This document shows, piece after piece, positions 1 through 64,000 of a stretch of DNA of 64,000 bases. Under the pieces are notes generated by a model, which searched no databases, was not told where the DNA came from, and saw only the letters and a list, made by a program, of their open reading frames with translations. The position numbers and the translations under genes are program-made. The number at the start of each line of letters is the position of its first letter. Within the stretch, counting starts at the first letter, position 1. Source of the stretch: a virus. The stretch lies in IMG/VR virus record IMGVR_UViG_3300046804_003518, positions 62,001 through 126,000 of that record, one strand, 5' to 3'.

Positions 1-498
1 TATTCCAGAGTTTATCATGGCCACAATCAGCTCTCAATGTACCACATGCTTGGATTGCCTCAACATGATCCATCATTGGATTTAAACTTTTTTATTGTTG
101 ACATGAGCAAAATTAAACTTTCTGACTTGCAGAAGGGAGACGGTGAGCTTTTATCTGAGTCTGTTAAGAAAAAGCAAGTAAACATTATTGGTAGAGAATA
201 TAATGGAAAGGACGATGCGCTAATTGGTACTGCAATTTCTGCTCGCCAAACAATTGCCCACAATCTTAAAATCCAATCAGGTTACATTGTCAACTTATGG
301 AATAAGTCGATCAAAGCAAATAGTCTATTGAAATCAGAAGAATTCTATGGCTACCCTTTGAATATATACAGCACTCTTGGGGCAAATCTTGACGGGTATC
401 TACCAAAAAGTACGCTGGATAAGATCATCACGAATGGTAAAGAAACGGAAAAACTCACTAGCGGTCTTTATGAATGTCTGGATATAATTGATCTATAA
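1..498 (+). CDS. Unrecognised protein, 5'-truncated by window edge
   Basis: The frame is open from base 1, so the gene starts upstream of the window; at least 165 residues are visible. The first internal Met is at 37, but upstream codons (YSRVYHGHNQLS) continue in frame, so 37 is probably not the start. I do not recognise a domain. The protein is mixed alpha/beta, soluble and has no signal or membrane segment. Its position just before gp13 would suit a baseplate or neck-associated virion protein, but nothing in the sequence proves this. The stop overlaps the late promoter of gp13. Confidence 0.6.
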   Translation, partial: YSRVYHGHNQLSMYHMLGLPQHDPSLDLNFFIVDMSKIKLSDLQKGDGELLSESVKKKQVNIIGREYNGKDDALIGTAISARQTIAHNLKIQSGYIVNLWNKSIKANSLLKSEEFYGYPLNIYSTLGANLDGYLPKSTLDKIITNGKETEKLTSGLYECLDIIDL

Positions 499-501
499 AT
501 A
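494..501 (+). promoter_or_regulatory. T4-type late promoter (TATAAATA) before gp13
   Basis: This is a perfect TATAAATA octamer, the T4 late promoter recognised by the gp55 sigma factor with host core polymerase. It lies 33 bases before the gp13 start and overlaps the stop codon of the preceding gene. gp55 itself is encoded at 20466. Confidence 0.85.
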
Positions 502-533
502 CATGTACAGAGTATTTTTAGAGGGTCAATCCC

Positions 534-1274
534 ATGGCAGTTCCAGCAACTAGATCTGAATTTAAAGAGTATTGCCTTCGTAAACTAGGTAAGCCAGTCA
601 TTGAAATCAACGTTGATGATGATCAGGTTGAAGACCGTATTGACGAGGCGTTGAAATACTACTGGGATTATCATTTTGATGGGTCTGAGAAGACATATTA
701 CAAACATCTAATTACAGCCTCAGATATTGCTAACAAATACATTACTCTACCAGAAAACATTATTGGTGTTGTTAAGCTATTCCCTGTTGGCCAAAGCTTA
801 AACACAATGAATCTTTTCAACATCCGCTACCAGATTGCGTTAAATGATCTTTACACTCTAACAACGCAATCCATGATTCCATATGTCATGGCAATGCAGC
901 ATATTCAATTCCTAGAAGAAATTTTAGTTGGCCAGAAGCCAGTCCGTTATAGCAGACACAAAGATAGATTGTTTATTGATATGGATTGGGGCCAGGCTGT
1001 TGAAGGTGAGTATTTTGTTGTGGAGGCGTACCAAGTAATAGATCCAGATACATTTACAGATGTTTGGGGCGATCGCTGGCTATCCCTCTACACAACTGCA
1101 CTTATTAAGTATCAATGGGGATCAAACCTAACTAAATTTACTGGTATGGTTCTTCCTGGTGGCGTTCAATTCAATGGTGAAAAAATCCAGGATGATGCCA
1201 AGGCTGAGATTGAGGCACTAGAGCAAGAAATGCAGACATCATATACATTACCAGCATACCATATGGTAGGATAA
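534..1274 (+). CDS. 13: Neck protein gp13-like
   Basis: Predicted head-tail neck protein of 246 residues (T4 gp13 is about 309). In T4, gp13 and gp14 complete the portal vertex so the tail can dock. The N-terminal region (about residues 5-45: EFKEYCLRKLGKPVIEINVD, then a helix ending in YYWDYHFDG) is typical of gp13 in marine T4-like phages. The ATG at 534 follows a late promoter by about 33 bases and a weak GAGGGTC ribosome site. The gene sits first in the conserved order 13-14-15-16-17-18-19-20, which carries most of the assignment. Confidence 0.85.
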   Translation: MAVPATRSEFKEYCLRKLGKPVIEINVDDDQVEDRIDEALKYYWDYHFDGSEKTYYKHLITASDIANKYITLPENIIGVVKLFPVGQSLNTMNLFNIRYQIALNDLYTLTTQSMIPYVMAMQHIQFLEEILVGQKPVRYSRHKDRLFIDMDWGQAVEGEYFVVEAYQVIDPDTFTDVWGDRWLSLYTTALIKYQWGSNLTKFTGMVLPGGVQFNGEKIQDDAKAEIEALEQEMQTSYTLPAYHMVG

Positions 1275-1275
1275 C

Positions 1276-1944
1276 GTGGCTACCAACTTTTACTTTAATA
1301 ATTTTCAAAATAGCCAAGAACAAAACTTAATTGAAGATCTAGTAATAGAATCAATTAAGATCTATGGCCATGAGGTTTGGTATTGCCCAAGAACAGTTAC
1401 TGTTGAGGAGTCTATCTTCAAAGAAGACCAGCTAGCTGCCTTCAACAATGCCTACTCTATTGAAATGTATATTAAAAATGTTGAGGGCTTTGAGGGTGAG
1501 GGCGATTTCTTATCTAAGTTTGGTTTACAAATTAGAGACAGAATCACATTCACAGTTTCAAGAAGATCATTTACAGATGAAGTAACTGGTCTTACAAGAC
1601 CAAAGGAAGGAGATATGGTCTTCTTTCCATTAACCTCAAAGGGATATGTGGTGAGATTTGTTGAGCACGAGGCAATCTTTTATCAAATGGGTTCACTACA
1701 AACATTTGATCTCGTATGTGAATTGTTTGAGTTTAACCAGGAAACATTCAATACTGGCGTTGATATTATTGATGATACCTATAATGATCTAAGCTTTGCT
1801 ATGGCCAATAATACTCAGCAGGTTACCCAGTTCAATATTTCTACAATCGATAAGCAGGCTCAGAACGAAGAGTTTGAAACAAAGGGTAGCGATATTCTTG
1901 ACTTCACTGAAATCAATCCATTCTCAGAGGCTAATACCTACTAA
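1276..1944 (+). CDS. 14: Neck protein gp14-like
   Basis: Predicted neck protein of 222 residues (T4 gp14 is about 256), partner of gp13 in closing the filled head. It opens with NFYFNNFQNSQEQNLIEDL and has a YGHEVWYCPR segment near residue 30, which I associate with gp14 homologs. The start is GTG, two bases after the gp13 stop, preceded by TAGGATAA. The stop overlaps the gp15 ATG by one base (TAATG), suggesting translational coupling. Confidence 0.85.
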   Translation: MATNFYFNNFQNSQEQNLIEDLVIESIKIYGHEVWYCPRTVTVEESIFKEDQLAAFNNAYSIEMYIKNVEGFEGEGDFLSKFGLQIRDRITFTVSRRSFTDEVTGLTRPKEGDMVFFPLTSKGYVVRFVEHEAIFYQMGSLQTFDLVCELFEFNQETFNTGVDIIDDTYNDLSFAMANNTQQVTQFNISTIDKQAQNEEFETKGSDILDFTEINPFSEANTY

Positions 1945-3089
1945 TGTTTGGCAACGAATTTTATCACGAGACAATTAGACGCTATGTCATCGTATTTGGT
2001 ACGATGTTTAATGATATGGTCGTCTGGAGAAAGAATGCCGCTGGTACTATCGTTAAGCGCATTAAGGTGCCTATTGCCTATGGACCTAGAGCAAAGTTTT
2101 TATCAAGAATTCAACAAGATCCAAATTTAACAAAACCAGATGCAATTAGCTTACCAAGAATGAGTTTCCAAATTACTGGATACAATTATGATGCGTCTAG
2201 AAAACTTTCAACTGCTAATCAAATCAAAACACCAGCTGATTCCGACAGGAAAAATTCATCCGTATATAACCCTGTCCCTTGGAACATAGATTTTGACTTG
2301 TCAATTTACGTTTTAAATGCTGAAGATGGTACGATGCTAATTGAGCAAATACTACCATACTTTACTCCAGAGTGGACAAATACTATTAAGCTTGTAGACG
2401 ATTTAGATCTTCGTATGGATGTCCCAGTTGTATTAAATACTATTACAACCGAAGACACATATGAGGATGCTTATGAAAATAGAAGAACTATTATTCATAC
2501 ATTAAATTTTACAATGAAGGGTTATGTGTTTGGTCCAGTTAAAGATAAGAATATTATTAATACAGCTCTAACAAGAACATTCGTTGCTCCTGGATTTGAA
2601 GCTGATATTGAAACTGCAAATAGTGGACCAAATGCAGTAATTGGTGTGGGAATAACAAACGCTGGCAGCGGCTATGTCAACAATCAGATTATTACATTCT
2701 CTAATGGTACAAGCAACAGCACTGCTAAGATTACTACAAACGCTACTGGCTCTATTACCAGCCTAGTAATACTAACTGGTGGTAACTTTGCAAATTCATC
2801 TATTATCAGAACTCAAGTTGCTAATACTACAACTACATCTAATGCAACAAACGGTAACACTTCTGCAGGTACTGGTGCAGTATTTAATGTAACGCTTGGC
2901 TCTGAACTATTCTACACAACTGTTACAGTAGCACCTGGATTGGATGCTAATGGTAATCCAACCACAAACGCTGAAATATCAATTGCCGCCAATAGTATTG
3001 CTGCTAACGATAATTGGGACTTTATCATTACAACAAATACGAACCCCAATTTTCCAGTAGATGATCCAACAAATGACCCAGACATTTAA
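1944..3089 (+). CDS. 15: Tail sheath stabiliser gp15-like with C-terminal repeat-type insert
   Basis: Predicted tail terminator/sheath-stabilising protein that caps the tail tube and sheath and joins the tail to the neck. Residues 1-225 look like gp15 (FYHETIRRYVIVFGTMFNDM at the N-terminus, a central RTIIHTLNFTMKGYVFGPVK). At 381 residues it is much longer than T4 gp15 (272). The extra length is a Gly/Asn/Thr-rich segment at about residues 232-320 (AGSGYVNN, GGNFANSS, SAGTGAVFNVTLG) that is clearly related to a segment inside gp18 of this same phage (about 5782-6055). The start overlaps the gp14 stop by one base. Confidence 0.85.
   Translation: MFGNEFYHETIRRYVIVFGTMFNDMVVWRKNAAGTIVKRIKVPIAYGPRAKFLSRIQQDPNLTKPDAISLPRMSFQITGYNYDASRKLSTANQIKTPADSDRKNSSVYNPVPWNIDFDLSIYVLNAEDGTMLIEQILPYFTPEWTNTIKLVDDLDLRMDVPVVLNTITTEDTYEDAYENRRTIIHTLNFTMKGYVFGPVKDKNIINTALTRTFVAPGFEADIETANSGPNAVIGVGITNAGSGYVNNQIITFSNGTSNSTAKITTNATGSITSLVILTGGNFANSSIIRTQVANTTTTSNATNGNTSAGTGAVFNVTLGSELFYTTVTVAPGLDANGNPTTNAEISIAANSIAANDNWDFIITTNTNPNFPVDDPTNDPDI
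2637..2905 (+). repeat. Repeat-type beta domain in gp15 (copy 1)
   Basis: This coding segment matches the one at 5782-6055 in gp18 in register: AGSGYVNN against GGSGYNNA, GSITSLVILTGGNFANSSII against GGITSVTVVGGGQFPNTSVI, and NGNTSAGTGAVFNVTLG against NGNTSAGASATFSITLG. It resembles the GSGY/GGSGYT-type beta modules common in virion proteins of aquatic phages. Protein similarity exceeds DNA similarity, so the duplication or acquisition is not recent. Confidence 0.8.
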
Positions 3090-3102
3090 ACATAAAGAAA
3101 CA

Positions 3103-5164
<2,062 letters not shown>

Positions 5165-5183
5165 AACATGAACCCAGGGAATT

Positions 5184-5191
5184 TATAAATA
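5184..5191 (+). promoter_or_regulatory. T4-type late promoter before gp18
   Basis: Perfect TATAAATA, 46 bases before the gp18 ATG, in a short intergenic gap after gp17. The leader that follows carries an AGGAG ribosome site. Confidence 0.85.
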
Positions 5192-5237
5192 ATTTCAGTA
5201 GCTTTATTCAATAGATTTGTCTACGAGGAGAATCACG

Positions 5238-7550
5238 ATGGCATTTCAAGTTAGCCCAGGCGTAAACGTAAGCGAAATCGACTTGACAACAGTGGTTCCT
5301 GCCGTATCCACCACAGAAGGTGGCATTGCAGGTACATTCCGCTGGGGTCCAGTAAACGAGCGCGTAAACATGTCTTCAGAAGTTGAACTAGTCAAAACAT
5401 TTGGTAAGCCAAGTGACGACAACTTCGAGACGTTCCATGTTGCATCTTCATTTCTAGCATATGGCAACCAGCTATATGTTGTTCGTGCTGCTGACGCAAA
5501 TGCATATAATGCATACGCAAACACATCAGCCGCCACAGACCTACAAGTTAAGAATCTAGATGACTACTTAACAAAGACAACAGGTTCCGGCCAAGGTGCA
5601 ATTTACCGCGCCAAGTGCCCAGGTTCAATTGGTAATTCACTAAAGGTTTCTATTTGCGACTCTGCAAATGCATACCAATCCAATTTAATGTCATCTGTTA
5701 ACAACAGCAACAACACACTAACATTTGCAGTGTCAGTTGGTGCAAACACAGGTACATTAACAGCAACACAAGCATCACAAAACGTAACAGCAATCACAGT
5801 ATCAGCTGGTGGTTCTGGTTACAACAATGCAGACGTTATTGTTCTTTCAAACGGTGCTGCAAACACAGGTAACTGCACAATTGTAACAAACTCAACTGGT
5901 GGTATTACATCAGTAACAGTTGTTGGTGGTGGTCAGTTCCCAAATACATCAGTAATTAGAGTACAAGTTGCTAACTCAACAGCAGGTGCCAACTCAACAA
6001 ATGGCAACACATCAGCTGGTGCAAGTGCTACATTCTCAATTACGCTTGGTTCAACAGCTGCTGCTAACTCATTAGCAAATACAGAACTAAACACACAGCT
6101 AGACCTAATTACAGTAGGCGACAAGCTAAAGGTTGGTTCACAGTATCTAAAGGTTACATCAGTTGGTGCTACATCAGGTGTCTCAAACGGTGTAGTAAGA
6201 GCAACGCTAAGCTTTGAAGACCTATACACAGGTTCAGCTGCTGTTAGCAAGTCAACAAACTCAACTTCAACAGAAGCAGTAACACGTTACTGGGAATTCT
6301 TTGATGTTGTTGATTCAGCTCCAGGTACATCAGCATATGTTTCAGAGCGTGGTGGTTCATCAGATGAACTACACGTTGTAATTGCTGACGAAGATGGTAT
6401 ATTCACTGGCGTCAAGAATACAATTCTTGAGAAGTGGGAAAGAGTATCAAGAGCAACTGATGCCAAGAGAGAAGGCGCCACAATCTACTATAAGGACGTT
6501 ATCAATAACGGTTCAGATTATGTTTGGTGGTTTAAGGACAATGGCTCAGCTGCTTCAAACACAGCAGTCAATATGTCATCAGCCGACGTCAACGCTAAGC
6601 CAACTACAAAGTCATTTGCGGGTGGTTCAGATGGTGGTGGCGAAGCAAACATTGCATTCTCTTACCTAGCTTCTGCATACGACAAGTTTGCTGCTGCTGA
6701 TGAAGTAGATGTTTCTCTACTTCTAACAGGTAAGGCAAGAGGCGGTACATACGGTGAGCAGCTAGCTAACTACCTAATTGACAATGTTGCAGAAGTTCGT
6801 AAGGACTGCGTAGTATTCGCATCCCCAGAAAGAGGCGATGTTGTTGGTATACAATCAGGCACACAAGCTGTCAATATTGTAGAGTTCAGAAATGCTCTAA
6901 GATCATCTTCATACGGTGTTCTAGATTCTGGCTACAAGTACACATACGATCGTTACAACGATGTATACCGCTTTGTACCACTAAATGGTGATACGGCTGG
7001 TCTATGTGTAAGAACTGACAATCTACGTGATCCATGGTGGTCACCAGCTGGCTTCAATAGAGGTCAGATTAAGAACATTGTCAAGCTAGCTTACAATCCA
7101 GATAAGGCTGACAGAGATACACTATACAAGGCAGGCGTCAATCCAGTGGTTACATTCCCTGGTCAGGGCACAGTGTTGTTTGGTGACAAGACTCTACTAG
7201 CTAAGCCATCAGCATTTGATAGAATCAACGTACGCAGATTGTTCATTGTCCTAGAGAAGGCAATTGCTACAGCTGCTAAGTTCACACTATTCGAGTTCAA
7301 CGATGACTTCACAAGAGCCCAGTTCCGTAACTTAGTAGAGCCATATCTACGTGAGATCCAAGGCCGTCGTGGTATCTATGACTTTAAAGTAGTCTGCGAT
7401 ACAACGAATAACACGGCTGAAGTAATTGATAGCAATCAGTTTGTTGGAGACATCTACATCAAGCCTGCTCGCTCAATTAACTTCATCCAGCTAAACTTCG
7501 TAGCAGTACGCACTGGTGTCGAGTTCAGCGAAGTTGTTGGCCAGTTCTAA
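5238..7550 (+). CDS. 18: Tail sheath protein gp18-like
   Basis: Contractile tail sheath subunit of 770 residues (T4 gp18 is 659). The N-terminus (MAFQVSPGVNVSEIDLTTVV) and the GGIAGTFRWGPVNERV motif are diagnostic of phage sheath proteins. The C-terminal part (FIQLNFVAVRTGVEFSEVVG, final residues) is the conserved core used in sheath-tube packing. A Gly/Asn/Thr-rich insert at about residues 181-272 is shared with gp15. The ATG at 5238 is preceded by AGGAG; an upstream TTG is not needed. It heads a two-gene sheath-tube unit. Confidence 0.95.
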   Translation: MAFQVSPGVNVSEIDLTTVVPAVSTTEGGIAGTFRWGPVNERVNMSSEVELVKTFGKPSDDNFETFHVASSFLAYGNQLYVVRAADANAYNAYANTSAATDLQVKNLDDYLTKTTGSGQGAIYRAKCPGSIGNSLKVSICDSANAYQSNLMSSVNNSNNTLTFAVSVGANTGTLTATQASQNVTAITVSAGGSGYNNADVIVLSNGAANTGNCTIVTNSTGGITSVTVVGGGQFPNTSVIRVQVANSTAGANSTNGNTSAGASATFSITLGSTAAANSLANTELNTQLDLITVGDKLKVGSQYLKVTSVGATSGVSNGVVRATLSFEDLYTGSAAVSKSTNSTSTEAVTRYWEFFDVVDSAPGTSAYVSERGGSSDELHVVIADEDGIFTGVKNTILEKWERVSRATDAKREGATIYYKDVINNGSDYVWWFKDNGSAASNTAVNMSSADVNAKPTTKSFAGGSDGGGEANIAFSYLASAYDKFAAADEVDVSLLLTGKARGGTYGEQLANYLIDNVAEVRKDCVVFASPERGDVVGIQSGTQAVNIVEFRNALRSSSYGVLDSGYKYTYDRYNDVYRFVPLNGDTAGLCVRTDNLRDPWWSPAGFNRGQIKNIVKLAYNPDKADRDTLYKAGVNPVVTFPGQGTVLFGDKTLLAKPSAFDRINVRRLFIVLEKAIATAAKFTLFEFNDDFTRAQFRNLVEPYLREIQGRRGIYDFKVVCDTTNNTAEVIDSNQFVGDIYIKPARSINFIQLNFVAVRTGVEFSEVVGQF
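5782..6055 (+). repeat. Repeat-type beta domain in gp18 (copy 2)
   Basis: This segment of gp18 is homologous to 2637-2905 in gp15. It carries the same succession of AG/GGSGY, G-ITSV, GGxF.N.S and NGNTSAG motifs. It lies in the variable outer region of the sheath protein, so it may decorate the sheath surface. Confidence 0.8.
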
Positions 7551-7569
7551 TTGATAAGGAGAGACGTAA

Positions 7570-8106
7570 ATGGCATTCAATATTAACGAAATTAAGAGTC
7601 AGCTAGCACTTGGTGGTGCTCGCCCATCTCTTTTCCAAGTAAGACTTACAAATCCAGCAACGTCCGAAGCCGATGCAGTCGTACCATTCATGGTTAAGGC
7701 TGCCCAGATTCCAGCTTCAACAATTGCTCCGATTGAAGTCTTCTACTTTGGCCGACCAATTAAGTTGGCTGGCCAAAGAGTGTTTGATAACTGGACAGTC
7801 ACAGTTATCAACGATGAAGACTTTAAGGTCAGAAAGGCATTGGAGACATGGTCGTATAACATCAACTCATATTCAGGTAACATTCGCGAATTTCCAACAT
7901 CCGCACCATCTGAATATAAGTCACGTGCTGAAGTTATCCAATATAGCAAGACAGGTGAAGAACTACGCACATACGTCTTCGAAGGTCTATTCCCACTAGC
8001 AATCGGTCCAATCGAGCTATCATGGGAAAATGGTAACGCCATCGAAGAATTCCAGTGTGAGTTTGCTCTAGATTACTGGACAGTCCCAGAAGACGGTCAA
8101 GAGTAA
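7570..8106 (+). CDS. 19: Tail tube protein gp19-like
   Basis: Inner tail tube subunit of 178 residues (T4 gp19 is 163). It shows the expected pattern: KAAQIPASTIAPIEV near residue 42, GRPIKLAGQRVFDNW near 60, a central helix (KVRKALETW) and the C-terminal strand pair FPLAIGPIELSW and EEFQCEFALDYW. It follows gp18 by 19 bases with an AAGGAGAG ribosome site, so both are translated from the gp18 late transcript. A hairpin follows the gene. Confidence 0.95.
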   Translation: MAFNINEIKSQLALGGARPSLFQVRLTNPATSEADAVVPFMVKAAQIPASTIAPIEVFYFGRPIKLAGQRVFDNWTVTVINDEDFKVRKALETWSYNINSYSGNIREFPTSAPSEYKSRAEVIQYSKTGEELRTYVFEGLFPLAIGPIELSWENGNAIEEFQCEFALDYWTVPEDGQE

Positions 8107-8119
8107 TAAGGGTTTGGGA

Positions 8120-8142
8120 GGGCCGCTAAATATAAGCGGCCC
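8120..8142 (+). terminator. Hairpin after gp19, possible terminator
   Basis: GGGCCGCT (8120-8127) pairs perfectly with AGCGGCCC (8135-8142) around a 7-base AT loop. The following TTCTACTCTT is only weakly T-rich, so termination may be partial. The loop sequence (CTAAATATA) resembles a degenerate late promoter and could also serve gp20. Confidence 0.6.
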
Positions 8143-8170
8143 TTCTACTCTTATCTAGAGGTTATATAAT

Positions 8171-9724
8171 ATGGAATTATTTGGCTTTACAATTAAACGA
8201 AAGGAAGAGGAACAGCCACAGATTGTGGCAGTCACTCAGCCTTCTTTCGTTCCTCCAGTAAATGACGATGGTGCCGTTATCGTATCAGGTGGCGGCGTTG
8301 TTGGTACTTATGTTGACCTAGAGGGTACAGCAAGAACCGAAGCTGAGCTAATCACAAGATATCGTCAGCTATCTCTCCAGCCAGAAATTGAAACTGCAGT
8401 AGAAGAAATTGTAGGTGAGATGATCTCCTATGATTCTAACCAAGAGCAGGTCAATATCAATCTTGACGATCTTGAGTTTTCAAAACAACTGAAAGACAAA
8501 ATTGTAGATGAGTTTGATGAAGTTAAGAAACTACTTGACTTCTCATCATCTGGTTTTGATATTATCAGAAGATGGTACATTGATGGTAGATTATACTATC
8601 ATGTAATTATTGATACAACAAACCCACAAGATGGTATTAAAGAGCTACGCTACATTGATCCAAGAAAGATTAGAAAGATCAGAGAGATCAAAAAAGACAA
8701 GAAGACAATTACTGTCCAAAATGAATACTACATGTACAATGATAAGGGGTTCCAGTCAAAGGAAGTCACATCATCTACAAATGGTTTAAGAATTGCCAAA
8801 GATTCAATTGTTCTAGTATCATCAGGTATACTAGACGAAAATAATTCATACGTTCTGTCATACCTTCATAAGGCTATTAAGCCTATGAACCAGTTACGTA
8901 TGTTGGAAGATGCTTCCGTTATCTATAGATTAACAAGAGCACCAGAAAGAAGAGTATTCTATATTGATGTTGGCAACCTTCCAAAGATGAAGGCAGAACA
9001 ATATCTTGCTGATATGATGCAGCGTCATAAGAATAGATTAGTCTATGATGCCACAACCGGTGAAGTCAGAGACGATAGAAAGTTTATGACAATGACAGAA
9101 GACTTCTGGATTCCTCGTCGTGAAGGTGGCAAGGGCACAGAAATCCAAACTCTGCCTCCAGGTGCAAATCTAGGTCAGATGGATGATGTTCTATACTTCC
9201 AGAAGAGATTGTATCAGTCGCTACATGTTCCTGTAACAAGACTAAATTCAGAACAAGGATTTAGCCTAGGTAGATCTGCAGAGATTACAAGAGAAGAACT
9301 AAGATTCTCAAAGTTTGTTGACCGCCTAAGAATGAAGTTCTCAGTGTTGTTTAAGGAAGCTCTTGGTAAGCAGCTAGTACTAAAGGGTATCGTTGCTCAA
9401 GAAGAACTACCTGAGATTATGTCAAAGGTCAAGTTTGACTATGTCCAAGATGGCTACTTCACAGAGTTGAAGGAAGCTGAGATTATTACAAACAGAGTCA
9501 ATACTGTAAAGAATATGGAAGATATGATTGGCGTTTACTACTCTCGCAACTTTGTTCGTAAGAAGGTTCTACGTCTATCAGACGATGATATTGAACAAAT
9601 GGAAGAAGAGAATGCTGAGGATCCAATCCTTCAGCAGCAGGCTCAGCAACAAGATGCTCAGCAAGAGATGGAACAGCAGCAAACCCAACTCCAGCAGCGT
9701 AAAGCTGATATGGAGCAGGTTTAA
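8171..9724 (+). CDS. 20: Portal vertex protein gp20-like
   Basis: Dodecameric portal through which DNA is packaged and ejected; 517 residues (T4 gp20 is 524). Recognisable segments include TEAELITRYRQLSLQPEIET (about 55-75), EELRYIDPRKIRKIREIKK-like central region, the RAPERRVFYIDVGNLPK strand (about 260) and EILTREELRFSKF-like clip/stem helices. The C-terminus is Gln-rich (about residues 475-512), as in many marine homologs. Its position between the tail genes and the prohead core genes is the T4 position. Confidence 0.95.
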   Translation: MELFGFTIKRKEEEQPQIVAVTQPSFVPPVNDDGAVIVSGGGVVGTYVDLEGTARTEAELITRYRQLSLQPEIETAVEEIVGEMISYDSNQEQVNINLDDLEFSKQLKDKIVDEFDEVKKLLDFSSSGFDIIRRWYIDGRLYYHVIIDTTNPQDGIKELRYIDPRKIRKIREIKKDKKTITVQNEYYMYNDKGFQSKEVTSSTNGLRIAKDSIVLVSSGILDENNSYVLSYLHKAIKPMNQLRMLEDASVIYRLTRAPERRVFYIDVGNLPKMKAEQYLADMMQRHKNRLVYDATTGEVRDDRKFMTMTEDFWIPRREGGKGTEIQTLPPGANLGQMDDVLYFQKRLYQSLHVPVTRLNSEQGFSLGRSAEITREELRFSKFVDRLRMKFSVLFKEALGKQLVLKGIVAQEELPEIMSKVKFDYVQDGYFTELKEAEIITNRVNTVKNMEDMIGVYYSRNFVRKKVLRLSDDDIEQMEEENAEDPILQQQAQQQDAQQEMEQQQTQLQQRKADMEQV

Positions 9725-9735
9725 TTGAACAGATT

Positions 9736-9743
9736 GATAAATA
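9736..9743 (+). promoter_or_regulatory. Late promoter (GATAAATA) before gp67-like gene
   Basis: One mismatch from TATAAATA, in the gap between gp20 and the small prohead core gene, 22 bases before its ATG. Confidence 0.65.
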
Positions 9744-9765
9744 ATTAGAATATTGGAGTTATTAT

Positions 9766-9990
9766 ATGTCAGAACAAGTAAGAGATATGATTGGTGCAGT
9801 TATCAACCAGGATGCAGCAGCATTCCTTGATAAGTTTGAAACTGCAATCAACACAAAGGTAGCAGCTAAGCTGGATGCAATGTATCCAGAGGTAGCTCAC
9901 GCAGTAATGAATCCACAGGCTGAAGCTTCAGAAGCTCCAGCCGAAACACCAGCTGAGCCAGCTAGTGCAGAAGCACCTGCTGCAGAATAA
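9766..9990 (+). CDS. 67: Small prohead core protein, gp67-like
   Basis: Protein of 74 residues with a helical N-terminal part (VRDMIGAVINQDAAAFLDKF) and an Ala/Glu/Pro-rich tail. T4 gp67 is an 80-residue acidic internal core protein encoded directly after gp20, and size, composition and position agree. In T4 it is degraded by gp21 during maturation. Sequence identity to gp67 is not obvious by eye, so the call rests on position and composition. Confidence 0.7.
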   Translation: MSEQVRDMIGAVINQDAAAFLDKFETAINTKVAAKLDAMYPEVAHAVMNPQAEASEAPAETPAEPASAEAPAAE

Positions 9991-10002
9991 CAGAGGACAA
10001 TC

Positions 10003-11454
10003 ATGGCCACAATCCGCGAATCATTAAAAAAGCTAACAGAAGTTGCAAAGCCTGTTCCTGGTGATGAGCAGGAGTTTGTGGCTAAGCATGTTATTAAAAC
10101 ATTTGACCTACAAGGTAAGGATGCTATTCATAAGGACGAAACTCCATATGAAGCAATCCTAAAGAATGTAGCTGCAGTAAAGAGCCCATCTGAAAGAGCT
10201 GAAAAGCCTGGTGAGAACCATGGCCACAATAAGCCAGGCGAATCAGAGGCTGCCTACCATGTTCCAGAATCAAGAGAGCAAAAGATTGCAAAGCTTTCAA
10301 TGATGATGGAGGCAACAATTGACCCAAAAGAACAACAGCTAGCTGATGCATTAAAGAGTCTGCTAGCTGAAACATTTTCCCTTTACCTAAAGGCCCATCA
10401 CTACCACTGGAATGTAATGGGTCCAGACTTTGCTCAGTACCACGAATTCCTTGGTGAGCTATATGCAGAGGTTCATGGTGCAGTGGATATGATTGCCGAG
10501 AACATTAGAGTTCTTGGTGAACTTGCTCCAGGTAATCTTCGTACAATGGATTCAAGTCAATACACAGACCCACATTTAATGATTGTAGACCTAATGATGG
10601 ATAACGAGAAGGTTCTTCAATCATTAAAAGATTGCTACAAGCTAGCAGAGTCAATGGATAGACTTGGTATTTCTAATTTCCTACAAGATAGACTAACAGC
10701 ACACGAGAAACATCACTGGATGATGCAAGCAATTGCTGGCGTCAAAGGTGAGGAGCCAATGCAGGAAGCAAAGCAAGTCACTGGCGTTAAGATGCACTAT
10801 CATAACCCAAAGACTGGTGAGAAGTTCCATGAGATTCATTTCTCAGTTCCTGCTGCAGAGAAGTTTAGAAAGCAGCACGAGAAGGCTGGCTTTAAGTTAG
10901 TAAAGAAAGAAGCACAGTTTAGTGAGGCTGCAACTCCAGCTCAGCAAGCTGCTATTGCCATTGCCATGAAAAAGGCTGGCAAGAAGCCAAAGGGCATGAA
11001 GGAAGAGGCTGAACAAATTGATGAAATTAAGTTTAGTGATGTTCTTAAAGCTACTCATGGTAAGTCACCAGAAGAGAAGCAAGCAATTATTAAGCAGATG
11101 CGTGATCAAGAAAATGCATCAAAGCCTAAGGCTAAACCTCGTCCTCCTGAAAAAGTAGAACCAGGTCCAATTGGCAGCAGATTTGATGAAGAGAATAGAC
11201 CACTACTTCCAAGACAAAAAGAAATTGCTCGTGAACTTCTAAAGAAAGAAATGGAAGCTCGTAAGAAGCAACGCAATGACAACAGACAAGCTGGCACTCC
11301 AAAGATTACAGAATCTGAAGAGAGCAGAAGAGAAGAAAACGATAAGGAGCGCGAGGCAAGAGTAGCAACTCCAAGACCTCATACACCAAAAGGTGTTGAG
11401 GCAATGAGATATAGACTTCAGTCTGTTAAAAAGCAGATTATTGACAAAACATGA
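10003..11454 (+). CDS. Dps/ferritin-domain fusion in the gp68 position
   Basis: Protein of 483 residues. Residues about 105-246 form a Dps-like ferritin four-helix domain: LLAETFSLYLKAHHYHWNVM, EFLGELYAEVHGAVDMIAEN and RLTAHEKHHWMMQA carry the His/Asp/Glu residues typical of Dps ferroxidase sites. The flanks are charged, low-complexity helices (Lys/Glu/Arg-rich, residues 250-483), as expected of a prohead core or internal protein. It lies where T4 has gp68, between gp67 and gp21. An internal, DNA-binding or iron-binding head protein is plausible. Dps proteins protect DNA from Fenton chemistry, but no such role is shown here. It overlaps the next ATG by four bases. Confidence 0.75.
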   Translation: MATIRESLKKLTEVAKPVPGDEQEFVAKHVIKTFDLQGKDAIHKDETPYEAILKNVAAVKSPSERAEKPGENHGHNKPGESEAAYHVPESREQKIAKLSMMMEATIDPKEQQLADALKSLLAETFSLYLKAHHYHWNVMGPDFAQYHEFLGELYAEVHGAVDMIAENIRVLGELAPGNLRTMDSSQYTDPHLMIVDLMMDNEKVLQSLKDCYKLAESMDRLGISNFLQDRLTAHEKHHWMMQAIAGVKGEEPMQEAKQVTGVKMHYHNPKTGEKFHEIHFSVPAAEKFRKQHEKAGFKLVKKEAQFSEAATPAQQAAIAIAMKKAGKKPKGMKEEAEQIDEIKFSDVLKATHGKSPEEKQAIIKQMRDQENASKPKAKPRPPEKVEPGPIGSRFDEENRPLLPRQKEIARELLKKEMEARKKQRNDNRQAGTPKITESEESRREENDKEREARVATPRPHTPKGVEAMRYRLQSVKKQIIDKT

Positions 11455-11732
11455 AAAAGTTTTTAGATTATCTTAATGAAGAAGGTGAACTACAAGGAGG
11501 CTTGCATAGCAAGAATCCAGTAAAAGCAAGAAAGGCTGGTGGGCAGCTTAGAGCAGAAATGCGTAATAAGATTCCCGCCAGTGATGCAGAGAGATTAATT
11601 AGCAAGTATAGTAACCATCCTGCACTTGCTGCAAGTTTAAGACATGCAAAGGAAAAGTATCCTGAAGCTGACGTGAGACCAATATTAAAGACTCACATTA
11701 GACGAATGAAGATACCACATATGGGTGTATAA
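11451..11732 (+). CDS. Small basic protein of unknown function
   Basis: 93 residues, basic and mostly helical (ARKAGGQLRAEMRNKIPASD, VRPILKTHIRRMKIPHMGV). It is coupled to the preceding Dps-fusion gene by an ATGA overlap and lies inside the head gene block, so a head core or DNA-associated role is possible. The opening MKKFLDYLNEEG is reminiscent of the short helical leader seen at the start of several proteins of this phage (HAD protein, 59057 protein), perhaps a prohead-targeting segment cut by gp21. I recognise no family. Confidence 0.6.
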   Translation: MKKFLDYLNEEGELQGGLHSKNPVKARKAGGQLRAEMRNKIPASDAERLISKYSNHPALAASLRHAKEKYPEADVRPILKTHIRRMKIPHMGV

Positions 11733-11734
11733 AC

Positions 11735-12001
11735 ATGGCAGACACAGTAAAGTTTTTAGCTTCTGAAATAACATTAACAAGTGCTAATACCGTTGGCTTA
11801 GCTAACATTGTTAGACTTGTTAATACAGACAACACAACAGCTTCAACCATTACACAGAAGAATGGTGGTTCAACAGTGGCTACATTTACACTTGGTACAA
11901 GGGATTCAGCCTTTGGTTGTATCTATGTAATGAAGACACCAGCCCATACACTAGAAGCATCAGGCGGTACAGTTAAAGCTGTATCAATAGCCTACTATTA
12001 A
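11735..12001 (+). CDS. Small beta-rich protein, probable virion component
   Basis: 88 residues, Thr/Ala/Gly-rich and strongly beta in pattern (FLASEITLTSANTVGLANIV, GGSTVATFTLGTRDSAFG, GGTVKAVSIAYY). No signal or membrane segment. The size and composition recall small decoration or fibre-associated virion proteins. It lies between head core genes and the gp21 protease in the late transcript. A specific function cannot be given. Confidence 0.6.
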   Translation: MADTVKFLASEITLTSANTVGLANIVRLVNTDNTTASTITQKNGGSTVATFTLGTRDSAFGCIYVMKTPAHTLEASGGTVKAVSIAYY

Positions 12002-12013
12002 AGGTAAACGACA

Positions 12014-12673
12014 ATGAAACTAATCTGCGAAGTATTAGAAGAAGTAAAGTTAATAACAGAAGAAAAGGAAGATGGCAAGAAGGACTTCTATATTGAAGGT
12101 GTCTTCATGCAGGCTGATATTCAAAATAGAAATGGCCGTATCTATCCAATGCCTGTTATGGAAAAAGAAGTTGGTCGCTACGTAAAAGAATACGTAAACA
12201 CTAAAAGAGCTTTTGGTGAACTTGGTCATCCAGAAGGTCCACAAATTAACTTAGACCGTGTATCTCACGTTATTACTGAGTTAAAGAGAGATGGATCAAA
12301 TATTGTTGGCCGTGCAAAGTTACTAGAGACACCAATGGGTAATATCGCTAAGAGTATTATTCAAGGTGGTGGTTCCCTAGGCGTATCTTCACGTGGTATG
12401 GGTTCATTGAAAGAAAAGAACGGCATTATGGAAGTGCAAGATGACTTCCTATTAGCCACAGCTGCTGATATTGTTGCTGACCCTTCAGCCCCTAATGCAT
12501 TTGTTAATGGCATTATGGAGGGTGTAGAGTGGGTCTGGGATAATGGTATCCTCAAACAGCATCAAATTGAGCAGTATAAGCAAGAGATTGAGAAGGCGGC
12601 AGCCAAACCAAATAAGCGTGCTCTTGAAGAAGCAATGCTTAGAACGTGGTCTGACTTCCTGTCAAAACTCTAA
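12014..12673 (+). CDS. 21: Prohead core protease gp21-like
   Basis: Maturation serine protease of the herpesvirus-assemblin/T4 gp21 fold, 219 residues (T4 gp21 is 212). The candidate catalytic His is in AFGELGHPEGPQINL (about residue 70) and the Ser in GGGSLGVSSRGMGSL (about 122). The N-terminal segment DFYIEGVFMQADIQNRNGRIYP is conserved in the family. It would cleave scaffold, core proteins and the gp23 N-terminus. It directly precedes the scaffold gene, as in T4. Confidence 0.95.
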   Translation: MKLICEVLEEVKLITEEKEDGKKDFYIEGVFMQADIQNRNGRIYPMPVMEKEVGRYVKEYVNTKRAFGELGHPEGPQINLDRVSHVITELKRDGSNIVGRAKLLETPMGNIAKSIIQGGGSLGVSSRGMGSLKEKNGIMEVQDDFLLATAADIVADPSAPNAFVNGIMEGVEWVWDNGILKQHQIEQYKQEIEKAAAKPNKRALEEAMLRTWSDFLSKL

Positions 12674-12676
12674 TTT

Positions 12677-12684
12677 TATAAATA
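12677..12684 (+). promoter_or_regulatory. T4-type late promoter before gp22
   Basis: Perfect TATAAATA, three bases after the gp21 stop and 40 bases before the gp22 ATG. Confidence 0.85.
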
Positions 12685-12724
12685 ATATTAACCAATTTAC
12701 GTAAAATTTTTGGGAGAAAATACA

Positions 12725-13585
12725 ATGTCAGATCTTCAAGAGTTTAAGGTTGACGCCGTCAACGCTGAAGTAGCCGATCCAGTTGCACCAGCTGGTGGCG
12801 AAGATAGCTCAAAGGCGTCTAAGAAGGGCAAGCCAGAAATGCCAATGGAAAAGCTAAAGGCCGTACAAGAGGACCTAGCTGCTCTATTTGACGGTTCTGA
12901 GCTAACTGAGGATTTCAGAGAAAAAGCAACAGTCATTTTTGAAGCTGCTATCAACGAGAAAGTATCTGGCGTTGTAGCATCTCTAGAAGAGCAATACGAA
13001 GCAAAGCTAACTGAAGAAGTAGCTGCTATTGAGGAAGCTCTTGTAGAAAAGATCGATAGCTACCTAGACTACGTGGTCGAACAGTGGGTAGAAGAGAACA
13101 AGCTAGCAATTGAAAGCGGTATTAAGGCCGAAGTAGTTGAGAGCTTCATGGAAGGACTAAAGGGTCTTTTCACAGAACATTATGTTGATGCTCCACAAGA
13201 GAAGCTAGACATCCTAGCCCAGGCACAGTCAGAAGTTGAAGAACTAAAGACAAAGTTGTCTGCATCAATCAATGAAAATATTGAACTATCTAAGAAGCTA
13301 GAAGCTGCAGAAGCAGAAAAGGTATTTTCTGAAGTATCAGAAGGCCTAGCTGCAACGCAGGTTGAGAAGCTTCGTACATTAGCAGAAGGCCTAGAGTATG
13401 CTGACGTTTCTTCATATAAGAAGAAGCTAGGCATGATCAAGGAATCCTACTTTGCTGCTAAGAAGGTAGAGTCAAATGCTCAGCAACAGCTAAATGAGGA
13501 AGTCGCTCCTGCTCCAGCAGAGAAGGTAGTTGATCCAGTCATGAATAAGTACGCTGCAGCGATTTCCCGTTCGGTCCAAAAGTAA
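12725..13585 (+). CDS. 22: Prohead scaffold protein gp22-like
   Basis: Major internal scaffold, 286 residues (T4 gp22 is 269), around which gp23 assembles and which gp21 later degrades. The protein is almost entirely helical and acidic with long coiled-coil stretches (SEVEELKTKLSASINENIEL, LAATQVEKLRTLAEGL). The final KYAAAISRSVQK is the typical gp22 C-terminus that contacts the capsid protein. The ATG at 12725 follows GGGAGAA; an in-frame TTG upstream is not required. Confidence 0.9.
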   Translation: MSDLQEFKVDAVNAEVADPVAPAGGEDSSKASKKGKPEMPMEKLKAVQEDLAALFDGSELTEDFREKATVIFEAAINEKVSGVVASLEEQYEAKLTEEVAAIEEALVEKIDSYLDYVVEQWVEENKLAIESGIKAEVVESFMEGLKGLFTEHYVDAPQEKLDILAQAQSEVEELKTKLSASINENIELSKKLEAAEAEKVFSEVSEGLAATQVEKLRTLAEGLEYADVSSYKKKLGMIKESYFAAKKVESNAQQQLNEEVAPAPAEKVVDPVMNKYAAAISRSVQK

Positions 13586-13591
13586 CCAATT

Positions 13592-13599
13592 TATAAATA
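13592..13599 (+). promoter_or_regulatory. T4-type late promoter before gp23
   Basis: Perfect TATAAATA, 29 bases before the gp23 ATG, followed by a strong AAAGGAGAG ribosome site, as expected for the most abundant virion protein. Confidence 0.9.
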
Positions 13600-13627
13600 T
13601 TAGATAACCCCTAAAGGAGAGATAAAG

Positions 13628-14971
13628 ATGTTTTCTAACGAACAACTTCTAAAGAAGTGGCAGCCAGTTCTTGAGCACGCAGACCTTCCAGCAATTAAGG
13701 ATTCTCTACGTAAGTCAGTAACTGCTCAGCTACTAGAAAATACAGAGCGTTCAATGGCAGAAAACGGCGGTGGCGCACGTGCTCTATTGGAAGCTGGTAC
13801 ACACACACCAACTAACGCAACTGGCACAGCTGGTTTCGGTGATGGCGTTGCAAACTACGATCCAGTGCTAATCTCACTAGTTCGTCGTTCAATGCCAAAC
13901 CTAGTTGCTTATGACGTTTGCGGCGTTCAGCCAATGACAGGCCCAACAGGCTTGATCTTCGCAATGCGCAGCAAGTACAGCTCAGCAGCTAACTCAGCTA
14001 CAGAAGCATTCTACAACGAAGCTAACACAGCCTTCTCAACGATTGCACTAGGTAACTCAACAGTTAACCTACCAGGCTATCGTAACGTAGGTACAGTTCC
14101 TGGTACAGCAAACAACGCAGAGTCCAACACATATAACTGGGCCGGCGGTATGTCAACAAACCAGGCTGAAGCACTAGGTAACGCTTCAAACGCAGCTTTC
14201 GCAAACATGGCTTTCTCAATTGAGAAGGTTTCTGTTGAAGCAAAGAGCCGCGCATTGAAGGCAGAGTACACAATGGAACTAGCCCAAGATCTAAAGGCTA
14301 TCCATGGTCTAGATGCCGAAGCAGAGCTATCAAACATTCTACAGTCAGAAATCCTTGTAGAAATCAACCGCGAAGTTATCCGTACAATCAACGTAACAGC
14401 TAAGCGCGGTGCTAACTCAACAACATCAGCCGGTACATTCGACCTAGACGTCGACGCAAACGGCCGTTGGTCAGTTGAGAAGTTCAAGGGTCTAATGTTC
14501 CAAGTAGAACGCGAAGCTAACCAAATTGCCAAGGACACACGTCGTGGCAAGGGTAACATCATCCTATGTTCGTCAGATGTTGCATCTGCCCTACAAATGG
14601 CTGGTGTTCTAGACTACGCTCCTGCTCTAAACAGCAACGCTCTAAACGTTGACGACACAGGCAACACATTTGCTGGTGTTCTAAACGGTCGTATCAAGGT
14701 CTACATCGACCCATACGTAACAGACAACTACATGACAGTTGGCTATAAGGGCGCAAGCGCATTCGATGCTGGTATCTTCTACTGCCCATACGTTCCACTA
14801 CAGATGGTTCGTGCAGTCGGTGAAGATTCATTCCAGCCAAAGATTGGCTTCAAGACACGCTACGGCATGGTCGCAAATCCATTCGCAGAAGGTGCTGCAT
14901 ATGGCAATGGCGCTATGACAAAGGACGCAAACGTATACTACAGACGCGTTCTAGTAAGCAACCTACTATAA
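13628..14971 (+). CDS. 23: Major capsid protein gp23-like
   Basis: HK97-fold major capsid protein, 447 residues (T4 gp23 is 521). Diagnostic segments are LVRRSMPNLVAYDVCGVQPM (about 80), GPTGLIFAMRSKY (about 105), SIEKVSVEAKSRALKAEYTM (about 200), RRGKGNIILCSSDVASAL (about 305) and the C-terminal FKTRYGMVANPFA. Codon use is more G/C-ending than in the neighbouring accessory genes, consistent with very high expression. A perfect terminator follows 26 bases after the stop. Confidence 0.97.
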   Translation: MFSNEQLLKKWQPVLEHADLPAIKDSLRKSVTAQLLENTERSMAENGGGARALLEAGTHTPTNATGTAGFGDGVANYDPVLISLVRRSMPNLVAYDVCGVQPMTGPTGLIFAMRSKYSSAANSATEAFYNEANTAFSTIALGNSTVNLPGYRNVGTVPGTANNAESNTYNWAGGMSTNQAEALGNASNAAFANMAFSIEKVSVEAKSRALKAEYTMELAQDLKAIHGLDAEAELSNILQSEILVEINREVIRTINVTAKRGANSTTSAGTFDLDVDANGRWSVEKFKGLMFQVEREANQIAKDTRRGKGNIILCSSDVASALQMAGVLDYAPALNSNALNVDDTGNTFAGVLNGRIKVYIDPYVTDNYMTVGYKGASAFDAGIFYCPYVPLQMVRAVGEDSFQPKIGFKTRYGMVANPFAEGAAYGNGAMTKDANVYYRRVLVSNLL

Positions 14972-14996
14972 TCCTTAACGGGAAAATAGAAAGAGA

Positions 14997-15022
14997 GGGC
15001 CGCGAAAGCGGCCCTTTTTTTT
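14997..15022 (+). terminator. Strong intrinsic terminator after gp23
   Basis: GGGCCGC (14997-15003), GAAA tetraloop, GCGGCCC (15008-15014), then eight T residues. It ends the head gene transcript and separates it from the accessory genes that follow. Confidence 0.95.
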
Positions 15023-15026
15023 GCTT

Positions 15027-15034
15027 GATAAATA
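15027..15034 (+). promoter_or_regulatory. Late promoter-like GATAAATA after the gp23 terminator
   Basis: One mismatch from TATAAATA and placed between terminator and gene. It is only 5 bases from the first ATG (15040), so a transcript from it would be nearly leaderless, which lowers confidence. Confidence 0.45.
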
Positions 15035-15039
15035 TTGGT

Positions 15040-15648
15040 ATGGAAATGCATTCATTCAAAACATATCTTAGTGAGCAAGCTGAGCTTGGTCTAACAGTGT
15101 TTGACCTTGACGAAACACTATTCCACACAAAAGCTAAGATTAAAGTAATGCATGGCAGTAAAGTAGTTCATACGTTAGATAATCAACAATACAATCATTA
15201 TAAACTTAAACAAGGTGAGTCGTTTGATTACGGTGAATTCAGAAGTGCTGATATATTTGAAAAGACTTCTACGCCAGTAGCAAAAATGATTGGTAAGGCA
15301 AAAGCAATTATTAACAATGCTTTTGCAAAGGGCTCAAGAGTTATTATATCAACAGCTAGAGCAGATTTTGATAATAAAGAAGTTTTTCTAAGAGCGTTAG
15401 ATGCTCATGGTATTGACACCAGTAAGATACACGTTGAGAGAGCTGGCAACCTAAAGCTGGGCTCTAGTGCTAAAAACAAAAAAGCTATATTTCGTAAGTA
15501 TCTAAGAAGTGGTCTATATAAAAGAATTAGATTCTTTGATGATGATGCAAACAATTTGACAAGTTTCAAATCTTTGCAAAAAGAATATCCACAAGTACTA
15601 TTCCAAGCATGGCATGTAGGTCCAGATGGTTCTGTAACAAAATACTGA
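15040..15648 (+). CDS. HAD-superfamily phosphatase-like protein
   Basis: About 202 residues. HAD motifs are visible: motif I FDLDET (about residue 21, Asp nucleophile and Asp acid/base), motif II ISTARAD (about 104), a conserved Lys in SSAKNKKAIF (about 147) and motif IV FFDDDANN (about 165). This pattern fits small phage HAD phosphatases, including polynucleotide 3'-phosphatase-type domains, but the substrate is unknown. It opens with a short helix (HSFKTYLSEQ) before the HAD domain. ATG 15040 or 15046 is the start; no good ribosome site is visible. It heads the accessory genes between gp23 and the tail-tube-like gene. Confidence 0.8.
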   Translation: MEMHSFKTYLSEQAELGLTVFDLDETLFHTKAKIKVMHGSKVVHTLDNQQYNHYKLKQGESFDYGEFRSADIFEKTSTPVAKMIGKAKAIINNAFAKGSRVIISTARADFDNKEVFLRALDAHGIDTSKIHVERAGNLKLGSSAKNKKAIFRKYLRSGLYKRIRFFDDDANNLTSFKSLQKEYPQVLFQAWHVGPDGSVTKY

Positions 15649-15656
15649 GGTGATTT

Positions 15657-15866
15657 ATGATTGAGAATGCTAGATTTATGACTAAGTTTGTTAAAGAAAA
15701 CAGAACAGCAGAGTTGTTTCAGCTTGATGATAGATCAGGCTACATTGTAAGAATGATTGAAAATCAAAAAATTAAAGAAGATAGAGTCATCAAGGGCAAG
15801 TCTATCTATTACATTAACGATACGTGTGAAAACTGGTGTGAAGGTATAATTGACCCATGGATCTAA
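15657..15866 (+). CDS. Unrecognised 69-residue protein
   Basis: Small protein with an alternating strand pattern (ELFQLDDRSGYIVRMIENQK, IKGKSIYYINDTCENWCEGI) and two Cys near the C-terminus. No domain recognised. It follows the HAD gene after 8 bases with GAGGTG as ribosome site and overlaps the radical SAM gene by 10 bases, so the three are probably cotranslated. Confidence 0.6.
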   Translation: MIENARFMTKFVKENRTAELFQLDDRSGYIVRMIENQKIKEDRVIKGKSIYYINDTCENWCEGIIDPWI

Positions 15867-16879
15867 TTCCTATTGAAGTTGATAGCAGTGGATTTAAACG
15901 CCACGAGATGTTAAAACATTTAGTCCGACTTGATTTGGACTTAACAGGTCTATGCAATAGACAATGTTCATTTTGTCCTCGTAGTTTGGATGCTGACCCT
16001 TTGTATCCCAATATCAACAAGCAAATGTCAATGGAAACAATTGAGATTGTTATTAAAGAACTGCTATCAATAAATTTTAAAGGTTGGGTAGAGCTAGCCG
16101 GTAGAGGCGAAAGCACACTCCATAAAAAATTTGAAACTATTGTGGATATGTTAACTGCTGCTCCTAGACAGTGGAAAGTCAGACTAACAACAAATGGTTA
16201 TAAAATAGATGAGTGGTGGAACTCTTCGGTTGGAATGAAGTTAGATGAACTTATTCTTAATAGTTATGAATCTGAACAAGAGTATATTGATAGACAGCAA
16301 CAGTATGTTACCCTTCCTAGTGGAGGTTCAGTATATCACTACTATAAGCAAGATGGCTTTACTATTGACCAAATAAACAACATGCCCTCTTATAAAGAAA
16401 ACGGAAAGAATTGGAAACACGCCTTTAACAATAGAGCTGGTTATTTTAAAAACCAGGATAGAAGAAATGTTGAATTGGATTATACAAACTTGGTTACACT
16501 TCCTAATGGCAAGAAAATAAAAATTAGTGAGGCACCTTGTTGGCATCCAATGAGACAAATATTCATTGACTTTGACGGTAATTATCAGATGTGCTGTAAT
16601 GACTGGTTAAGTCAAATAAAAATTGGCAATGTTCACGAGAGATCATTAATTGATATGTACTTAAATGATCCTAAAATTAATAGAATAAGATGGAGATTGT
16701 TGAATAAAGATAGAACAACAATTTTGCCATGCGCCAAGTGTGATGATATCCAAGGGGCCACAACACAGGCAGTAGAGACTGTCACAAGATTCAAAAAGAG
16801 TAAAGCATATCAAGAACACGTTGTTCCATTAGCGAGACTTGGCAAGCAATTTGATTCAGATTTAATAAAGGGTATATGA
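15857..16879 (+). CDS. Radical SAM/SPASM-domain enzyme
   Basis: 340 residues. The radical SAM 4Fe-4S motif is CNRQCSFCPR (residues about 33-42), followed by the GGE-like ELAGRGESTLHKK (about 80). The C-terminal region has SPASM-type cysteines: APCWHPMRQIFIDFDGNYQM (about 226), CCNDW (about 245), the typical IGNVHERSLIDMY spacer and LPCAKC (about 291-296). SPASM enzymes usually modify peptides or build cofactors; the substrate here is unknown. The gene overlaps its 5' neighbour by 10 bases and the downstream oxygenase by 4. Both neighbours are candidates for the same pathway. Confidence 0.9.
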   Translation: MDLIPIEVDSSGFKRHEMLKHLVRLDLDLTGLCNRQCSFCPRSLDADPLYPNINKQMSMETIEIVIKELLSINFKGWVELAGRGESTLHKKFETIVDMLTAAPRQWKVRLTTNGYKIDEWWNSSVGMKLDELILNSYESEQEYIDRQQQYVTLPSGGSVYHYYKQDGFTIDQINNMPSYKENGKNWKHAFNNRAGYFKNQDRRNVELDYTNLVTLPNGKKIKISEAPCWHPMRQIFIDFDGNYQMCCNDWLSQIKIGNVHERSLIDMYLNDPKINRIRWRLLNKDRTTILPCAKCDDIQGATTQAVETVTRFKKSKAYQEHVVPLARLGKQFDSDLIKGI

Positions 16880-17487
16880 TTCCTCTAGCACCTGGCAAAT
16901 ATGACCGACTCACTATGTTTAGTGATCCTTGGAAATTTTATGTAATGGATAACTTTTTACCATTCAATTTGTATAACAATATTTTAAATTTAAAAAATAA
17001 ACACAATCATTTTAGATTTATTGATCAATGGGAGAATGGAAGAGTAGAGTCTACTGAAACAACTGGATTTCCAAAAAAGCATTCAATATATCTTCACAAT
17101 AAGCCTGTATTAAAAGCAAGTATTGCTGATGTTGTTTGTGGTAATTTAGGTTCTTTACTTCCTAATAGTTATTTTGTTATACCAGATTTTGTTAGATGTG
17201 AACCAGGTTATGTTTATCCCCAACACAAAGATCATAAATTAAAATATATTTCTATTGTTGTATTTTTAGACCCATTGAAATCTTGTGGTACAATATTTAA
17301 CCACCAGTCAGAAAGATATGTTGTTGGTTGGAGACAAAATAGAGCCTTAGTGTTTAAAAATGATGAACATGGACCACATTCTTATGTAAATACAACAGAC
17401 ACATATAGGTATACGTTGAACATTTATATTACTACCGATAACGATGAACCATTCAAAGTAGTGAATGAACAAACAATAAATATTTAA
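16876..17487 (+). CDS. 2OG-Fe(II) oxygenase-like protein
   Basis: 203 residues with a double-stranded beta-helix pattern: the HxD iron ligands in YPQHKDHKLKY (about 117), a long strand with GTIFNH (about 138), the distal His in GPHSYVN (about 166) and the 2OG-binding Arg in YRYTLNIYI (about 178). Such enzymes hydroxylate proteins, nucleobases or small molecules; the substrate is not evident. It is cotranslated with the radical SAM gene through an ATGA overlap. It is divergent from the other oxygenases of this window. Confidence 0.75.
   Translation: MIPLAPGKYDRLTMFSDPWKFYVMDNFLPFNLYNNILNLKNKHNHFRFIDQWENGRVESTETTGFPKKHSIYLHNKPVLKASIADVVCGNLGSLLPNSYFVIPDFVRCEPGYVYPQHKDHKLKYISIVVFLDPLKSCGTIFNHQSERYVVGWRQNRALVFKNDEHGPHSYVNTTDTYRYTLNIYITTDNDEPFKVVNEQTINI
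17475..17482 (+). promoter_or_regulatory. Late promoter-like AATAAATA before the tail-tube paralog
   Basis: One mismatch from TATAAATA, overlapping the end of the oxygenase gene and 22 bases before the virion-type gene at 17504. Confidence 0.6.
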
Positions 17488-17503
17488 AACAAAGGTATTT
17501 TGT

Positions 17504-18004
17504 ATGTCAATCCAAAAAAGTTTTTTATCACCATTAGGTTATCAGCTAACAATTCAAAAGATACCAAATGCTGTGCTCAATGTGGTGTCGGTTAATATTC
17601 CAGGTATCACTGTTGAAGATGCAGAAATCTTAACACCATTCAAAAATATTAAGTATCCTGAAAAGGTTGTGTACAACGACTTTGTTGTTAGATTCAAAGT
17701 TGACGAAAATATGTCCAACTATAAAGAGATATTTGATTGGATGCATCTAATTGGTCGACCAGAACAATTCAGTCCTCCTAATACAAATGCTATCTACCCA
17801 AATGATATCTATAGTACCTATTCGTCTGATGGTACACTACTGATCCTCAACTCCGCTAACAAACCAAATATTGAGGTAAGATTCAGAGACCTATTCCCCG
17901 TAGTTCTTGGTGATATTGAATTCACATCTCAGGATACAGATGTTACCTACATTGAGGCAACAGCAACGTTTAGGTGTCTACTGTTTACCATTCACAATGT
18001 TTAG
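17504..18004 (+). CDS. Tail-tube-fold virion protein (gp19 paralog)
   Basis: 166 residues. The layout mirrors gp19 of this phage: VNIPGIT against AQIPAST, PEKVVYNDFVVRFKVDE against AGQRVFDNWTVTVINDE, a central helix (NYKEIFDWM) and the C-terminal pair LFPVVLGDIEFTSQ and YIEATATFRCLLFTI. In marine T4-like phages a gene of this kind sits between gp23 and uvsY and is often labelled a tail completion protein. A tube-initiator or tube-terminator role is plausible. It has a late promoter of its own. Confidence 0.65.
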   Translation: MSIQKSFLSPLGYQLTIQKIPNAVLNVVSVNIPGITVEDAEILTPFKNIKYPEKVVYNDFVVRFKVDENMSNYKEIFDWMHLIGRPEQFSPPNTNAIYPNDIYSTYSSDGTLLILNSANKPNIEVRFRDLFPVVLGDIEFTSQDTDVTYIEATATFRCLLFTIHNV

Positions 18005-18012
18005 GGTATAAT
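17984..18012 (+). promoter_or_regulatory. Sigma70-type promoter before uvsY
   Basis: TTTACC (17984-17989), 17-base spacer, perfect TATAAT (18007-18012). The expected start near 18019 falls inside the left arm of the hairpin at 18016-18031. It would drive uvsY-uvsW and the following gene early in infection. Confidence 0.8.
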
Positions 18013-18015
18013 ATA

Positions 18016-18031
18016 CCTACCGTAGGGTAGG
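18016..18031 (+). promoter_or_regulatory. Hairpin overlapping +1 and ribosome site of uvsY
   Basis: CCTACC (18016-18021), GTAG loop, GGTAGG (18026-18031), flanked by complementary TATA/TATA runs. The right arm holds the only purine-rich ribosome site before the uvsY ATG at 18041. In read-through RNA it would be sequestered; in RNA started at about 18019 the left arm would be incomplete. The palindrome could instead be a protein operator. The same arrangement occurs at 44661. Confidence 0.65.
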
Positions 18032-18040
18032 AAATATATT

Positions 18041-18475
18041 ATGAAGCTCGAAGAAATATTTGGTGAATGGGAGAAGGATAGCAAAGTTGACCGATCAGAA
18101 CTCGGCGACGTTGCATTGAACATTCCTAAGCTCCATCACAAGTACTTTAAACTATTCTCCCACGAACGTCTATTGCTAAGAAAGCTTGAGCAGGACATGA
18201 AGAAGTTGAAAAAGCTAAAGTGGGAGTACTACACGGGAGTTCTCGATCAAGAGACACTTGAGGAGATGAAGTGGGAACCGTTCCTACAAAAAATCCTGAA
18301 ACAAGACGTACCTACATATATTGATAGTGATTCAGATATTATTACTCTTAACCTAAGAATAGCTGTTCAGCAAGAAAAGATTGATGCATTAGAGTCAATC
18401 ATTAAGTCCATTATGAACTTAGGGTTCCAAGTTAAGAGTGCAATTGATTGGGAAAAGTTTAAGACAGGACAATGA
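18041..18475 (+). CDS. uvsY: UvsY recombination mediator
   Basis: 144 residues (T4 UvsY is 137). UvsY loads the UvsX recombinase onto single-stranded DNA coated with gp32. Alignment by eye to T4 UvsY is good: an N-terminal MKLEEIFGEWEKDSKVD-like start, the LKWEYYTGVLDQETLEEMKW core (T4: KARLDYYSGRG) and the C-terminal IKSIMNLGFQVKSAIDWEKF helix ending in TGQ. It overlaps uvsW by four bases. Translation may be controlled by the hairpin just upstream. Confidence 0.92.
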   Translation: MKLEEIFGEWEKDSKVDRSELGDVALNIPKLHHKYFKLFSHERLLLRKLEQDMKKLKKLKWEYYTGVLDQETLEEMKWEPFLQKILKQDVPTYIDSDSDIITLNLRIAVQQEKIDALESIIKSIMNLGFQVKSAIDWEKFKTGQ

Positions 18476-19932
18476 CAGAAACACTAGTCGTCTCAAAATT
18501 TAATGATGTATATGTGACGGTTGATTGTGACGCTAGTGTTGCAATGGAGCTGAAGGACTACTTTACCTTTAAGGTTCCTGGTTATCGCTTCATGCCTGCC
18601 TACCGTAATAAGGTATGGTCAGGCGATATTCATCTATTCAATCCAATGAGCAAGAGAATATACTTTGGATTGATTCCCTATATCAACAAGTTTTGCGAAA
18701 CACGAAACTACAAACTTCAATTCCATGATAGCGTGGATGGCTTTGCTAGTATTGATGAACAGTCCGTTGTAGACTTTATCACTAATCTTAACTTACCATT
18801 TAAGCCAAGAGGCTATCAGCTTGAAGCCTTCATTCATGGTATAAGAACAAAAAGATCATTACTAGTCTCTCCCACTGCTTCTGGTAAGTCATTAATCATT
18901 TATATGATTACAAAGTGGTGGCAGCGAACAGATTTCAAAACTCTTATTATTGTTCCAACTATCTCTCTTGTTGAACAGATGAAGGGTGACTTTGTATCGT
19001 ATGGTGGCGATGAAAATGATATCCACACTATCATGTCTGGTAGGGAAAAGAATTCAGACAAGCCAATTGTCATATCTACCTGGCAATCAATTTATAAGAT
19101 GCCAAGACAATGGTATGAGCAGTTTGATGTTGTTATTGGAGATGAGGCCCACCAGTACAAGGCTAAGTCGTTAACATCCATCTTAGAGAAGATGACAAAG
19201 TGTCCCATTAGAATGGGATTCACTGGTACACTTGATGGCACACAAACACATAGACTAGTTTTAGAAGGTTTGTTTGGAGCAGTAAAGAAGGTAACAACTA
19301 CTGCTGAACTTATTGAACAAAAGCATCTGGCTGACTTTAAGATTCAGGCTATCGTACTCAAACATACAGATGCAAACAAAAAAGAATATAGTAGATGTGA
19401 GTATCACGATGAGATTGATTTCTTGGTTCGTAATGAATCAAGGAACAATTTTATATCTCAGCTATCCTTGCATCTAAAAGGTAACACTCTTATCCTTTAT
19501 CAATTTATAGAGAAGCATGGCAAGCCTCTACATAAGATGCTCATAGATCAAAACAAAGAGGATAGACATATTTTTTTTGTATCTGGAGAAGTAGAGGTAG
19601 AGGATAGAGAGCTTGTAAGAAAGATTACAGAGCAAGAGGACAATGCAATCATTGTAGCCTCTTACGGTACGTTCTCAACTGGTATAAATATTAGAAACCT
19701 ACACAATGTTGTGTTTGCTTCACCTACCAAGTCAAGAATCAGATCTCTCCAGTCAATTGGTAGAGCTCTAAGAAGAGGGGACAATAAGCAACAAGCAACA
19801 TTATATGATATCGCTGACGATCTTTCTTGGAAGAAGTCGAAGAATCATACCCTAAAGCATTTTATTGAGCGAGTGGGAATTTATACTAGTGAGAAGTTCG
19901 AATATAAAATCACGAGCTATCAGTTGAGGTAA
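18472..19932 (+). CDS. uvsW: UvsW RNA-DNA and DNA helicase
   Basis: Superfamily 2 helicase, 486 residues (T4 UvsW is about 500), which unwinds R-loops, branches and stalled forks. Motifs: Walker A SPTASGKSL (about 133), DEAH box GDEAHQYKAK (about 224), motif III GFTGTLDG (about 250), motif VI QSIGRALRRG (about 428). The N-terminal about 100 residues form the UvsW DNA-binding domain. It is coupled to uvsY by an ATGA overlap, the usual order in marine T4-like phages. Confidence 0.95.
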   Translation: MTETLVVSKFNDVYVTVDCDASVAMELKDYFTFKVPGYRFMPAYRNKVWSGDIHLFNPMSKRIYFGLIPYINKFCETRNYKLQFHDSVDGFASIDEQSVVDFITNLNLPFKPRGYQLEAFIHGIRTKRSLLVSPTASGKSLIIYMITKWWQRTDFKTLIIVPTISLVEQMKGDFVSYGGDENDIHTIMSGREKNSDKPIVISTWQSIYKMPRQWYEQFDVVIGDEAHQYKAKSLTSILEKMTKCPIRMGFTGTLDGTQTHRLVLEGLFGAVKKVTTTAELIEQKHLADFKIQAIVLKHTDANKKEYSRCEYHDEIDFLVRNESRNNFISQLSLHLKGNTLILYQFIEKHGKPLHKMLIDQNKEDRHIFFVSGEVEVEDRELVRKITEQEDNAIIVASYGTFSTGINIRNLHNVVFASPTKSRIRSLQSIGRALRRGDNKQQATLYDIADDLSWKKSKNHTLKHFIERVGIYTSEKFEYKITSYQLR

Positions 19933-19935
19933 GTT

Positions 19936-20352
19936 ATGGCAGCATTCATTCTTGTCAAACTGAGCGATGATGACTCTTTCATTATTGGGGAGCTTCACAA
20001 CGAAACAGAAGATGATGTTGTGATGAAGTATCCTGTTACTGTTAGGTTAAGAACAACAGTTAACCAAACAACAAATGTTACTACTTCTAAACTAATGCCA
20101 TTTTCTGAGAACAATATTGTAGCACTAAAGAAAAGCTCAATCATTGCTTTCTCAAAGCCTAATGAGCGTATTATTAAATACTATCTGAAATTTATTGAGA
20201 GATTCCAACAGATACTAGATGAAGATCTAGAAAAGGACATCTGTGGTCTCCAAGACGACTATAACGATAGTCCTCTTGGTATTGAAATAGATGATGAAGA
20301 TGATGTAGAGGGTCTAACAATTATGGCAGGTTCTACACCTGTCTTGCACTAA
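19936..20352 (+). CDS. Sm-like small protein of unknown function
   Basis: 138 residues. The N-terminal part (FILVKLSDDDSFIIGELHNE, then VVMKYPVTVRLR) has the strand pattern of an Sm/SH3-like barrel, and the tail is very acidic (IEIDDEDDVEGLT). The protein at 31802 begins in the same way (IKIVKLVNGDEIICDLEE), so the two may be related. Marine T4-like phages often carry such a gene between uvsW and gp55. It is three bases downstream of uvsW, so it belongs to that unit. Function unknown. Confidence 0.65.
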   Translation: MAAFILVKLSDDDSFIIGELHNETEDDVVMKYPVTVRLRTTVNQTTNVTTSKLMPFSENNIVALKKSSIIAFSKPNERIIKYYLKFIERFQQILDEDLEKDICGLQDDYNDSPLGIEIDDEDDVEGLTIMAGSTPVLH

Positions 20353-20410
20353 TAATATATCTGACCCCCACAAAGGTGATTATACAGAGTAGAACACAAA
20401 AAGTCAACGG

Positions 20411-20439
20411 TTGAACTAACTATCTAATTGTGTTATTAT
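20411..20439 (+). promoter_or_regulatory. Sigma70-type promoter before gp55
   Basis: TTGAAC (20411-20416), 17-base spacer, TATTAT (20434-20439), 27 bases before the gp55 ATG. It lies in a 113-base intergenic gap, one of the larger gaps in this region. It would place late-sigma synthesis under early or middle control. Confidence 0.75.
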
Positions 20440-20465
20440 ATTTAAATGTTTGAAAAGGATTTGTA

Positions 20466-21035
20466 ATGAGCGAAGTTAAAGATAAGGCTAACCACTACGT
20501 TAGTAACGATGAATTTTATAAGGCTATCGTAGAATTTAGAAAGAAAGTTCTAGCTGCAGAAGCGCAGGGACTACCAAAACCTGTGATCCCACATTACATC
20601 GGCGATTGTTTGATCAAGATTGCTAATAAACTTTCCTATAGCCCTAACTTTATCAACTACACATTCCGCGATGAAATGATTGCGGATGGTTTGGAAAACT
20701 GTATTAACTATTTCCATAACTTTGACCCCGATAAGTCTACTAACCCTTTCTCTTACTTTACACAGATCATCTACTTTGCTTTTCTTCGCCGTATCCAGAA
20801 GGAGAAGAAGTATATGTATGTAAAGCATAAGGTCACCCAGCAAAAAATGATTAGCCATGAACTAATGAACATTCAAGAGCTAGATGAGCTTGGTGAGTTC
20901 GATATTGAGATTACTGACTATACATCCAACGACTATATGGATAACTTCATTGAGCAGTTTGAAGCAAGTGCTCTAAAGAAGAAGACCGAAAGGCAAGCTA
21001 AGAAAGGCCTTGAGAAGTTAATTAAGGAAGACTAA
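20466..21035 (+). CDS. 55: Late-transcription sigma factor gp55
   Basis: Sigma factor for TATAAATA promoters, 189 residues (T4 gp55 is 185). It contains the sigma70 region-2-like core: IGDCLIKIANKLSYSPNFIN, EMIADGLENCINYFHNFDPD and NPFSYFTQIIYFAFLRRIQK. The C-terminal part is basic and should carry the clamp-binding segment through which gp45 activates late transcription. It is followed after three bases by gp47. Confidence 0.95.
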   Translation: MSEVKDKANHYVSNDEFYKAIVEFRKKVLAAEAQGLPKPVIPHYIGDCLIKIANKLSYSPNFINYTFRDEMIADGLENCINYFHNFDPDKSTNPFSYFTQIIYFAFLRRIQKEKKYMYVKHKVTQQKMISHELMNIQELDELGEFDIEITDYTSNDYMDNFIEQFEASALKKKTERQAKKGLEKLIKED

Positions 21036-21038
21036 ATT

Positions 21039-22118
21039 ATGAAGATCGCTTTGATCACTGATACGCACTTTGGTGGGCGTGGTGACTCTCCTATATTCTC
21101 TGAGTACCTTGGTAGGTTTTATAAAGAGGTATTCTTTCCATACCTTTATGAAAATTATATCACCGACATTATCCACCTTGGTGATATTGTAGACCGTCGC
21201 AAGTATATCAGCTACCTTTCTCTGAGAAAGTTTAAGGAGCAGTTCATTAAGCCTGTCATCGACAAGAACCTCAACCTTCATGTCATTATTGGTAACCACG
21301 ACACATTCTATAAGAACACTAATGATGTAAACTGCATGACTGAGTTGTTTGGTACTAACAAACCAAAGAACATCAACTGGTATACAGAAGCAACAGAAGT
21401 AGAGTTTGGTAGTACAAACATTTTGTTTGTTCCTTGGATGTGTAGTGAGAACTTTGAACAAACAGTTGAAAGAATAGCCGACACAAGTGCCCAGGTGTGC
21501 TTTGGTCATCTTGAGCTTGCAGGCTTTGAGATGCAGAAGGGTACAATCATTGATCATGGTTATGATGCTAAACTTTTTAAGAAGTTTGATATTGTTCTCT
21601 CTGGCCACTATCATCATAGATCAACAAAGGGCAATGTAACCTATCTTGGTTGCCCATATGAGATTGTCTGGTCTGACTATGATGACCCTAAGGGCTTCCA
21701 TGTCTTTGATACAGAGACAAGAGAGATTGAGTTTGTACCAAATCCGTTACTACTTTTTGAAAAGCACTACTACGATGACCTTGGTAAAGAAAGAGATGAT
21801 GTTGTCCTTGATGACTACTCCCACCTCAAAGGTAAGTTTGTAAAGGTTGTTGTAAAGAATAAGAATAACCCGTATTGGTTTGATAGTGTCATCGATAGAA
21901 TTGAGAGAGCTGGTGTAGCAGACCTTCAAGTAGTTGAAGATCATTTACATCTTGACTTAGAAGAAGATTCAAGTATAATATCCGACGCTGAGGACACTCT
22001 AACAATCATTAGAAAGTTCTCCGACCAATACATTAGTAATAAAGACAATGTACCAAAGCTGAATAAGCTTCTTGGTGATTTGTACATTGAAGCAATGGAA
22101 CTACAGACTAAGCAATGA
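21039..22118 (+). CDS. 47: Recombination nuclease subunit gp47 (Mre11-like)
   Basis: Metallophosphoesterase nuclease, 359 residues (T4 gp47 is 339). Metal-binding motifs are in order: DTHFGGRGD (about 7), HLGDIVDRR (about 46), IGNHDTFY (about 86), CFGHLE (about 153) and SGHYHHRS (about 187). With gp46 it forms the end-resection and host-DNA-degradation complex that feeds UvsX recombination. It overlaps gp46 by four bases. A sigma70-type promoter lies within its 3' end. Confidence 0.95.
   Translation: MKIALITDTHFGGRGDSPIFSEYLGRFYKEVFFPYLYENYITDIIHLGDIVDRRKYISYLSLRKFKEQFIKPVIDKNLNLHVIIGNHDTFYKNTNDVNCMTELFGTNKPKNINWYTEATEVEFGSTNILFVPWMCSENFEQTVERIADTSAQVCFGHLELAGFEMQKGTIIDHGYDAKLFKKFDIVLSGHYHHRSTKGNVTYLGCPYEIVWSDYDDPKGFHVFDTETREIEFVPNPLLLFEKHYYDDLGKERDDVVLDDYSHLKGKFVKVVVKNKNNPYWFDSVIDRIERAGVADLQVVEDHLHLDLEEDSSIISDAEDTLTIIRKFSDQYISNKDNVPKLNKLLGDLYIEAMELQTKQ
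21952..21979 (+). promoter_or_regulatory. Possible internal sigma70 promoter for gp46
   Basis: TTGACT (21952-21957), 16-base spacer, perfect TATAAT (21974-21979) inside the gp47 coding region, about 136 bases before the gp46 ATG. Since it is inside a coding sequence, chance occurrence is possible. Confidence 0.5.
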
Positions 22119-23827
22119 TACTCTTTAAGAAAGTTAAGTGGAAGAACTTTCTCTCTACTGGTAATAACTTTACCGAGATTGATCTTACCAAGCATAAATC
22201 AACATTGATTGTAGGTACGAATGGTTCTGGTAAGTCAACCATTCTTGATGCCATCTCGTTTGCCCTCTATAATAAACCATTCAGAAAGATCAATAAGCCA
22301 CAGCTTGTTAACTCTATCAATGGTAAAGAACTCTGCGTAGAGCTGGAGTTTGTTGTAGGTAGTGCAAACTATAAAATTGTTAGGGGGATTAAGCCAAACA
22401 GGTTTGAGATCTATAAGAATGATGTTCTTCTCAATCAGGATGCTGATAGTAAAGACTATCAAGAGGTTGTAGAAAAGCAGATCATTAAAATGAACCATAG
22501 AACATTCTCACAGGTAGTTGTTCTAGGTTCTTCTACCTATGTCCCATTCATGCAACTCTCTGCAGCAAGTAGAAGAGAGGTCATTGAAGACTTGCTTGAC
22601 ATCCAAGTCTTTACTACAATGAATACTTTGCTAAAGAGTAAAGTGGCAAGCAATCAAGATGAGCTCAAGCAAGCAAAGTATGATAGTGATCTTATCGATG
22701 AGAAGATCAACATTCAGAACAGCTATATCGATTCTCTAAACAAAGATGTTCAGAATAAGATTGAAGAAAACAAAGTAAAGATCAAGCAGACTCAATCTGA
22801 GATTGATGTTCTTGGTGTTGATGCTGCCACAAAGAATGGTACTATTGATAATAAGCTAAAGCAAACTGCTAACCTCGATAAGCTAACCAAGAGAATGGAA
22901 AAGTCACTTGTCTTGAAAGAGAAGACAGTGGATAGAATCTCTAAGTTGAATAAAGAGATTAAGTTCTTCCACGACAACGATGATTGTCCAACTTGTAAGC
23001 AAGGTATCCAACATGACTTCAAGAGTGAGGCAATTAATTCCAAGCAGACTCAGGTTGCTGAGATTCAAGAGAACCTAACTCTACTTGAACAGGATTATAA
23101 TAACACAGTTAGTGAGATTAATAGGATCAATGTAATCCAAAAAGAGATTCAAACAATCCAGCACGAGCTTGCTAAGATTCAAGCTGAGATCTCTTCTAAG
23201 AAGAAGTTTATTGACTACCTACAAAATGAGATTGATGCTCTTGAGGGTAACACTGCTAATGTTGATGCAGAAAAGGCAAAGCTAAAGGAACTAAAGAAAC
23301 AAAAGCAGGAAGCTGAAGACAAGAAGCAAAGGCTACTTGAGGATTACGAAATCCTCCAAGCTGCTTCTGCTCTATTGAAGGATGGTGGTATTAAGACTAG
23401 AATCCTTCGTCAGTATATTCCTATCATTAATAAGCTGATCAACAAGTACTTGGCTGCCATGGACTTCTTTGTCCAGTTTGAAATTGATGAACAATTTAAC
23501 GAGACTATTAAGTCTAGATTCAGAGATGAGTTTAGTTACAATTCATTCTCTGAAGGTGAGAAGATGAGAATCAACTTAGCTGTTCTCTTTACATGGAGAG
23601 CAATTGCTAAGATGAGAAATAGTGCTGCTACTAATCTTCTGATCATGGATGAGGTGTTTGATAGTTCTCTAGATAGTTCTGGTACAGATGAGTTCTTGAA
23701 GATCATTCAGACTCTCACTGCTGATACTAACACATTCATTATTAGCCATAAGACAGATCAGCTATTTGATAAGTTCCATAATGTTATTAAATTTGAGAAG
23801 ACAAAAAACTTTTCAAGGATTGTGTAA
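22115..23827 (+). CDS. 46: Recombination endonuclease subunit gp46 (Rad50-like)
   Basis: SMC-type ATPase, 570 residues (T4 gp46 is 560). Walker A GTNGSGKSTILDAI (about 34), long coiled coils on both sides of a zinc hook CPTCKQG (about 291), ABC signature FSEGEKMRINLA (about 480) and Walker B LIMDEVFDSSLD (about 508) are all visible. It works with gp47 at DNA ends. Its stop overlaps the start of the oxygenase gene by one base, so accessory genes follow without a gap. Confidence 0.95.
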   Translation: MILFKKVKWKNFLSTGNNFTEIDLTKHKSTLIVGTNGSGKSTILDAISFALYNKPFRKINKPQLVNSINGKELCVELEFVVGSANYKIVRGIKPNRFEIYKNDVLLNQDADSKDYQEVVEKQIIKMNHRTFSQVVVLGSSTYVPFMQLSAASRREVIEDLLDIQVFTTMNTLLKSKVASNQDELKQAKYDSDLIDEKINIQNSYIDSLNKDVQNKIEENKVKIKQTQSEIDVLGVDAATKNGTIDNKLKQTANLDKLTKRMEKSLVLKEKTVDRISKLNKEIKFFHDNDDCPTCKQGIQHDFKSEAINSKQTQVAEIQENLTLLEQDYNNTVSEINRINVIQKEIQTIQHELAKIQAEISSKKKFIDYLQNEIDALEGNTANVDAEKAKLKELKKQKQEAEDKKQRLLEDYEILQAASALLKDGGIKTRILRQYIPIINKLINKYLAAMDFFVQFEIDEQFNETIKSRFRDEFSYNSFSEGEKMRINLAVLFTWRAIAKMRNSAATNLLIMDEVFDSSLDSSGTDEFLKIIQTLTADTNTFIISHKTDQLFDKFHNVIKFEKTKNFSRIV

Positions 23828-24378
23828 TGTGGATCAAGCAAGTATTCAATAAACAGTGGACTGATAGTGTCCATAAGTTAGCTGAAAAATATACAGATCA
23901 GCAAGGGGATTATGAGATTGTCTCTTTAAAGGACCCAACTAAAAAAGAAAAGAAGACAGAAAATTATTTAATGAGGGCAATCCCAACAGCTAAAGAAAGA
24001 CAGCTAGCTGATTTTGTAAAAGATACTGCGTTCAAAGCTAATTGTGAAATGTATGGATTCAATGTCTGGTTTGAAACAGATTCAATTCAATATACAACAT
24101 ATAAATCAGATACAAATATGGAATTTCCTCTCCACACAGACTCCGTGTGGTTTGGCAAGCCTGTCGTTCATAAGCTAACAATTGTAATTGGGTTAACAGA
24201 CAAGGATGAGTATACAGGGGGAGAATTTGTTATTGGGGGTCGAGCAGAAACAAGTATTAAGTTAACAGCTGGCCAAGCAATTGTTTTTCCTTCTATTATG
24301 TGGCATGGCGTAAAACCAGTGTTGACGGGAACCAGACAAACATTAGTGGCCTGGTATAAAGGCCCAAGGTGGATGTAA
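23827..24378 (+). CDS. 2OG-Fe(II) oxygenase, prolyl-hydroxylase type
   Basis: 183 residues with a canonical double-stranded beta-helix: HTDSVWF (iron ligands His and Asp, about 104), TGGEFVIGG (about 136), distal His in MWHGVKP (about 159) and the 2OG Arg in GTRQTLVAWYKGP (about 169). This is the prolyl-4-hydroxylase/PKHD-like family common in aquatic T4-like phages; substrates are mostly unknown. It begins at the last base of the gp46 stop and is followed by a second oxygenase after one base. Confidence 0.85.
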   Translation: MWIKQVFNKQWTDSVHKLAEKYTDQQGDYEIVSLKDPTKKEKKTENYLMRAIPTAKERQLADFVKDTAFKANCEMYGFNVWFETDSIQYTTYKSDTNMEFPLHTDSVWFGKPVVHKLTIVIGLTDKDEYTGGEFVIGGRAETSIKLTAGQAIVFPSIMWHGVKPVLTGTRQTLVAWYKGPRWM

Positions 24379-24379
24379 C

Positions 24380-24946
24380 ATGCTGCCAAAAATTATAGTA
24401 CGTCCAAACTTCTTTCCTGCATGGTGGTGTGATAACATAAACAACCACATGACCAATAATGTTCCACTAAGTGGGTTTGGAAAGAAGGGTGTTAGAAGGT
24501 GTGATGTAAGATTACTAACACCCAACATGAAGCCATATCAAGGTGTGTTTAATTCTATCATGGACTTTGCTAAGGCAAATATTGAGAACCTTGGTATTGA
24601 CATTGATTACAAGATTGATGGACCAATCCAACATATCACTTATAAAACTGGCCATCATGTAGGATGGCATGATGATACAATGAACTACAACATGGCTCTA
24701 AACAATCCTTTGTATAGCGACTTAAAAACCGATAGAAAGGTATCATTGACTGTCATGCTATCTGACCCTACAGATTACACTGGAGGCAATTTTGTGTTTG
24801 AAAAAGGTTACCCTTTAAACACAAAGGTTGAGGGTAAAGGTACCGTTGCAATGTTTACATCATACACACCTCACATGGTTACTGAAATTACATCTGGTGT
24901 GAGGAATATATTGTTTGTGTTTATAACTGGTCCTACATGGAGATAG
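24380..24946 (+). CDS. 2OG-Fe(II) oxygenase, second adjacent copy
   Basis: 188 residues of the same family. Ligands: GWHDDTMN (about 96), TGGNFVFEKG (about 134), distal His TPHMVTE (about 164) and Arg SGVRNILFVF (about 173). It resembles its 5' neighbour in the second half (YTGGEF against YTGGNF, and the closing GPRWM against GPTWR), so they probably arose by duplication and then diverged. Different N-terminal regions imply different substrates. It ends just before a promoter pair. Confidence 0.85.
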   Translation: MLPKIIVRPNFFPAWWCDNINNHMTNNVPLSGFGKKGVRRCDVRLLTPNMKPYQGVFNSIMDFAKANIENLGIDIDYKIDGPIQHITYKTGHHVGWHDDTMNYNMALNNPLYSDLKTDRKVSLTVMLSDPTDYTGGNFVFEKGYPLNTKVEGKGTVAMFTSYTPHMVTEITSGVRNILFVFITGPTWR

Positions 24947-24975
24947 TTGAAAAAATCTACTAGTTGATGTATACT
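24947..24975 (+). promoter_or_regulatory. Sigma70-type promoter before queE
   Basis: TTGAAA (24947-24952), 17-base spacer, TATACT (24970-24975). It directs the 7-deazaguanine gene group that starts at 25012. Confidence 0.75.
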
Positions 24976-24981
24976 TACAAT

Positions 24982-24989
24982 TATAAATA
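24982..24989 (+). promoter_or_regulatory. T4-type late promoter before queE
   Basis: Perfect TATAAATA just downstream of the sigma70-type promoter, 23 bases before the queE ATG. The pair would keep the pathway expressed early and late. Confidence 0.75.
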
Positions 24990-25011
24990 TGTTTAATTTG
25001 AGGCTTCTGTA

Positions 25012-25932
25012 ATGCAAAAAGAATATCATTATTCTGAGATCTTCTATTCTGTTCAAGGTGAAGGTCGATACACTGGTATACCAACTGCTTGGTTAAGATA
25101 CTTCCTCTGTAATCTCCAGTGTGATGGGTTTGGTCAGAAAGATCCAACTGACCCTAAGACATATAAACTTCCTTATAAAGAAATGAACGTCGACTTCATT
25201 AAGAGAGTTGAAGACCTTCCTGTATGGAAGTATGGTTGCGATTCTTCCTACTCTTGGGCAAAGAAGTTTAAGCACTTAATGCATAAGGGTACTCCTGAGT
25301 ATATTGCTAACCAAATTCTTGGTTACATTAGAACAGAACACAATACAGAGGCAAGATTTGATCATCCATCAGGTCAGCCTATTCATATGTGCTTTACAGG
25401 TGGTGAGCCTTTAATGAAGCACGCTCAGGATTGTACTGTTGGAGTTCTAGATTACTTTGATAGTATTAAGAATAGTCCTAAATTTGTTACATTCGAGACT
25501 AATGCTACACAAGCTCTGAAGCCAGAGTTTAGTAACTTTATGACTAACTGGAGAGAGATGGGTAGAGAGATTTTCATTTCATCTTCCCCTAAGCTCTGGA
25601 CTACTTCCGGCGAAACAAACAAGGATGCTATCATTCCTGAGGTATTAGCTGAGTATCATTCTCTTTCTAAAGGCCATGGACAGATTAAGTATGTTGTCAA
25701 TGGCAAGAAAGAAACATGGGATGAAGTTGAACACGTAACGAACGAGTTTAGAAAGGCTGGAGTTACATTCCCTGTTTGGATTATGCCAGTTGGTGCCACA
25801 GAAGAAGGCCAGACAGGTGAGCTAGAAGGTTACATGAGTGCTGGTGCTATTGCTGAAGAAGCCTTTAAGAGGGGCTATAATGTATCGGCAAGAGTCCATG
25901 TGTATTTGTGGGGTAACACAATTGGAGTCTAA
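25012..25932 (+). CDS. queE: 7-carboxy-7-deazaguanine synthase QueE-like
   Basis: Radical SAM enzyme converting 6-carboxytetrahydropterin to 7-carboxy-7-deazaguanine (CDG); 306 residues, longer than the usual 210-250. N-terminal YSEIFYSVQGEGRYTGIPTA is the QueE signature (FxSxQGEG). The iron-sulfur cysteines appear as FLCNLQCDGFG (33 and 37) and WKYGCDSSYSW (about 76), so the last Cys is displaced by an insertion of about 40 residues relative to CxxxCxxC. MCFTGGEPLM (about 126) is the GGEP motif. It starts the 7-deazaguanine gene group behind an early and a late promoter. Confidence 0.88.
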   Translation: MQKEYHYSEIFYSVQGEGRYTGIPTAWLRYFLCNLQCDGFGQKDPTDPKTYKLPYKEMNVDFIKRVEDLPVWKYGCDSSYSWAKKFKHLMHKGTPEYIANQILGYIRTEHNTEARFDHPSGQPIHMCFTGGEPLMKHAQDCTVGVLDYFDSIKNSPKFVTFETNATQALKPEFSNFMTNWREMGREIFISSSPKLWTTSGETNKDAIIPEVLAEYHSLSKGHGQIKYVVNGKKETWDEVEHVTNEFRKAGVTFPVWIMPVGATEEGQTGELEGYMSAGAIAEEAFKRGYNVSARVHVYLWGNTIGV

Positions 25933-26467
25933 TTTTGAGCAGTTAGAAATCCTCAGTAGGGAGGATATAGAATATCTTAAACAAATGTATGAGAGATATC
26001 CCAAACAATTTTGGACTAGGGATTTCAATTTGTTTAATTTATATAAGTGTGACATACCAAGACAAATGAATGCTCAAGATTTGGATTTTATGAGGATGGT
26101 CTCTAATAAAATTAAACATCATGTTGAGTTTAAGAATGATGCAGCACATTACTTTTTAAAGTATGTTCCTAATTCCTTCACAGTTGTTCATGTAGATAAT
26201 CCTCAAAGAATTAAAAGAACAGCAGTAACACTAATAGATGCTTCACCAGATTTAGTTGGTGGTGATGTTGTTTTACTTAGAGATATTGCAAAGAGTGAAT
26301 TGGTTTCAGGTCCACTCCGTCCTGAATCACCAGTACCAAATGTTAAAGTTCCGATTGTGGTTAAGTCCAAACTAGGCTCAACTCTAATATACAATTACAA
26401 TGTTAAGCATGGGGTTAGTAAAGTTGAACAGGGATATCGTTTAGTTCTTATATCATGGTTTAATTAA
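25898..26467 (+). CDS. 2OG-Fe(II) oxygenase-like protein within the que cluster
   Basis: About 189 residues from ATG 25898. TTG 25922, or ATGs further inside queE (25838, 25880), are alternatives. The beta-helix ligands are HVDNPQR (about 98), distal His in VKHGVSKV (about 170) and Arg in GYRLVLISWF (about 179). The family is the same broad type as those at 23827 and 24380, but sequence is diverged. Overlap with queE suggests co-expression; it could act on the deazaguanine product or on a protein. That role is inference. Confidence 0.7.
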   Translation: MCICGVTQLESNFEQLEILSREDIEYLKQMYERYPKQFWTRDFNLFNLYKCDIPRQMNAQDLDFMRMVSNKIKHHVEFKNDAAHYFLKYVPNSFTVVHVDNPQRIKRTAVTLIDASPDLVGGDVVLLRDIAKSELVSGPLRPESPVPNVKVPIVVKSKLGSTLIYNYNVKHGVSKVEQGYRLVLISWFN

Positions 26468-26468
26468 T

Positions 26469-26930
26469 ATGAAGAAAATTAAGTATACAAAAAAGCAATT
26501 TGATAATGACATTGAAGTTCTTGTCAAGAAAATCAAGAAGTCAAAAATAAACTTTAGTTACATTGTGGCACTATCAAGGGGCGGATTGATCCCTGGTGTT
26601 GTACTATCCCACAAGCTAAATTTAAAGTTAGTTCCAATTAATTGGTCCCTAAGAGACCATGGAGAAAAGGAATCCAATCTTTGGATTCCAGAAGATATTG
26701 GTAATGGTAACAATGTCCTCGTTGTCGATGATATAATTGATAGCGGTGAGGCTATTAAGACGTTGCTAGAAGATTGGAATTTATCAGCATGTGATAAGCT
26801 CGATTATAGTAGAGTGTTTGTCGCCTCCTTGATTTATAACAAGGATCAGAGTATAGTGCCTGAGTTTTATGGCACAAAAATTTCAAGAAAGAAGACTCCA
26901 GAATGGTTTGAGTTCTGGTGGGAGGTTTAA
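26469..26930 (+). CDS. Xanthine-guanine phosphoribosyltransferase (Gpt)-like
   Basis: 153 residues, almost the length of E. coli Gpt (152). IVALSRGGLIPGVVLSHKL (about 32-50) matches Gpt IIAVSRGGLVPGALLAREL, and the PRPP loop is VLVVDDIIDSGEAI (about 83-96). The C-terminal TPEWFEFWWEV recalls the base-binding W-rich tail of Gpt. It should attach a purine-type base to PRPP. Lying between queE and queD, it might salvage guanine or act on a 7-deazaguanine base. It abuts queD without a gap. Confidence 0.8.
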   Translation: MKKIKYTKKQFDNDIEVLVKKIKKSKINFSYIVALSRGGLIPGVVLSHKLNLKLVPINWSLRDHGEKESNLWIPEDIGNGNNVLVVDDIIDSGEAIKTLLEDWNLSACDKLDYSRVFVASLIYNKDQSIVPEFYGTKISRKKTPEWFEFWWEV

Positions 26931-27395
26931 ATGGTAAGTAATTTTTATTCGACGAAAAGGATTGGACCAATCTCCACTGGTCATCGTCAATGGAGAGACA
27001 ATGGCCATTGTAGATGGGCCCATGGTTATGGCCGATATGTTAAGCTGACATTTGGATGCAGCACATTAGATGATAAAATGTGGTGTATGGATTTTGGTGA
27101 TCTTCGTTGGGTTAAGAAGTGGCTAGAAGAGCAGTGGGACCATAGAATGCTTATTGCCTCTGATGATCCTCTACTTCCTGAGTGGGAAAGAATGCATGCG
27201 CTTGATGGTATTAACATTAACGTAATGGATGTTACAAAGGGTCATGGTCCTGGTATTGAGGGTTCATGTAAGTTTGTATTTGATAACATAAATCCTAAAG
27301 TTCAAGAGTTGACTGAAGGCCGTGTTTGGGTGGATACTATCGAGATCTTCGAACACGAATTCAATTCAGCTATCTACATTAACCCTGAGGTGTAA
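26931..27395 (+). CDS. queD: 6-carboxytetrahydropterin synthase QueD-like
   Basis: T-fold enzyme converting dihydroneopterin triphosphate to 6-carboxytetrahydropterin; 154 residues. STGHRQW (about 17) supplies the first zinc His, and GHCRWAHGYGRYVKL (about 26-40) contains the catalytic Cys and the second His. The usual HGH zinc pair reads HGY here, so the third ligand differs or is replaced. C-terminal DTIEIFEHEFNSA matches the QueD substrate-binding Glu region. It is flanked by gpt-like and folE2 genes with 0 and 2 base gaps. Confidence 0.85.
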   Translation: MVSNFYSTKRIGPISTGHRQWRDNGHCRWAHGYGRYVKLTFGCSTLDDKMWCMDFGDLRWVKKWLEEQWDHRMLIASDDPLLPEWERMHALDGININVMDVTKGHGPGIEGSCKFVFDNINPKVQELTEGRVWVDTIEIFEHEFNSAIYINPEV

Positions 27396-27397
27396 AA

Positions 27398-28345
27398 ATG
27401 GGTATTGATTACTCCAGCAAGATGCCAGATCTTGTATTTAATTATGATGACAAGTTTTATTGTGAGGAGTTACCTGACCCTCAAGTTAATCCAGTTCTAC
27501 CTGGCGCAAGAGTTCCTCTCCGTAAGGTAGGTATTGCTCCAGTTGACCTTCCTATCATGGTCAAGCGCCGTGATGGTAACACACAGCAGTTGCAGGCAGA
27601 AGCCAGCCTTTATTGCTCTTTGGATGACCCTAATGCTAAGGGATTGAATCTTTCGAGACTCTATCTCATCATGCATAATAAGATCAAAGACCACCTTTCG
27701 ATCGATGGCATCCAAGGAGCATTAAAGGAGCTTGCTGAGAAGCAAAATAGTAAGAATGCCTATTGTAAGCTTCGCTTCAAGTATCCTTGGACACAAGAGG
27801 CTCTTCGTTCTCGTAGAGACGAAAATCCAGAAGAAAAGCTTCGTGGTCATATTGCCTATAAGGTTGAACTAGAAGGTCAGTATCGTAGTGGAGAGTATAA
27901 GTTCTTCATTACTATTGATTATGTCTATAGTTCAACTTGTCCGTGTTCGTTTGAGTTGGCCTATGATGCACGCACTCATAGGCAAGCTGCTGCTAATGCT
28001 CATAGCCAGAGATCTATTCTAAAGGTCAAGGTTGAGTTTGACCCAAGTAAGATCATTTGGTTTGAGGACATTGTAGAACTTTGCAGAAAGCATATTCCAA
28101 CCGAAGTTCAGATTGTTGTTAAGAGACGAGATGAACAAGCGTTTGCCGAACTAAATGGTGCCAACCTGTTGTTCTCTGAAGACGTTTGCCGTATCATGTA
28201 CGCTGCGTTGGACGAATGGTATGACAAGGGTCGTATTAAGGACTTCTCTCTAGCTGTATCGCATGAAGAGAGTTTACATCCTTGGAATGCTATTGCGGTC
28301 ACTTCTAAGTTCAATCCTAGTGAGGTTCCTGGATGTCTGGTCTAA
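27398..28345 (+). CDS. folE2: GTP cyclohydrolase IB (FolE2)-like
   Basis: Converts GTP to dihydroneopterin triphosphate, the entry step of 7-deazaguanine and folate synthesis. 315 residues, close to bacterial FolE2. Diagnostic segments: ARVPLRKVGIAPVDLPI at about 37, the metal Cys region SSTCPCSFELAY (about 178), and NAHSQRS (about 200). Use of the IB enzyme, which in bacteria is often induced under zinc limitation because it accepts other metals, is notable. The 3' end overlaps the GIY-YIG gene by 13 bases. Confidence 0.9.
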   Translation: MGIDYSSKMPDLVFNYDDKFYCEELPDPQVNPVLPGARVPLRKVGIAPVDLPIMVKRRDGNTQQLQAEASLYCSLDDPNAKGLNLSRLYLIMHNKIKDHLSIDGIQGALKELAEKQNSKNAYCKLRFKYPWTQEALRSRRDENPEEKLRGHIAYKVELEGQYRSGEYKFFITIDYVYSSTCPCSFELAYDARTHRQAAANAHSQRSILKVKVEFDPSKIIWFEDIVELCRKHIPTEVQIVVKRRDEQAFAELNGANLLFSEDVCRIMYAALDEWYDKGRIKDFSLAVSHEESLHPWNAIAVTSKFNPSEVPGCLV

Positions 28346-28725
28346 AAGATCCGTACGATTATCGCTTCCGTGGCGTTTATGGTGTCTACAATGATGCTGG
28401 AGAACTAATGTATGTTGGTTCAACATCTCTAGGTCTAAAGGTTTTGGAAGAGAACCATAGGAAGGCTAGAGAGAAGGGTTATGACATGACTAAATTTAGG
28501 ACTCTTCTTGAACTTGAAGAAAATAAGTCATGGAATTTTGTATGGTTAATTAAGCCATACAACTGCCAGCAACCACATATTGAGTTTGCCGAACAAACTC
28601 TCATTGAAGCAATGAATCCAAAGCACAATGTTGACAAGACACCATACAAGTCATCAATCTGCTACGACAGATATGCTGATGTTTTACAAGTGTATGGTGA
28701 AGAGTTGGAGTACTTAAATGATTAA
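28333..28725 (+). CDS. GIY-YIG endonuclease-domain protein
   Basis: 130 residues. The GIY-YIG core is visible as GVYGVYND (about 14), LMYVGSTSLG (about 25-34) and the catalytic Glu region HIEFAEQTLIEAMNPKHNVD (about 84-103). The usual Arg after YIG is not in the standard place (SLGLKVLEENHRKAREKG). It has no extra DNA-binding domain, so it could be a small homing nuclease or a host-DNA nuclease. It overlaps both neighbours (13 and 8 bases). Confidence 0.75.
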   Translation: MSGLKDPYDYRFRGVYGVYNDAGELMYVGSTSLGLKVLEENHRKAREKGYDMTKFRTLLELEENKSWNFVWLIKPYNCQQPHIEFAEQTLIEAMNPKHNVDKTPYKSSICYDRYADVLQVYGEELEYLND

Positions 28726-29107
28726 GAAAAAGATTTGGGTCACGTTCCAGAAGGAAGGCATCCATTGCTATCCTGCTGCTGCAACAGATGAGAAGCTAAA
28801 GGATGTTGCATTCCTAGCCAATCCCCATAGACATATGTTCCACTTTAAGGTATATCTTGAAGTGTTCCATGATGATAGAGATGTTGAGTTTATCTTGTTG
28901 AAGCGAGAGCTCGAAGGTCTATATGGAAATGGAACATTGAAGCTTGACTTTATGTCTTGTGAGATGATTGCAGATGAACTTCTTGCATATCTAAAGAACC
29001 AATACCCAGGTCGTGATGCAACCATTATTGTGAGTGAAGATAATGAGAATGGTTGTGAGCTTGTTTATGAGCGATACATTCCTGTTCAATCAATGAAGGA
29101 TGAATAA
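28718..29107 (+). CDS. QueD-like (T-fold) paralog
   Basis: 129 residues. HRHMFHFKVYLEV (about 38) parallels the HGH-strand of QueD, LKREL parallels the following helix, MSCEMIADELLAYLKNQ (about 86) parallels the PT-E-N helix, and IIVSEDNENGCELVYER (about 107) parallels the V-E-T substrate strand. The catalytic Cys of QueD is not obvious, so the chemistry may differ. Its place directly after folE2-GIY-YIG suggests a role in the deazaguanine pathway, perhaps in modifying the product. The homology call is by pattern and moderate. Confidence 0.55.
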   Translation: MIKKKIWVTFQKEGIHCYPAAATDEKLKDVAFLANPHRHMFHFKVYLEVFHDDRDVEFILLKRELEGLYGNGTLKLDFMSCEMIADELLAYLKNQYPGRDATIIVSEDNENGCELVYERYIPVQSMKDE

Positions 29108-29590
29108 TTAAACTAACAGCTTATTTCCTTTTTGAAGATTCTCTTGTGAAGTAAGTATTTGGAGGTTCCATGGCACGTGAAGTCCGCATACATCAGGATG
29201 ACGAAGGGGTATAATGTGATCAACGTGATGGTCTTTAGGACAAGAATTGTATATAGCGCGGATGTCCTCCTTAAAGAATTGGCTAATTGGTTGTCGAGCT
29301 GCCTTCCTTCGCATAGAAGAGTCGTAATTATTCCATTTACGGCCAGCTTCAGATGCTCGCCATTTCTTCCCCGACTCTCTAAATGTTTCTTTGAGATTAT
29401 CGTATGAATAATAGTCACCGTATTTTGTTCGCTGTAAGTGCGAGTGGTCTTTTGACCACTCTATGTAGGACTTCTTATGTTTTTCATAATTACGTTTCCA
29501 ATAGTCTGGGTCAGACTTCTTTTTCTTCAAGCGCCATTCTTTAAGATATGCTAAACGCTTTTCACGTTCTTCCAATGTTTCTTTTTTCAT
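29108..29590 (-). CDS. HNH endonuclease, probable homing/mobile gene
   Basis: 160 residues on the minus strand, the only convincing minus-strand gene of the window. HNH motif: CPKDHHVDHIIPLRHP (about 117-132) followed by GLHVPWNLQILTSQENLQKG with the second His and Asn. The N-terminal half is highly basic (WRLKKKKSDPDYWKRNYEKH) and should bind DNA. Orientation, compact size and insertion between the que genes and the DpdA-like gene are typical of a free-standing homing endonuclease. The stop abuts the stop of the preceding gene. Confidence 0.85.
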   Translation of the reverse strand: MKKETLEEREKRLAYLKEWRLKKKKSDPDYWKRNYEKHKKSYIEWSKDHSHLQRTKYGDYYSYDNLKETFRESGKKWRASEAGRKWNNYDSSMRRKAARQPISQFFKEDIRAIYNSCPKDHHVDHIIPLRHPDVCGLHVPWNLQILTSQENLQKGNKLLV

Positions 29591-29591
29591 G

Positions 29592-29620
29592 TTGAATCAA
29601 CAGATGATTTGTGATATAAT
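29592..29620 (+). promoter_or_regulatory. Sigma70-type promoter before the dpdA-like gene
   Basis: TTGAAT (29592-29597), 17-base spacer, perfect TATAAT (29615-29620). It lies in the 75-base gap after the start of the divergent HNH gene, giving the dpdA-like group its own transcript. Confidence 0.82.
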
Positions 29621-29665
29621 TATTTATGAAATCATGTATTTTGCCACATTTGTAGGAGACAAGTA

Positions 29666-30520
29666 ATGGTAAATTTTGCTCATATAGCCCCCATAGACTT
29701 CCTTGGATTAGTCAAGGATAGACCAGCCCACTTAACACTTGCTCATCTTGTTGATACAAGTAATGAGTATACAGAGTTTTATAGAGCTCAAAACAACAGT
29801 CTCAACATTATGGACAATAGTGCATTTGAGATGTATAAGCAAGGTAAGCCAATGCTAACTCCAATGAAGGTATTGGAGATGGCAACCATCATCAAGGCTG
29901 ACTATGTTGTGATGTCTGACTATCCAGGAGAGCATTCTTCTAAAACTATCCAAGCTGCTATCGATCTTGCCCCATTGTTTAAAGGTCAGGGGTTTGGTAC
30001 ATTCTTTGTACCTCAATCTAAGATTGGTGATATTGAGGACTTAATTAGTGCCTTTGATTGGGCATCAACATCTAAGCATGTTGACTACATTGGTGTATCC
30101 ATTCTTGGTGTACCCAATGCATATAGTGTAGAGAAGGGTAATAAGCTTCAGCGCTTTGTTGCTCGCTTTATGTTCATGCAAGAGTTATATGACCGTGGCA
30201 TTCTTCAGCGTATTCGAAGAAACAAAAAGAAGATCCACTTCTTAGGTATGGTTGATGGTCCAAATGAAATTAAGTTGATGGAACCATATAGAGACTATAT
30301 CGACACATGGGACAGTAGTGCTGGTGTATGGCTAGGATTGAATGGTGGAACATTTGATGGTAGTCCAACTGGTATCATTGATGGTAAGTTTGAACTAGAA
30401 GTAGACTTCGATCTCAAACAATCTCAAGTCTCCATTGACAATTACAAGCTAGCCAAGTATAATATGGACTACATTGATAGCATTGTAACCAAATATTTAA
30501 ATGATGATGCAGGATATTAA
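29666..30520 (+). CDS. dpdA: DpdA-like DNA 7-deazaguanine transglycosylase
   Basis: 284 residues of the tRNA-guanine transglycosylase-like (TIM barrel) superfamily, of the phage DpdA type that swaps guanine in DNA for a 7-deazaguanine base. Visible: HLTLAHLVDTS (about 22), the acidic LNIMDNSAFE motif (about 46-55), the YVVMSDYPGE motif with candidate nucleophile Asp (about 80-88), YIGVSILGV (about 141), and IHFLGMVDGPNEIKL plus DTWDSSAG (about 190-217). No zinc-binding C-terminus like that of bacterial TGT is seen. The upstream queE, queD and folE2 genes supply the precursor. GTAGGAGAC is the ribosome site. Confidence 0.72.
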   Translation: MVNFAHIAPIDFLGLVKDRPAHLTLAHLVDTSNEYTEFYRAQNNSLNIMDNSAFEMYKQGKPMLTPMKVLEMATIIKADYVVMSDYPGEHSSKTIQAAIDLAPLFKGQGFGTFFVPQSKIGDIEDLISAFDWASTSKHVDYIGVSILGVPNAYSVEKGNKLQRFVARFMFMQELYDRGILQRIRRNKKKIHFLGMVDGPNEIKLMEPYRDYIDTWDSSAGVWLGLNGGTFDGSPTGIIDGKFELEVDFDLKQSQVSIDNYKLAKYNMDYIDSIVTKYLNDDAGY

Positions 30521-30521
30521 T

Positions 30522-30806
30522 ATGGCAGAAGTGAAGTATAGATTTAGAGAAGATAAGGTCTTGATTGAGGCCTTAAAGTATATTAACGGAACCTATCAGC
30601 AGCATTATGTTGGTAAGGAGGAAGTCCAGACGATTGATGTTTGGAATTCATTAGGTAGTGTTGATACTACTGCAAGAGATACTGCTATTAAGTATCTAAT
30701 GAGATATGGTAAGAAGGATGGATACAATAAGAAGGATTTGCTCAAGGCTATCCATTACATTGTTCTTCTTTACCACTTTACCCAAGCAGAGGAGCCAAAA
30801 GAATGA
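30522..30806 (+). CDS. DUF3310-like small protein
   Basis: 94 residues from ATG 30522, two bases after the dpdA-like stop. The segment HYVGKEEVQTIDVWNSL, then AIKYLMRYGKKDGYNKKDLL and KAIHYIVLL, matches the DUF3310 pattern (HY...I..........KY..R.GKK.....DL.KA..Y). DUF3310 proteins are common in phages, sometimes fused to nucleotide kinases; the role is unknown, possibly nucleotide metabolism. It overlaps the dCTP deaminase gene by four bases. Confidence 0.7.
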   Translation: MAEVKYRFREDKVLIEALKYINGTYQQHYVGKEEVQTIDVWNSLGSVDTTARDTAIKYLMRYGKKDGYNKKDLLKAIHYIVLLYHFTQAEEPKE

Positions 30807-31297
30807 TGATTCATATTATGGGTGAGCATGATTCTAAGCTCACAAATGTCCAACCAGGTGATGTTCAACCTAATGCTGTTGACCTAAGGCTTGGTAAAGT
30901 TTTTAGAATTCTCCCCAATGTGTGTACTCTATCTGAAAAACAGAAGGGCCACAGAGGTTCTGTCGAGCTACAACCAGACGATCAAGGATTCTGGCATCTT
31001 GAGCCAGGTACGTATGAAGTCGTGATGGAGAACATTATCGAAGTGGGTCAGGGTGAAGCTGGATGGGTTATTACTCGTTCAACTCTAAACCGTAACGGTA
31101 TCTTCCTAACTTCTGGTCTATATGATTCTGGCTATCATGGCGTAATGGCTGGCGCAATGCATGTACATTGTGGACCATTTAGTATCCAAAAAGGAACTAG
31201 AGTAGGCCAATTTTTATTATTCAAGGCTGAGAGCTTACATAAATATGATGGTAGTTATGGCTTGAATAAAGAGCATGATAAAAAGTATGGTGTATGA
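30803..31297 (+). CDS. dcd: dCTP deaminase-like (dUTPase superfamily)
   Basis: 164 residues. Motifs of the Dcd/dUTPase fold: QPNAVDLRLGKVF (about 23), TRSTLNRNGIFLTSGL with the catalytic region (about 91), YDSGYHG (about 108), GTRVGQFLLF (about 133) and the C-terminal YDGSYGLN. It would convert dCTP to dUTP, feeding dTMP synthesis by the phage ThyX (55892). It overlaps the deformylase gene and is coupled upstream by an ATGA overlap. Confidence 0.85.
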   Translation: MMIHIMGEHDSKLTNVQPGDVQPNAVDLRLGKVFRILPNVCTLSEKQKGHRGSVELQPDDQGFWHLEPGTYEVVMENIIEVGQGEAGWVITRSTLNRNGIFLTSGLYDSGYHGVMAGAMHVHCGPFSIQKGTRVGQFLLFKAESLHKYDGSYGLNKEHDKKYGV

Positions 31298-31796
31298 TTT
31301 GATTGACCACAAGAGTGCAATCTTAGAGCAGGAGTTGCCTCTTTTTGATTTTGAAAATCCTCCTGTCGATCCAATGGAGCTTGCCAAGAATCTTCTTGAG
31401 ACAATGCGTCACCACAAGGGGATCGGGCTATCAGCTAATCAAGTAGGACTTCCATATAGAGTGTTCATTATGGAAGGTGAACCTGCATTTGCGTGTTTTA
31501 ACCCAAAGATTGTTGATGTTTCAGAGGAAGTTGTTTCTCTCGTAGAAGGATGTTTATCATACCCAGGTGTTGCTGTTCCTGTGAAGAGACCAGCTCACAT
31601 TCGTGTTCGCTTTTCAGCACCAGATGGTAATACAATGACGAGAAAGTTTACTGGCATGACAGCTAGAATATTCTTACATGAGTATGACCATCTCCAGGGA
31701 ACAAATTTTCTTCAGAAGATGCACCCTGTACATAAAGAAAAAGCTTTAAGACAGCTAAAGAAATATACACGTTATTTGAAAAACCAACAGAGGTAA
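31275..31796 (+). CDS. def: Peptide deformylase
   Basis: 173 residues from ATG 31275 (ATG 31287 is an alternative). All three motifs are intact: GIGLSANQVG (about 51), EGCLSYPGV (about 92) with the metal Cys, and HEYDHLQGT (about 135) with the metal His pair and catalytic Glu. It removes N-formyl groups from new proteins; phage deformylases in cyanophages favour photosystem D1, but no such substrate is seen here. It starts inside the dCTP deaminase gene. Confidence 0.95.
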   Translation: MIKSMVYDLIDHKSAILEQELPLFDFENPPVDPMELAKNLLETMRHHKGIGLSANQVGLPYRVFIMEGEPAFACFNPKIVDVSEEVVSLVEGCLSYPGVAVPVKRPAHIRVRFSAPDGNTMTRKFTGMTARIFLHEYDHLQGTNFLQKMHPVHKEKALRQLKKYTRYLKNQQR

Positions 31797-31801
31797 TTGT
31801 A

Positions 31802-32107
31802 ATGAATATTAAAATTGTTAAGTTAGTAAACGGTGACGAGATCATTTGCGATCTTGAAGAGACCAAGACAAAGTTGAAGTTGAAGAAGCCTTTGCTTCTC
31901 GCCTTCCAGGAAAACCGCTTGGTATTTGTTCCATTCATGCAGTATACAACTGCAATGGAAGGATTTGAACTTCTACCAACAAGCGTATTGTTTGTAACTG
32001 ATCCAGTTGATTCTCTAATCAATGACTATCAGATGGCCACAAGCCAGATCTTAACTCCACCACAGGCTGCGGGTGGCAAGAAGAGTCTCCTTCGCGCAGT
32101 GGAGTAA
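31802..32107 (+). CDS. Conserved Sm-like small protein
   Basis: 101 residues beginning IKIVKLVNGDEIICDLEE, then KLKLKKPLLLAFQENRLVFV and FMQYTTAMEGFELLPTSVLF. This strand pattern resembles an Sm-like barrel and is found in many marine T4-like phages, usually annotated as hypothetical. It may be related to the 19936 protein. Close packing (5 and 6 bases to neighbours) indicates one operon. A role in RNA binding is only a guess. Confidence 0.65.
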   Translation: MNIKIVKLVNGDEIICDLEETKTKLKLKKPLLLAFQENRLVFVPFMQYTTAMEGFELLPTSVLFVTDPVDSLINDYQMATSQILTPPQAAGGKKSLLRAVE

Positions 32108-32113
32108 TATCTA

Positions 32114-33076
32114 ATGGAAATTAAAATTGAAATCGAGGAGCTACGAAAGAGATCCCTCTTTGTAGCAACTCCAATGTACGGTGGCCAGTGTCATGGTAAC
32201 TATACTCGCTCAATGTGCGACCTAACAGCACTTTGTGTAAAGTATGGTATCAATATGAAGGTCTACTACCTATTCAATGAGTCGCTAATCACCAGAGCAC
32301 GTAACTACTGTGCCGATGAGTTTATGAGAAGCGATTTCACCCATATGATGTTTATTGACTCCGATATCGGATTTGATCCAAACGATGTTATTACATTGTT
32401 GGCTCTTCAGTCCGATGAATCACCATATGACATCATTGGTGGTCCATATCCCAAGAAGTGCATCTCTTGGGAAAAGGTTAAGCAAGCTGTTGATAAGGGT
32501 GTTGCTGATGAAAATCCAAACGCTCTTGATCAGTTTGTCGGTGACTATGTTTTCAATCCTGTTATCGCTAAGGAAGGCCCAACTCAGATTAAGTTGAGTG
32601 AGCCAGCTGAGGTACTAGAGATTGGTACTGGCTTCATGATGATTCGTAAAAACACATTCAGGAAGTTCCGGGAAACATTCCCATATCAGTCATATAAGCC
32701 AGACCATGTTCGTACAGAACACTTTGATGGTTCAAGAGAGATCTTTGCTTTCTTCGATACACCAATTGATGGCAAGAGAATGTACATGGGTGCTGAGCTA
32801 AAGGCATACTTGGAAGCTAATCCAAACGCAACACCTGATGATATTGTTAAGTTTGTTGATGATCCAAACAACACTGTATTAAGACAGTACTCGAAGAGAT
32901 ATCTCTCTGAAGACTACATGTTCTGTCAGTGGGTTCGTAACATGGGCTTGAAGGTTTGGTTGTGTCCTTGGATGCAGTTGAACCATACTGGTTCTTATAC
33001 GTTTGGTGGTAGCCTAGCTGCTCTAGCGTCTGTTGGTGCAGCGGCGACAGCCGACATTTCGAAAATTAAAAAGTAA
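32114..33076 (+). CDS. GT-A fold glycosyltransferase-like protein
   Basis: 320 residues. N-terminal SLFVATPMYGGQCHGNYTRS begins a Rossmann-like sugar-nucleotide domain, and HMMFIDSDIGFDP (about 76-88) contains the DxD-like metal motif. Later, VLEIGTGFMMIRKNTF (about 168) and EDYMFCQWVRNMGLKVWLCP (about 266) fit family 2-type transferases. The acceptor could be virion protein, DNA or surface glycan; nothing distinguishes these. The C-terminus is Ala-rich. It precedes dsbA in the same close-packed unit. Confidence 0.8.
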   Translation: MEIKIEIEELRKRSLFVATPMYGGQCHGNYTRSMCDLTALCVKYGINMKVYYLFNESLITRARNYCADEFMRSDFTHMMFIDSDIGFDPNDVITLLALQSDESPYDIIGGPYPKKCISWEKVKQAVDKGVADENPNALDQFVGDYVFNPVIAKEGPTQIKLSEPAEVLEIGTGFMMIRKNTFRKFRETFPYQSYKPDHVRTEHFDGSREIFAFFDTPIDGKRMYMGAELKAYLEANPNATPDDIVKFVDDPNNTVLRQYSKRYLSEDYMFCQWVRNMGLKVWLCPWMQLNHTGSYTFGGSLAALASVGAAATADISKIKK

Positions 33077-33093
33077 TTTGAGGTAATTATATT

Positions 33094-33369
33094 ATGGCAT
33101 TTGATAAGCAAAAGGTGAAGGCAGTCCTTGTTGAAGTTTCCAATTCAATGACACGCATTGATGCAGAAAAGGAATTCATTAAGGATGCAATTGATGCTGC
33201 ATCTAAGATCCATGAAATTCCTAAGAAGACCCTCAACAAGATGGCAAAGGTATTCCACAAGAATAACTATGCCCAAGAGTTATCTTCAATTGAAGAGTTT
33301 ACTACAATGTATGAGAACATTGTAGGTAATGTATCGATGGTAGAACACGAGCGTCGCCATCGGGAATAA
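33094..33369 (+). CDS. dsbA: DsbA-like dsDNA-binding protein
   Basis: 91 residues (T4 DsbA is 89). The pattern EKEFIKDAIDAASKIHEIPK, then TLNKMAKVFHKNNYAQEL and EFTTMYENIV parallels T4 DsbA (FIKEASDHKLKISGYNELIK, ALYHKDNRD, ELYDTVF). T4 DsbA binds dsDNA near late promoters. In marine relatives the gene lies close upstream of gp45, as here, but a sulfotransferase gene has been inserted between them. It overlaps that gene by one base. Confidence 0.8.
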   Translation: MAFDKQKVKAVLVEVSNSMTRIDAEKEFIKDAIDAASKIHEIPKKTLNKMAKVFHKNNYAQELSSIEEFTTMYENIVGNVSMVEHERRHRE

Positions 33370-34148
33370 TGAAGAATAACTTAGTTATCTATACTCCTAG
33401 AACTGGTAGTACATTCTTAACGGAAATATTAGCTGCTAGTACTGGAACTGTTAATCTAAACGAGTCTATTGTAGATAGTTGTGTTTCAGCTTTTAATAGA
33501 CAAGAAGTTTTTAGCAATCCGTACTATGCAGCCTACCGACCAAGTTTACAAGCATTAATTAATAAAGAATTTTCTGAGGGGGGTACCCGTAGCTTTAAAC
33601 CATATGCTGATGCTAAACAGCTTAGAATTAATTTGTTAAAGCAGACAAGTATGTGGACAGTAAAAGAAACATCATCACCCTTTCAAAATAATTTTGAATT
33701 TGTTAAGTACTGTTGTAATTCTGATGATGTAAATGTGTATATGGTTTACAGGAAGGATATTGTCTCACAATTCATTTCCTTTATACACATGGTCAACAAC
33801 AAATCAATATTCACCCAGAGTGATATTGGTAACTCAGAATTAAAGCCTGGTAACATTACAGATAGAACAATAGCAGCAAAGACTCCAGTGTTTGTTGATA
33901 TGTTAGTCTACTGGAGACTTCTTTATGAAATGTTTAAGGACAAGGTAACGCTAGTTAACTATGAAGATGTAATCAAGACGATGGACTTCTCATCTCTTGG
34001 AATTGATAAAGATGTTGTGGAAAAATACAATATGAGGGATAATCATATTGTTCCAACACCATACAAGTATGGTGATATGAATAGTCCTACTTGGCATGCA
34101 GCGATCAATACTATTGAAAGCGTCAAGTGGGTTACAAATACATTATGA
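33369..34148 (+). CDS. Sulfotransferase-like protein
   Basis: 259 residues. The PAPS 5'-phosphosulfate loop is visible as VIYTPRTGSTFLTEIL (about 5-20), and the 3'-phosphate-binding strand as VYMVYRKDIVSQFISF (about 122-137), followed by VTLVNYEDVI (about 194). The substrate is unknown; phage sulfotransferases may act on surface glycans or small molecules. Codon use is more A/T-ending than in the flanking dsbA and gp45 genes, compatible with recent insertion. It overlaps dsbA by one base. Confidence 0.75.
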   Translation: MKNNLVIYTPRTGSTFLTEILAASTGTVNLNESIVDSCVSAFNRQEVFSNPYYAAYRPSLQALINKEFSEGGTRSFKPYADAKQLRINLLKQTSMWTVKETSSPFQNNFEFVKYCCNSDDVNVYMVYRKDIVSQFISFIHMVNNKSIFTQSDIGNSELKPGNITDRTIAAKTPVFVDMLVYWRLLYEMFKDKVTLVNYEDVIKTMDFSSLGIDKDVVEKYNMRDNHIVPTPYKYGDMNSPTWHAAINTIESVKWVTNTL

Positions 34149-34157
34149 GGTTATATT

Positions 34158-34832
34158 ATGAAAATTTCAAGTCAGACCTTACAGGTCCTGAAGAACTTTG
34201 CTTCGATCAATCCTAATCTGTTGGTGAAGCCGGGAAACGTACTAAGCACAATCAGCACTAATAAAAACATATTTGCGAAGGCTACGGTTGCTGAGTCGTT
34301 CCCGGCTTCATTTGCTATCTACGACATGCAGCAATTCCTCGGTGTTATTAGCATCTTTGAGGATCCAGATTTTACCTTTGGTGATAAGTCTGTAACTATC
34401 TCCTCTGAGGGAAGATCGGTTGACTATATCTACGCCAACCAAGAAACAATTGTGGCTCCTTCTGACAGCGTTGCTCAAAAGATTGCAGTCAACAATCCTG
34501 AGATTACATTTGACCTTACAGCTCAAGGACTAAACGAGGTTGTTAAGGCGACTGCAATTCTACAACTTGATAAGATTAATGTTGTAAGCAGTAACGGTGT
34601 AGTTAGTGTTGTTGTAGCAGACCCTAAGAACCCATCTTCCAATAAGTTCTCGCTAAAGGTGAATGGCACATCTACATCTGATCTGGCTATGGCATTTGCT
34701 GCTGAGAATCTGAAGGTAGTTGCTGGAGATTATAAGGTAAACTTATCATCTAATGGTATTGGTTCGTTTAAGAATGATAAGCTGAACCTCGAATACTTTG
34801 TTGCTGCAGATACTAAGTCAAAGAAGGCTTAA
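34158..34832 (+). CDS. 45: Sliding clamp gp45
   Basis: Trimeric processivity clamp for gp43 and co-activator of gp55-dependent late transcription; 224 residues (T4 gp45 is 228). The start MKISSQTLQVLKNFASINPN and LVKPGNVLSTIS are typical of gp45. FAIYDMQQFLGVISIF (about 53) is the second strand-helix of domain 1, and GSFKNDKLNLEYFVA is the C-terminal hairpin. It is followed by gp44 after three bases. Confidence 0.95.
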   Translation: MKISSQTLQVLKNFASINPNLLVKPGNVLSTISTNKNIFAKATVAESFPASFAIYDMQQFLGVISIFEDPDFTFGDKSVTISSEGRSVDYIYANQETIVAPSDSVAQKIAVNNPEITFDLTAQGLNEVVKATAILQLDKINVVSSNGVVSVVVADPKNPSSNKFSLKVNGTSTSDLAMAFAAENLKVVAGDYKVNLSSNGIGSFKNDKLNLEYFVAADTKSKKA

Positions 34833-34835
34833 TCC

Positions 34836-35774
34836 ATGTTACAGGAAGTGTTGTGGGTTGAAAAATACCGTCCTCGAACTATAGCTGATTGTATCCTACC
34901 AAAGGATATCAAGAAGACATTCCAGGCATTTATTGATAGTGGGACTATTCCTAACTTACTGCTAACAGGCACACAAGGTACTGGTAAGACAACTGCTGCC
35001 AGAGCTATGTGTGAACAGCTTCAGTGTGACTATATCATCATTAACGGTTCTATGAATGGTGGTATTGATACTCTAAGAAACGAGATCCAGCAGTTTGCTA
35101 GCACTGTATCGTTTAGCGGTGGTAGGAAGATGGTTATCCTCGATGAGGCCGACTATCTCAATGCTCAGTCGACTCAACCAGCTCTTAGAAACTTTATGGA
35201 AGAGTTTTCTAAGAACTGTGGATTCATTCTAACTTGTAACTTCAAGTCTAGAATCATTGAGCCACTACATTCAAGATGCTCTATTGTTGAGTTTAAGATT
35301 CCACCCAAGGAGAAGCCAACATTAGCTGGCGAGTTCTATAAGAGGACTCTCAACATCCTTGCTCAGGAAAACATTAAGTACAATAAGAATGTTGTAGGTG
35401 AGCTGATTGCTCGCCACTTCCCAGACTGGCGAAGAGTGTTGAATGAACTTCAGCGGTATAGCGTTGGTGGTGAGATTGATTCTGGTATTCTTGTTAATCT
35501 ATCAGATGAGCACTTCACTCAATTGATTACTATCCTAAAGGATAGAAGATTCAATGACATGAGGAAGTGGGTGGCTGAATCTAATGATATTGAGTCATCT
35601 GTCCTTTTTAGAAAGATCTATGACTCGTTATCTGTCCTTGTTAAGCAAACATCTGTTCCTCATGCAATCCTTATTCTTGCTGAGTATCAATATAAGGCAG
35701 CCTTCGTTGCAGACCAGGAAATCAACCTTGTTGCGTGTTTGAGTCAGCTGATGGCTGAGGTTGAATACCTATGA
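34836..35774 (+). CDS. 44: Clamp loader ATPase gp44
   Basis: AAA+ clamp loader subunit, 312 residues (T4 gp44 is 319). LWVEKYRPRTIADCILPK at the N-terminus, Walker A TGTQGTGKTTAAR (about 44-56), Walker B VILDEADYL (about 101) and the arginine-finger segment LHSRCSIVEF (about 147) are seen. With gp62 it opens and loads gp45 at primer ends. It overlaps gp62 by four bases, matching the T4 order 45-44-62-regA. Confidence 0.97.
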   Translation: MLQEVLWVEKYRPRTIADCILPKDIKKTFQAFIDSGTIPNLLLTGTQGTGKTTAARAMCEQLQCDYIIINGSMNGGIDTLRNEIQQFASTVSFSGGRKMVILDEADYLNAQSTQPALRNFMEEFSKNCGFILTCNFKSRIIEPLHSRCSIVEFKIPPKEKPTLAGEFYKRTLNILAQENIKYNKNVVGELIARHFPDWRRVLNELQRYSVGGEIDSGILVNLSDEHFTQLITILKDRRFNDMRKWVAESNDIESSVLFRKIYDSLSVLVKQTSVPHAILILAEYQYKAAFVADQEINLVACLSQLMAEVEYL

Positions 35775-36163
35775 ATCCGTTCGACTTTTTGAACGCCATC
35801 AATTATACAAAGATTGATGTCATATCTACCTCGGAAAATCCGGAAAAAGCCGAGAAATTGTACAACCCTTTCCTAACAAATCGTGGTTTATCGTATTTTG
35901 CGGATACTGTGCTGTATTGCAATGAAATGAACAGATACCACGAATTAGACAAAAAGCTCCAGTTTGATTTTCTTCTAAATAGTATTAGGAAGAACAAACG
36001 GTTCTCCAAATGGCATAAGGCTGAAGTAGACGAAGATACACAGCTTGTTAGTGACTACTATAAGTGCAACATTAGGAAGGCTAAAGAGATACTAACAATA
36101 CTATCTACAGAACAGCTTAGACAATTAAAAGAAAAAATGCATGTGGGTGGGGCGAACAAATGA
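35771..36163 (+). CDS. 62: Clamp loader small subunit gp62
   Basis: 130 residues, shorter than T4 gp62 (187), as is usual in marine T4-like phages. It begins MNPFDFLNAINYTK and contains YNPFLTNRGLSYFADTVLYC (about 31-50), the conserved core of gp62. Its stop overlaps regA. Role: single-copy subunit joining four gp44 subunits in the clamp loader. Confidence 0.9.
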   Translation: MNPFDFLNAINYTKIDVISTSENPEKAEKLYNPFLTNRGLSYFADTVLYCNEMNRYHELDKKLQFDFLLNSIRKNKRFSKWHKAEVDEDTQLVSDYYKCNIRKAKEILTILSTEQLRQLKEKMHVGGANK

Positions 36164-36585
36164 TTACAGTAGACAGTTTTATTGAGGTTACTCTAAAGCA
36201 GAACGATGACTTTCTAAAGGTTAAAGAGACATTAACCAGAATCGGCATTGCTTCCGAAAAGAACAAGACCCTCTATCAGTCTTGTCACATTCTCCATAAG
36301 AAAGGCAAATATTACATTGTACACTTCAAGGAGCTTTTTGCCCTTGATGGTAGACCATCGTCCTTAACAGATGATGATGTCGCAAGAAGAAATACTATCG
36401 TCAATCTACTTTCGGATTGGGGACTAGTAGGTCTCGTTGATGTGGAACGAACTAAAGAGCCAGTTGCGCCAATGAGACTAATCAAGGTCATTCCGTATAA
36501 GCAAAAGAACGAATGGCAATTGGTTACGAAGTATAACATTGGCCGATCAAAGAAAGAAGGCAATGCTAGTGAAGAAAGCAATTAA
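36160..36585 (+). CDS. regA: Translational repressor RegA
   Basis: 141 residues (T4 RegA is 122). Strong similarity by eye: FLKVKETLTRIGIA, LYQSCHILHKKGKYYIVHFK and the C-terminal KQKNEWQLVTKYNIG correspond almost residue for residue to T4 RegA. It binds ribosome sites of many early mRNAs, including those of the clamp and clamp loader, so it feeds back on its own operon. It carries a longer N-terminus and charged C-terminal tail than T4. Confidence 0.97.
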   Translation: MITVDSFIEVTLKQNDDFLKVKETLTRIGIASEKNKTLYQSCHILHKKGKYYIVHFKELFALDGRPSSLTDDDVARRNTIVNLLSDWGLVGLVDVERTKEPVAPMRLIKVIPYKQKNEWQLVTKYNIGRSKKEGNASEESN

Positions 36586-36603
36586 AGCAAATAGGAGAAA
36601 ATC

Positions 36604-36822
36604 ATGGAAACGTTAATTGTTGTTGTTATTGCAGCTGTTGTTGGTTACATCGCATGGAAGATCATTAAGAAGCCAGATGTAAACAACGATGGTAAGGTTG
36701 ATGCTCAAGACGTTGTTGCTGCCGCTAAGGAAGTCGCTACAGAGGTAAAGGCTGGAGCTGATAAGGCAGTTGAGAAGGTCAAGAAGGCTCGTAAGCCAAG
36801 AGCACCAAAAGCAGGCAAGTAA
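36604..36822 (+). CDS. Small membrane-anchored protein with Ca-loop-like motif
   Basis: 72 residues. Residues 3-20 are a hydrophobic membrane segment (LIVVVIAAVVGYIAWKII), followed by KPDVNNDGKVDAQDVVAA, which resembles a dockerin or EF-hand calcium loop (DxNxDGxxDxxD). The C-terminal end is Lys/Arg-rich (VEKVKKARKPRAPKAGK). Ribosome site AGGAGAAA. Its role is unknown; an inner-membrane location with a basic cytoplasmic tail is inferred. It is the last gene before a strong terminator. Confidence 0.7.
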   Translation: METLIVVVIAAVVGYIAWKIIKKPDVNNDGKVDAQDVVAAAKEVATEVKAGADKAVEKVKKARKPRAPKAGK

Positions 36823-36906
36823 ACGAAACTCGTTTAGTTGCATGTAGATACCTTGTAAGAACAGGGTATATTTGTAGTAAGAGATGGTTCTTATTACAGC
36901 AAAACC

Positions 36907-36958
36907 ACGCGGATGTTGTAACTCCTTGATTCTACAGGAGTTGTAACTCCGCGTTTTT
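36907..36958 (+). terminator. Long intrinsic terminator after the clamp/regA operon
   Basis: ACGCGGA (36907-36913) pairs with TCCGCGT (36948-36954). Inside it, GTT-GT-AACTCCT pairs with AGGAGTT-GT-AAC through two G-T wobbles, and the RNA ends in TTTTT. The stem contains an operator-like motif, so the sequence may be both terminator and binding site. Confidence 0.85.
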
Positions 36959-36977
36959 ATTAGGAATTTTCAGTATA

Positions 36978-36997
36978 TTGTAACTTGTTGATTCTAA
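36978..36997 (+). promoter_or_regulatory. Operator-like motif (TTGTAACTTGTTGATTCTAA)
   Basis: One of about six copies of TGTAACTYNTTGATT found only upstream of the early promoters at 37011, 51312 and 53806. Here it ends 13 bases before the -35 box, a typical activator position. Confidence 0.6.
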
Positions 36998-37010
36998 AGG
37001 GTATCTTCTG

Positions 37011-37039
37011 TTGACCTTAGACGACCGGTAGCGTATACT
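37011..37039 (+). promoter_or_regulatory. Strong sigma70-type early promoter
   Basis: TTGACC (37011-37016), 17-base spacer, TATACT (37034-37039). Expected start near 37046, giving a leader of about 68 bases before the gene at 37114. Confidence 0.85.
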
Positions 37040-37069
37040 GCTCGCATTGGTTGGGTGGTCTGACCGATA

Positions 37070-37090
37070 CCGAACTCCGGTTCGGGTTTT
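37070..37090 (+). promoter_or_regulatory. Leader hairpin with T-tract (attenuator-like)
   Basis: CCGAAC (37070-37075), four-base loop, GTTCGG (37080-37085), then GTTTTG. It lies between promoter and gene and resembles a weak intrinsic terminator, so it may attenuate or stabilise the early transcript. Confidence 0.5.
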
Positions 37091-37113
37091 GTTATGTTGT
37101 GAGGATTTATATT

Positions 37114-37533
37114 ATGGCTTCTATTACTATTCCGGGAAACGATGGCCCGCTGACCATCGAGAACTTGCCGCTTAACAAGGTTGAGCGTGCATCTGCTGCT
37201 GCGGACACCTATGTGGCTGCTGGTCTTTCGAATACGGCCGTCATTGGCAAGATGTCGAAGTATCAGACCGAGGCTCAGGTTGACATTCCGGCTGCTGTGA
37301 CCAAGACGGTCAAGGCTAAGGCTCCTAAGGCTGTGGCTCCGGCTGCTCCGTCGAAGACCAAGCGTGCTAAGGGTGCTAACAACGCCAAGCGTGCTCGTGC
37401 TCTCGAGATGTTCAAGGACATGACCGCTCAGGGTCTCTCGCAGGAGAAGATGCTGAAGGCTGTTCAGGACGAACTCAAGATCACGTACGCGAACACGTAC
37501 TACTACTACTCGCGAGTGTTCAAGAAGGCCTAA
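37114..37533 (+). CDS. Early basic protein of unknown function
   Basis: 139 residues. The frame opens upstream, but ATG 37114 follows TGTGAGGATT and begins MASITIPGNDGPLTIENLPL. It is Ala/Lys-rich with a low-complexity basic centre (TVKAKAPKAVAPAAPSKTKR) and a C-terminal helix region (RARALEMFKDMTAQGLSQEK) that resembles a winged-helix or HTH-like DNA-binding module (AVQDELKITYANTYYYYSRV). Codons are markedly G/C-ending compared with neighbours. A strong early promoter and possible DNA binding suggest a host-takeover or regulatory protein. Confidence 0.7.
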   Translation: MASITIPGNDGPLTIENLPLNKVERASAAADTYVAAGLSNTAVIGKMSKYQTEAQVDIPAAVTKTVKAKAPKAVAPAAPSKTKRAKGANNAKRARALEMFKDMTAQGLSQEKMLKAVQDELKITYANTYYYYSRVFKKA

Positions 37534-37540
37534 TCGCCTT

Positions 37541-37599
37541 GGAGGCCGACAACCTGGCTGAAGTTGCCTTGTGTAACTCCCCACGTAATGTCGGCCTCC
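37541..37599 (+). terminator. Long-loop hairpin with T-rich tail
   Basis: GGAGGCCGACA (37541-37551) is exactly complementary to TGTCGGCCTCC (37589-37599) across a 37-base loop, followed by TCTTTTCTTGAGG. It could be a terminator, an RNA-processing site or a small structured RNA. The loop contains TGTAACTCC, a partial match to the operator motif. The tail also holds the ribosome site of the next gene. Confidence 0.6.
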
Positions 37600-37617
37600 T
37601 CTTTTCTTGAGGTAAGT

Positions 37618-37833
37618 ATGTTTCAGAAATTTGATCCAGCACAGACGCAGAAGTTCTTAGAAGAGGCTAACAACATCGTTGCTACCGTTAGTTCGGTAAT
37701 GGCGAATGAAGGTAACGACCTCACATCGAAGGACCTCTACGATCTTGTTGAGCGAATTGAACGAGCAAGGAATCTTCTCTTGACCGTTGGTGACCGAAAG
37801 TACTTTATAGAGCGTGAGCAGGAAGTAGCCTAA
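37618..37833 (+). CDS. Unrecognised helical protein
   Basis: 71 residues from ATG 37618 (TTGAGGTAAGT as ribosome site; the frame opens further upstream but without support). It is predominantly helical (FDPAQTQKFLEEANNIVATV, LYDLVERIERARNLLLTVGD). No domain recognised. It overlaps the next gene by one base and belongs to a run of small early genes downstream of the 37011 promoter. Confidence 0.6.
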   Translation: MFQKFDPAQTQKFLEEANNIVATVSSVMANEGNDLTSKDLYDLVERIERARNLLLTVGDRKYFIEREQEVA

Positions 37834-38081
37834 TGAGTAAGTTGAAACACGATTTGATTGGTGAAGACTTCAAGAAGCTTCTTGGTGAGATGGTTGCAAG
37901 CCCTAATGTCTCTCTCGAAGAGGTTAAGGAGTTCTGCATTGAGCTGATCAATAAGGGTGTAAGTTCTCGAGCCAAGAAGGATGTGTTCATTCGCGAAGTG
38001 CAATCTGCAAAGCGAAAAGACATGGCCGCCTGGCCCGTGTATAGTTACATCTTGGCTGGTGAAGGTAAGAAGGTAGGTTAA
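37833..38081 (+). CDS. Unrecognised small protein
   Basis: 82 residues, helical and charged (FKKLLGEMVASPNVSLEEVK, KKDVFIREVQSAKRKDMAAW). The start overlaps the previous stop (TAATG) and the next gene begins two bases after it. No domain recognised. Confidence 0.6.
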   Translation: MSKLKHDLIGEDFKKLLGEMVASPNVSLEEVKEFCIELINKGVSSRAKKDVFIREVQSAKRKDMAAWPVYSYILAGEGKKVG

Positions 38082-38082
38082 T

Positions 38083-38400
38083 ATGGTCCACTACGAATAC
38101 GAAGCAAAGCATATGAGTTTCTATGAGATCAAAGAGGCGAATGGTTTTGTAAGTATGTGGTCAATCTATGATGGTGTCAATGACCCAAGTGAGCCATCAC
38201 CATACGAAGGCAAGACAATGTCCTATATGAACAATTGGGGCGAACCTGTAGAGGTGACGTTGCCTTCTGGTAAGTTGACATGGCTTCAGCTTTGGGCTGC
38301 TGCCGATAAGTGTATCAAACAGTCTGGCGATACACATCACATCTTCATCGAGGGGTTTAGGAAGAACGGTGGTATACTTGAATTGATTACAGGAAGTTGA
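38083..38400 (+). CDS. Unrecognised small protein
   Basis: 105 residues with a Trp/Tyr-rich mixed alpha/beta pattern (MWSIYDGVNDPSEPSPYEGK, GKLTWLQLWAAADKCIKQSG, HHIFIEGFRKNGGILELITG). No family recognised. The stop overlaps the ATG of the acyl-CoA-ligase-like gene (ATGA-type), so it is coupled to it and might work with it. Confidence 0.6.
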   Translation: MVHYEYEAKHMSFYEIKEANGFVSMWSIYDGVNDPSEPSPYEGKTMSYMNNWGEPVEVTLPSGKLTWLQLWAAADKCIKQSGDTHHIFIEGFRKNGGILELITGS

Positions 38401-39797
38401 TGAGTGTAACAGCATCGCTTAAAGCAACAGACGGAATCTTTTCATCCTCACAGCGGACGCCACACAAAGTGGCCATCCGTTGTGGGGATCGCTCCGTTTC
38501 CTATTCTGAACTGACCAATAAGGTCAGACAAATCCAGCACTATTGTGTACATAAGCTCAAACTCAAGCCAGGTGATAGAGTATCGCTACTTGGTAACAAT
38601 TCAATAGAATACCTTGAGATATTAATCGCTCTAATTGATATTGGTGTTGGTGTGGTGACAATTAACCCAAAGTCTTCTCAGGAAGAGATTGACAGGTTGA
38701 GAAATGATTTGGTCACTTCAGTAAATTTTATTCTACGCGCCCCCCATATACTTTTTACTGAGGCCGGGGCTTATGAATCTACAGTAGATCTTTCGGAGGA
38801 ACTTCTAACTGACGAAGTAACCTTTGATTGGAATCTACCATCCACAATTATATTCTCTTCTGGTACAACGGGTAGATCCAAACCAATATTCATATCACAT
38901 AAGACAAGAGTTATGACATCTCTTTCTATGCCTCTGAGTTGGCGTTGGCAGCAAAATGATATCTACCTATCACTACCTTCTCTCTCTACGGGTGGAGGTA
39001 GTGGTTGTGCTCTTGCTGCTCTCTATATTGGAATGGAAGTTGTGATTCCTGAACAATACACAACCGAGTATCTTGTTGATATCATCAATAAGCGAAAGGT
39101 TACTACAATGGTAACAGTACCAGCACTTACCTATAAACTTGTCAACCAAAGATACAATCATGCAATCAATTCAGTAATATCAACTGCTGATGTTTTCCCT
39201 TATCAACTAAAAGTAGATGCCTACAACTTATGGCCAATGGCATTATATGAAACATATGCAACAACTGAGCATGGTCCAATAACATTACTCACACCTGATG
39301 ACCTTTGTAATAAACCAAACTCTGTTGGTCGTCCTTGTATTGGTTCAATGGTTAAAATCGTAGACGAACAAGGAGCTGGAGTTCCAACTAACACTCCAGG
39401 TAACATTGTAGCAACAACTCTCACACAAACAGGTGAAGGGTGGTTACCAACCAACGACATCGGATATCTTGATAGCGACAACTACCTTTACATTTTAGGT
39501 AGAGCTAATAATATGATTGTTACAAGAGGGTTCAATATACATCCTCTTGAAATTGAAGAAGCAATTAATCAGTATCCAGGAGTTGTTGAATCATGTGTTG
39601 TTGGTAAACAAAATGCCAGGTGGGGCGAGATACCTGTTGCCTTCATTGTTGGAGATGTAGATACTAGTTCGTTAAAGGCCTATCTCAGAAATAGGCTAGC
39701 AAAATATAAAGTTCCTCGTACATTTATCGTAGTTGAATCAATACCTAAGAATATTTTAGGTAAAATTGAACGCAACAAATTACGCGAACTATTATAA
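38400..39797 (+). CDS. ANL-superfamily acyl/aryl-CoA or acyl-AMP ligase
   Basis: 465 residues from ATG 38400 (a TTG codon precedes it). AMP-binding core motifs: IIFSSGTTGRSKPIFIS (A3 P-loop, about 149-165), YETYATTEHGPIT (A5, about 281), DIGYLDSDNYLYILGRANN (A7 Asp, about 352-371), VTRGFNIHPLEIE (A8 hinge) and NILGKIERNKLREL with the A10 Lys (about 454). All catalytic elements look intact, though the N-terminus is shorter than usual (typical enzymes are 500-560). It activates a carboxylate as AMP ester; the acid is unknown. No acyl carrier protein is seen nearby. An unusual gene for a T4-like phage. Confidence 0.88.
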   Translation: MSVTASLKATDGIFSSSQRTPHKVAIRCGDRSVSYSELTNKVRQIQHYCVHKLKLKPGDRVSLLGNNSIEYLEILIALIDIGVGVVTINPKSSQEEIDRLRNDLVTSVNFILRAPHILFTEAGAYESTVDLSEELLTDEVTFDWNLPSTIIFSSGTTGRSKPIFISHKTRVMTSLSMPLSWRWQQNDIYLSLPSLSTGGGSGCALAALYIGMEVVIPEQYTTEYLVDIINKRKVTTMVTVPALTYKLVNQRYNHAINSVISTADVFPYQLKVDAYNLWPMALYETYATTEHGPITLLTPDDLCNKPNSVGRPCIGSMVKIVDEQGAGVPTNTPGNIVATTLTQTGEGWLPTNDIGYLDSDNYLYILGRANNMIVTRGFNIHPLEIEEAINQYPGVVESCVVGKQNARWGEIPVAFIVGDVDTSSLKAYLRNRLAKYKVPRTFIVVESIPKNILGKIERNKLRELL

Positions 39798-39800
39798 ATA
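39793..39800 (+). promoter_or_regulatory. T4-type late promoter before hsp20
   Basis: Perfect TATAAATA overlapping the ligase stop, 63 bases before the hsp20 ATG. Confidence 0.8.
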
Positions 39801-39862
39801 ATACTGTAGATGCCATAACGGGTCTACTAAAACATTAACTCGCTTATTAAAGGAGATAAACT

Positions 39863-40348
39863 ATGACTAGACATACTCTAAGTCTATTCGATCAATTCGA
39901 TCGCGCGTGGCACAACCACTCAGTTGGCTTTGACAGAGCATTTGAAATTTTACAGCATGCTGCCAATGTCGCCAAGACCAACGACAACTTCCCACCCTAC
40001 TCTTTAGTTAAGAAGGACGACTTCAATTACGAATTGGAGATGGCTGTTGCCGGATTCAATGAAAAGGATTTGGAAATCGTTACTTCTAAAAACAGACTAT
40101 CTGTGGTTGGCATGAAGCCTGAGAAGGATGATCGTGAGTATATTGTGAAAGGAATTGCAGGACGCAGTTTCGCTCGTGAATTTGTTCTTGCTGATACTAT
40201 TGTTGTACGTGACGTGAACTTAATTGATGGTATTTTGACAATCAAGCTAGAAAATGTAGTACCTGAGGAGCAGAAGCCAAGGAAGATTACAATTGGTAAA
40301 AAGCCAATTGAGTCTAAGGCAGAACTACTTGTCGAAGAAGGCAAGTAA
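39863..40348 (+). CDS. Small heat-shock protein Hsp20
   Basis: 161 residues with an alpha-crystallin domain: YSLVKKDDFNYELEMAVAGF (about 44-63), EKDLEIVTSKNRLSVVG, and the C-terminal DGILTIKLENVVPE (about 130-143) leading to the RKITI motif. T4-like phages of aquatic hosts nearly always encode an Hsp20, thought to hold unfolded proteins during assembly. It has a perfect late promoter and is followed by a terminator, so it forms its own transcription unit. Confidence 0.95.
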   Translation: MTRHTLSLFDQFDRAWHNHSVGFDRAFEILQHAANVAKTNDNFPPYSLVKKDDFNYELEMAVAGFNEKDLEIVTSKNRLSVVGMKPEKDDREYIVKGIAGRSFAREFVLADTIVVRDVNLIDGILTIKLENVVPEEQKPRKITIGKKPIESKAELLVEEGK

Positions 40349-40355
40349 CTAATGG

Positions 40356-40380
40356 AAAGGGGGCTGCAATGGCCCCCTTT
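40356..40380 (+). terminator. Intrinsic terminator after hsp20
   Basis: AAAGGGGGC (40356-40364), seven-base loop, GCCCCCTTT (40372-40380), followed by CTTTATC. It isolates hsp20 from pstS. Confidence 0.88.
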
Positions 40381-40423
40381 CTTTATCAAATATTAAGATT
40401 TGATTAAGGCTTGACGTCTCAAT

Positions 40424-40431
40424 GTTAAATA
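40424..40431 (+). promoter_or_regulatory. Late promoter variant GTTAAATA before pstS
   Basis: Two mismatches from TATAAATA; the identical octamer stands before the plcP-like gene (42853). No convincing Pho box is seen in this 117-base gap; a TTGACG at 40411 lacks a -10 at the right spacing. Confidence 0.45.
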
Positions 40432-40465
40432 TTGAAGGCAATGTTGCCATATAGGAGACATCTAA

Positions 40466-41509
40466 ATGAAATCTAAGTTAGCAATTCTTTTTGCTTTATC
40501 ACTACTTGTTGTATCTCATGTTGCCCATGCCCAGTCGCGTGATGCAATTTCAATTGTGGGATCTTCAACAGTATATCCATTCACAACAACTGTAGCAGAA
40601 CAGTTTGGTCGTCAGGGAAAGTTTAAGACACCAAAGGTGGAGTCAACAGGTACGGGTGGCGGCATTAAGCTATTCTGTAACGGTGTTGGTCCACAGTTTC
40701 CTGATATTGTTAATGCTTCTCGTAGGATGAAGGCAGCTGAATTTCAAACCTGTGTTCAGAATGGCGTAAAGGAAATTCTTGAAGTCAAGATTGGATTTGA
40801 TGGACTTACGATTTCTGAATCAAAGAAGGGTAAGCTTAACGCTTTAACTCGTAAGGATGTTTATCTTGCTCTTGCCAAGCAAGTTCCAAACCCTTCTAAT
40901 CCAACTGAGTTGATTGCTAACCCATATACAACATGGAAGGATGTTAACCCATCTCTACCAGCTGTCAAGATTGAAGTTCTTGGTCCACCACCAACAAGTG
41001 GTACGAGAGATTCATTTGCTGAGCTATTCATGGAAGCTGGTTGCCAACAATATCCATGGATTAAGTCTCTCAAGGATATTGATGAAAAAAGATATAAGAG
41101 AATTTGTCAAACACTTCGTGAAGATGGTGCATATGTTGAAGCTGGTGAGAATGACAACTTAATTGTACAAAAGATTCAATCAAATCCAAATGCTCTTGGT
41201 ATTTTTGGCTTCTCATTTCTTGAAGAAAATATGGATAAGTTAAAGGGTCTTGAGATAGATGGCGTTGCTCCAACGTTTGAAACTATCGCTTCTACTAAAT
41301 ACCCTACATCTCGTCCACTTTTCATTTATGTCAAGAAAGCGCACATTGGTACGATTCCTGGCCTAAAGGAGTTTGTGGTTGAGTACGTGAGCGAAAAGGC
41401 TACCGGTGAGGAAGGTTATCTAACTGACCGCGGCCTTGTTGCTCTTGATAAGTCAGCACTATCGAAAGTGCGTGCTGATGTTAATAATATGAAAAACTTC
41501 AAGCCATAA
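40466..41509 (+). CDS. pstS: Phosphate-binding protein PstS
   Basis: 347 residues. A Sec signal peptide is clear (LAILFALSLLVVSHVAHA, cleavage before QS), so the protein acts in the host periplasm and delivers phosphate to the host PstCAB transporter. IVGSSTVYPFTTTVAEQFG (about 29-47), VESTGTGGGIKLFCNGVG (about 58), PDIVNASRRM (about 79), PPTSGTRDSFAELF (about 173) are the phosphate-binding segments. No pstC/A/B is present. Ribosome site AGGAGAC. It is followed by a porin gene after 25 bases, a likely functional pair. Confidence 0.95.
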   Translation: MKSKLAILFALSLLVVSHVAHAQSRDAISIVGSSTVYPFTTTVAEQFGRQGKFKTPKVESTGTGGGIKLFCNGVGPQFPDIVNASRRMKAAEFQTCVQNGVKEILEVKIGFDGLTISESKKGKLNALTRKDVYLALAKQVPNPSNPTELIANPYTTWKDVNPSLPAVKIEVLGPPPTSGTRDSFAELFMEAGCQQYPWIKSLKDIDEKRYKRICQTLREDGAYVEAGENDNLIVQKIQSNPNALGIFGFSFLEENMDKLKGLEIDGVAPTFETIASTKYPTSRPLFIYVKKAHIGTIPGLKEFVVEYVSEKATGEEGYLTDRGLVALDKSALSKVRADVNNMKNFKP

Positions 41510-41534
41510 TTTCGTGGCGCAACAGGAGAAAGAA

Positions 41535-42713
41535 ATGCGTAAAGCAATTCAATCATTAGTTATTTTAGGATCATTGCTAGGTAGCGTTGCATACGGACAA
41601 AGTGCAGCTGATGTTCAAGCATCGGTTGATAATTTGTCAGATGTATTTGCTAAGGATGTAGCATCACGCTGGAAGTGGAAAGGTGACTTTCGTGTAAGAA
41701 ACGAAAACATCGATCAGGAACTTGCAGTTGAGCGCAACCGTACTAGAATGCGTGTTCGTCTTGGATTTGAAGCAGAAGTAAATCCAACTGTTAAGGCAGG
41801 CTTTCAGTTTGCTACAACAGAAAATGGAGATGCTCGTTCAACAAACCAGACCTTCAGTGATGTTAATTCTAAGAAAGCACTTGATCTTGATTTAGCATAT
41901 GTTGAGTGGGCACCAAACGCAACAACCAAGCTTACGCTTGGTAAGATGAAGCAACCTCTTGTCACAACGACATCTTACTTTGTCGATAAGGACATTAATC
42001 CAGAGGGTGCTACTCTTGCGTTTAATCACGCTCCAACTGGCGTATTTGTAAATGCTGCTTTGTTTGATCTAGTTGAGCGTAGCTCAGCTGGTGATTCAAC
42101 AGCACTAGCATGGCAAGTTGGCTTGCGTGGTAAATTGAATGATGACACAGGATATGTTCTAGCTGCTGGTGAAATGAATCACCACAATGTTCAGAACCTA
42201 GCTGTAATTCAATCAGGCGCTGCAGGTAGTTTCTTTGGTAACACAACTAAGACAACTGGTTGTGTAGCTGGAGTTACAACTTGTCTTGCAAATGAGTTTG
42301 AGGTCCGTAATGCTCTAGCTGAAGTAACAACAGTGGTCGCTGGCTATCCAGTAGTTGCTTTTGTTGATTGGGCAGAGAACACTAAGGCTGTAAAACTCAA
42401 CAAGGCTCTTGCATACGGAGTCACCCTTGGAAAAGCATCACTTCCAAATTCTTGGGAAGCTGGTGTTGTAATCCAAAGCGTTGAGAAGGACGCTCTATTT
42501 GGTCAGTGGATTGATTCTGACTATGCTGCTGGTAATACAGATGGTGATGGATATACACTTCGCGGTGCATATCAATTAGCCAAGAACTGGAAACTAAATG
42601 TTGCTTATCATATCAATAAGACAAACAATGATGTTCCAGTAGTTATTAGTGGACGTAATATTATTGATCGAGACTATAAGCGTCTACAACTTGACCTAAA
42701 CTATTCATTCTAA
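41535..42713 (+). CDS. Outer-membrane porin
   Basis: 392 residues from ATG 41535, which follows AGGAGAAAGAA; a GTG at 41514 is an unlikely start. Signal peptide IQSLVILGSLLGSVAYG with cleavage before QS. The mature protein alternates polar and apolar residues throughout, as in beta-barrels (WKWKGDFRVRNENID, TRMRVRLGFEAEVN, LDLAYVEWAPNATTKLTLGK), and ends in LQLDLNYSF with the terminal Phe of outer-membrane proteins. It resembles bacterial putative porins. Together with PstS it could improve phosphate uptake; alternatively it may alter receptor properties and block superinfection. Confidence 0.85.
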   Translation: MRKAIQSLVILGSLLGSVAYGQSAADVQASVDNLSDVFAKDVASRWKWKGDFRVRNENIDQELAVERNRTRMRVRLGFEAEVNPTVKAGFQFATTENGDARSTNQTFSDVNSKKALDLDLAYVEWAPNATTKLTLGKMKQPLVTTTSYFVDKDINPEGATLAFNHAPTGVFVNAALFDLVERSSAGDSTALAWQVGLRGKLNDDTGYVLAAGEMNHHNVQNLAVIQSGAAGSFFGNTTKTTGCVAGVTTCLANEFEVRNALAEVTTVVAGYPVVAFVDWAENTKAVKLNKALAYGVTLGKASLPNSWEAGVVIQSVEKDALFGQWIDSDYAAGNTDGDGYTLRGAYQLAKNWKLNVAYHINKTNNDVPVVISGRNIIDRDYKRLQLDLNYSF

Positions 42714-42740
42714 TTGAACAAATTAGATTGTGTTGACTTG

Positions 42741-42771
42741 AAAGGGGGAGCGTTGACTCCCCCTTTCTTTT
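42741..42771 (+). terminator. Intrinsic terminator after the porin gene
   Basis: AAAGGGGGAG (42741-42750), six-base loop, CTCCCCCTTT (42757-42766), then CTTTTT. Ends the pstS-porin unit. Confidence 0.92.
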
Positions 42772-42794
42772 TGTATATACTATCCCTCTTTGAG

Positions 42795-42820
42795 GAAGGG
42801 GACCTAGGTCCCCTTCTTTA
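42795..42820 (+). terminator. Second palindromic hairpin in tandem
   Basis: GAAGGGGACC (42795-42804) pairs with GGTCCCCTTC (42807-42816) around a TA centre, followed by TTTA. A very tight palindrome; a backup terminator or a protein-binding site. Confidence 0.7.
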
Positions 42821-42852
42821 TATTAATTTTTTATTAAAGTATCTGTTTCTGT

Positions 42853-42860
42853 GTTAAATA
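42853..42860 (+). promoter_or_regulatory. Late promoter variant GTTAAATA before the plcP-like gene
   Basis: Same octamer as before pstS, 22 bases before the ATG at 42882. A CAGGAGACC ribosome site follows. Confidence 0.5.
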
Positions 42861-42881
42861 ATAACATACACAGGAGACCAT

Positions 42882-43631
42882 ATGAAGTACAAATCTATCT
42901 TTATATCCGATGTACATTTAGGTTCTAAAGGATGTAAAGCTGATTTGCTTTGCGACTTTCTCAAGCACAATACTTGTGAGCAGCTGTATCTTGTCGGCGA
43001 CATCATTGATGGTTGGAGACTAAGTAGGAAGTTTTACTGGCCTCAGTCTCATACAAACGTAATTAGAAGAATCCTTACCGCGGCTAAACGAGATACAAAG
43101 GTAATCTATGTGGCTGGTAATCACGACGAGGCTCTTCGTGGTCTTCTGCCATATGATATTCACTTTGGCAATATAGATCTTGTTAACCAATGCCGCCACC
43201 AGGCAATCAATGGTAAGACCTATATGGTAATCCATGGTGATATGTTTGATACAGCTCTTCGGAACAAGTTGGCCTGGCTATATCATTTTGGTGACATACT
43301 ATATAATATTCTACTGAGCATAAACGTTGTTGTTGGTAAGGTAAGGCAACGCTTTGGTCTACCTTATTGGAGTCTAAGCGCTTATTTAAAAAATAAGACG
43401 AAAGAAGCTGTTGCCTATATGAGCGACTTTGAGGTTCTAATTACCGACTACTGCCACAAACAGAAAGCGCATGGAGTGATATGTGGCCATGTTCATAAGG
43501 CAGATATAAAGATGATTGGTGAGGTTGAATATATGAATGATGGTGACTGGGTAGAGAGCTGTACTGCCCTAGTTGAGAACTATGAGGGTAAATGGGAAAT
43601 ACTAACGTGGCAAGAATTAAAATCATCTTAA
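42882..43631 (+). CDS. PlcP-like metallophosphoesterase (phospholipid lipase C type)
   Basis: 249 residues of the calcineurin-like phosphoesterase family, related to UDP-2,3-diacylglucosamine hydrolase. Metal motifs: FISDVHLGSKGC (about 7), LVGDIIDGW (about 38), VAGNHDEALR (about 78), VIHGDMFDT (about 113) and CGHVHKADI (about 204). Marine and rhizobial PlcP enzymes of this family release diacylglycerol from phospholipids under phosphate starvation, and their genes lie beside a glycosyltransferase gene (agt) as here. An LpxH-type role is the alternative. Coupled to the next gene by a 40-base overlap. Confidence 0.8.
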   Translation: MKYKSIFISDVHLGSKGCKADLLCDFLKHNTCEQLYLVGDIIDGWRLSRKFYWPQSHTNVIRRILTAAKRDTKVIYVAGNHDEALRGLLPYDIHFGNIDLVNQCRHQAINGKTYMVIHGDMFDTALRNKLAWLYHFGDILYNILLSINVVVGKVRQRFGLPYWSLSAYLKNKTKEAVAYMSDFEVLITDYCHKQKAHGVICGHVHKADIKMIGEVEYMNDGDWVESCTALVENYEGKWEILTWQELKSS

Positions 43632-44635
43632 TCACCGACGCCTGGGAACCCCAGGTTAATGGTGTCGTGACAACATATAAAAATTTAATTAACTACCTAC
43701 CTGACAACGTCTCCGTAGACATAGTTCACCCAGCTTTGTTTGATTATTTTCCCTTCACACTATACAAAGGAATCAACATACCATTGTGTTCATTCAATAT
43801 GATGTATAACTTGATTGAAAGAAGAACAATGCACTACCAAATCCAAGGGTATAGTGTATCATACCATATAGCAACAGAAGGTGTTCTTGGCTATAAGGCC
43901 AAACGCGCTCTTGATGTAATGAAGAAACCATATACTACTGCCTACCACACAAAGTTTCCCGAGTTTCTGAAGTTAATGTTTGGTATTCCAGTTTTATTTA
44001 CATCGTGGTACTTCAACTGGTTCCATAAAAAGTCAAAGGCTGTCATGTGTTCCTCACAGTCTGATTCAATGACTCATTCAGATTGGCAGACAGTTGTTCT
44101 TGGTAAGGGTTATGCCAGCCATTTCTCGTTCAAGGACCATCGTCACAAACATGATATAAATTTACTATACGTTGGTAGAGTTAGTCACGAAAAGAATATA
44201 GAGGATTTTTGTAAACTTGACCTTGATGGTTGGACAGACTGTAACGCAAAGGTATATAAAATTATTGTTGGTGATGGTCCTGCAAGAAAATCATTAGAGA
44301 AAAAATATCCTGGAATTAGGTTTGTTGGATATAAATTTGGGAAAGACCTTGCTTCCTATTACCAGAATGCTGATGTATGTGTGTTCCCAAGCAAAGTTGA
44401 TACATTTGGAATCACGATACTTGAGTCAATGGCTTGTGGAACACCAGTTGCTGGTTATCCTGTGACCGGTCCAATTGACCAAATCATTAACGGTGTCAAT
44501 GGTTATGTTGATCAAGATCTTGAGTCGGCCGTTGGTCGCTGTCTACTTCTGGAACGAGATCTTGTAGCAAATTCAGTTAGGCATATATCGTGGAAGCAAT
44601 CAGCCCAACAGTTTGTTGACTTTATAGCTGGTTGA
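43592..44635 (+). CDS. GT4 glycosyltransferase, Agt-like
   Basis: 347 residues, GT-B fold. LITDAWEPQVNGVVTTYKNL (about 13-32) is the N-terminal signature, YHTKFPEFL (about 119) lies in the acceptor domain, LLYVGRVSHEKN (about 191) starts the C-terminal domain and FPSKVDTFGITILESMACGT (about 266-285) is the donor-binding motif. Bacterial homologs next to plcP glycosylate diacylglycerol to make glycolipids in place of phospholipids. Start ATG 43592 lies in the plcP-like gene behind GAGGG, so the two are translationally coupled. The substrate is inferred from context only. Confidence 0.82.
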   Translation: MGNTNVARIKIILITDAWEPQVNGVVTTYKNLINYLPDNVSVDIVHPALFDYFPFTLYKGINIPLCSFNMMYNLIERRTMHYQIQGYSVSYHIATEGVLGYKAKRALDVMKKPYTTAYHTKFPEFLKLMFGIPVLFTSWYFNWFHKKSKAVMCSSQSDSMTHSDWQTVVLGKGYASHFSFKDHRHKHDINLLYVGRVSHEKNIEDFCKLDLDGWTDCNAKVYKIIVGDGPARKSLEKKYPGIRFVGYKFGKDLASYYQNADVCVFPSKVDTFGITILESMACGTPVAGYPVTGPIDQIINGVNGYVDQDLESAVGRCLLLERDLVANSVRHISWKQSAQQFVDFIAG

Positions 44636-44660
44636 CTGTTACCATCGTTTAATGTATACT
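44632..44660 (+). promoter_or_regulatory. Sigma70-type promoter before the Tat-leader gene
   Basis: TTGACT (44632-44637), 17-base spacer, TATACT (44655-44660). The expected start near 44667 lies inside the following palindrome. It can also serve gp43. Confidence 0.82.
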
Positions 44661-44679
44661 CCCTCCTATCGTAGGAGGG
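44661..44679 (+). promoter_or_regulatory. Hairpin overlapping +1 and ribosome site
   Basis: CCCTCCTA (44661-44668), TCG loop, TAGGAGGG (44672-44679). The right arm contains the perfect AGGAGG ribosome site for ATG 44688. Read-through RNA would hide it, while RNA started at about 44667 would not carry the left arm. The same layout is seen at 18016 before uvsY. Confidence 0.72.
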
Positions 44680-44687
44680 ACGTTATC

Positions 44688-45023
44688 ATGTCAACAAGGC
44701 GTAATTTTTTTAAGTATCTTGGACTTGCTGGTGGTGTAGCAGTAGGTGGTCCTGTCGCCGCTGCAGCTATCATTCCTAAAGGTAAACCAAAGCACATTGA
44801 ACAACTTGATGGCGGATCGCACCTGCAATTGCGAGCAACATATGGCGAGAAGGTTGGCCTCGGCACAATAAACCCAACTAACAAACTAACGGTTTTTAGT
44901 CATCAGACGCAAGAGTTTGTTCCTGGAACTGTTGAGCAGGTTGATGTTTCGTTCAAGCCAGGTCCTGATGGTGAATTGTACTTGAAAGTTAATGGGAAAT
45001 GGCGTAAAGTAGTTACTGAATGA
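44688..45023 (+). CDS. Tat-signal exported protein of unknown function
   Basis: 111 residues from ATG 44688. The N-terminus STRRNFFKYLGLAGGVAVGG is a textbook twin-arginine leader followed by an Ala/Gly hydrophobic stretch (PVAAAAII). The mature part has a GTINPTNKLTV-like segment and a C-terminal DGELYLKVNGKWRKVVT pattern reminiscent of phage tail-fibre-associated beta motifs. Export of a folded phage protein to the periplasm is implied. No cofactor motif is visible. It overlaps gp43 by four bases, an odd partner for a replicative polymerase. Confidence 0.75.
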   Translation: MSTRRNFFKYLGLAGGVAVGGPVAAAAIIPKGKPKHIEQLDGGSHLQLRATYGEKVGLGTINPTNKLTVFSHQTQEFVPGTVEQVDVSFKPGPDGELYLKVNGKWRKVVTE

Positions 45024-47566
45024 GCAAGTTCTATACAAATGTAAGTATCCGAGGGAATAAGATTCTCCTTCGTGGCTATGAGGATGGTCGTAGAGTTCAT
45101 ACTGACATCCCATACCAACCTTTTTGTTTCCAACGATCGAGCAATCCAAATGCTCCGTATAAGACTATCGATGGTTATCCAGCCGATAGAAAGGACTTCG
45201 AATCTATCAATGACATGATGGATTACATGAAGATGTATGAGGGTGTAGAAGGAATTAAACTCTACGGAATGACATCCAAGAGTTCTCTCATCTATCCATT
45301 CATCCACGAATACTATCCTGGTGAGATTCAATACGATGCCTCTTTGATGAACATCGTTCACCTTGATATCGAGGTCGCGGCTGATGAAGGATTCCCTAAC
45401 ATCGATGAAGCTGATAAGGCACTAACTGCTATCACTATTAAGGTTAAGGATAGGTACTACACTTTTGGTTGTGGTGACTATACACCTACAGCTGACAACA
45501 TCATGTACGCCAAGTGTAAGAACGAACGCGACTTGATTATGAAGTTCTTAACTCTTTGGGATTCTCCTCTTGTTGATCCAGACATCGTAACTGGCTGGAA
45601 CGTAGAGGGGTTCGATATTCCATATCTCGTCAATAGAATCGATAGAGTATTCAATGACGAAGGTAAGATGTCAAAGAAACTCTCACCTTGGAAGATTGTC
45701 GACGACAAGGAAATCATTATGAGAGGGTCTGGTAAGACTCTCAAGGCAAAGACGCTGAGAGGAATCTCAGTGCTTGACTATTTGCAGCTCTATAGAAAGT
45801 TTACATACTCTGATACAGAAAGCTATTCTCTTAACCATATTGCTCACCTCGAGCTTGGTGAGAAGAAGATTGACTACTCTGAGTATGAAAGTCTGTTTGA
45901 TCTTTATAAGCACGACTTCCAAAAGTTCATTGAGTATAATATCCACGACGTTACTCTCGTAAGCCAGCTTGATGATAAGATGAAGCTTATCGATCAGGTT
46001 CTTGCTATTGCATATGATGCGAAGGTTGACTATATCGATACTCTTCGTACAGTGCGCATGTGGGATATGATTATCCACAACTACCTAATCGATAACAATA
46101 TTGTTGTTCCTCTTTCGAAGAACGAAGAAGAACTTAAACTTGTTAGAGAAGAGAAGGATCAACCAATTAAGGGTGCTTATGTAAAAGATCCTAAACCTGG
46201 AATGTATAAGTACGTTGTCTCATTTGACTTGACATCTCTATATCCATCGCTGATCATGCAGTATAACATCTCGCCTGATACTAAGATGAATAAGGTTGAT
46301 CTTACGCCAGAAGATTGTTTGGACAATACTGGTTCGTTCCAGATGGCTAAGGACGATGCAAAGAGTCTCGACTATACACTTTGTGCTAATGGTACGATGT
46401 ATAGAAAAGATAAGCTCGGGTTCCTGCCAGCGCTGATGGAAAAGGTCTTCGCCGATAGAAAGAAGTATAAGAAGCTAATGCTTGAAGCAAAGCAGAAGTA
46501 TGAACTATCGAAAGATCCTGAAGATGAAAAGAAATACGTTCAGTATAACAATATGCAGATGGCAAAGAAGATTCAGCTGAATAGCTGTTACGGTGCTTTG
46601 TCTAATATCTACTTCAGATTCTTTGATACAGATCTAGCTGAAGCAATCACACTATCTGGCCAGGTATCGATTCGTTGGATGCAAGCGAAGATGAATGAGT
46701 TCTTGAATAAGACTCTCAAGACTGACAATGTCGATTATGTTATTGCTGTTGATACTGACTCTCTTTATATTACTCTTGATAAGTTTGTTGATAAGGTATA
46801 CAATGGCAAGGTACCAGAAAGAGATAAAGTCATTCGTATGCTAGATAAGGCTTGTGATGAAGTCTTCCAGCCATTCATCGAAAAGAGTTATGATGACCTA
46901 GCTAACCATATGTTGATCTATAGTCAGCGTATGCAGATGAAGCGAGAGTCAATTGCCGATAAAGGTATCTGGGTAGCGAAGAAGAGATACATCTTGAATG
47001 TCTTTAACGAAGAAGGTGTTCAGTATGAGAAGCCAAAGCTGAAGATGAAAGGCATTGAAGCTGTTAAGTCTTCAACTCCTGCCAAGATCAAGGAAGCAAT
47101 TAAGAAGTCGCTTGACATTATTATGAATGGCACAAAGGATGATTTTACTAAGTATGTGGAAGACTTCAAGCAAGAGTTTGATACTCTACCGTTTGAAGAT
47201 GTGGCATTCCCTAGAAGTTGTCAAGGCGTAACCAAACATAAGATTGGTGGTAAGGCAATTCCAATTCATGTGAGAGGCGCACTCATTTACAACCATTTCA
47301 TAAATAACTTAGGACTTGACAAAAAGCACAATAAGATTCAGGATGGAGATAAGATTAAGTTCTGCTACTTGAGAACACCTAATCCATTCTCGACGAATGT
47401 TATATCATCTCCAGGTGCCTTGCCAAAGCAATTCAATATCGATCGTTATATTGATCACGATACACAATTTGAAAAGTCTTTCATTGAGCCGATGAAGTCA
47501 ATCACGGACAACATTGGTTGGGATCTTGGACAAAAGCAATTAACTCTAGAAGACATGTTCGGGTAA
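45020..47566 (+). CDS. 43: DNA polymerase gp43
   Basis: Family B replicative polymerase, 848 residues (T4 gp43 is 898). Exonuclease motifs HLDIEVAADEGFPN (about 114) and WNVEGFDIPYLVNR (about 194) are intact. Polymerase motif A is SFDLTSLYPSLIMQYN (about 402), motif B KKIQLNSCYGALSN (about 516), motif C VIAVDTDSLYITL (about 575) and KKRYIL follows. The C-terminal LTLEDMFG (last residues) matches the clamp-binding tail of T4 gp43. It overlaps the Tat gene, from whose promoter it is probably expressed. Confidence 0.97.
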   Translation: MSKFYTNVSIRGNKILLRGYEDGRRVHTDIPYQPFCFQRSSNPNAPYKTIDGYPADRKDFESINDMMDYMKMYEGVEGIKLYGMTSKSSLIYPFIHEYYPGEIQYDASLMNIVHLDIEVAADEGFPNIDEADKALTAITIKVKDRYYTFGCGDYTPTADNIMYAKCKNERDLIMKFLTLWDSPLVDPDIVTGWNVEGFDIPYLVNRIDRVFNDEGKMSKKLSPWKIVDDKEIIMRGSGKTLKAKTLRGISVLDYLQLYRKFTYSDTESYSLNHIAHLELGEKKIDYSEYESLFDLYKHDFQKFIEYNIHDVTLVSQLDDKMKLIDQVLAIAYDAKVDYIDTLRTVRMWDMIIHNYLIDNNIVVPLSKNEEELKLVREEKDQPIKGAYVKDPKPGMYKYVVSFDLTSLYPSLIMQYNISPDTKMNKVDLTPEDCLDNTGSFQMAKDDAKSLDYTLCANGTMYRKDKLGFLPALMEKVFADRKKYKKLMLEAKQKYELSKDPEDEKKYVQYNNMQMAKKIQLNSCYGALSNIYFRFFDTDLAEAITLSGQVSIRWMQAKMNEFLNKTLKTDNVDYVIAVDTDSLYITLDKFVDKVYNGKVPERDKVIRMLDKACDEVFQPFIEKSYDDLANHMLIYSQRMQMKRESIADKGIWVAKKRYILNVFNEEGVQYEKPKLKMKGIEAVKSSTPAKIKEAIKKSLDIIMNGTKDDFTKYVEDFKQEFDTLPFEDVAFPRSCQGVTKHKIGGKAIPIHVRGALIYNHFINNLGLDKKHNKIQDGDKIKFCYLRTPNPFSTNVISSPGALPKQFNIDRYIDHDTQFEKSFIEPMKSITDNIGWDLGQKQLTLEDMFG

Positions 47567-47570
47567 CTAT

Positions 47571-47873
47571 ATGCAAAAAGGTTATAACTTCGATTTTGGT
47601 TTCAGCGCAGTTGATGAGGATGAGCTAAAGAAGCTCACTGGTGCTGAGCAAGAGACAGAGGAGCTTTCAAAGCTCCTAGATGAGCAGGCAACGAATGCTG
47701 AGCTCTATAAGGATACTGTTGTTCAGATCCAGGAGATGATAACTCCTCTTATCAACAACCTAATGTTGAACCCAAGTAAAAACTATATCTATTGGCCAAA
47801 TAGAGTTGATAAGATGAAAGTATTCAAGGCCGAGTTAGATAAGTTGTTTACTATAGCAAAAGATGCTTCTTGA
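47571..47873 (+). CDS. Conserved small acidic protein after gp43
   Basis: 100 residues beginning MQKGYNFDFGFSAVDEDELK, with a helical, acidic body and the YIYWPNRVDKMKVFKAELDK segment (about 73-92). A protein of this form follows gp43 in many marine T4-like phages and is annotated as hypothetical. It overlaps the next gene by 11 bases. A replication-accessory role is inferred only from position. Confidence 0.7.
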   Translation: MQKGYNFDFGFSAVDEDELKKLTGAEQETEELSKLLDEQATNAELYKDTVVQIQEMITPLINNLMLNPSKNYIYWPNRVDKMKVFKAELDKLFTIAKDAS

Positions 47874-48696
47874 TTATCTAGTCCTAGCTGTAGCACTAAT
47901 CCTTTCTGGTGTTGCCGCCTACTACTCAGTAGTAGGTTTGGCAGCTATCTTTAGTGGTGCATTCCTTTCTGTAGTTCTTATGGGCTCAGCTCTTGAGCTT
48001 GGTAAGCTAGTTGCAGCAAGCTGGTTATACAGAAACTGGGAAGATGCCCCCAAACTAATTAAGTACTATTTGTCTGGTGCTGTTGTAATTCTGATGTTTA
48101 TTACATCGATGGGTATCTTTGGTTACCTATCGAAAGCTCACCTAGAGACCCAGGCTTTGATGACATCAGATGTCACAGCTGAGCTACAAACACTTAACGA
48201 TACAATCGAATCTAAAACAAACACAAAAGTTTTAGTTGAAAAGCAAATTCAAAACATTGATAATACTCTAGTTAAGTATATCGAGATGGGCTCCGTGACA
48301 AAGGGTCTACAAGAGAAGCGAAGACTGGATAGCGAACGTAAAGAACTAGAACAAGAACGAAAGGCAGTTGAGCAAGAGCTTGTTGAATTGAAGTCTAAGA
48401 GAAACAAACTCGATTCAGAAGTTAAAAAGATTGAAGTTGAAGTTGGGCCACTAAAGTACATTGCAGAGTTAGTTTATGGACAAGATGCTGAAAGTCATTT
48501 TGGTAGCGCTGTTCGTATGGTCATTATACTTCTTATTATGGTTTTTGACCCTCTTGCTGTAATCCTCCTAATTGCTGCCAACTCCAACTTTGTCAATAGG
48601 GACAAAAAGATACAACAAGAAAAACGTATTCAAGAGTTGAGAAAACTTGGAAAACGTGGTATAGTAGTGAATAAGAAAGAGATACTAAAGTTATAA
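47863..48696 (+). CDS. Membrane protein with central coiled coil
   Basis: 277 residues. Hydrophobic segments are at about 4-45 (LVLAVALILSGVAAYYSVVG, FLSVVLMGSALELGKLV), 67-90 (YYLSGAVVILMFITSMGIFG) and 210-236 (MVIILLIMVFDPLAVILLIA). Residues 100-200 form a long charged coiled coil (RKELEQERKAVEQELVELKS). The layout is an inner-membrane anchored coiled-coil protein. A role in membrane attachment of replication is possible given neighbours gp43 and uvsX. Function unknown. Confidence 0.75.
   Translation: MLLDYLVLAVALILSGVAAYYSVVGLAAIFSGAFLSVVLMGSALELGKLVAASWLYRNWEDAPKLIKYYLSGAVVILMFITSMGIFGYLSKAHLETQALMTSDVTAELQTLNDTIESKTNTKVLVEKQIQNIDNTLVKYIEMGSVTKGLQEKRRLDSERKELEQERKAVEQELVELKSKRNKLDSEVKKIEVEVGPLKYIAELVYGQDAESHFGSAVRMVIILLIMVFDPLAVILLIAANSNFVNRDKKIQQEKRIQELRKLGKRGIVVNKKEILKL
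48637..48665 (+). promoter_or_regulatory. Sigma70-type promoter before uvsX
   Basis: TTGAGA (48637-48642), 17-base spacer, TATAGT (48660-48665), inside the 3' end of the membrane-protein gene and 45 bases before the uvsX ATG. Confidence 0.65.
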
Positions 48697-48709
48697 CATT
48701 GAGGTTATT

Positions 48710-49768
48710 ATGTCAAAGTTTTTTCGTAATCTAATTGAAGAGATCAAAGATGAAGACACATCTATCGCTGAGGACGGTGCTGGTAGTGCTGAGTTCACCG
48801 GGAGCATTGACAGTGGTTCTTACTCTCTTAACGCTGCTCTTAGTGGGTCAATTTTTGGCGGCGTTCCTAATAACAAGATAACTGCTTTTGCTGGTGAGAG
48901 TGCTACTGGTAAGACGTTCTTTGTTCTTGGTATTGTAAAGAGCTTCCTGGATAGCAATCCTGATGCTGGTGTTATCTATTATGACACTGAGGCTGCTGTT
49001 ACTCGTGATATGATGAAGTCTCGTGGTATTGATACTAAGCGAGTAATCATTGCCGAGCCTGATACTATTCAGAAGTTTAGAGAACATGCTCTGAAGTTTC
49101 TAGAAGCGTATGGTAAGACAGATGAGGGTGACCGTCCTCCTATGATGATGGTTCTAGACTCTCTTGGTATGCTTTCTACTTCTAAAGAAATGGCTGACTC
49201 GCTTGAAGGTAAGGATACTAGAGACATGACGAAGAGTCAGGTCATCAAGGCTGCCTTTAGAGTCCTTACATTGAAGTGTGCGAAGTATAAGGTACCAATG
49301 CTAGTTACTAACCATGTGTATGCTATGGTTGGGTCTTATGTTCCGATGAACGAGATCTCTGGTGGTACTGGATTGAAGTATGCTGCTTCAACCATTGCTA
49401 TGTTGTCGAAGAGAAAGGAAAAGGTCGACAACGAAGTAGTTGGTAACATCATTAAGGTCAAGATGTATAAGTCTAGACTCTCTAAGGAAAATGCTCAAGT
49501 AGAATGCTTGTTAACCTATGACAAGGGTCTTGATCGTTATTATGGTCTTTTAGACTTGGCAGAGAAGTACGGTATCTTTAAGAAAGTCTCTACTCGCTAT
49601 GAGATGCCAGATGGATCTAAGGTCTTTGGTAAAAACATTCTTGAGCAACCAGAGAAGTTTTATACTGAAGAAGTTCTAAAGGCAATTGATGAAGCTGCAA
49701 AGAAGGAGTTTAGTTATGGAGCATCCGGATCCGAAGAACCACTTGAGGTGGAGTCTGGCGAAGAGTAG
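48710..49768 (+). CDS. uvsX: UvsX recombinase (RecA-like)
   Basis: 352 residues (T4 UvsX is 391). Walker A AGESATGKTFFVL (about 62-74), the Glu-containing YYDTEAAVTRDMM segment (about 92), Walker B MMMVLDSLGML (about 145) and the L2-like region MNEISGGTGLKYAA (about 213) are seen. It forms presynaptic filaments with UvsY for recombination-dependent replication. The acidic C-terminal tail (GSEEPLEVESGEE) resembles that of T4 UvsX. A small membrane-protein gene overlaps its 3' end. Confidence 0.95.
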   Translation: MSKFFRNLIEEIKDEDTSIAEDGAGSAEFTGSIDSGSYSLNAALSGSIFGGVPNNKITAFAGESATGKTFFVLGIVKSFLDSNPDAGVIYYDTEAAVTRDMMKSRGIDTKRVIIAEPDTIQKFREHALKFLEAYGKTDEGDRPPMMMVLDSLGMLSTSKEMADSLEGKDTRDMTKSQVIKAAFRVLTLKCAKYKVPMLVTNHVYAMVGSYVPMNEISGGTGLKYAASTIAMLSKRKEKVDNEVVGNIIKVKMYKSRLSKENAQVECLLTYDKGLDRYYGLLDLAEKYGIFKKVSTRYEMPDGSKVFGKNILEQPEKFYTEEVLKAIDEAAKKEFSYGASGSEEPLEVESGEE

Positions 49769-49874
49769 TCTTCGCATTCTAGCTGGCGCTGTCCTTGTAG
49801 GACAATATGTTGTGGTGGCTGGCTTGTTGTTGATTGTTGCTGAAATTTTGGGTATAGTAGAAGAAATTGTATGA
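49716..49874 (+). CDS. Small membrane protein overlapping uvsX end
   Basis: 52 residues from ATG 49716, preceded by AAGGAG at 49703-49708. Residues about 21-48 are a hydrophobic membrane span (ILAGAVLVGQYVVVAGLLLI). The gene overlaps uvsX by 53 bases in another frame and gp41 by four bases. A holin, antiholin or membrane regulator is conceivable; there is no homology evidence. The good ribosome site and the tight overlaps support that it is real. Confidence 0.6.
   Translation: MEHPDPKNHLRWSLAKSSLRILAGAVLVGQYVVVAGLLLIVAEILGIVEEIV
49830..49858 (+). promoter_or_regulatory. Sigma70-type promoter before gp41
   Basis: TTGATT (49830-49835), 17-base spacer, TATAGT (49853-49858), 13 bases before the gp41 ATG, so the mRNA would have almost no leader. 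Confidence 0.5.
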
Positions 49875-51250
49875 TTGAAAATTATATTATCTCTGCATTG
49901 GTTCAAGAAGGTGAGTTTGCAAGAAAGGCACTCCCATTCTTGAAGAAGGATTACTTCTCTGATGAAGGTCAGAAAGTTGTCTTTGAGCTTGTAAAGCAAT
50001 TTGTAGAGAAATATAATAAGGTTCCTAATAAGGCCGTCCTTAGTGTCGACCTCGATGAACTCAAAGGCTTGAACCAGACCACCTATGATCAAGCCAAGGA
50101 ATGTATCAAACAAATTGGAATGAATCCAACAGTCGATGAACAATGGCTGTTAGACAATACTGAGAAGTTTTGTCAAGATAAGGCAATCTATAATGCCATT
50201 ATGGATTCAATCAAGATTATGGATGATAAGAAGGAGCAGCAAAGTAGAGGTGCAATACCAAAACTACTTTCCGATGCCCTCGGTGTGTCATTTGACCAAC
50301 ACATTGGCCATGACTTCCTAGAAGACTCTGAGAGTCGGTTTGATAACTACCATAAGAAAGAGAAGAGAATTCCTTTTGATATTGAGTTCTTGAATAAGAT
50401 TACTAAGGGCGGCCTTCCTCGTAAGACTCTAAACATTATCCTAGCTGGCACTGGTGTTGGTAAGTCGTTGGCGATGTGCCATATGGCTGCTCATAATCTA
50501 TCGTCTGGCCAGAATGTTTTATACATTACGATGGAAATGGCTGAGGAGAAGATTGCTGAAAGAATTGATGCTAATCTTCTAGATGTCACATTAGATGAGC
50601 TTGCCGTCCTTACTAAAGATGCCTATAAAAAGAAGATTGAAAGGTTCAAAAATAAGACTACTGGTAAGCTAATTATTAAAGAGTATCCTACTGCATCTGC
50701 TGGTAGTGCAAACTTTAGACATCTACTCAATGAACTAAGGTTGAAGAGAAACTTCAAGCCTGATATCATCTATATCGATTACTTAAATATTTGTAGTTCA
50801 TCTAGATTGAAGGCTGGTGCCAATGTTAACTCTTATACCTACGTTAAGGCTATCGCTGAAGAGCTAAGAGGCCTTGGTGTGGAGTTTGATGTTCCTATCG
50901 TCTCTGCTACTCAGACGAATAGGACTGGCTATACGAACACTGATGTTGGACTAGAGGATACTTCTGAGTCGTTTGGTCTTCCTGCGACTGCTGACATTAT
51001 GTTTGCTCTTATTGCAACCGAAGAACTTGACAAGCTAAACCAGATCATGGTTAAGCAGTTGAAGAATCGTTATAGTGATCCAACAAAGTATAAGCGATTT
51101 GTAATTGGTGTTGATAAGAGTAAGATGAAGCTCTATGATGTTGAGATGGGTGCCCAGAGTAATATCATGGATGCACCTGGTTCCCACTACAGTACAGAAT
51201 ACGAACCTTCAAGAACTGCCGAGAAATTTGGGAAGTTCGACTTTAACTAA
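49871..51250 (+). CDS. 41: Replicative helicase gp41 (DnaB-like)
   Basis: 459 residues (T4 gp41 is 475). The N-terminal helical domain (IENYIISALVQEGEFARKAL) is followed by the RecA-like motor: Walker A AGTGVGKSLAMCH (about 193), Glu motif YITMEMAEEKIAERID (about 218), Walker B PDIIYIDYLNICSSS (about 297), and the ATQTNRTGY and DKSKMKLY segments. It encircles the lagging strand and works with the primase, which is not in the window. Confidence 0.95.
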   Translation: MIENYIISALVQEGEFARKALPFLKKDYFSDEGQKVVFELVKQFVEKYNKVPNKAVLSVDLDELKGLNQTTYDQAKECIKQIGMNPTVDEQWLLDNTEKFCQDKAIYNAIMDSIKIMDDKKEQQSRGAIPKLLSDALGVSFDQHIGHDFLEDSESRFDNYHKKEKRIPFDIEFLNKITKGGLPRKTLNIILAGTGVGKSLAMCHMAAHNLSSGQNVLYITMEMAEEKIAERIDANLLDVTLDELAVLTKDAYKKKIERFKNKTTGKLIIKEYPTASAGSANFRHLLNELRLKRNFKPDIIYIDYLNICSSSRLKAGANVNSYTYVKAIAEELRGLGVEFDVPIVSATQTNRTGYTNTDVGLEDTSESFGLPATADIMFALIATEELDKLNQIMVKQLKNRYSDPTKYKRFVIGVDKSKMKLYDVEMGAQSNIMDAPGSHYSTEYEPSRTAEKFGKFDFN

Positions 51251-51252
51251 GT

Positions 51253-51306
51253 AAATCAACAAGTTACAGTTCCTTATAAATCAAGAGGTTATAACTCCTT
51301 GATTTT
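51253..51306 (+). promoter_or_regulatory. Operator-like motif cluster
   Basis: An inverted copy (51253-51271, reverse complement AACTGTAACTTGTTGATTT) and a near-perfect palindrome, AAATCAAGAGGTTAT (51278-51292) facing ATAACTCCTTGATTT (51291-51305). The cluster lies directly upstream of the -35 box at 51312 and shares the TGTAAC/TTGATT motif with the 36.9 kb and 53.7 kb regions. Confidence 0.65.
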
Positions 51307-51311
51307 GCGTG

Positions 51312-51339
51312 TTGCCTTTCCTACGGATTTGCGTATAGT
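51312..51339 (+). promoter_or_regulatory. Sigma70-type promoter before the CobT-like gene
   Basis: TTGCCT (51312-51317), 16-base spacer, TATAGT (51334-51339). Predicted start near 51346, two bases from the ATG at 51348, implying a leaderless mRNA. Confidence 0.7.
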
Positions 51340-51347
51340 GGACGCAT

Positions 51348-53726
51348 ATGTTGAACACTAAACTTAACGAGAAGTCTGCGCTTGCGCGACTGCTGGCGAC
51401 CGAGAACTTGTCTGTTCAGTACTCGGCCAAGTATCCAACCGCGTTCTTCGATCTTCAGTCGAGAACGATTCACATTCCGCTAATTCCTAACCTCGATGAA
51501 GACATCCTTGACCTGTTTGAGGGTCACGAGGTTGGCCATGCTCGTGAGACTCCTGCTGAGGGGTTCCATTCTGCAATCAATGATAATGGTGAGATCAACG
51601 ACACGTTGAAGACATATCTCAACGTTGTTGAGGATATCCGTATCGAGCGCAAGATCAAGAACGAATATCCTGGCCTCCGTCGTTCGTTTGCGAATGCGTA
51701 TAAGAAACTTGTCAGCCAGAACTTCTTTGGCGAAGACCTCCAGGCTCGAATCAACTCGATGGACTTCATCGACAAGCTGAATGTCGAAGCGAAGGTTGGT
51801 GCCCATATTCTTGTCGACTTTGACGACAACGAAAAGGCACTACTTGAGGAAGCGTACTCTCTTGAGACTTGGGATGAGGTCGTAGCGTTTGCCAAGAAGC
51901 TGATTGGCGAGCAGGCGAAGAGGAACAAGAAGCAGGAAGAGGGTGCTGCTAAGCCTAACCCTCAGAGCAATCCGCTTGATGGCAAAAAGTCCAAGTCGCC
52001 TGATGGCAAGCCGTCAGATGAGAATAACAGCAACTCTAGCGATAACGAATCCGACGAGGAGCAGGATAGTGATTCCTCTCAGCCGTCTGATGAGGATGAG
52101 AATAAATCAGAAGAGTCTGAAGATCAGGACAATAGTGATTCTGTTGCGCCTTCTCAGACTGACAAGACTTTCCGCGAAAAGGAAAGTCAGATGTTTGCAG
52201 ATGCCAAGAAGAAGGACTCCTACTATAGTCAGGATGGCGCCTCGATTACCATCGGCAAGTATAACCTCAACGAATATATCCTTCCTGCAAGTAAGCTGAG
52301 TCCTCTTGTTGATCTTGGTGCTCGAACAATGTTTGAGCACTACATCCAGAATTCTGGCAGCCACGTGAGTTCCTACCTAGGTATTCCGTTTAGTTCTTAC
52401 GATCAGTTCGTCAACTCTATGTTGACTGAATTCCGTAACGCCAACTTGGCGTATATCAACTTCCTGATCAAGGAATTTGAGATGCGTAAGAATGCTCGTA
52501 TGCTGAATCGGGGTAAGATATCAAAGACTGGTAAGATTGATGTTGCCCGCCTTCATAAGTATCGTCTTTCGGATGATATCTTCAAGCGTGTAATGAGTTT
52601 CCCGGAGGGTAAGAACCACGGAATGATCATGTACATGGACCTTTCTGGTTCTATGGCAAGCGTGATTAGTGGTGTGTTCAACCAAGTTCTTATTCTCTCT
52701 GAGTTCTGTAAGAAGGTTAACATTCCGTTCCGTGTTTACGGATTCACTGATAGCGACATCTCTATGGCGTTTGCTCGCGAGCATATTGATCCTCAATTTG
52801 GTCATCAGCGTAGTGATGCTAAGCCGCATACGTTTCAGATGCAGCATAACTTCCATCTCAAGGAATATATCTCTAGCGAACTCAACACTCGCGACTATAA
52901 GACTGCGTTCAATAACATCTTAATGATGAAAATGTACTTTGAGGCGTATTATAGTGTCCACCGTCGAAATGCTCCAAACGAAGCAGAACAGGCTCGAAAT
53001 AATCAAGTCTACTATAGCATCGATCTCAAGAAGGTTGGTGAGCAGCTTTCATCTACGCCGTTGAATGAGGCTGTTGTCCTTTCCCAGCAAATTAGCAATG
53101 AGTTTGTTGCAAAGTATAACATCGAGAATATGGTTAACATCTTCTTGACAGATGGTGAGGCCGATGGTACGAATGCAATTCGATATAATGGTGAGCGTGG
53201 CCAGTATGGCATGCGTGATGGTTATGTCCACCGTGATTGTAAGACGCAGAGCATGATTACCCATCATAGTGGTGTTCGGTATATCATTAAGCCGAACGAA
53301 TGTAAGGTTGGGTTTTCAACATACCATCTCCTCAAGATGGCTCGTAAGATTACTGGTGCTCGTTACATTGGTTACTACCTCGCTGATAACTCATCGTTCC
53401 TCTACAATGCTGCTTCGCATGATGTGGCAGTCGACCGTTCACTTGATTGGAAGATGCATCATAGCAACTTGAAGTCGAAGTACCGGAAGGATAAGTTCTT
53501 ACACTCGACGACTTATGGTTACAACGACTACTTCTACATCTCGAGCACTGGCACAATCAATGATGACGAAGATGATGAAGAGTGGTTTGATACGTTGAAC
53601 AAGCGTTACAATGGTAATGTGACAAAGAACAATCTCTCGAAGGCATTCATCGATAAGCAGACTAAGAAGCAGCTGAACCGAATCCTTCTTGTTCACTTTG
53701 GTAAGGCGCTTGCTGAGGCAGCGTAA
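51348..53726 (+). CDS. cobT: CobT-like VWA-domain protein with HExxH motif
   Basis: 792 residues. The N-terminal half contains FEGHEVGHARETP (about 57-69), a zinc-peptidase-like HExxH, and VEDIRIERK (about 105). Residues about 200-265 are a Ser/Asp/Glu-rich linker. The C-terminal half is a von Willebrand A domain with the MIDAS motif YMDLSGSMASV (about 427-437) and NIFLTDGEADG (about 597). This matches the CobT subunit of cobaltochelatase-like complexes that pair with a CobS/MoxR-type AAA+ ATPase, encoded just downstream. In phages the pair probably remodels a protein rather than inserting cobalt. Codons are G/C-ending. Confidence 0.82.
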   Translation: MLNTKLNEKSALARLLATENLSVQYSAKYPTAFFDLQSRTIHIPLIPNLDEDILDLFEGHEVGHARETPAEGFHSAINDNGEINDTLKTYLNVVEDIRIERKIKNEYPGLRRSFANAYKKLVSQNFFGEDLQARINSMDFIDKLNVEAKVGAHILVDFDDNEKALLEEAYSLETWDEVVAFAKKLIGEQAKRNKKQEEGAAKPNPQSNPLDGKKSKSPDGKPSDENNSNSSDNESDEEQDSDSSQPSDEDENKSEESEDQDNSDSVAPSQTDKTFREKESQMFADAKKKDSYYSQDGASITIGKYNLNEYILPASKLSPLVDLGARTMFEHYIQNSGSHVSSYLGIPFSSYDQFVNSMLTEFRNANLAYINFLIKEFEMRKNARMLNRGKISKTGKIDVARLHKYRLSDDIFKRVMSFPEGKNHGMIMYMDLSGSMASVISGVFNQVLILSEFCKKVNIPFRVYGFTDSDISMAFAREHIDPQFGHQRSDAKPHTFQMQHNFHLKEYISSELNTRDYKTAFNNILMMKMYFEAYYSVHRRNAPNEAEQARNNQVYYSIDLKKVGEQLSSTPLNEAVVLSQQISNEFVAKYNIENMVNIFLTDGEADGTNAIRYNGERGQYGMRDGYVHRDCKTQSMITHHSGVRYIIKPNECKVGFSTYHLLKMARKITGARYIGYYLADNSSFLYNAASHDVAVDRSLDWKMHHSNLKSKYRKDKFLHSTTYGYNDYFYISSTGTINDDEDDEEWFDTLNKRYNGNVTKNNLSKAFIDKQTKKQLNRILLVHFGKALAEAA

Positions 53727-53766
53727 CCTGCTGATTTCTAACGAATTGTAACTTATTGATTTATAA
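53723..53766 (+). promoter_or_regulatory. Two tandem operator-like motifs before cobS
   Basis: GTAACCTGCTGATTTCTAA (53723-53741) and TTGTAACTTATTGATTTATAA (53746-53766) are direct repeats offset by about 25 bases, the first overlapping the cobT stop. They share the motif seen at 36978 and 51253-51306. Confidence 0.65.
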
Positions 53767-53805
53767 CGCTTTTACCAATATGTGTAAAATTGCTGTGAAA
53801 TCCTG

Positions 53806-53834
53806 TTGCCTTGACCCGTTGTTTATTGGATAAT
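53806..53834 (+). promoter_or_regulatory. Sigma70-type promoter before cobS
   Basis: TTGCCT (53806-53811), 17-base spacer, GATAAT (53829-53834). Expected start near 53841, 24 bases before ATG 53865, with AGAGG in the leader. Confidence 0.65.
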
Positions 53835-53864
53835 GTTCCTACCGTAGAAAGAGGTATTTTTGTT

Positions 53865-55118
53865 ATGTCGAAGACTGGATTTTATGACGCTAACGCCAAG
53901 CGTCAGTTTGTAAATGACCTGACCACTCGGTTTGGTCAGTTCGTAACGCGCTCTCAAGTTCTTGAGCTTGCTAGCGAAAAGGGATTCCCCATCCCATATT
54001 GGTTCCTGAACGATAAGGGCCGCAATATCGGTCGTGGCGCCTACACCACTGGTGCTCCCACTATCAAGCCTGCTAAGGCTGCTCGTTTGGGTCCTGTTAA
54101 CCTTGACCCATCGATGTTCGCTAACACCCAGGTTGAGCCTGATGCAGCTGTTGCTATGGTTGCAACTGTCACTCCGATCAACCGTAAGCAGAACGTCTCA
54201 GCTATCGTTGAGAACCTCATCCCATCGAAGGATGCAACGTACGTTGAGTTTGGTCCGTTCGCTCGTATTGCTAAGATCATCGAGTCAAAGATCTTCTATC
54301 CTGTGTTCATTACTGGCTTGTCTGGTAACGGTAAGACTCTATCGATCGAGCAGGCTTGTGCCAAGCTCAAGCGTGAGTGTATTCGTGTCAACATCACGGA
54401 AGAGACTGACGAGGATGACCTTGTTGGTGGTAACACTCTTGTCGATGGATCTATTGTCTATCGTGAAGGTCCTGTCCTAACTGCGATGCGTCGTGGTGCC
54501 GTTTTGATCTTGGACGAAGTTGACCTTAACGCAACGAAGATTATGTGCTTGCAGTCGATCATGGAAGGCAAGCCATACCACATCAAGAAGACTGGTGAGA
54601 AGGTCTTCCCTGCTGTCGGCTTTAATATCTTCGCTACTGCTAACACTAAGGGTAAGGGTAGCGATGATGGTCGGTTCATCGGCACTAAGGTAATGAACGA
54701 GGCGTTCCTCGAGCGCTTCCCAATTACGTTTGAGCAGGACTATCCGCCTGAGAAGGTTGAGCTGAAGATCCTCAACCGTAACATGGATAAGTTCAATTGC
54801 ATGGACGAGAGGTTCGCCGAGAACCTTGTCAAGTGGGCTGGCGTAATCCGTAAGTCGTTTGCTGACGGTGCTACGAACGAAGTTATCTCTACTCGACGAC
54901 TTGTTCATATCGTTAGCGCGTTTGCGATCTTCCGCAATCGTCTCGAGGCTGTTGAGCTTTGCTTGAACCGATTCGATCATGAGACTAAGGTCTCGTTCCT
55001 TGACCTCTACACTAAAGTTGACGCTGAGGTTTCTAAGCAGCCTGAGGTCAACCCCAACACCTTTAACGACCCGACGACTTTGGCAAACAATCCTGTTGAT
55101 GCCGATATCCCGTTCTAA
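53865..55118 (+). CDS. cobS: CobS-like MoxR-type AAA+ ATPase
   Basis: 417 residues from ATG 53865 (the frame opens upstream at 53811 but inside the promoter). Walker A ITGLSGNGKTLSIEQ (about 147), an EETDEDDLVGGNTL segment (about 180), Walker B AVLILDEVDLNAT (about 212) and the NIFATANTKGKG sensor (about 253) fit the CobS/MoxR ATPase family. cobS is a core gene of marine T4-like phages. With the preceding VWA protein it forms a chelatase-like two-component machine. Its own promoter and two operator-like repeats lie upstream. Codons are G/C-ending. Confidence 0.92.
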   Translation: MSKTGFYDANAKRQFVNDLTTRFGQFVTRSQVLELASEKGFPIPYWFLNDKGRNIGRGAYTTGAPTIKPAKAARLGPVNLDPSMFANTQVEPDAAVAMVATVTPINRKQNVSAIVENLIPSKDATYVEFGPFARIAKIIESKIFYPVFITGLSGNGKTLSIEQACAKLKRECIRVNITEETDEDDLVGGNTLVDGSIVYREGPVLTAMRRGAVLILDEVDLNATKIMCLQSIMEGKPYHIKKTGEKVFPAVGFNIFATANTKGKGSDDGRFIGTKVMNEAFLERFPITFEQDYPPEKVELKILNRNMDKFNCMDERFAENLVKWAGVIRKSFADGATNEVISTRRLVHIVSAFAIFRNRLEAVELCLNRFDHETKVSFLDLYTKVDAEVSKQPEVNPNTFNDPTTLANNPVDADIPF

Positions 55119-55131
55119 TTAGGAGACAACA

Positions 55132-55254
55132 ATGTTAGCTGAATTTGGTAATTTGTTCTTTTTGAGTTTTGGTTTTATCGTTGGTTGGACATCTTGTACT
55201 CTCTGGCACTTCTATCTTGAGTGCCGTGAGGATTGGAGGAAGGACAATGAGTAA
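55132..55254 (+). CDS. Tiny membrane protein
   Basis: 40 residues from ATG 55132, preceded by a good TAGGAGACAA ribosome site. MLAEFGNLFFLSFGFIVGW begins a single hydrophobic span, followed by a Cys, then the charged tail CREDWRKDNE. It overlaps the next gene by eight bases. Small membrane proteins of this kind in phages can be holins, lysis regulators or superinfection-exclusion factors; nothing decides among them. Confidence 0.55.
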   Translation: MLAEFGNLFFLSFGFIVGWTSCTLWHFYLECREDWRKDNE

Positions 55255-55435
55255 CACCGTAGAGAAGTTGGATTGTCAGGACCAGGTGTTCGCGTTTCTT
55301 GACATGCTCCGTGATTCTGGTAAGGTCAATATGTTTGGCGCTGGCCCCTATATCCAGGAAGCGTTTGAGTTTAGTAGGGCACAGGCTAAAGAGTATGTCC
55401 TTGCCTGGATGAGGAGTCACAGCGATGTTCACTAA
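55247..55435 (+). CDS. Unrecognised 62-residue protein
   Basis: ATG 55247 follows GGAGGAAGGAC, a strong ribosome site. Helical protein (CQDQVFAFLDMLRDSGKVNM, FEFSRAQAKEYVLAWMRSHS) that may be a small helix-turn-helix-like module; similar small proteins are frequent between cobS and thyX-type genes in T4-like cyanophages. It overlaps the next gene by 11 bases. No function assigned. Confidence 0.65.
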   Translation: MSNTVEKLDCQDQVFAFLDMLRDSGKVNMFGAGPYIQEAFEFSRAQAKEYVLAWMRSHSDVH

Positions 55436-55682
55436 GGCTAACATCATAGAAAGCCTAAAGGCGAACGTAGCAGAAGTTAGATTCACAAAGTCAGATGGTA
55501 CAGTGAGAATTATGAAGTGTACACTTCGCGAAGACCTCGTTGTACCGTATGTTAAAAAGACCGATAGAGTAAAGGAGGCAAATACCGACGTCGTACCAGT
55601 CTTCGATGTTGAAAAGAATGAGTGGCGCTCATTCAAGGTAGACTCTGTACAATCTATCAGTCTTTACGGCGATCAGGAATGA
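55425..55682 (+). CDS. WYL_2/Sm-like SH3-fold small protein (DUF2693-like)
   Basis: 85 residues. AEVRFTKSDGTVRIMKCTL (about 16-34) and the EDLVVPYV segment match the small SH3-barrel family annotated as WYL_2 or DUF2693 in phages. The C-terminal half (VVPVFDVEKNEWRSFKVDSV) completes the barrel. Probably nucleic-acid or ligand binding; role unknown. Its stop codon lies inside a terminator hairpin. Confidence 0.75.
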   Translation: MFTKANIIESLKANVAEVRFTKSDGTVRIMKCTLREDLVVPYVKKTDRVKEANTDVVPVFDVEKNEWRSFKVDSVQSISLYGDQE

Positions 55683-55695
55683 TCGCCGTTTTTTT
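55666..55695 (+). terminator. Intrinsic terminator overlapping the previous stop
   Basis: ACGGCGATC (55666-55674), six-base loop with the stop codon, GATCGCCGT (55681-55689), then T-run to 55695. Ends the cobS transcript. Confidence 0.93.
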
Positions 55696-55710
55696 ATTTG
55701 GAGTACTAAG

Positions 55711-55926
55711 ATGGAATACAAAGACTTAACTGAAGAAGAAATGGATAAATATGAGTCTGCGCTTGTTGCCATTGAGGATAAAATCCGTATAATACGCAGC
55801 CTAGGTCTCGAGAAGCAATTACTCAAGGACCTCAACCAAGATATCCCTCTTGAACTAAACATACTAATCGCTACTGCAGTGAGGATGAACATTGGACGAG
55901 AACAACTACGTAACTTCTACTGGTAA
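55711..55926 (+). CDS. Unrecognised 71-residue helical protein
   Basis: Helical throughout (LTEEEMDKYESALVAIEDKI, GLEKQLLKDLNQDIPLELNI). Ribosome site GGAGTACTAAG before ATG 55711. It overlaps the thyX start by 35 bases. No family recognised. Confidence 0.6.
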   Translation: MEYKDLTEEEMDKYESALVAIEDKIRIIRSLGLEKQLLKDLNQDIPLELNILIATAVRMNIGREQLRNFYW

Positions 55927-56878
55927 GAATGGAATCACAGCTACTATTATTCAAGATTCCACTTGCTATAGAACAGGAACAAGAATAACAACATTTGAGC
56001 TAGAGTACCCAAGATTCATTCATAGTGAGTTTATGACTCACCGTATGCTCTCCAGGAACGCTGCTTCCTCGAGGGCAATTCCTGTTTCCAAGTTGATTAA
56101 GTTGGTAGAAACAAAGCCAGCAAGACCAATTGAATGGGGTAAGAATATTAAAGGAATGCAGGCTAAGGAACAACTTGATTGGCCAGAGTTGTTACAGGCT
56201 ACTACGCTTTGGGACAATACTGCTAGAGCTACATGCGCTGCTGCCAGGAAGTTTGATGATCTCAAACTCCACAAACAGATTTCAAATAGAATTCTTGAGC
56301 CTTATCAAATGATCAAGGTAGTATGTACTGCCACAACATATGATAACTTCTTCCACCTCCGTAAGCATCCTGATGCTCAACCTGAGATCAGAGAACTGGC
56401 TACTGTAATGTGGAAAGCTCTAAACCAAAGCCGTCCCCTTTCTGTTGGACCAGGCGAATGGCATGTACCATACATTCACCGTGAGGATACAGAACTAGGG
56501 CTTCAGTACTACATCTGGGAAGAACAAGACAACCTAGAGAAGCAGCTCATAAAGACATACTTAACAGCTGAGCAAGCAATTATGATTTCAGCCTCTTGTT
56601 GTGCTCAGGTTTCCTATAGAATTCTAAACACGGATATTGAAAAGGCAAGAGATATCTTCCAGCGTCTAGTTGAATCTAAACCTGTTCATGCCTCACCTTT
56701 AGAACACCAGGCAACACCAATGAGCAATTTAACTAATAGTTGTAACAGTTGTGATAGTTGGGAGAAGGGTGTTACGCATTCTGATAGAAAAGGCCGTACT
56801 TGGTCTGGTAACTTTCTTTACTGGATTCAGCATCGCCAACTAATCAATGATCATGTTGTTTGGGAATATGAGGAATAG
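55892..56878 (+). CDS. thyX: FAD-dependent thymidylate synthase ThyX-like
   Basis: Makes dTMP from dUMP with FAD and methylene-tetrahydrofolate; 328 residues, longer than typical (220-300). The ThyX signature is present as THRMLSRNAASSRAIP (about 49-64), with EFMTHR supplying the family RHR-like basic residues, and RPLSVGPGEWHVPYI (about 181) and LNTDIEKARDIFQRLVES-like C-terminal helices. The start is TTG with GAGGAT seven bases upstream; no ATG is available before the catalytic core. The dCTP deaminase at 30803 would supply dUTP for this step. Confidence 0.88.
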   Translation: MDENNYVTSTGKNGITATIIQDSTCYRTGTRITTFELEYPRFIHSEFMTHRMLSRNAASSRAIPVSKLIKLVETKPARPIEWGKNIKGMQAKEQLDWPELLQATTLWDNTARATCAAARKFDDLKLHKQISNRILEPYQMIKVVCTATTYDNFFHLRKHPDAQPEIRELATVMWKALNQSRPLSVGPGEWHVPYIHREDTELGLQYYIWEEQDNLEKQLIKTYLTAEQAIMISASCCAQVSYRILNTDIEKARDIFQRLVESKPVHASPLEHQATPMSNLTNSCNSCDSWEKGVTHSDRKGRTWSGNFLYWIQHRQLINDHVVWEYEE

Positions 56879-56881
56879 TGT

Positions 56882-57067
56882 ATGCGACTTAGTAATGTTA
56901 TTGAAATGAGTTTGATTGAAGCGGAGAATGAAGGCCTTACAAAACACGAAGCAATTGAATATGCAGCAAGAGCAAACAGCGTAAGTGTTGACGTTGTTCG
57001 AGATGTATATGAAAATCTTATATGCCTTCAGAACAAAATTGCAGATAGGTTAGGTATTAGATTATGA
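56882..57067 (+). CDS. Unrecognised 61-residue protein
   Basis: Helical protein (VIEMSLIEAENEGLTKHEAI, VVRDVYENLICLQNKIADRL) that may be a small helix-turn-helix module. It lies between thyX (3-base gap) and the GMP reductase-like gene (4-base overlap), so all three are cotranslated. Function unknown. Confidence 0.6.
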   Translation: MRLSNVIEMSLIEAENEGLTKHEAIEYAARANSVSVDVVRDVYENLICLQNKIADRLGIRL

Positions 57068-58083
57068 TTCAAGATGATCCCAAGTTAGACTATAGTGATG
57101 TTCTAATCGTTCCGAAGTTTTCTGATATTGATAGTAGGTCCAAGGTAGTAGTAGACTATAATCCTATCATTGCATCTAACATGGATGGTGTTGGCACATT
57201 CTCTATGGCAAGGGCCATGTACTTACATGGCGCCCACACTGCTATCGTCAAGCACTACACTCTTGACCAGTGGATTCAATTCATTAACGAATGCCTGAAT
57301 GAGGATCACGTTGGCCCTCTTGAGCATTCCTATATCTCTACTGGTATTAGTAAGGATGACTATAACCTAACAACCTCTATCATTAAAGAGATTAAGCAAC
57401 GAACTGGCCTTGTAGCTAATATTTGTGTTGATGTTGCTAACGGCTATATGGAACAGTTCTATGACTTTGTTGCTAGGCTAAGGGATGTGAATCCATATAG
57501 TACAATTATGGCTGGTAGCGTTGTTACACCAAAGGCCGTAACAAGACTAGAGCAAGCTGGTGCCAACTTAATTAAAGTTGGTATTGGTTCTGGCGCCGTC
57601 TGTACAACTCGTATTAAGACAGGTATTGGGTATCCTCAGCTGAGTGCTGTTATGGAGTGTGCCGAGGCTTGTGTTAAGTCTGATATTGTTGCTGATGGTG
57701 GTATCACAAACCCAGGCGATGTCTGTAAGGCAATTGGTGCTGGCGCTAAGTATGTCAAACTTGGTTCTATGCTAGCAGGACACGATGAAGGTGAGCAGCC
57801 TATCATTAATAACAAAGTTGTCTTCTATGGTATGAGTTCTAGAACAGCTCAGGTTAAGCATAAGGGTGAGCTTGCTGCCTATAGATCTTCTGAAGGTAGA
57901 ACTGTTTCTATTCCATATAAGGGTCCTGTGAAGAACACAATACTTGATATCCTTGGTGGTATTAGATCGTGTTGTGCTTATGTTGGAGCTGATAGAGTAT
58001 CTAAGCTCAGTATGCATACAGAGTTTATTAGGGTCAATAACCAGTACAATAGGTCAATGGAACCACACACAGTATCACTCTAA
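57064..58083 (+). CDS. GMP reductase/IMP dehydrogenase family enzyme
   Basis: 339 residues, TIM barrel without the CBS domains of most IMP dehydrogenases, matching GMP reductase length (E. coli GuaC is 347). DPKLDYSDVLIVPKFSDIDS and IIASNMDGVGTFSMARAMY (about 37-55) resemble GuaC closely. The catalytic loop is KVGIGSGAVCTTR (about 173-185) with the thioimidate Cys, and DGGITNPGDV (about 217) binds the nucleotide phosphate. It would turn GMP into IMP, or the reverse, and so adjust guanine nucleotide pools, possibly for the FolE2-dependent deazaguanine pathway. A terminator follows. Confidence 0.88.
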   Translation: MIQDDPKLDYSDVLIVPKFSDIDSRSKVVVDYNPIIASNMDGVGTFSMARAMYLHGAHTAIVKHYTLDQWIQFINECLNEDHVGPLEHSYISTGISKDDYNLTTSIIKEIKQRTGLVANICVDVANGYMEQFYDFVARLRDVNPYSTIMAGSVVTPKAVTRLEQAGANLIKVGIGSGAVCTTRIKTGIGYPQLSAVMECAEACVKSDIVADGGITNPGDVCKAIGAGAKYVKLGSMLAGHDEGEQPIINNKVVFYGMSSRTAQVKHKGELAAYRSSEGRTVSIPYKGPVKNTILDILGGIRSCCAYVGADRVSKLSMHTEFIRVNNQYNRSMEPHTVSL

Positions 58084-58089
58084 ACAAAG

Positions 58090-58107
58090 CCCCCGAAAGG
58101 GGGTTTT
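58090..58107 (+). terminator. Intrinsic terminator after the GMP reductase gene
   Basis: CCCCC (58090-58094), GAAA loop, GGGGG (58099-58103), TTTT. It separates the nucleotide genes from the next unit. A TATAAAGT (58113-58120) and a TATAAT (58123-58128) follow and could be a weak late or early promoter for 58140. Confidence 0.88.
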
Positions 58108-58139
58108 GCATATATAAAGTATTATAATTGGGGAACTAT

Positions 58140-59057
58140 ATGGCTAATCTTAGCGCCAAAGAGATCAGAAAGTATGATTACAGACCTGAAGTCTTTATTA
58201 AAAAGATAAAGGAAAAGTCTCCTTTTGAAATCACTGGTGGCAAGAAAGTTACATTGATTGCTCCAAAAAATTATGAGAAGATTCTGAGATCTGGGACTGC
58301 AGTTCAGCTTAATGAACTACGCTTTGCATCAACGTCTGGAACAGCGTATAAGTTATCTGACTTTGTAAAGACACCTGAGTTTGGTGGCAAGGGAGAAGGA
58401 GCATCTACAGCAAAAGAAGATGCTGCTTTAATGTCCCTAAGAGATCAAATTAAGTCTGCAAAGAAGAAAGAAGGGTCAGCAACTATAAATATAAGAGTAG
58501 GAACTACAACATATGAAGTTGCAGATGCTGCTTCTACACCTGGAACTCCAAAGTCGGATTTCCATTTACTTGATGCTAATGGAAAAGAGATAGTTTGGAT
58601 ATCCCATAAAGATGGAAGCACCGAAAGGGACTTTCAACAATGGGGCGGTATGTCGGAGTCTAAAGAGCCAAAGATATACAGCCATCCTGAGTCTCAACAA
58701 TTTATTAAGGATATGTTGAAGCTGTATCCTAAAGGTCTTCCCAATGCAACAACTGTTGCTAGGAAGATTAAAAATTTCCAGTTAAAAAATATGGCTGTAT
58801 ATGGAAATGAGTTTGGTGGTGAATATAGTAGACAAAATGTGACACTAATGCTTCAAGGTTCAGTTAAGCTAAGTAAGAATGGTAATGTGTATAAGATAAC
58901 AGCAACACATACACATGATAATGGCGAAACAATGAAGGGTGGTTATGAACCAGTGTTCATGGCAATCTATAAAGGTGACAGAAGCGACTTTGGTATCAAG
59001 GGAACAAGAGTCGTTATTGCACCTTACGGATGTAGAAAAATAAAAGGAATGGTTTAA
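58140..59057 (+). CDS. Conserved phage protein, possible PD-(D/E)XK nuclease
   Basis: 305 residues from ATG 58140. The central part shows PKSDFHLLDANGKEIVWISH followed by K (about 136-157), which fits a PD-(D/E)XK nuclease core, where the Asp, Glu and Lys align as metal and catalytic residues. The rest is basic (FIKKIKEKSPFEITGGKKVT). Similar proteins occur in many T4-like cyanophages as hypothetical. It overlaps the next gene by one base. The nuclease call is a structural guess. Confidence 0.6.
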   Translation: MANLSAKEIRKYDYRPEVFIKKIKEKSPFEITGGKKVTLIAPKNYEKILRSGTAVQLNELRFASTSGTAYKLSDFVKTPEFGGKGEGASTAKEDAALMSLRDQIKSAKKKEGSATINIRVGTTTYEVADAASTPGTPKSDFHLLDANGKEIVWISHKDGSTERDFQQWGGMSESKEPKIYSHPESQQFIKDMLKLYPKGLPNATTVARKIKNFQLKNMAVYGNEFGGEYSRQNVTLMLQGSVKLSKNGNVYKITATHTHDNGETMKGGYEPVFMAIYKGDRSDFGIKGTRVVIAPYGCRKIKGMV

Positions 59058-60259
59058 TGAGCTTTATTCAGTACCTAAAAGAAACAGTAGATGATGAAAG
59101 TAAGCTAATCCACCTAAAGCATGTGGGTGAGCATGCTATTGATTCTGGTACCGAAGGTTTCAAGCACGCATTCCACACTCTACAAGATGTCCATGATGCT
59201 ATTCATGGCTCAGCCACATCGCCAACTAAGACAACAATTAAGTATGATGGCTCACCATCCGTAATCTTTGGCCATCATCCAAAGACTGGTAAGTTCTTTG
59301 TTGCGTCAAAGTCTGCCTTTAATAAAGAACCAAAGATCAATTACTCACATGAAGATATTGAGAAGAACCATGGCCATGCACCTGGCTTGGTTGAGAAGCT
59401 AAAGGCTGCGTTTACACATCTTCAAAAGACTGCTCCAAAGAAGGGTGTGTTCCAAGGCGATATCATGTACACCAAAGAGCATGGCTGGAATGCAGCTGGC
59501 TCAAATGATGTTAAGGACCACGGTGGCAAGTATCACTTTACACCTAATACTATTACATATTCTCAAGACAAGAATTCTAAGGAAGGCAAGAAGATTGCCA
59601 AGGCTAAAATTGGCGTCGCAGTCCACACAAAGTATGAAGGGGATGATCTAGAGAACATGAAAGCTCATTATGGCTTTAATGTCCATGATGAGGATAGTGG
59701 GTTTAAGCATCACCCAGATGTCCATCTGCTACCTACCCATGTAGTCCACCCAGCACAACCTCCTAAGTCTACTAAGTTCCAGCATCACATGAAGAAGGCT
59801 GTAGAAGAGTTTGAAGGGGCTACAGAAGAGACTCATAATGCTATTGCAGGCCATAGAGTTAACCTAAAGACATATATCAATAGCACAGTTAGAACTGGTG
59901 CCAAGAGATCAATTAGCGGTTACCTAGCATGGCTGAGAGCCAAACACCAGGGCGAAGTTGAGAAGCTAAAGTCACCAGCTGGTAAGGCAAAAAGACAGCA
60001 AGCCATGGATGAAGACCTAGCCCATGTTCAAAAGAACAAGCACCATTTCCAGCGTATTCTAAATATCCATGACCATCTAGAAAATGCAAAAGATGAATTG
60101 GTCCACCATCTTTCGGCTTTGGAGCACCATGGATATGAGCATTCAATCCACGGTAAGCCTTCAAAACCAGAAGGGTTTGTGGCAATCAGAAACAATAGAC
60201 CAACTAAGCTAGTCCATAGAGCAGACTTCTCGAGGGCTAACTTCTTAAAGGTTCGCTAA
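59057..60259 (+). CDS. Ligase-fold nucleotidyltransferase-like protein
   Basis: 400 residues. TIKYDGSPSVIFG (about 60-72) has the KxDG motif of covalent nucleotidyltransferases (DNA/RNA ligases), with Lys as AMP acceptor. FVASKSAF (about 81), GVFQGDIMYT (about 131), EGFVAIRN (about 373) and TKLVHRADF (about 384) fit motifs III, IIIa, IV and V in the right order. The interior is His/Lys-rich and includes many HH pairs. I recall it as an uncharacterised family (DUF6267-type) in marine T4-like phages. A nick-sealing or capping role is inferred from motifs only. Confidence 0.65.
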   Translation: MSFIQYLKETVDDESKLIHLKHVGEHAIDSGTEGFKHAFHTLQDVHDAIHGSATSPTKTTIKYDGSPSVIFGHHPKTGKFFVASKSAFNKEPKINYSHEDIEKNHGHAPGLVEKLKAAFTHLQKTAPKKGVFQGDIMYTKEHGWNAAGSNDVKDHGGKYHFTPNTITYSQDKNSKEGKKIAKAKIGVAVHTKYEGDDLENMKAHYGFNVHDEDSGFKHHPDVHLLPTHVVHPAQPPKSTKFQHHMKKAVEEFEGATEETHNAIAGHRVNLKTYINSTVRTGAKRSISGYLAWLRAKHQGEVEKLKSPAGKAKRQQAMDEDLAHVQKNKHHFQRILNIHDHLENAKDELVHHLSALEHHGYEHSIHGKPSKPEGFVAIRNNRPTKLVHRADFSRANFLKVR

Positions 60260-61564
60260 ATGGCTCAGTTTAGAAAAGACAGACACGAATACTTACCGGA
60301 TGGCAAGACACTATTTGAAGTAGTGATGCTTGCTGACCAGTATGGCAATCGTATCGGTCCAGCCAACCCATCAGGCGTAGCAGTAGATGCTTTTGGTAGA
60401 GCAAGAGGCTCCCAGCCAGTAACACTATTTGATTCCTTTAACCGCTACGAAGATAACGGTAAGTTCTCCACAGCCAACACTGCCACGGCAACCTATTCTT
60501 ATAGTGCTAACGCTGCTACAATGTCGTTGACTGTGGATACAACATCTGGCGCTAAAGTCCAAAGAGAAACAACAAGAGTGTTTGCCTACCAGCCTGGTAA
60601 GAGCCTGCTGATAATGAATACGTTTGTAATGAATGCTCCTCAAGCAAACCTAGCTCAGAGAATTGGATACTTCAATAATCAGAATGGTGTGTTCTTAGAG
60701 CAAACTGGTACAACAATTAGATTTGGCATCAGATCATATGTTGACGGTACTGTCCAACATGAGTATGCCAACCAGGCTAGCTGGAATATTGATACACTAC
60801 TTGGAGCAGTACCAACATCTCCTTCTCAGACAACATTAGACCTAACAAAGGCTCAGATCTTTTGGTGCGATATCGAGTGGCTAGGTGTTGGTTCGGTAAG
60901 ATGTGGATTTGTAATCAATGGGCAGTTGATTCATTGCCACACATTCCACCATGCTAATGTCAATACCGGCACCTATATGACAACAGCATGTCTTCCAGTA
61001 AGATATGAAATTGAAAATTTAGGTACTACAGCTGCTTCTGCCACACTGAAGCAAATATGCTCGACAGTTATATCAGAAGGTGGCTATGAAGTTATTGGGG
61101 ATCCTAAATCTTACGGACAAGAGCCAACAACACAAAGAGAACTCGCCTCTGCTGGAACTTATTACCCTGTTGTTTCTCTAAGATTGAAGTCAGATAAGCT
61201 AGATGGGATTGCTGTACCAAAAGAAATTTCAATTGCTGCACTAAACCAGGCACTCTATAAATATAAACTAGTAGTTGGAGCAACAATTACTGGTGCAAGT
61301 TGGACATCTGCCGGTAGCGACTCATGTGTAGAATATGACGCCAATAACTCATCTACAATGGCAGGTGGTACAACATTAAAATCTGGTTTGTATAATTCAA
61401 CAAACCAGTCAGCTGCTGGTGTGACATTGGATGGGGATATGTTTAAGTTTCAGTTGGAAAGAAACGGGTTAACAAGTACGCCAACGATACTGACACTTGC
61501 AATGACATCTAGAACGGCAACGAGTAATGTTGTAGCAGCCATAGATTGGCAAGAGTTTACGTAA
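60260..61564 (+). CDS. Probable virion (head fibre or tail) protein
   Basis: 434 residues, Thr/Ser/Ala-rich and beta-strand rich. The N-terminus (FRKDRHEYLPDGKTLFEVVM) and middle domain (RIGYFNNQNGVFLEQTGTTI, IFWCDIEWLGVGSVRCGFVI) resemble a jelly-roll or lectin-like module common in aquatic phage virion proteins. The C-terminal half (LRLKSDKLDGIAVPKEISIA) is typical of the same family in other phages. Role likely structural or receptor binding. No lytic domain is seen. Confidence 0.75.
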   Translation: MAQFRKDRHEYLPDGKTLFEVVMLADQYGNRIGPANPSGVAVDAFGRARGSQPVTLFDSFNRYEDNGKFSTANTATATYSYSANAATMSLTVDTTSGAKVQRETTRVFAYQPGKSLLIMNTFVMNAPQANLAQRIGYFNNQNGVFLEQTGTTIRFGIRSYVDGTVQHEYANQASWNIDTLLGAVPTSPSQTTLDLTKAQIFWCDIEWLGVGSVRCGFVINGQLIHCHTFHHANVNTGTYMTTACLPVRYEIENLGTTAASATLKQICSTVISEGGYEVIGDPKSYGQEPTTQRELASAGTYYPVVSLRLKSDKLDGIAVPKEISIAALNQALYKYKLVVGATITGASWTSAGSDSCVEYDANNSSTMAGGTTLKSGLYNSTNQSAAGVTLDGDMFKFQLERNGLTSTPTILTLAMTSRTATSNVVAAIDWQEFT

Positions 61565-61572
61565 GGGGCTAT

Positions 61573-62070
61573 ATGAAGAATTTTAGTCTTTATACCGAAG
61601 AGTTAAACTTCGAAGAACAAGAAGGTAAAAATATTACCGTGGGTTCCTATGAGACTGAGAACTTTACGCTATGCTTAGGCGCCACAGACGCATTCAATAA
61701 TTTAATGAAAGAAGAGGATGTGGATATGGCTAAAGTAGAAGAAGCAGCAAAGCATGTAGATGAGGCTCTAGCTGTGGAAGCTAAGGCAATTGAAAGAGGC
61801 CATTCCACTCAGAAAGATCTAGAAGATTATGACCACCACGCTACAGCAGCAGAAGAGATTCTAGAAGAACTAGGTGATCTAGATAACCACGAATACTATC
61901 TCCGAGATGTCCATGAACCAAAGCTGGTTGACATGCTAGATGATAAAGAAATCAGTGATGAAGACCTAGAAGATGACGAAGAAGACGATTACGAAGACCT
62001 AGATGAGGACCTAGAAGTAGAGCCATTCTGGGATAACGACGAAGATTATACAGATCTATTTGACAAATAA
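61573..62070 (+). CDS. Highly acidic protein of unknown function
   Basis: 165 residues from ATG 61573 (an in-frame upstream ATG at 61546 lies inside the previous gene). The body is helical and the C-terminal 60 residues are almost all Asp/Glu (SDEDLEDDEEDDYEDLDEDL). Acidic proteins in this part of T4-like genomes can be internal head or scaffold-like proteins, or DNA mimics that inhibit host DNA-binding proteins. Neither is proven. A late promoter follows the gene. Confidence 0.65.
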   Translation: MKNFSLYTEELNFEEQEGKNITVGSYETENFTLCLGATDAFNNLMKEEDVDMAKVEEAAKHVDEALAVEAKAIERGHSTQKDLEDYDHHATAAEEILEELGDLDNHEYYLRDVHEPKLVDMLDDKEISDEDLEDDEEDDYEDLDEDLEVEPFWDNDEDYTDLFDK

Positions 62071-62078
62071 CAAGTTCT

Positions 62079-62086
62079 TATAAATA
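62079..62086 (+). promoter_or_regulatory. T4-type late promoter
   Basis: Perfect TATAAATA, 44 bases before the ATG at 62130, directing a large gene that runs off the window. Confidence 0.82.
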
Positions 62087-62129
62087 TTCCGTACAAGGTT
62101 AGGGTACGCCAACCCCTTGAGGAATATCG

Positions 62130-64000
62130 ATGAAAAAGAGACTCAGTCTACAAGAATTTGTGGTTACGCGCCAAGCTGCAGCAGCTATGGCCAGCCAAGA
62201 TGCAGCAGCCGATTCTGATGCTGCTGATCCAAAAGCAAAAGCTCCAAAAAAGAAAGACGAAAAAAGGGCTAAGGGCACCACTGATACTGGTATGCCTAAG
62301 AATGAGATTGAGCTAAATCCACAGCTCGATACAACCCAAACAATGTATGAAGAGAAAGAAAAGCATGTGGTGTTTGCTTTTGGTAGAATGAACCCACCAA
62401 CTGTTGGCCACGAAAAGCTAGTTGATGCTATTAAGGCACATGCTGAGAAGGTTGGTGGCGAAGCCCATATCTACCTATCCAAGTCTCACGACAAAAAGAA
62501 GAATCCACTAGATTACGAAACAAAGCATGCATTTGCCAAGAAGGCATTTGGTGATGTTGTAAAGCATACGCCAGAAGGCCACTCTAGTATTTTTGGTATT
62601 CTTCAGCATCTTCATAACCAAGGGTTCACCCACGCAACTTTAATTGCTGGTGATGATAGAGTAGAAGATTATAGAAGAATTGCTAACACCTATAATGGTC
62701 CAGGAAAGGATTTCAACTTCAAGAAGATTGAAGTTAAGTCAGCTGGCGCCAGAGATCCAGATGCAGAAGGTGTAGAGGGAATGTCAGCCTCTAAGATGAG
62801 ATCATTGGCATCTGCTGGTAAGCATAAGGAATTTAAAGAAGGTCTACCAAAGAATCTTCAGAAGCACCATAAAGAAGTAATGAATACATTACGCACTGCT
62901 CTCCATGAAGAAGTATCACCAGAAGACTTGATGGAAGTAGTGAGCGTACAATCAAGAATTAAGAAAGCTGCTAAAGCAAGATCAATGAAAAGTCGTCTTG
63001 CATTTGGTAGAAAGAGAGCACTAAGAAGAAAGGCATCAAAGTCTGTCTTGCAAAGAAGAGCTCAAAGAGTAGCTCGTAAGTTTATGAGAGCAAGAATACT
63101 AAGAGGCCAAAAATATTCTAGCCTATCATACGGTGCAAGAGTAGCTCTGGACAAAAGACTAAAGCTAAAATCAAAGTCAGTAAATAGATTAGCTCAAAAA
63201 CTTCTACCAAGAATATCATCAGCTGAGCAAAGAAGAAAGCTAGGAGCTGGCTTTAAGGCACCAAGAGGTCTAGGGGCAGCAGCAGGTGTACCAGGTATCA
63301 GAGAGGCTCTAGATTTAATTATTAGAGAGCAACCATTAGCAACAGCCATCATTCAATCTTTACAAAAGAAATCAAACGAGCATAGTATTCCGTACGAGGT
63401 ACTAGAGACTGTATACTACCGTGGTCTTGCTGATTATGCAGCTGGCCACAGACCAACTCTAACTGCTCAGCAATGGGCATTCAATAGAGTTAATTCCTAT
63501 ATTCACGAAGGTCTAACATACCACACAGCTGATAAAGATTTAGCTGAAGCCGCCATGGATGTTAAGAGAGCACAGAAAGCCGCCCTTCAACTACACAAGA
63601 AAGGCAAGAAGACTGTAGAGGAAGAAAAAGTTACTGGTACCAATTGTGCTAATTGTAAGTGGTGGTGTGAAGAAACAGAGAAGCCAGTTGGCAAAGATGA
63701 ACTCAATGCAAATGGTGGCTTGAAGGCACCAAACAAAGAATACGTTGCAATGTCAAAGAGAGTTGATCTTGTTAGCCTACCAGGTGAAGCAACATCATCC
63801 ATCAAGGCAATGTATGAGCACGAAGAAATCAACGATTGGGTTACCGAGAGAATGTGTTGCGCCAAGTGGGATGCAGTTGGAGTTGTAAGAGACTACAAGG
63901 GTGAGTCTCCTCTAATGGCAGAAGAAGGTGGCGCTGGTTTAATTGGCACACCACAACTAACGGATGTATATAAGAATGCAACTCCTGGCCAGGGCAAGAA
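62130..64000 (+). CDS. Large virion-type protein with HIGH nucleotidyltransferase and Cys-cluster domains (3' truncated)
   Basis: At least 623 residues with no stop before the window end. ATG 62130 follows TGAGGAATATCG and a perfect late promoter. Residues about 78-260 show a nucleotidyltransferase of the HIGH superfamily: VFAFGRMNPPTVGHEKLVDA (about 80), TLIAGDDRVEDYRRI (about 170) and MSASKMRSLA (about 217) like the ISST/S motif. A long Arg/Lys-rich middle (about 270-400) follows, then a helical region and a cysteine group NCANCKWWC (about 506) with RMCCAKWDAVG (about 573) reminiscent of a high-potential iron-sulfur protein. Such multi-domain proteins exist in cyanophages with unclear roles. 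Confidence 0.75.
   Translation, partial: MKKRLSLQEFVVTRQAAAAMASQDAAADSDAADPKAKAPKKKDEKRAKGTTDTGMPKNEIELNPQLDTTQTMYEEKEKHVVFAFGRMNPPTVGHEKLVDAIKAHAEKVGGEAHIYLSKSHDKKKNPLDYETKHAFAKKAFGDVVKHTPEGHSSIFGILQHLHNQGFTHATLIAGDDRVEDYRRIANTYNGPGKDFNFKKIEVKSAGARDPDAEGVEGMSASKMRSLASAGKHKEFKEGLPKNLQKHHKEVMNTLRTALHEEVSPEDLMEVVSVQSRIKKAAKARSMKSRLAFGRKRALRRKASKSVLQRRAQRVARKFMRARILRGQKYSSLSYGARVALDKRLKLKSKSVNRLAQKLLPRISSAEQRRKLGAGFKAPRGLGAAAGVPGIREALDLIIREQPLATAIIQSLQKKSNEHSIPYEVLETVYYRGLADYAAGHRPTLTAQQWAFNRVNSYIHEGLTYHTADKDLAEAAMDVKRAQKAALQLHKKGKKTVEEEKVTGTNCANCKWWCEETEKPVGKDELNANGGLKAPNKEYVAMSKRVDLVSLPGEATSSIKAMYEHEEINDWVTERMCCAKWDAVGVVRDYKGESPLMAEEGGAGLIGTPQLTDVYKNATPGQGK

Follow-up and report, generated by a model that had tools for sequence, protein, structure and literature searches.

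In several bacteria, phosphate starvation triggers a remodelling of the membrane, in which the metallophosphoesterase PlcP converts phospholipids to diacylglycerol and the glycosyltransferase Agt glycosylates it. Gene pairs of this kind have been described in SAR11 HTCC7211, in P. aeruginosa (PA3219-PA3218) and in Methylosinus (plcP-agt), and PlcP also in S. meliloti and Phaeobacter MED193. By established knowledge of the two families, such a pair would turn PE/PG into diacylglycerol and then into MGDG or GADG (PMC4796936, PMC8528852, PMC9239053). LpxH of the lipid A pathway shares the calcineurin-like fold and the metal ligands with PlcP, but has a GNRD motif and a different substrate. Among phages, the cultured pelagiphage Mosig EXVC030M carries a plcP, annotated as UDP-2,3-diacylglucosamine hydrolase, beside a divergent pstS. 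Cyanophages probably also carry phosphorus genes, pstS and phoA, under the control of host PhoB, which would serve to take up or release external phosphate, whereas the locus described here would draw on membrane phospholipid.

Here we analyzed a DNA stretch of 64,000 nucleotides (the window), which comprises bases 62001-126000 of a 188,323-bp virus record. A preliminary description had proposed that two overlapping genes of the window form a phage-encoded PlcP-Agt pair, which would enable the virus to mine phosphorus from the host membrane. The two families, their order, the tight or overlapping arrangement and the phosphorus-linked context are shared with the bacterial pairs. In contrast to these, the genes are carried by a T4-type phage between hsp20/pstS and DNA polymerase, the encoded proteins fall into virus-only clades, and a promoter-like element is present instead of a classical Pho box.

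Gene organization of the locus

Both ORFs were found exactly where they had been described, each starting with ATG, and the locus has the following features:

40355..40381 (+), terminator-like hairpin between hsp20 and pstS, with a weak T tract
40392..40431 (+), composite promoter-like element upstream of pstS, ATTAA-N6-ATTAA-N16-GTTAAATA
40466..41509 (+), pstS, periplasmic phosphate-binding protein with signal peptide
41514..42713 (+), outer-membrane porin with signal peptide and C-terminal aromatic residue, probably co-transcribed with pstS
42740..42767 (+), strong intrinsic-terminator-like hairpin ending the pstS-porin unit
42791..42820 (+), second intrinsic-terminator-like hairpin just before the plcP element
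42822..42860 (+), composite promoter-like element upstream of plcP, ATTAA-N6-ATTAA-N15-GTTAAATA
42872..42877 (+), Shine-Dalgarno-like AGGAGA of plcP
42882..43631 (+), plcP, PlcP-type metallophosphoesterase (phospholipase C type), 249 aa, no signal peptide apparent
43592..44635 (+), agt, GT4 glycosyltransferase of the Agt family, 347 aa, overlapping plcP by 40 bases (43592-43631)

Pfam searches assigned Metallophos to the first ORF of the pair and Glycos_transf_1 / Glyco_trans_1_4 (GT4) to the second. PstS matched PBP_like_2 (PF12849, 2.5e-50) and also TIGR02136 (8e-47), the latter below its cut-off, and the porin matched Porin_5 and, weakly, Porin_O_P. The genes for sheath, portal, major head protein and UvsW were found upstream, and those for family-B DNA polymerase, UvsX and DnaB helicase downstream, while gp46-like and clamp loader genes also lie in the surroundings, so that this is phage DNA and not a host fragment. 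An acyl-CoA-ligase-like AMP-binding protein (38397-39797) and an IbpA-like Hsp20 (39863-40348) are encoded in front of the phosphorus genes, and the order ampL-hsp20-plcP-agt-DNA polymerase recurs in four other viral loci (L008, L010, L013 and L085; loci retrieved in this study are numbered with the prefix L). Directly after agt, a small ORF (44652-45023) has a twin-arginine-like start (STRRNFFKYLG); it is conserved in relatives and had no family match. In addition, the phage encodes, outside the window (virus record G000:C1:155321-155681; L260 10321-10681), a permuted tmRNA of betaproteobacterial type (Rfam beta_tmRNA, 121 bits against a cut-off of 84; tag ANDDVYNMALAA), and 6 of 26 other plcP phage records have one over the cut-off, too. 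Permuted tmRNAs of phages are known (PMC9004378); here it hints at a betaproteobacterial host.

Family assignment of the two enzymes

Next, we aimed to clarify whether the phosphoesterase belongs to PlcP or to LpxH, because in public phage records proteins of this kind are annotated as UDP-2,3-diacylglucosamine hydrolase or diphosphatase. However, the same annotation is given to the S. meliloti protein encoded next to sinR/sinI, which is probably the context of SMc00171, and PlcP function has been reported for S. meliloti (PMC8528852). The window protein is 45% identical to that protein and 50% identical to a PA3219-like protein that is paired with Agt1. The metal ligands D10, H12, D40, N80, H118, H203 and H205 are present and invariant in the alignment. 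The curated LpxH model (TIGR01854) yielded only 27 bits against a cut-off of 190, and 364 bits were obtained with an HMM of cellular PlcPs against 30 bits with an LpxH HMM. All 78 cellular PlcPs and 130 of 131 viral ones carry GNHD, while the other viral one carries GNHE and all six LpxH carry GNRD; the window protein has GNHD and GDWVE. In a careful tree, 24 viral representatives including the window protein formed one clade (bootstrap 99, SH-aLRT 97), and LpxH was set apart with 100/100 support. A sister relation of the viral proteins to SAR11, which had been seen in a quick tree (91), was not upheld in the careful tree (39/86). A few other viral PlcPs lie elsewhere in the tree, so there were probably several acquisitions. 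A sequence search of solved structures with PlcP gave no hit. The AF2 model had a mean pLDDT of 84, and its closest solved fold was LpxH, albeit at only 16-19% identity.

The glycosyltransferase was compared with SAR11 GTcp, an Agt shown to glycosylate diacylglycerol, for which 14 residues were shown by mutagenesis to matter (PMC8231724). To this end, the residues were mapped via a SAR11 homologue that has all 14 at the published positions. Twelve of them are identical in the window protein (G24, G97, G100, H119, R196, K201, D270, T271, F272, G273, E278 and W334). These include the His104-Asp256 dyad of GTcp (H119 and D270), in which Asp replaces the usual GT4 Glu, and the motifs GRVAXEKN and FPSXTDTFG are represented by GRVSHEKN and FPSKVDTFG. 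The two differing residues are both at the diacylglycerol site (T162 to G171 and R163 to K172); the PA3218-like Agt1 also has Lys, many viral members differ likewise, and W334 of this site is kept. In a quick tree, all 35 viral representatives formed one branch (96) within the Agt family (98), which contains cellular PlcP-linked Agts, and lay apart from E. coli WaaG, WaaB, WcaC, WcaI and WcaL. The predicted structure is confident (mean pLDDT 92) and resembles MshA (3c4q) and other GT4 enzymes.

Taken together, the PlcP and Agt identities are strong inferences from phylogeny, functional residues and gene pairing, in agreement with the preliminary description. PlcP does not branch with LpxH, and the glycosyltransferase does not branch with the LPS or colanic-acid GT4s that were included. 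Therefore, the alternative that the pair consists of an LpxH-type lipid A enzyme and a surface-polysaccharide transferase and modifies LPS, which is supported by the public annotation and by the closest solved fold, is very unlikely. It is equally unlikely that the glycosyltransferase acts on phage DNA, as T4 glucosyltransferases do, and the phosphoesterase on nucleotides, thereby protecting the genome. In favor of this latter possibility, the phage is of T4 type, the pair lies close to DNA polymerase, a thymidylate-synthase-family gene is present at 55892, and in some viruses plcP is followed by thyX or the gene for a ribonucleotide reductase small chain (L058 5689-6390, L284 1501-2565, L278 4952-6034), a possible link to DNA precursor supply. 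However, both proteins group with a cellular gene pair of lipid function, including W334 and the Asp in place of Glu, and plcP shares a regulatory element with pstS (see below).

Conservation of the gene pair in viruses

Hundreds of viral contigs carry plcP. To quantify the pairing, we retrieved viral loci solely by PlcP and analyzed 101 distinct loci with at least 1.2 kb downstream. Of these, 53 carry agt (42 within 150 bases), 26 carry a GT2 glycosyltransferase instead, 22 carry neither, and none carries both. The GT2 protein is a short enzyme without a close named relative (e.g. L295 4740-5450, L077 5864-6574 and L004 5897-6616), and its exclusivity suggests that it does the same job. Both genes of the pair are under purifying selection, with pN/pS values of 0.05-0.15 for plcP and 0.11-0.34 for agt. 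The overlapping pair is conserved in dozens of other viral contigs and thus far beyond chance. Six viral records with plcP, of 149 to 436 kb, also encode a T4-type major head protein.

In the open-access literature searched, which did not cover subscription papers and preprints, no report was found that joins plcP with phage auxiliary genes, and to this extent the statement of the preliminary description that phage-borne lipid remodelling is hardly described holds. However, viral lpxH genes are already listed in AMG tables, including Lake Baikal viral transcripts, and these may be plcP. The bacterial pathway is thus known, whereas the viral setting with its own regulation and an alternative partner enzyme differs from the described systems.

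A shared element and the link to phosphorus

In this phage, pstS-porin and plcP-agt are separate units, and each of them is preceded by a terminator-like hairpin and then by the same composite element, which consists of two ATTAA half-sites 11 bases apart, followed after 15-16 bases by GTTAAATA. The element occurs twice in the window against 0.01 expected, and nowhere else in the genome. It is conserved upstream of plcP in L008, L009, L013, L085, L037 and L053. A looser form had 7 distinct hits in 1.8 Mb of viral loci, all immediately before plcP (6) or pstS (1, in Mosig). Two strict versions were used to scan all IMG/VR viral contigs and gave 14 and 24 hits, of which 7 and 9, respectively, lie 21-61 bases before plcP (4) or pstS (12), while most others have no sizeable gene just downstream. 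It should be noted that the patterns were designed after the two copies in the window had been seen, and that many of the loci were retrieved with plcP, which favors plcP hits; the pstS hits in contigs retrieved by pattern alone are the independent part.

The spacing of the element, an 11-bp-period TTAA repeat, is that of a Pho box, but the sequence is not. No classical Pho box (CTGTCAT-N4-CTGTCAT) was found near pstS or plcP with up to 3 mismatches. SAR11 plcP and pstS show, by eye, TTTAACA-N4-TGTAACA-like repeats, but in the opposite orientation to the phage element, and simple pattern tests in SAR11 gave nothing clear. The element is also distinct from the T4-type late promoter motif TATAAATA, which is enriched in the window (10 against 4.25 expected) and lies on the + strand only, e.g. 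at 494, 5184, 13592, 39793 and 62079.

The most likely explanation, in which we have reasonable but not full confidence, is that the pair is a phage-borne PlcP-Agt lipid-remodelling operon. PlcP, a cytosolic Mn-type phospholipase C, would hydrolyse host glycerophospholipids to diacylglycerol plus a phosphorylated head group, and Agt would add a sugar from UDP-glucose (or UDP-glucuronate) to the diacylglycerol, so that the bilayer is kept with glycolipids. Together with pstS-porin, the operon would form a small viral phosphorus regulon that takes up external phosphate and draws on phosphorus of the host membrane to supply phage DNA synthesis in phosphorus-poor water. No enzyme assay exists for any phage copy; catalytic activity, direction of flux, benefit to the phage and phosphorus mining in infected cells are inferred, the last being plausible. 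By a rough estimate, a 188-kb genome holds about 377,000 phosphorus atoms and a small cell has some millions of phospholipids, such that the membrane could supply on the order of ten genomes. Because PlcP releases head-group phosphates, further host phosphatases would be needed. That aquatic T4-type phages carry their own phosphorus regulon, with one viral promoter element driving both phosphate uptake (pstS, porin) and the dismantling of host phospholipids into glycolipids (plcP with agt or the alternative GT2 partner), so that membrane phosphorus is drawn into phage DNA while the cell stays sealed, seems about as likely as not.

The phosphorus link is not universal. In a survey of 26 related viral records, many of which are fragments, pstS was found in only 3, and in some phages plcP sits beside unrelated genes such as a TonB receptor. 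It is possible, though rather unlikely, that the enzymes do convert phospholipid to glycolipid but that the benefit is an alteration of the membrane (charge, fluidity, lysis timing, superinfection exclusion or defence evasion) and not phosphorus supply. In P. aeruginosa, the glycolipids indeed protect against polymyxin B, a membrane effect (PMC8528852). Against this view, pstS-porin and plcP-agt share the element in this phage, and it recurs before pstS in other viral contigs. Furthermore, pstS and plcP are neighbors in several other viruses, including L037, L041, L072, L074, L319 and Mosig, and the plcP-pstS-porin order recurs in L037, L041, L043, L060 and L068. The Mosig protein belongs to the same viral PlcP clade (56% identity), and a related element is present upstream of its pstS. 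However, Mosig infects a different host (SAR11) and has no agt, as the gene after plcP is an unrelated ORF of 72 aa that showed no similarity to Agt.
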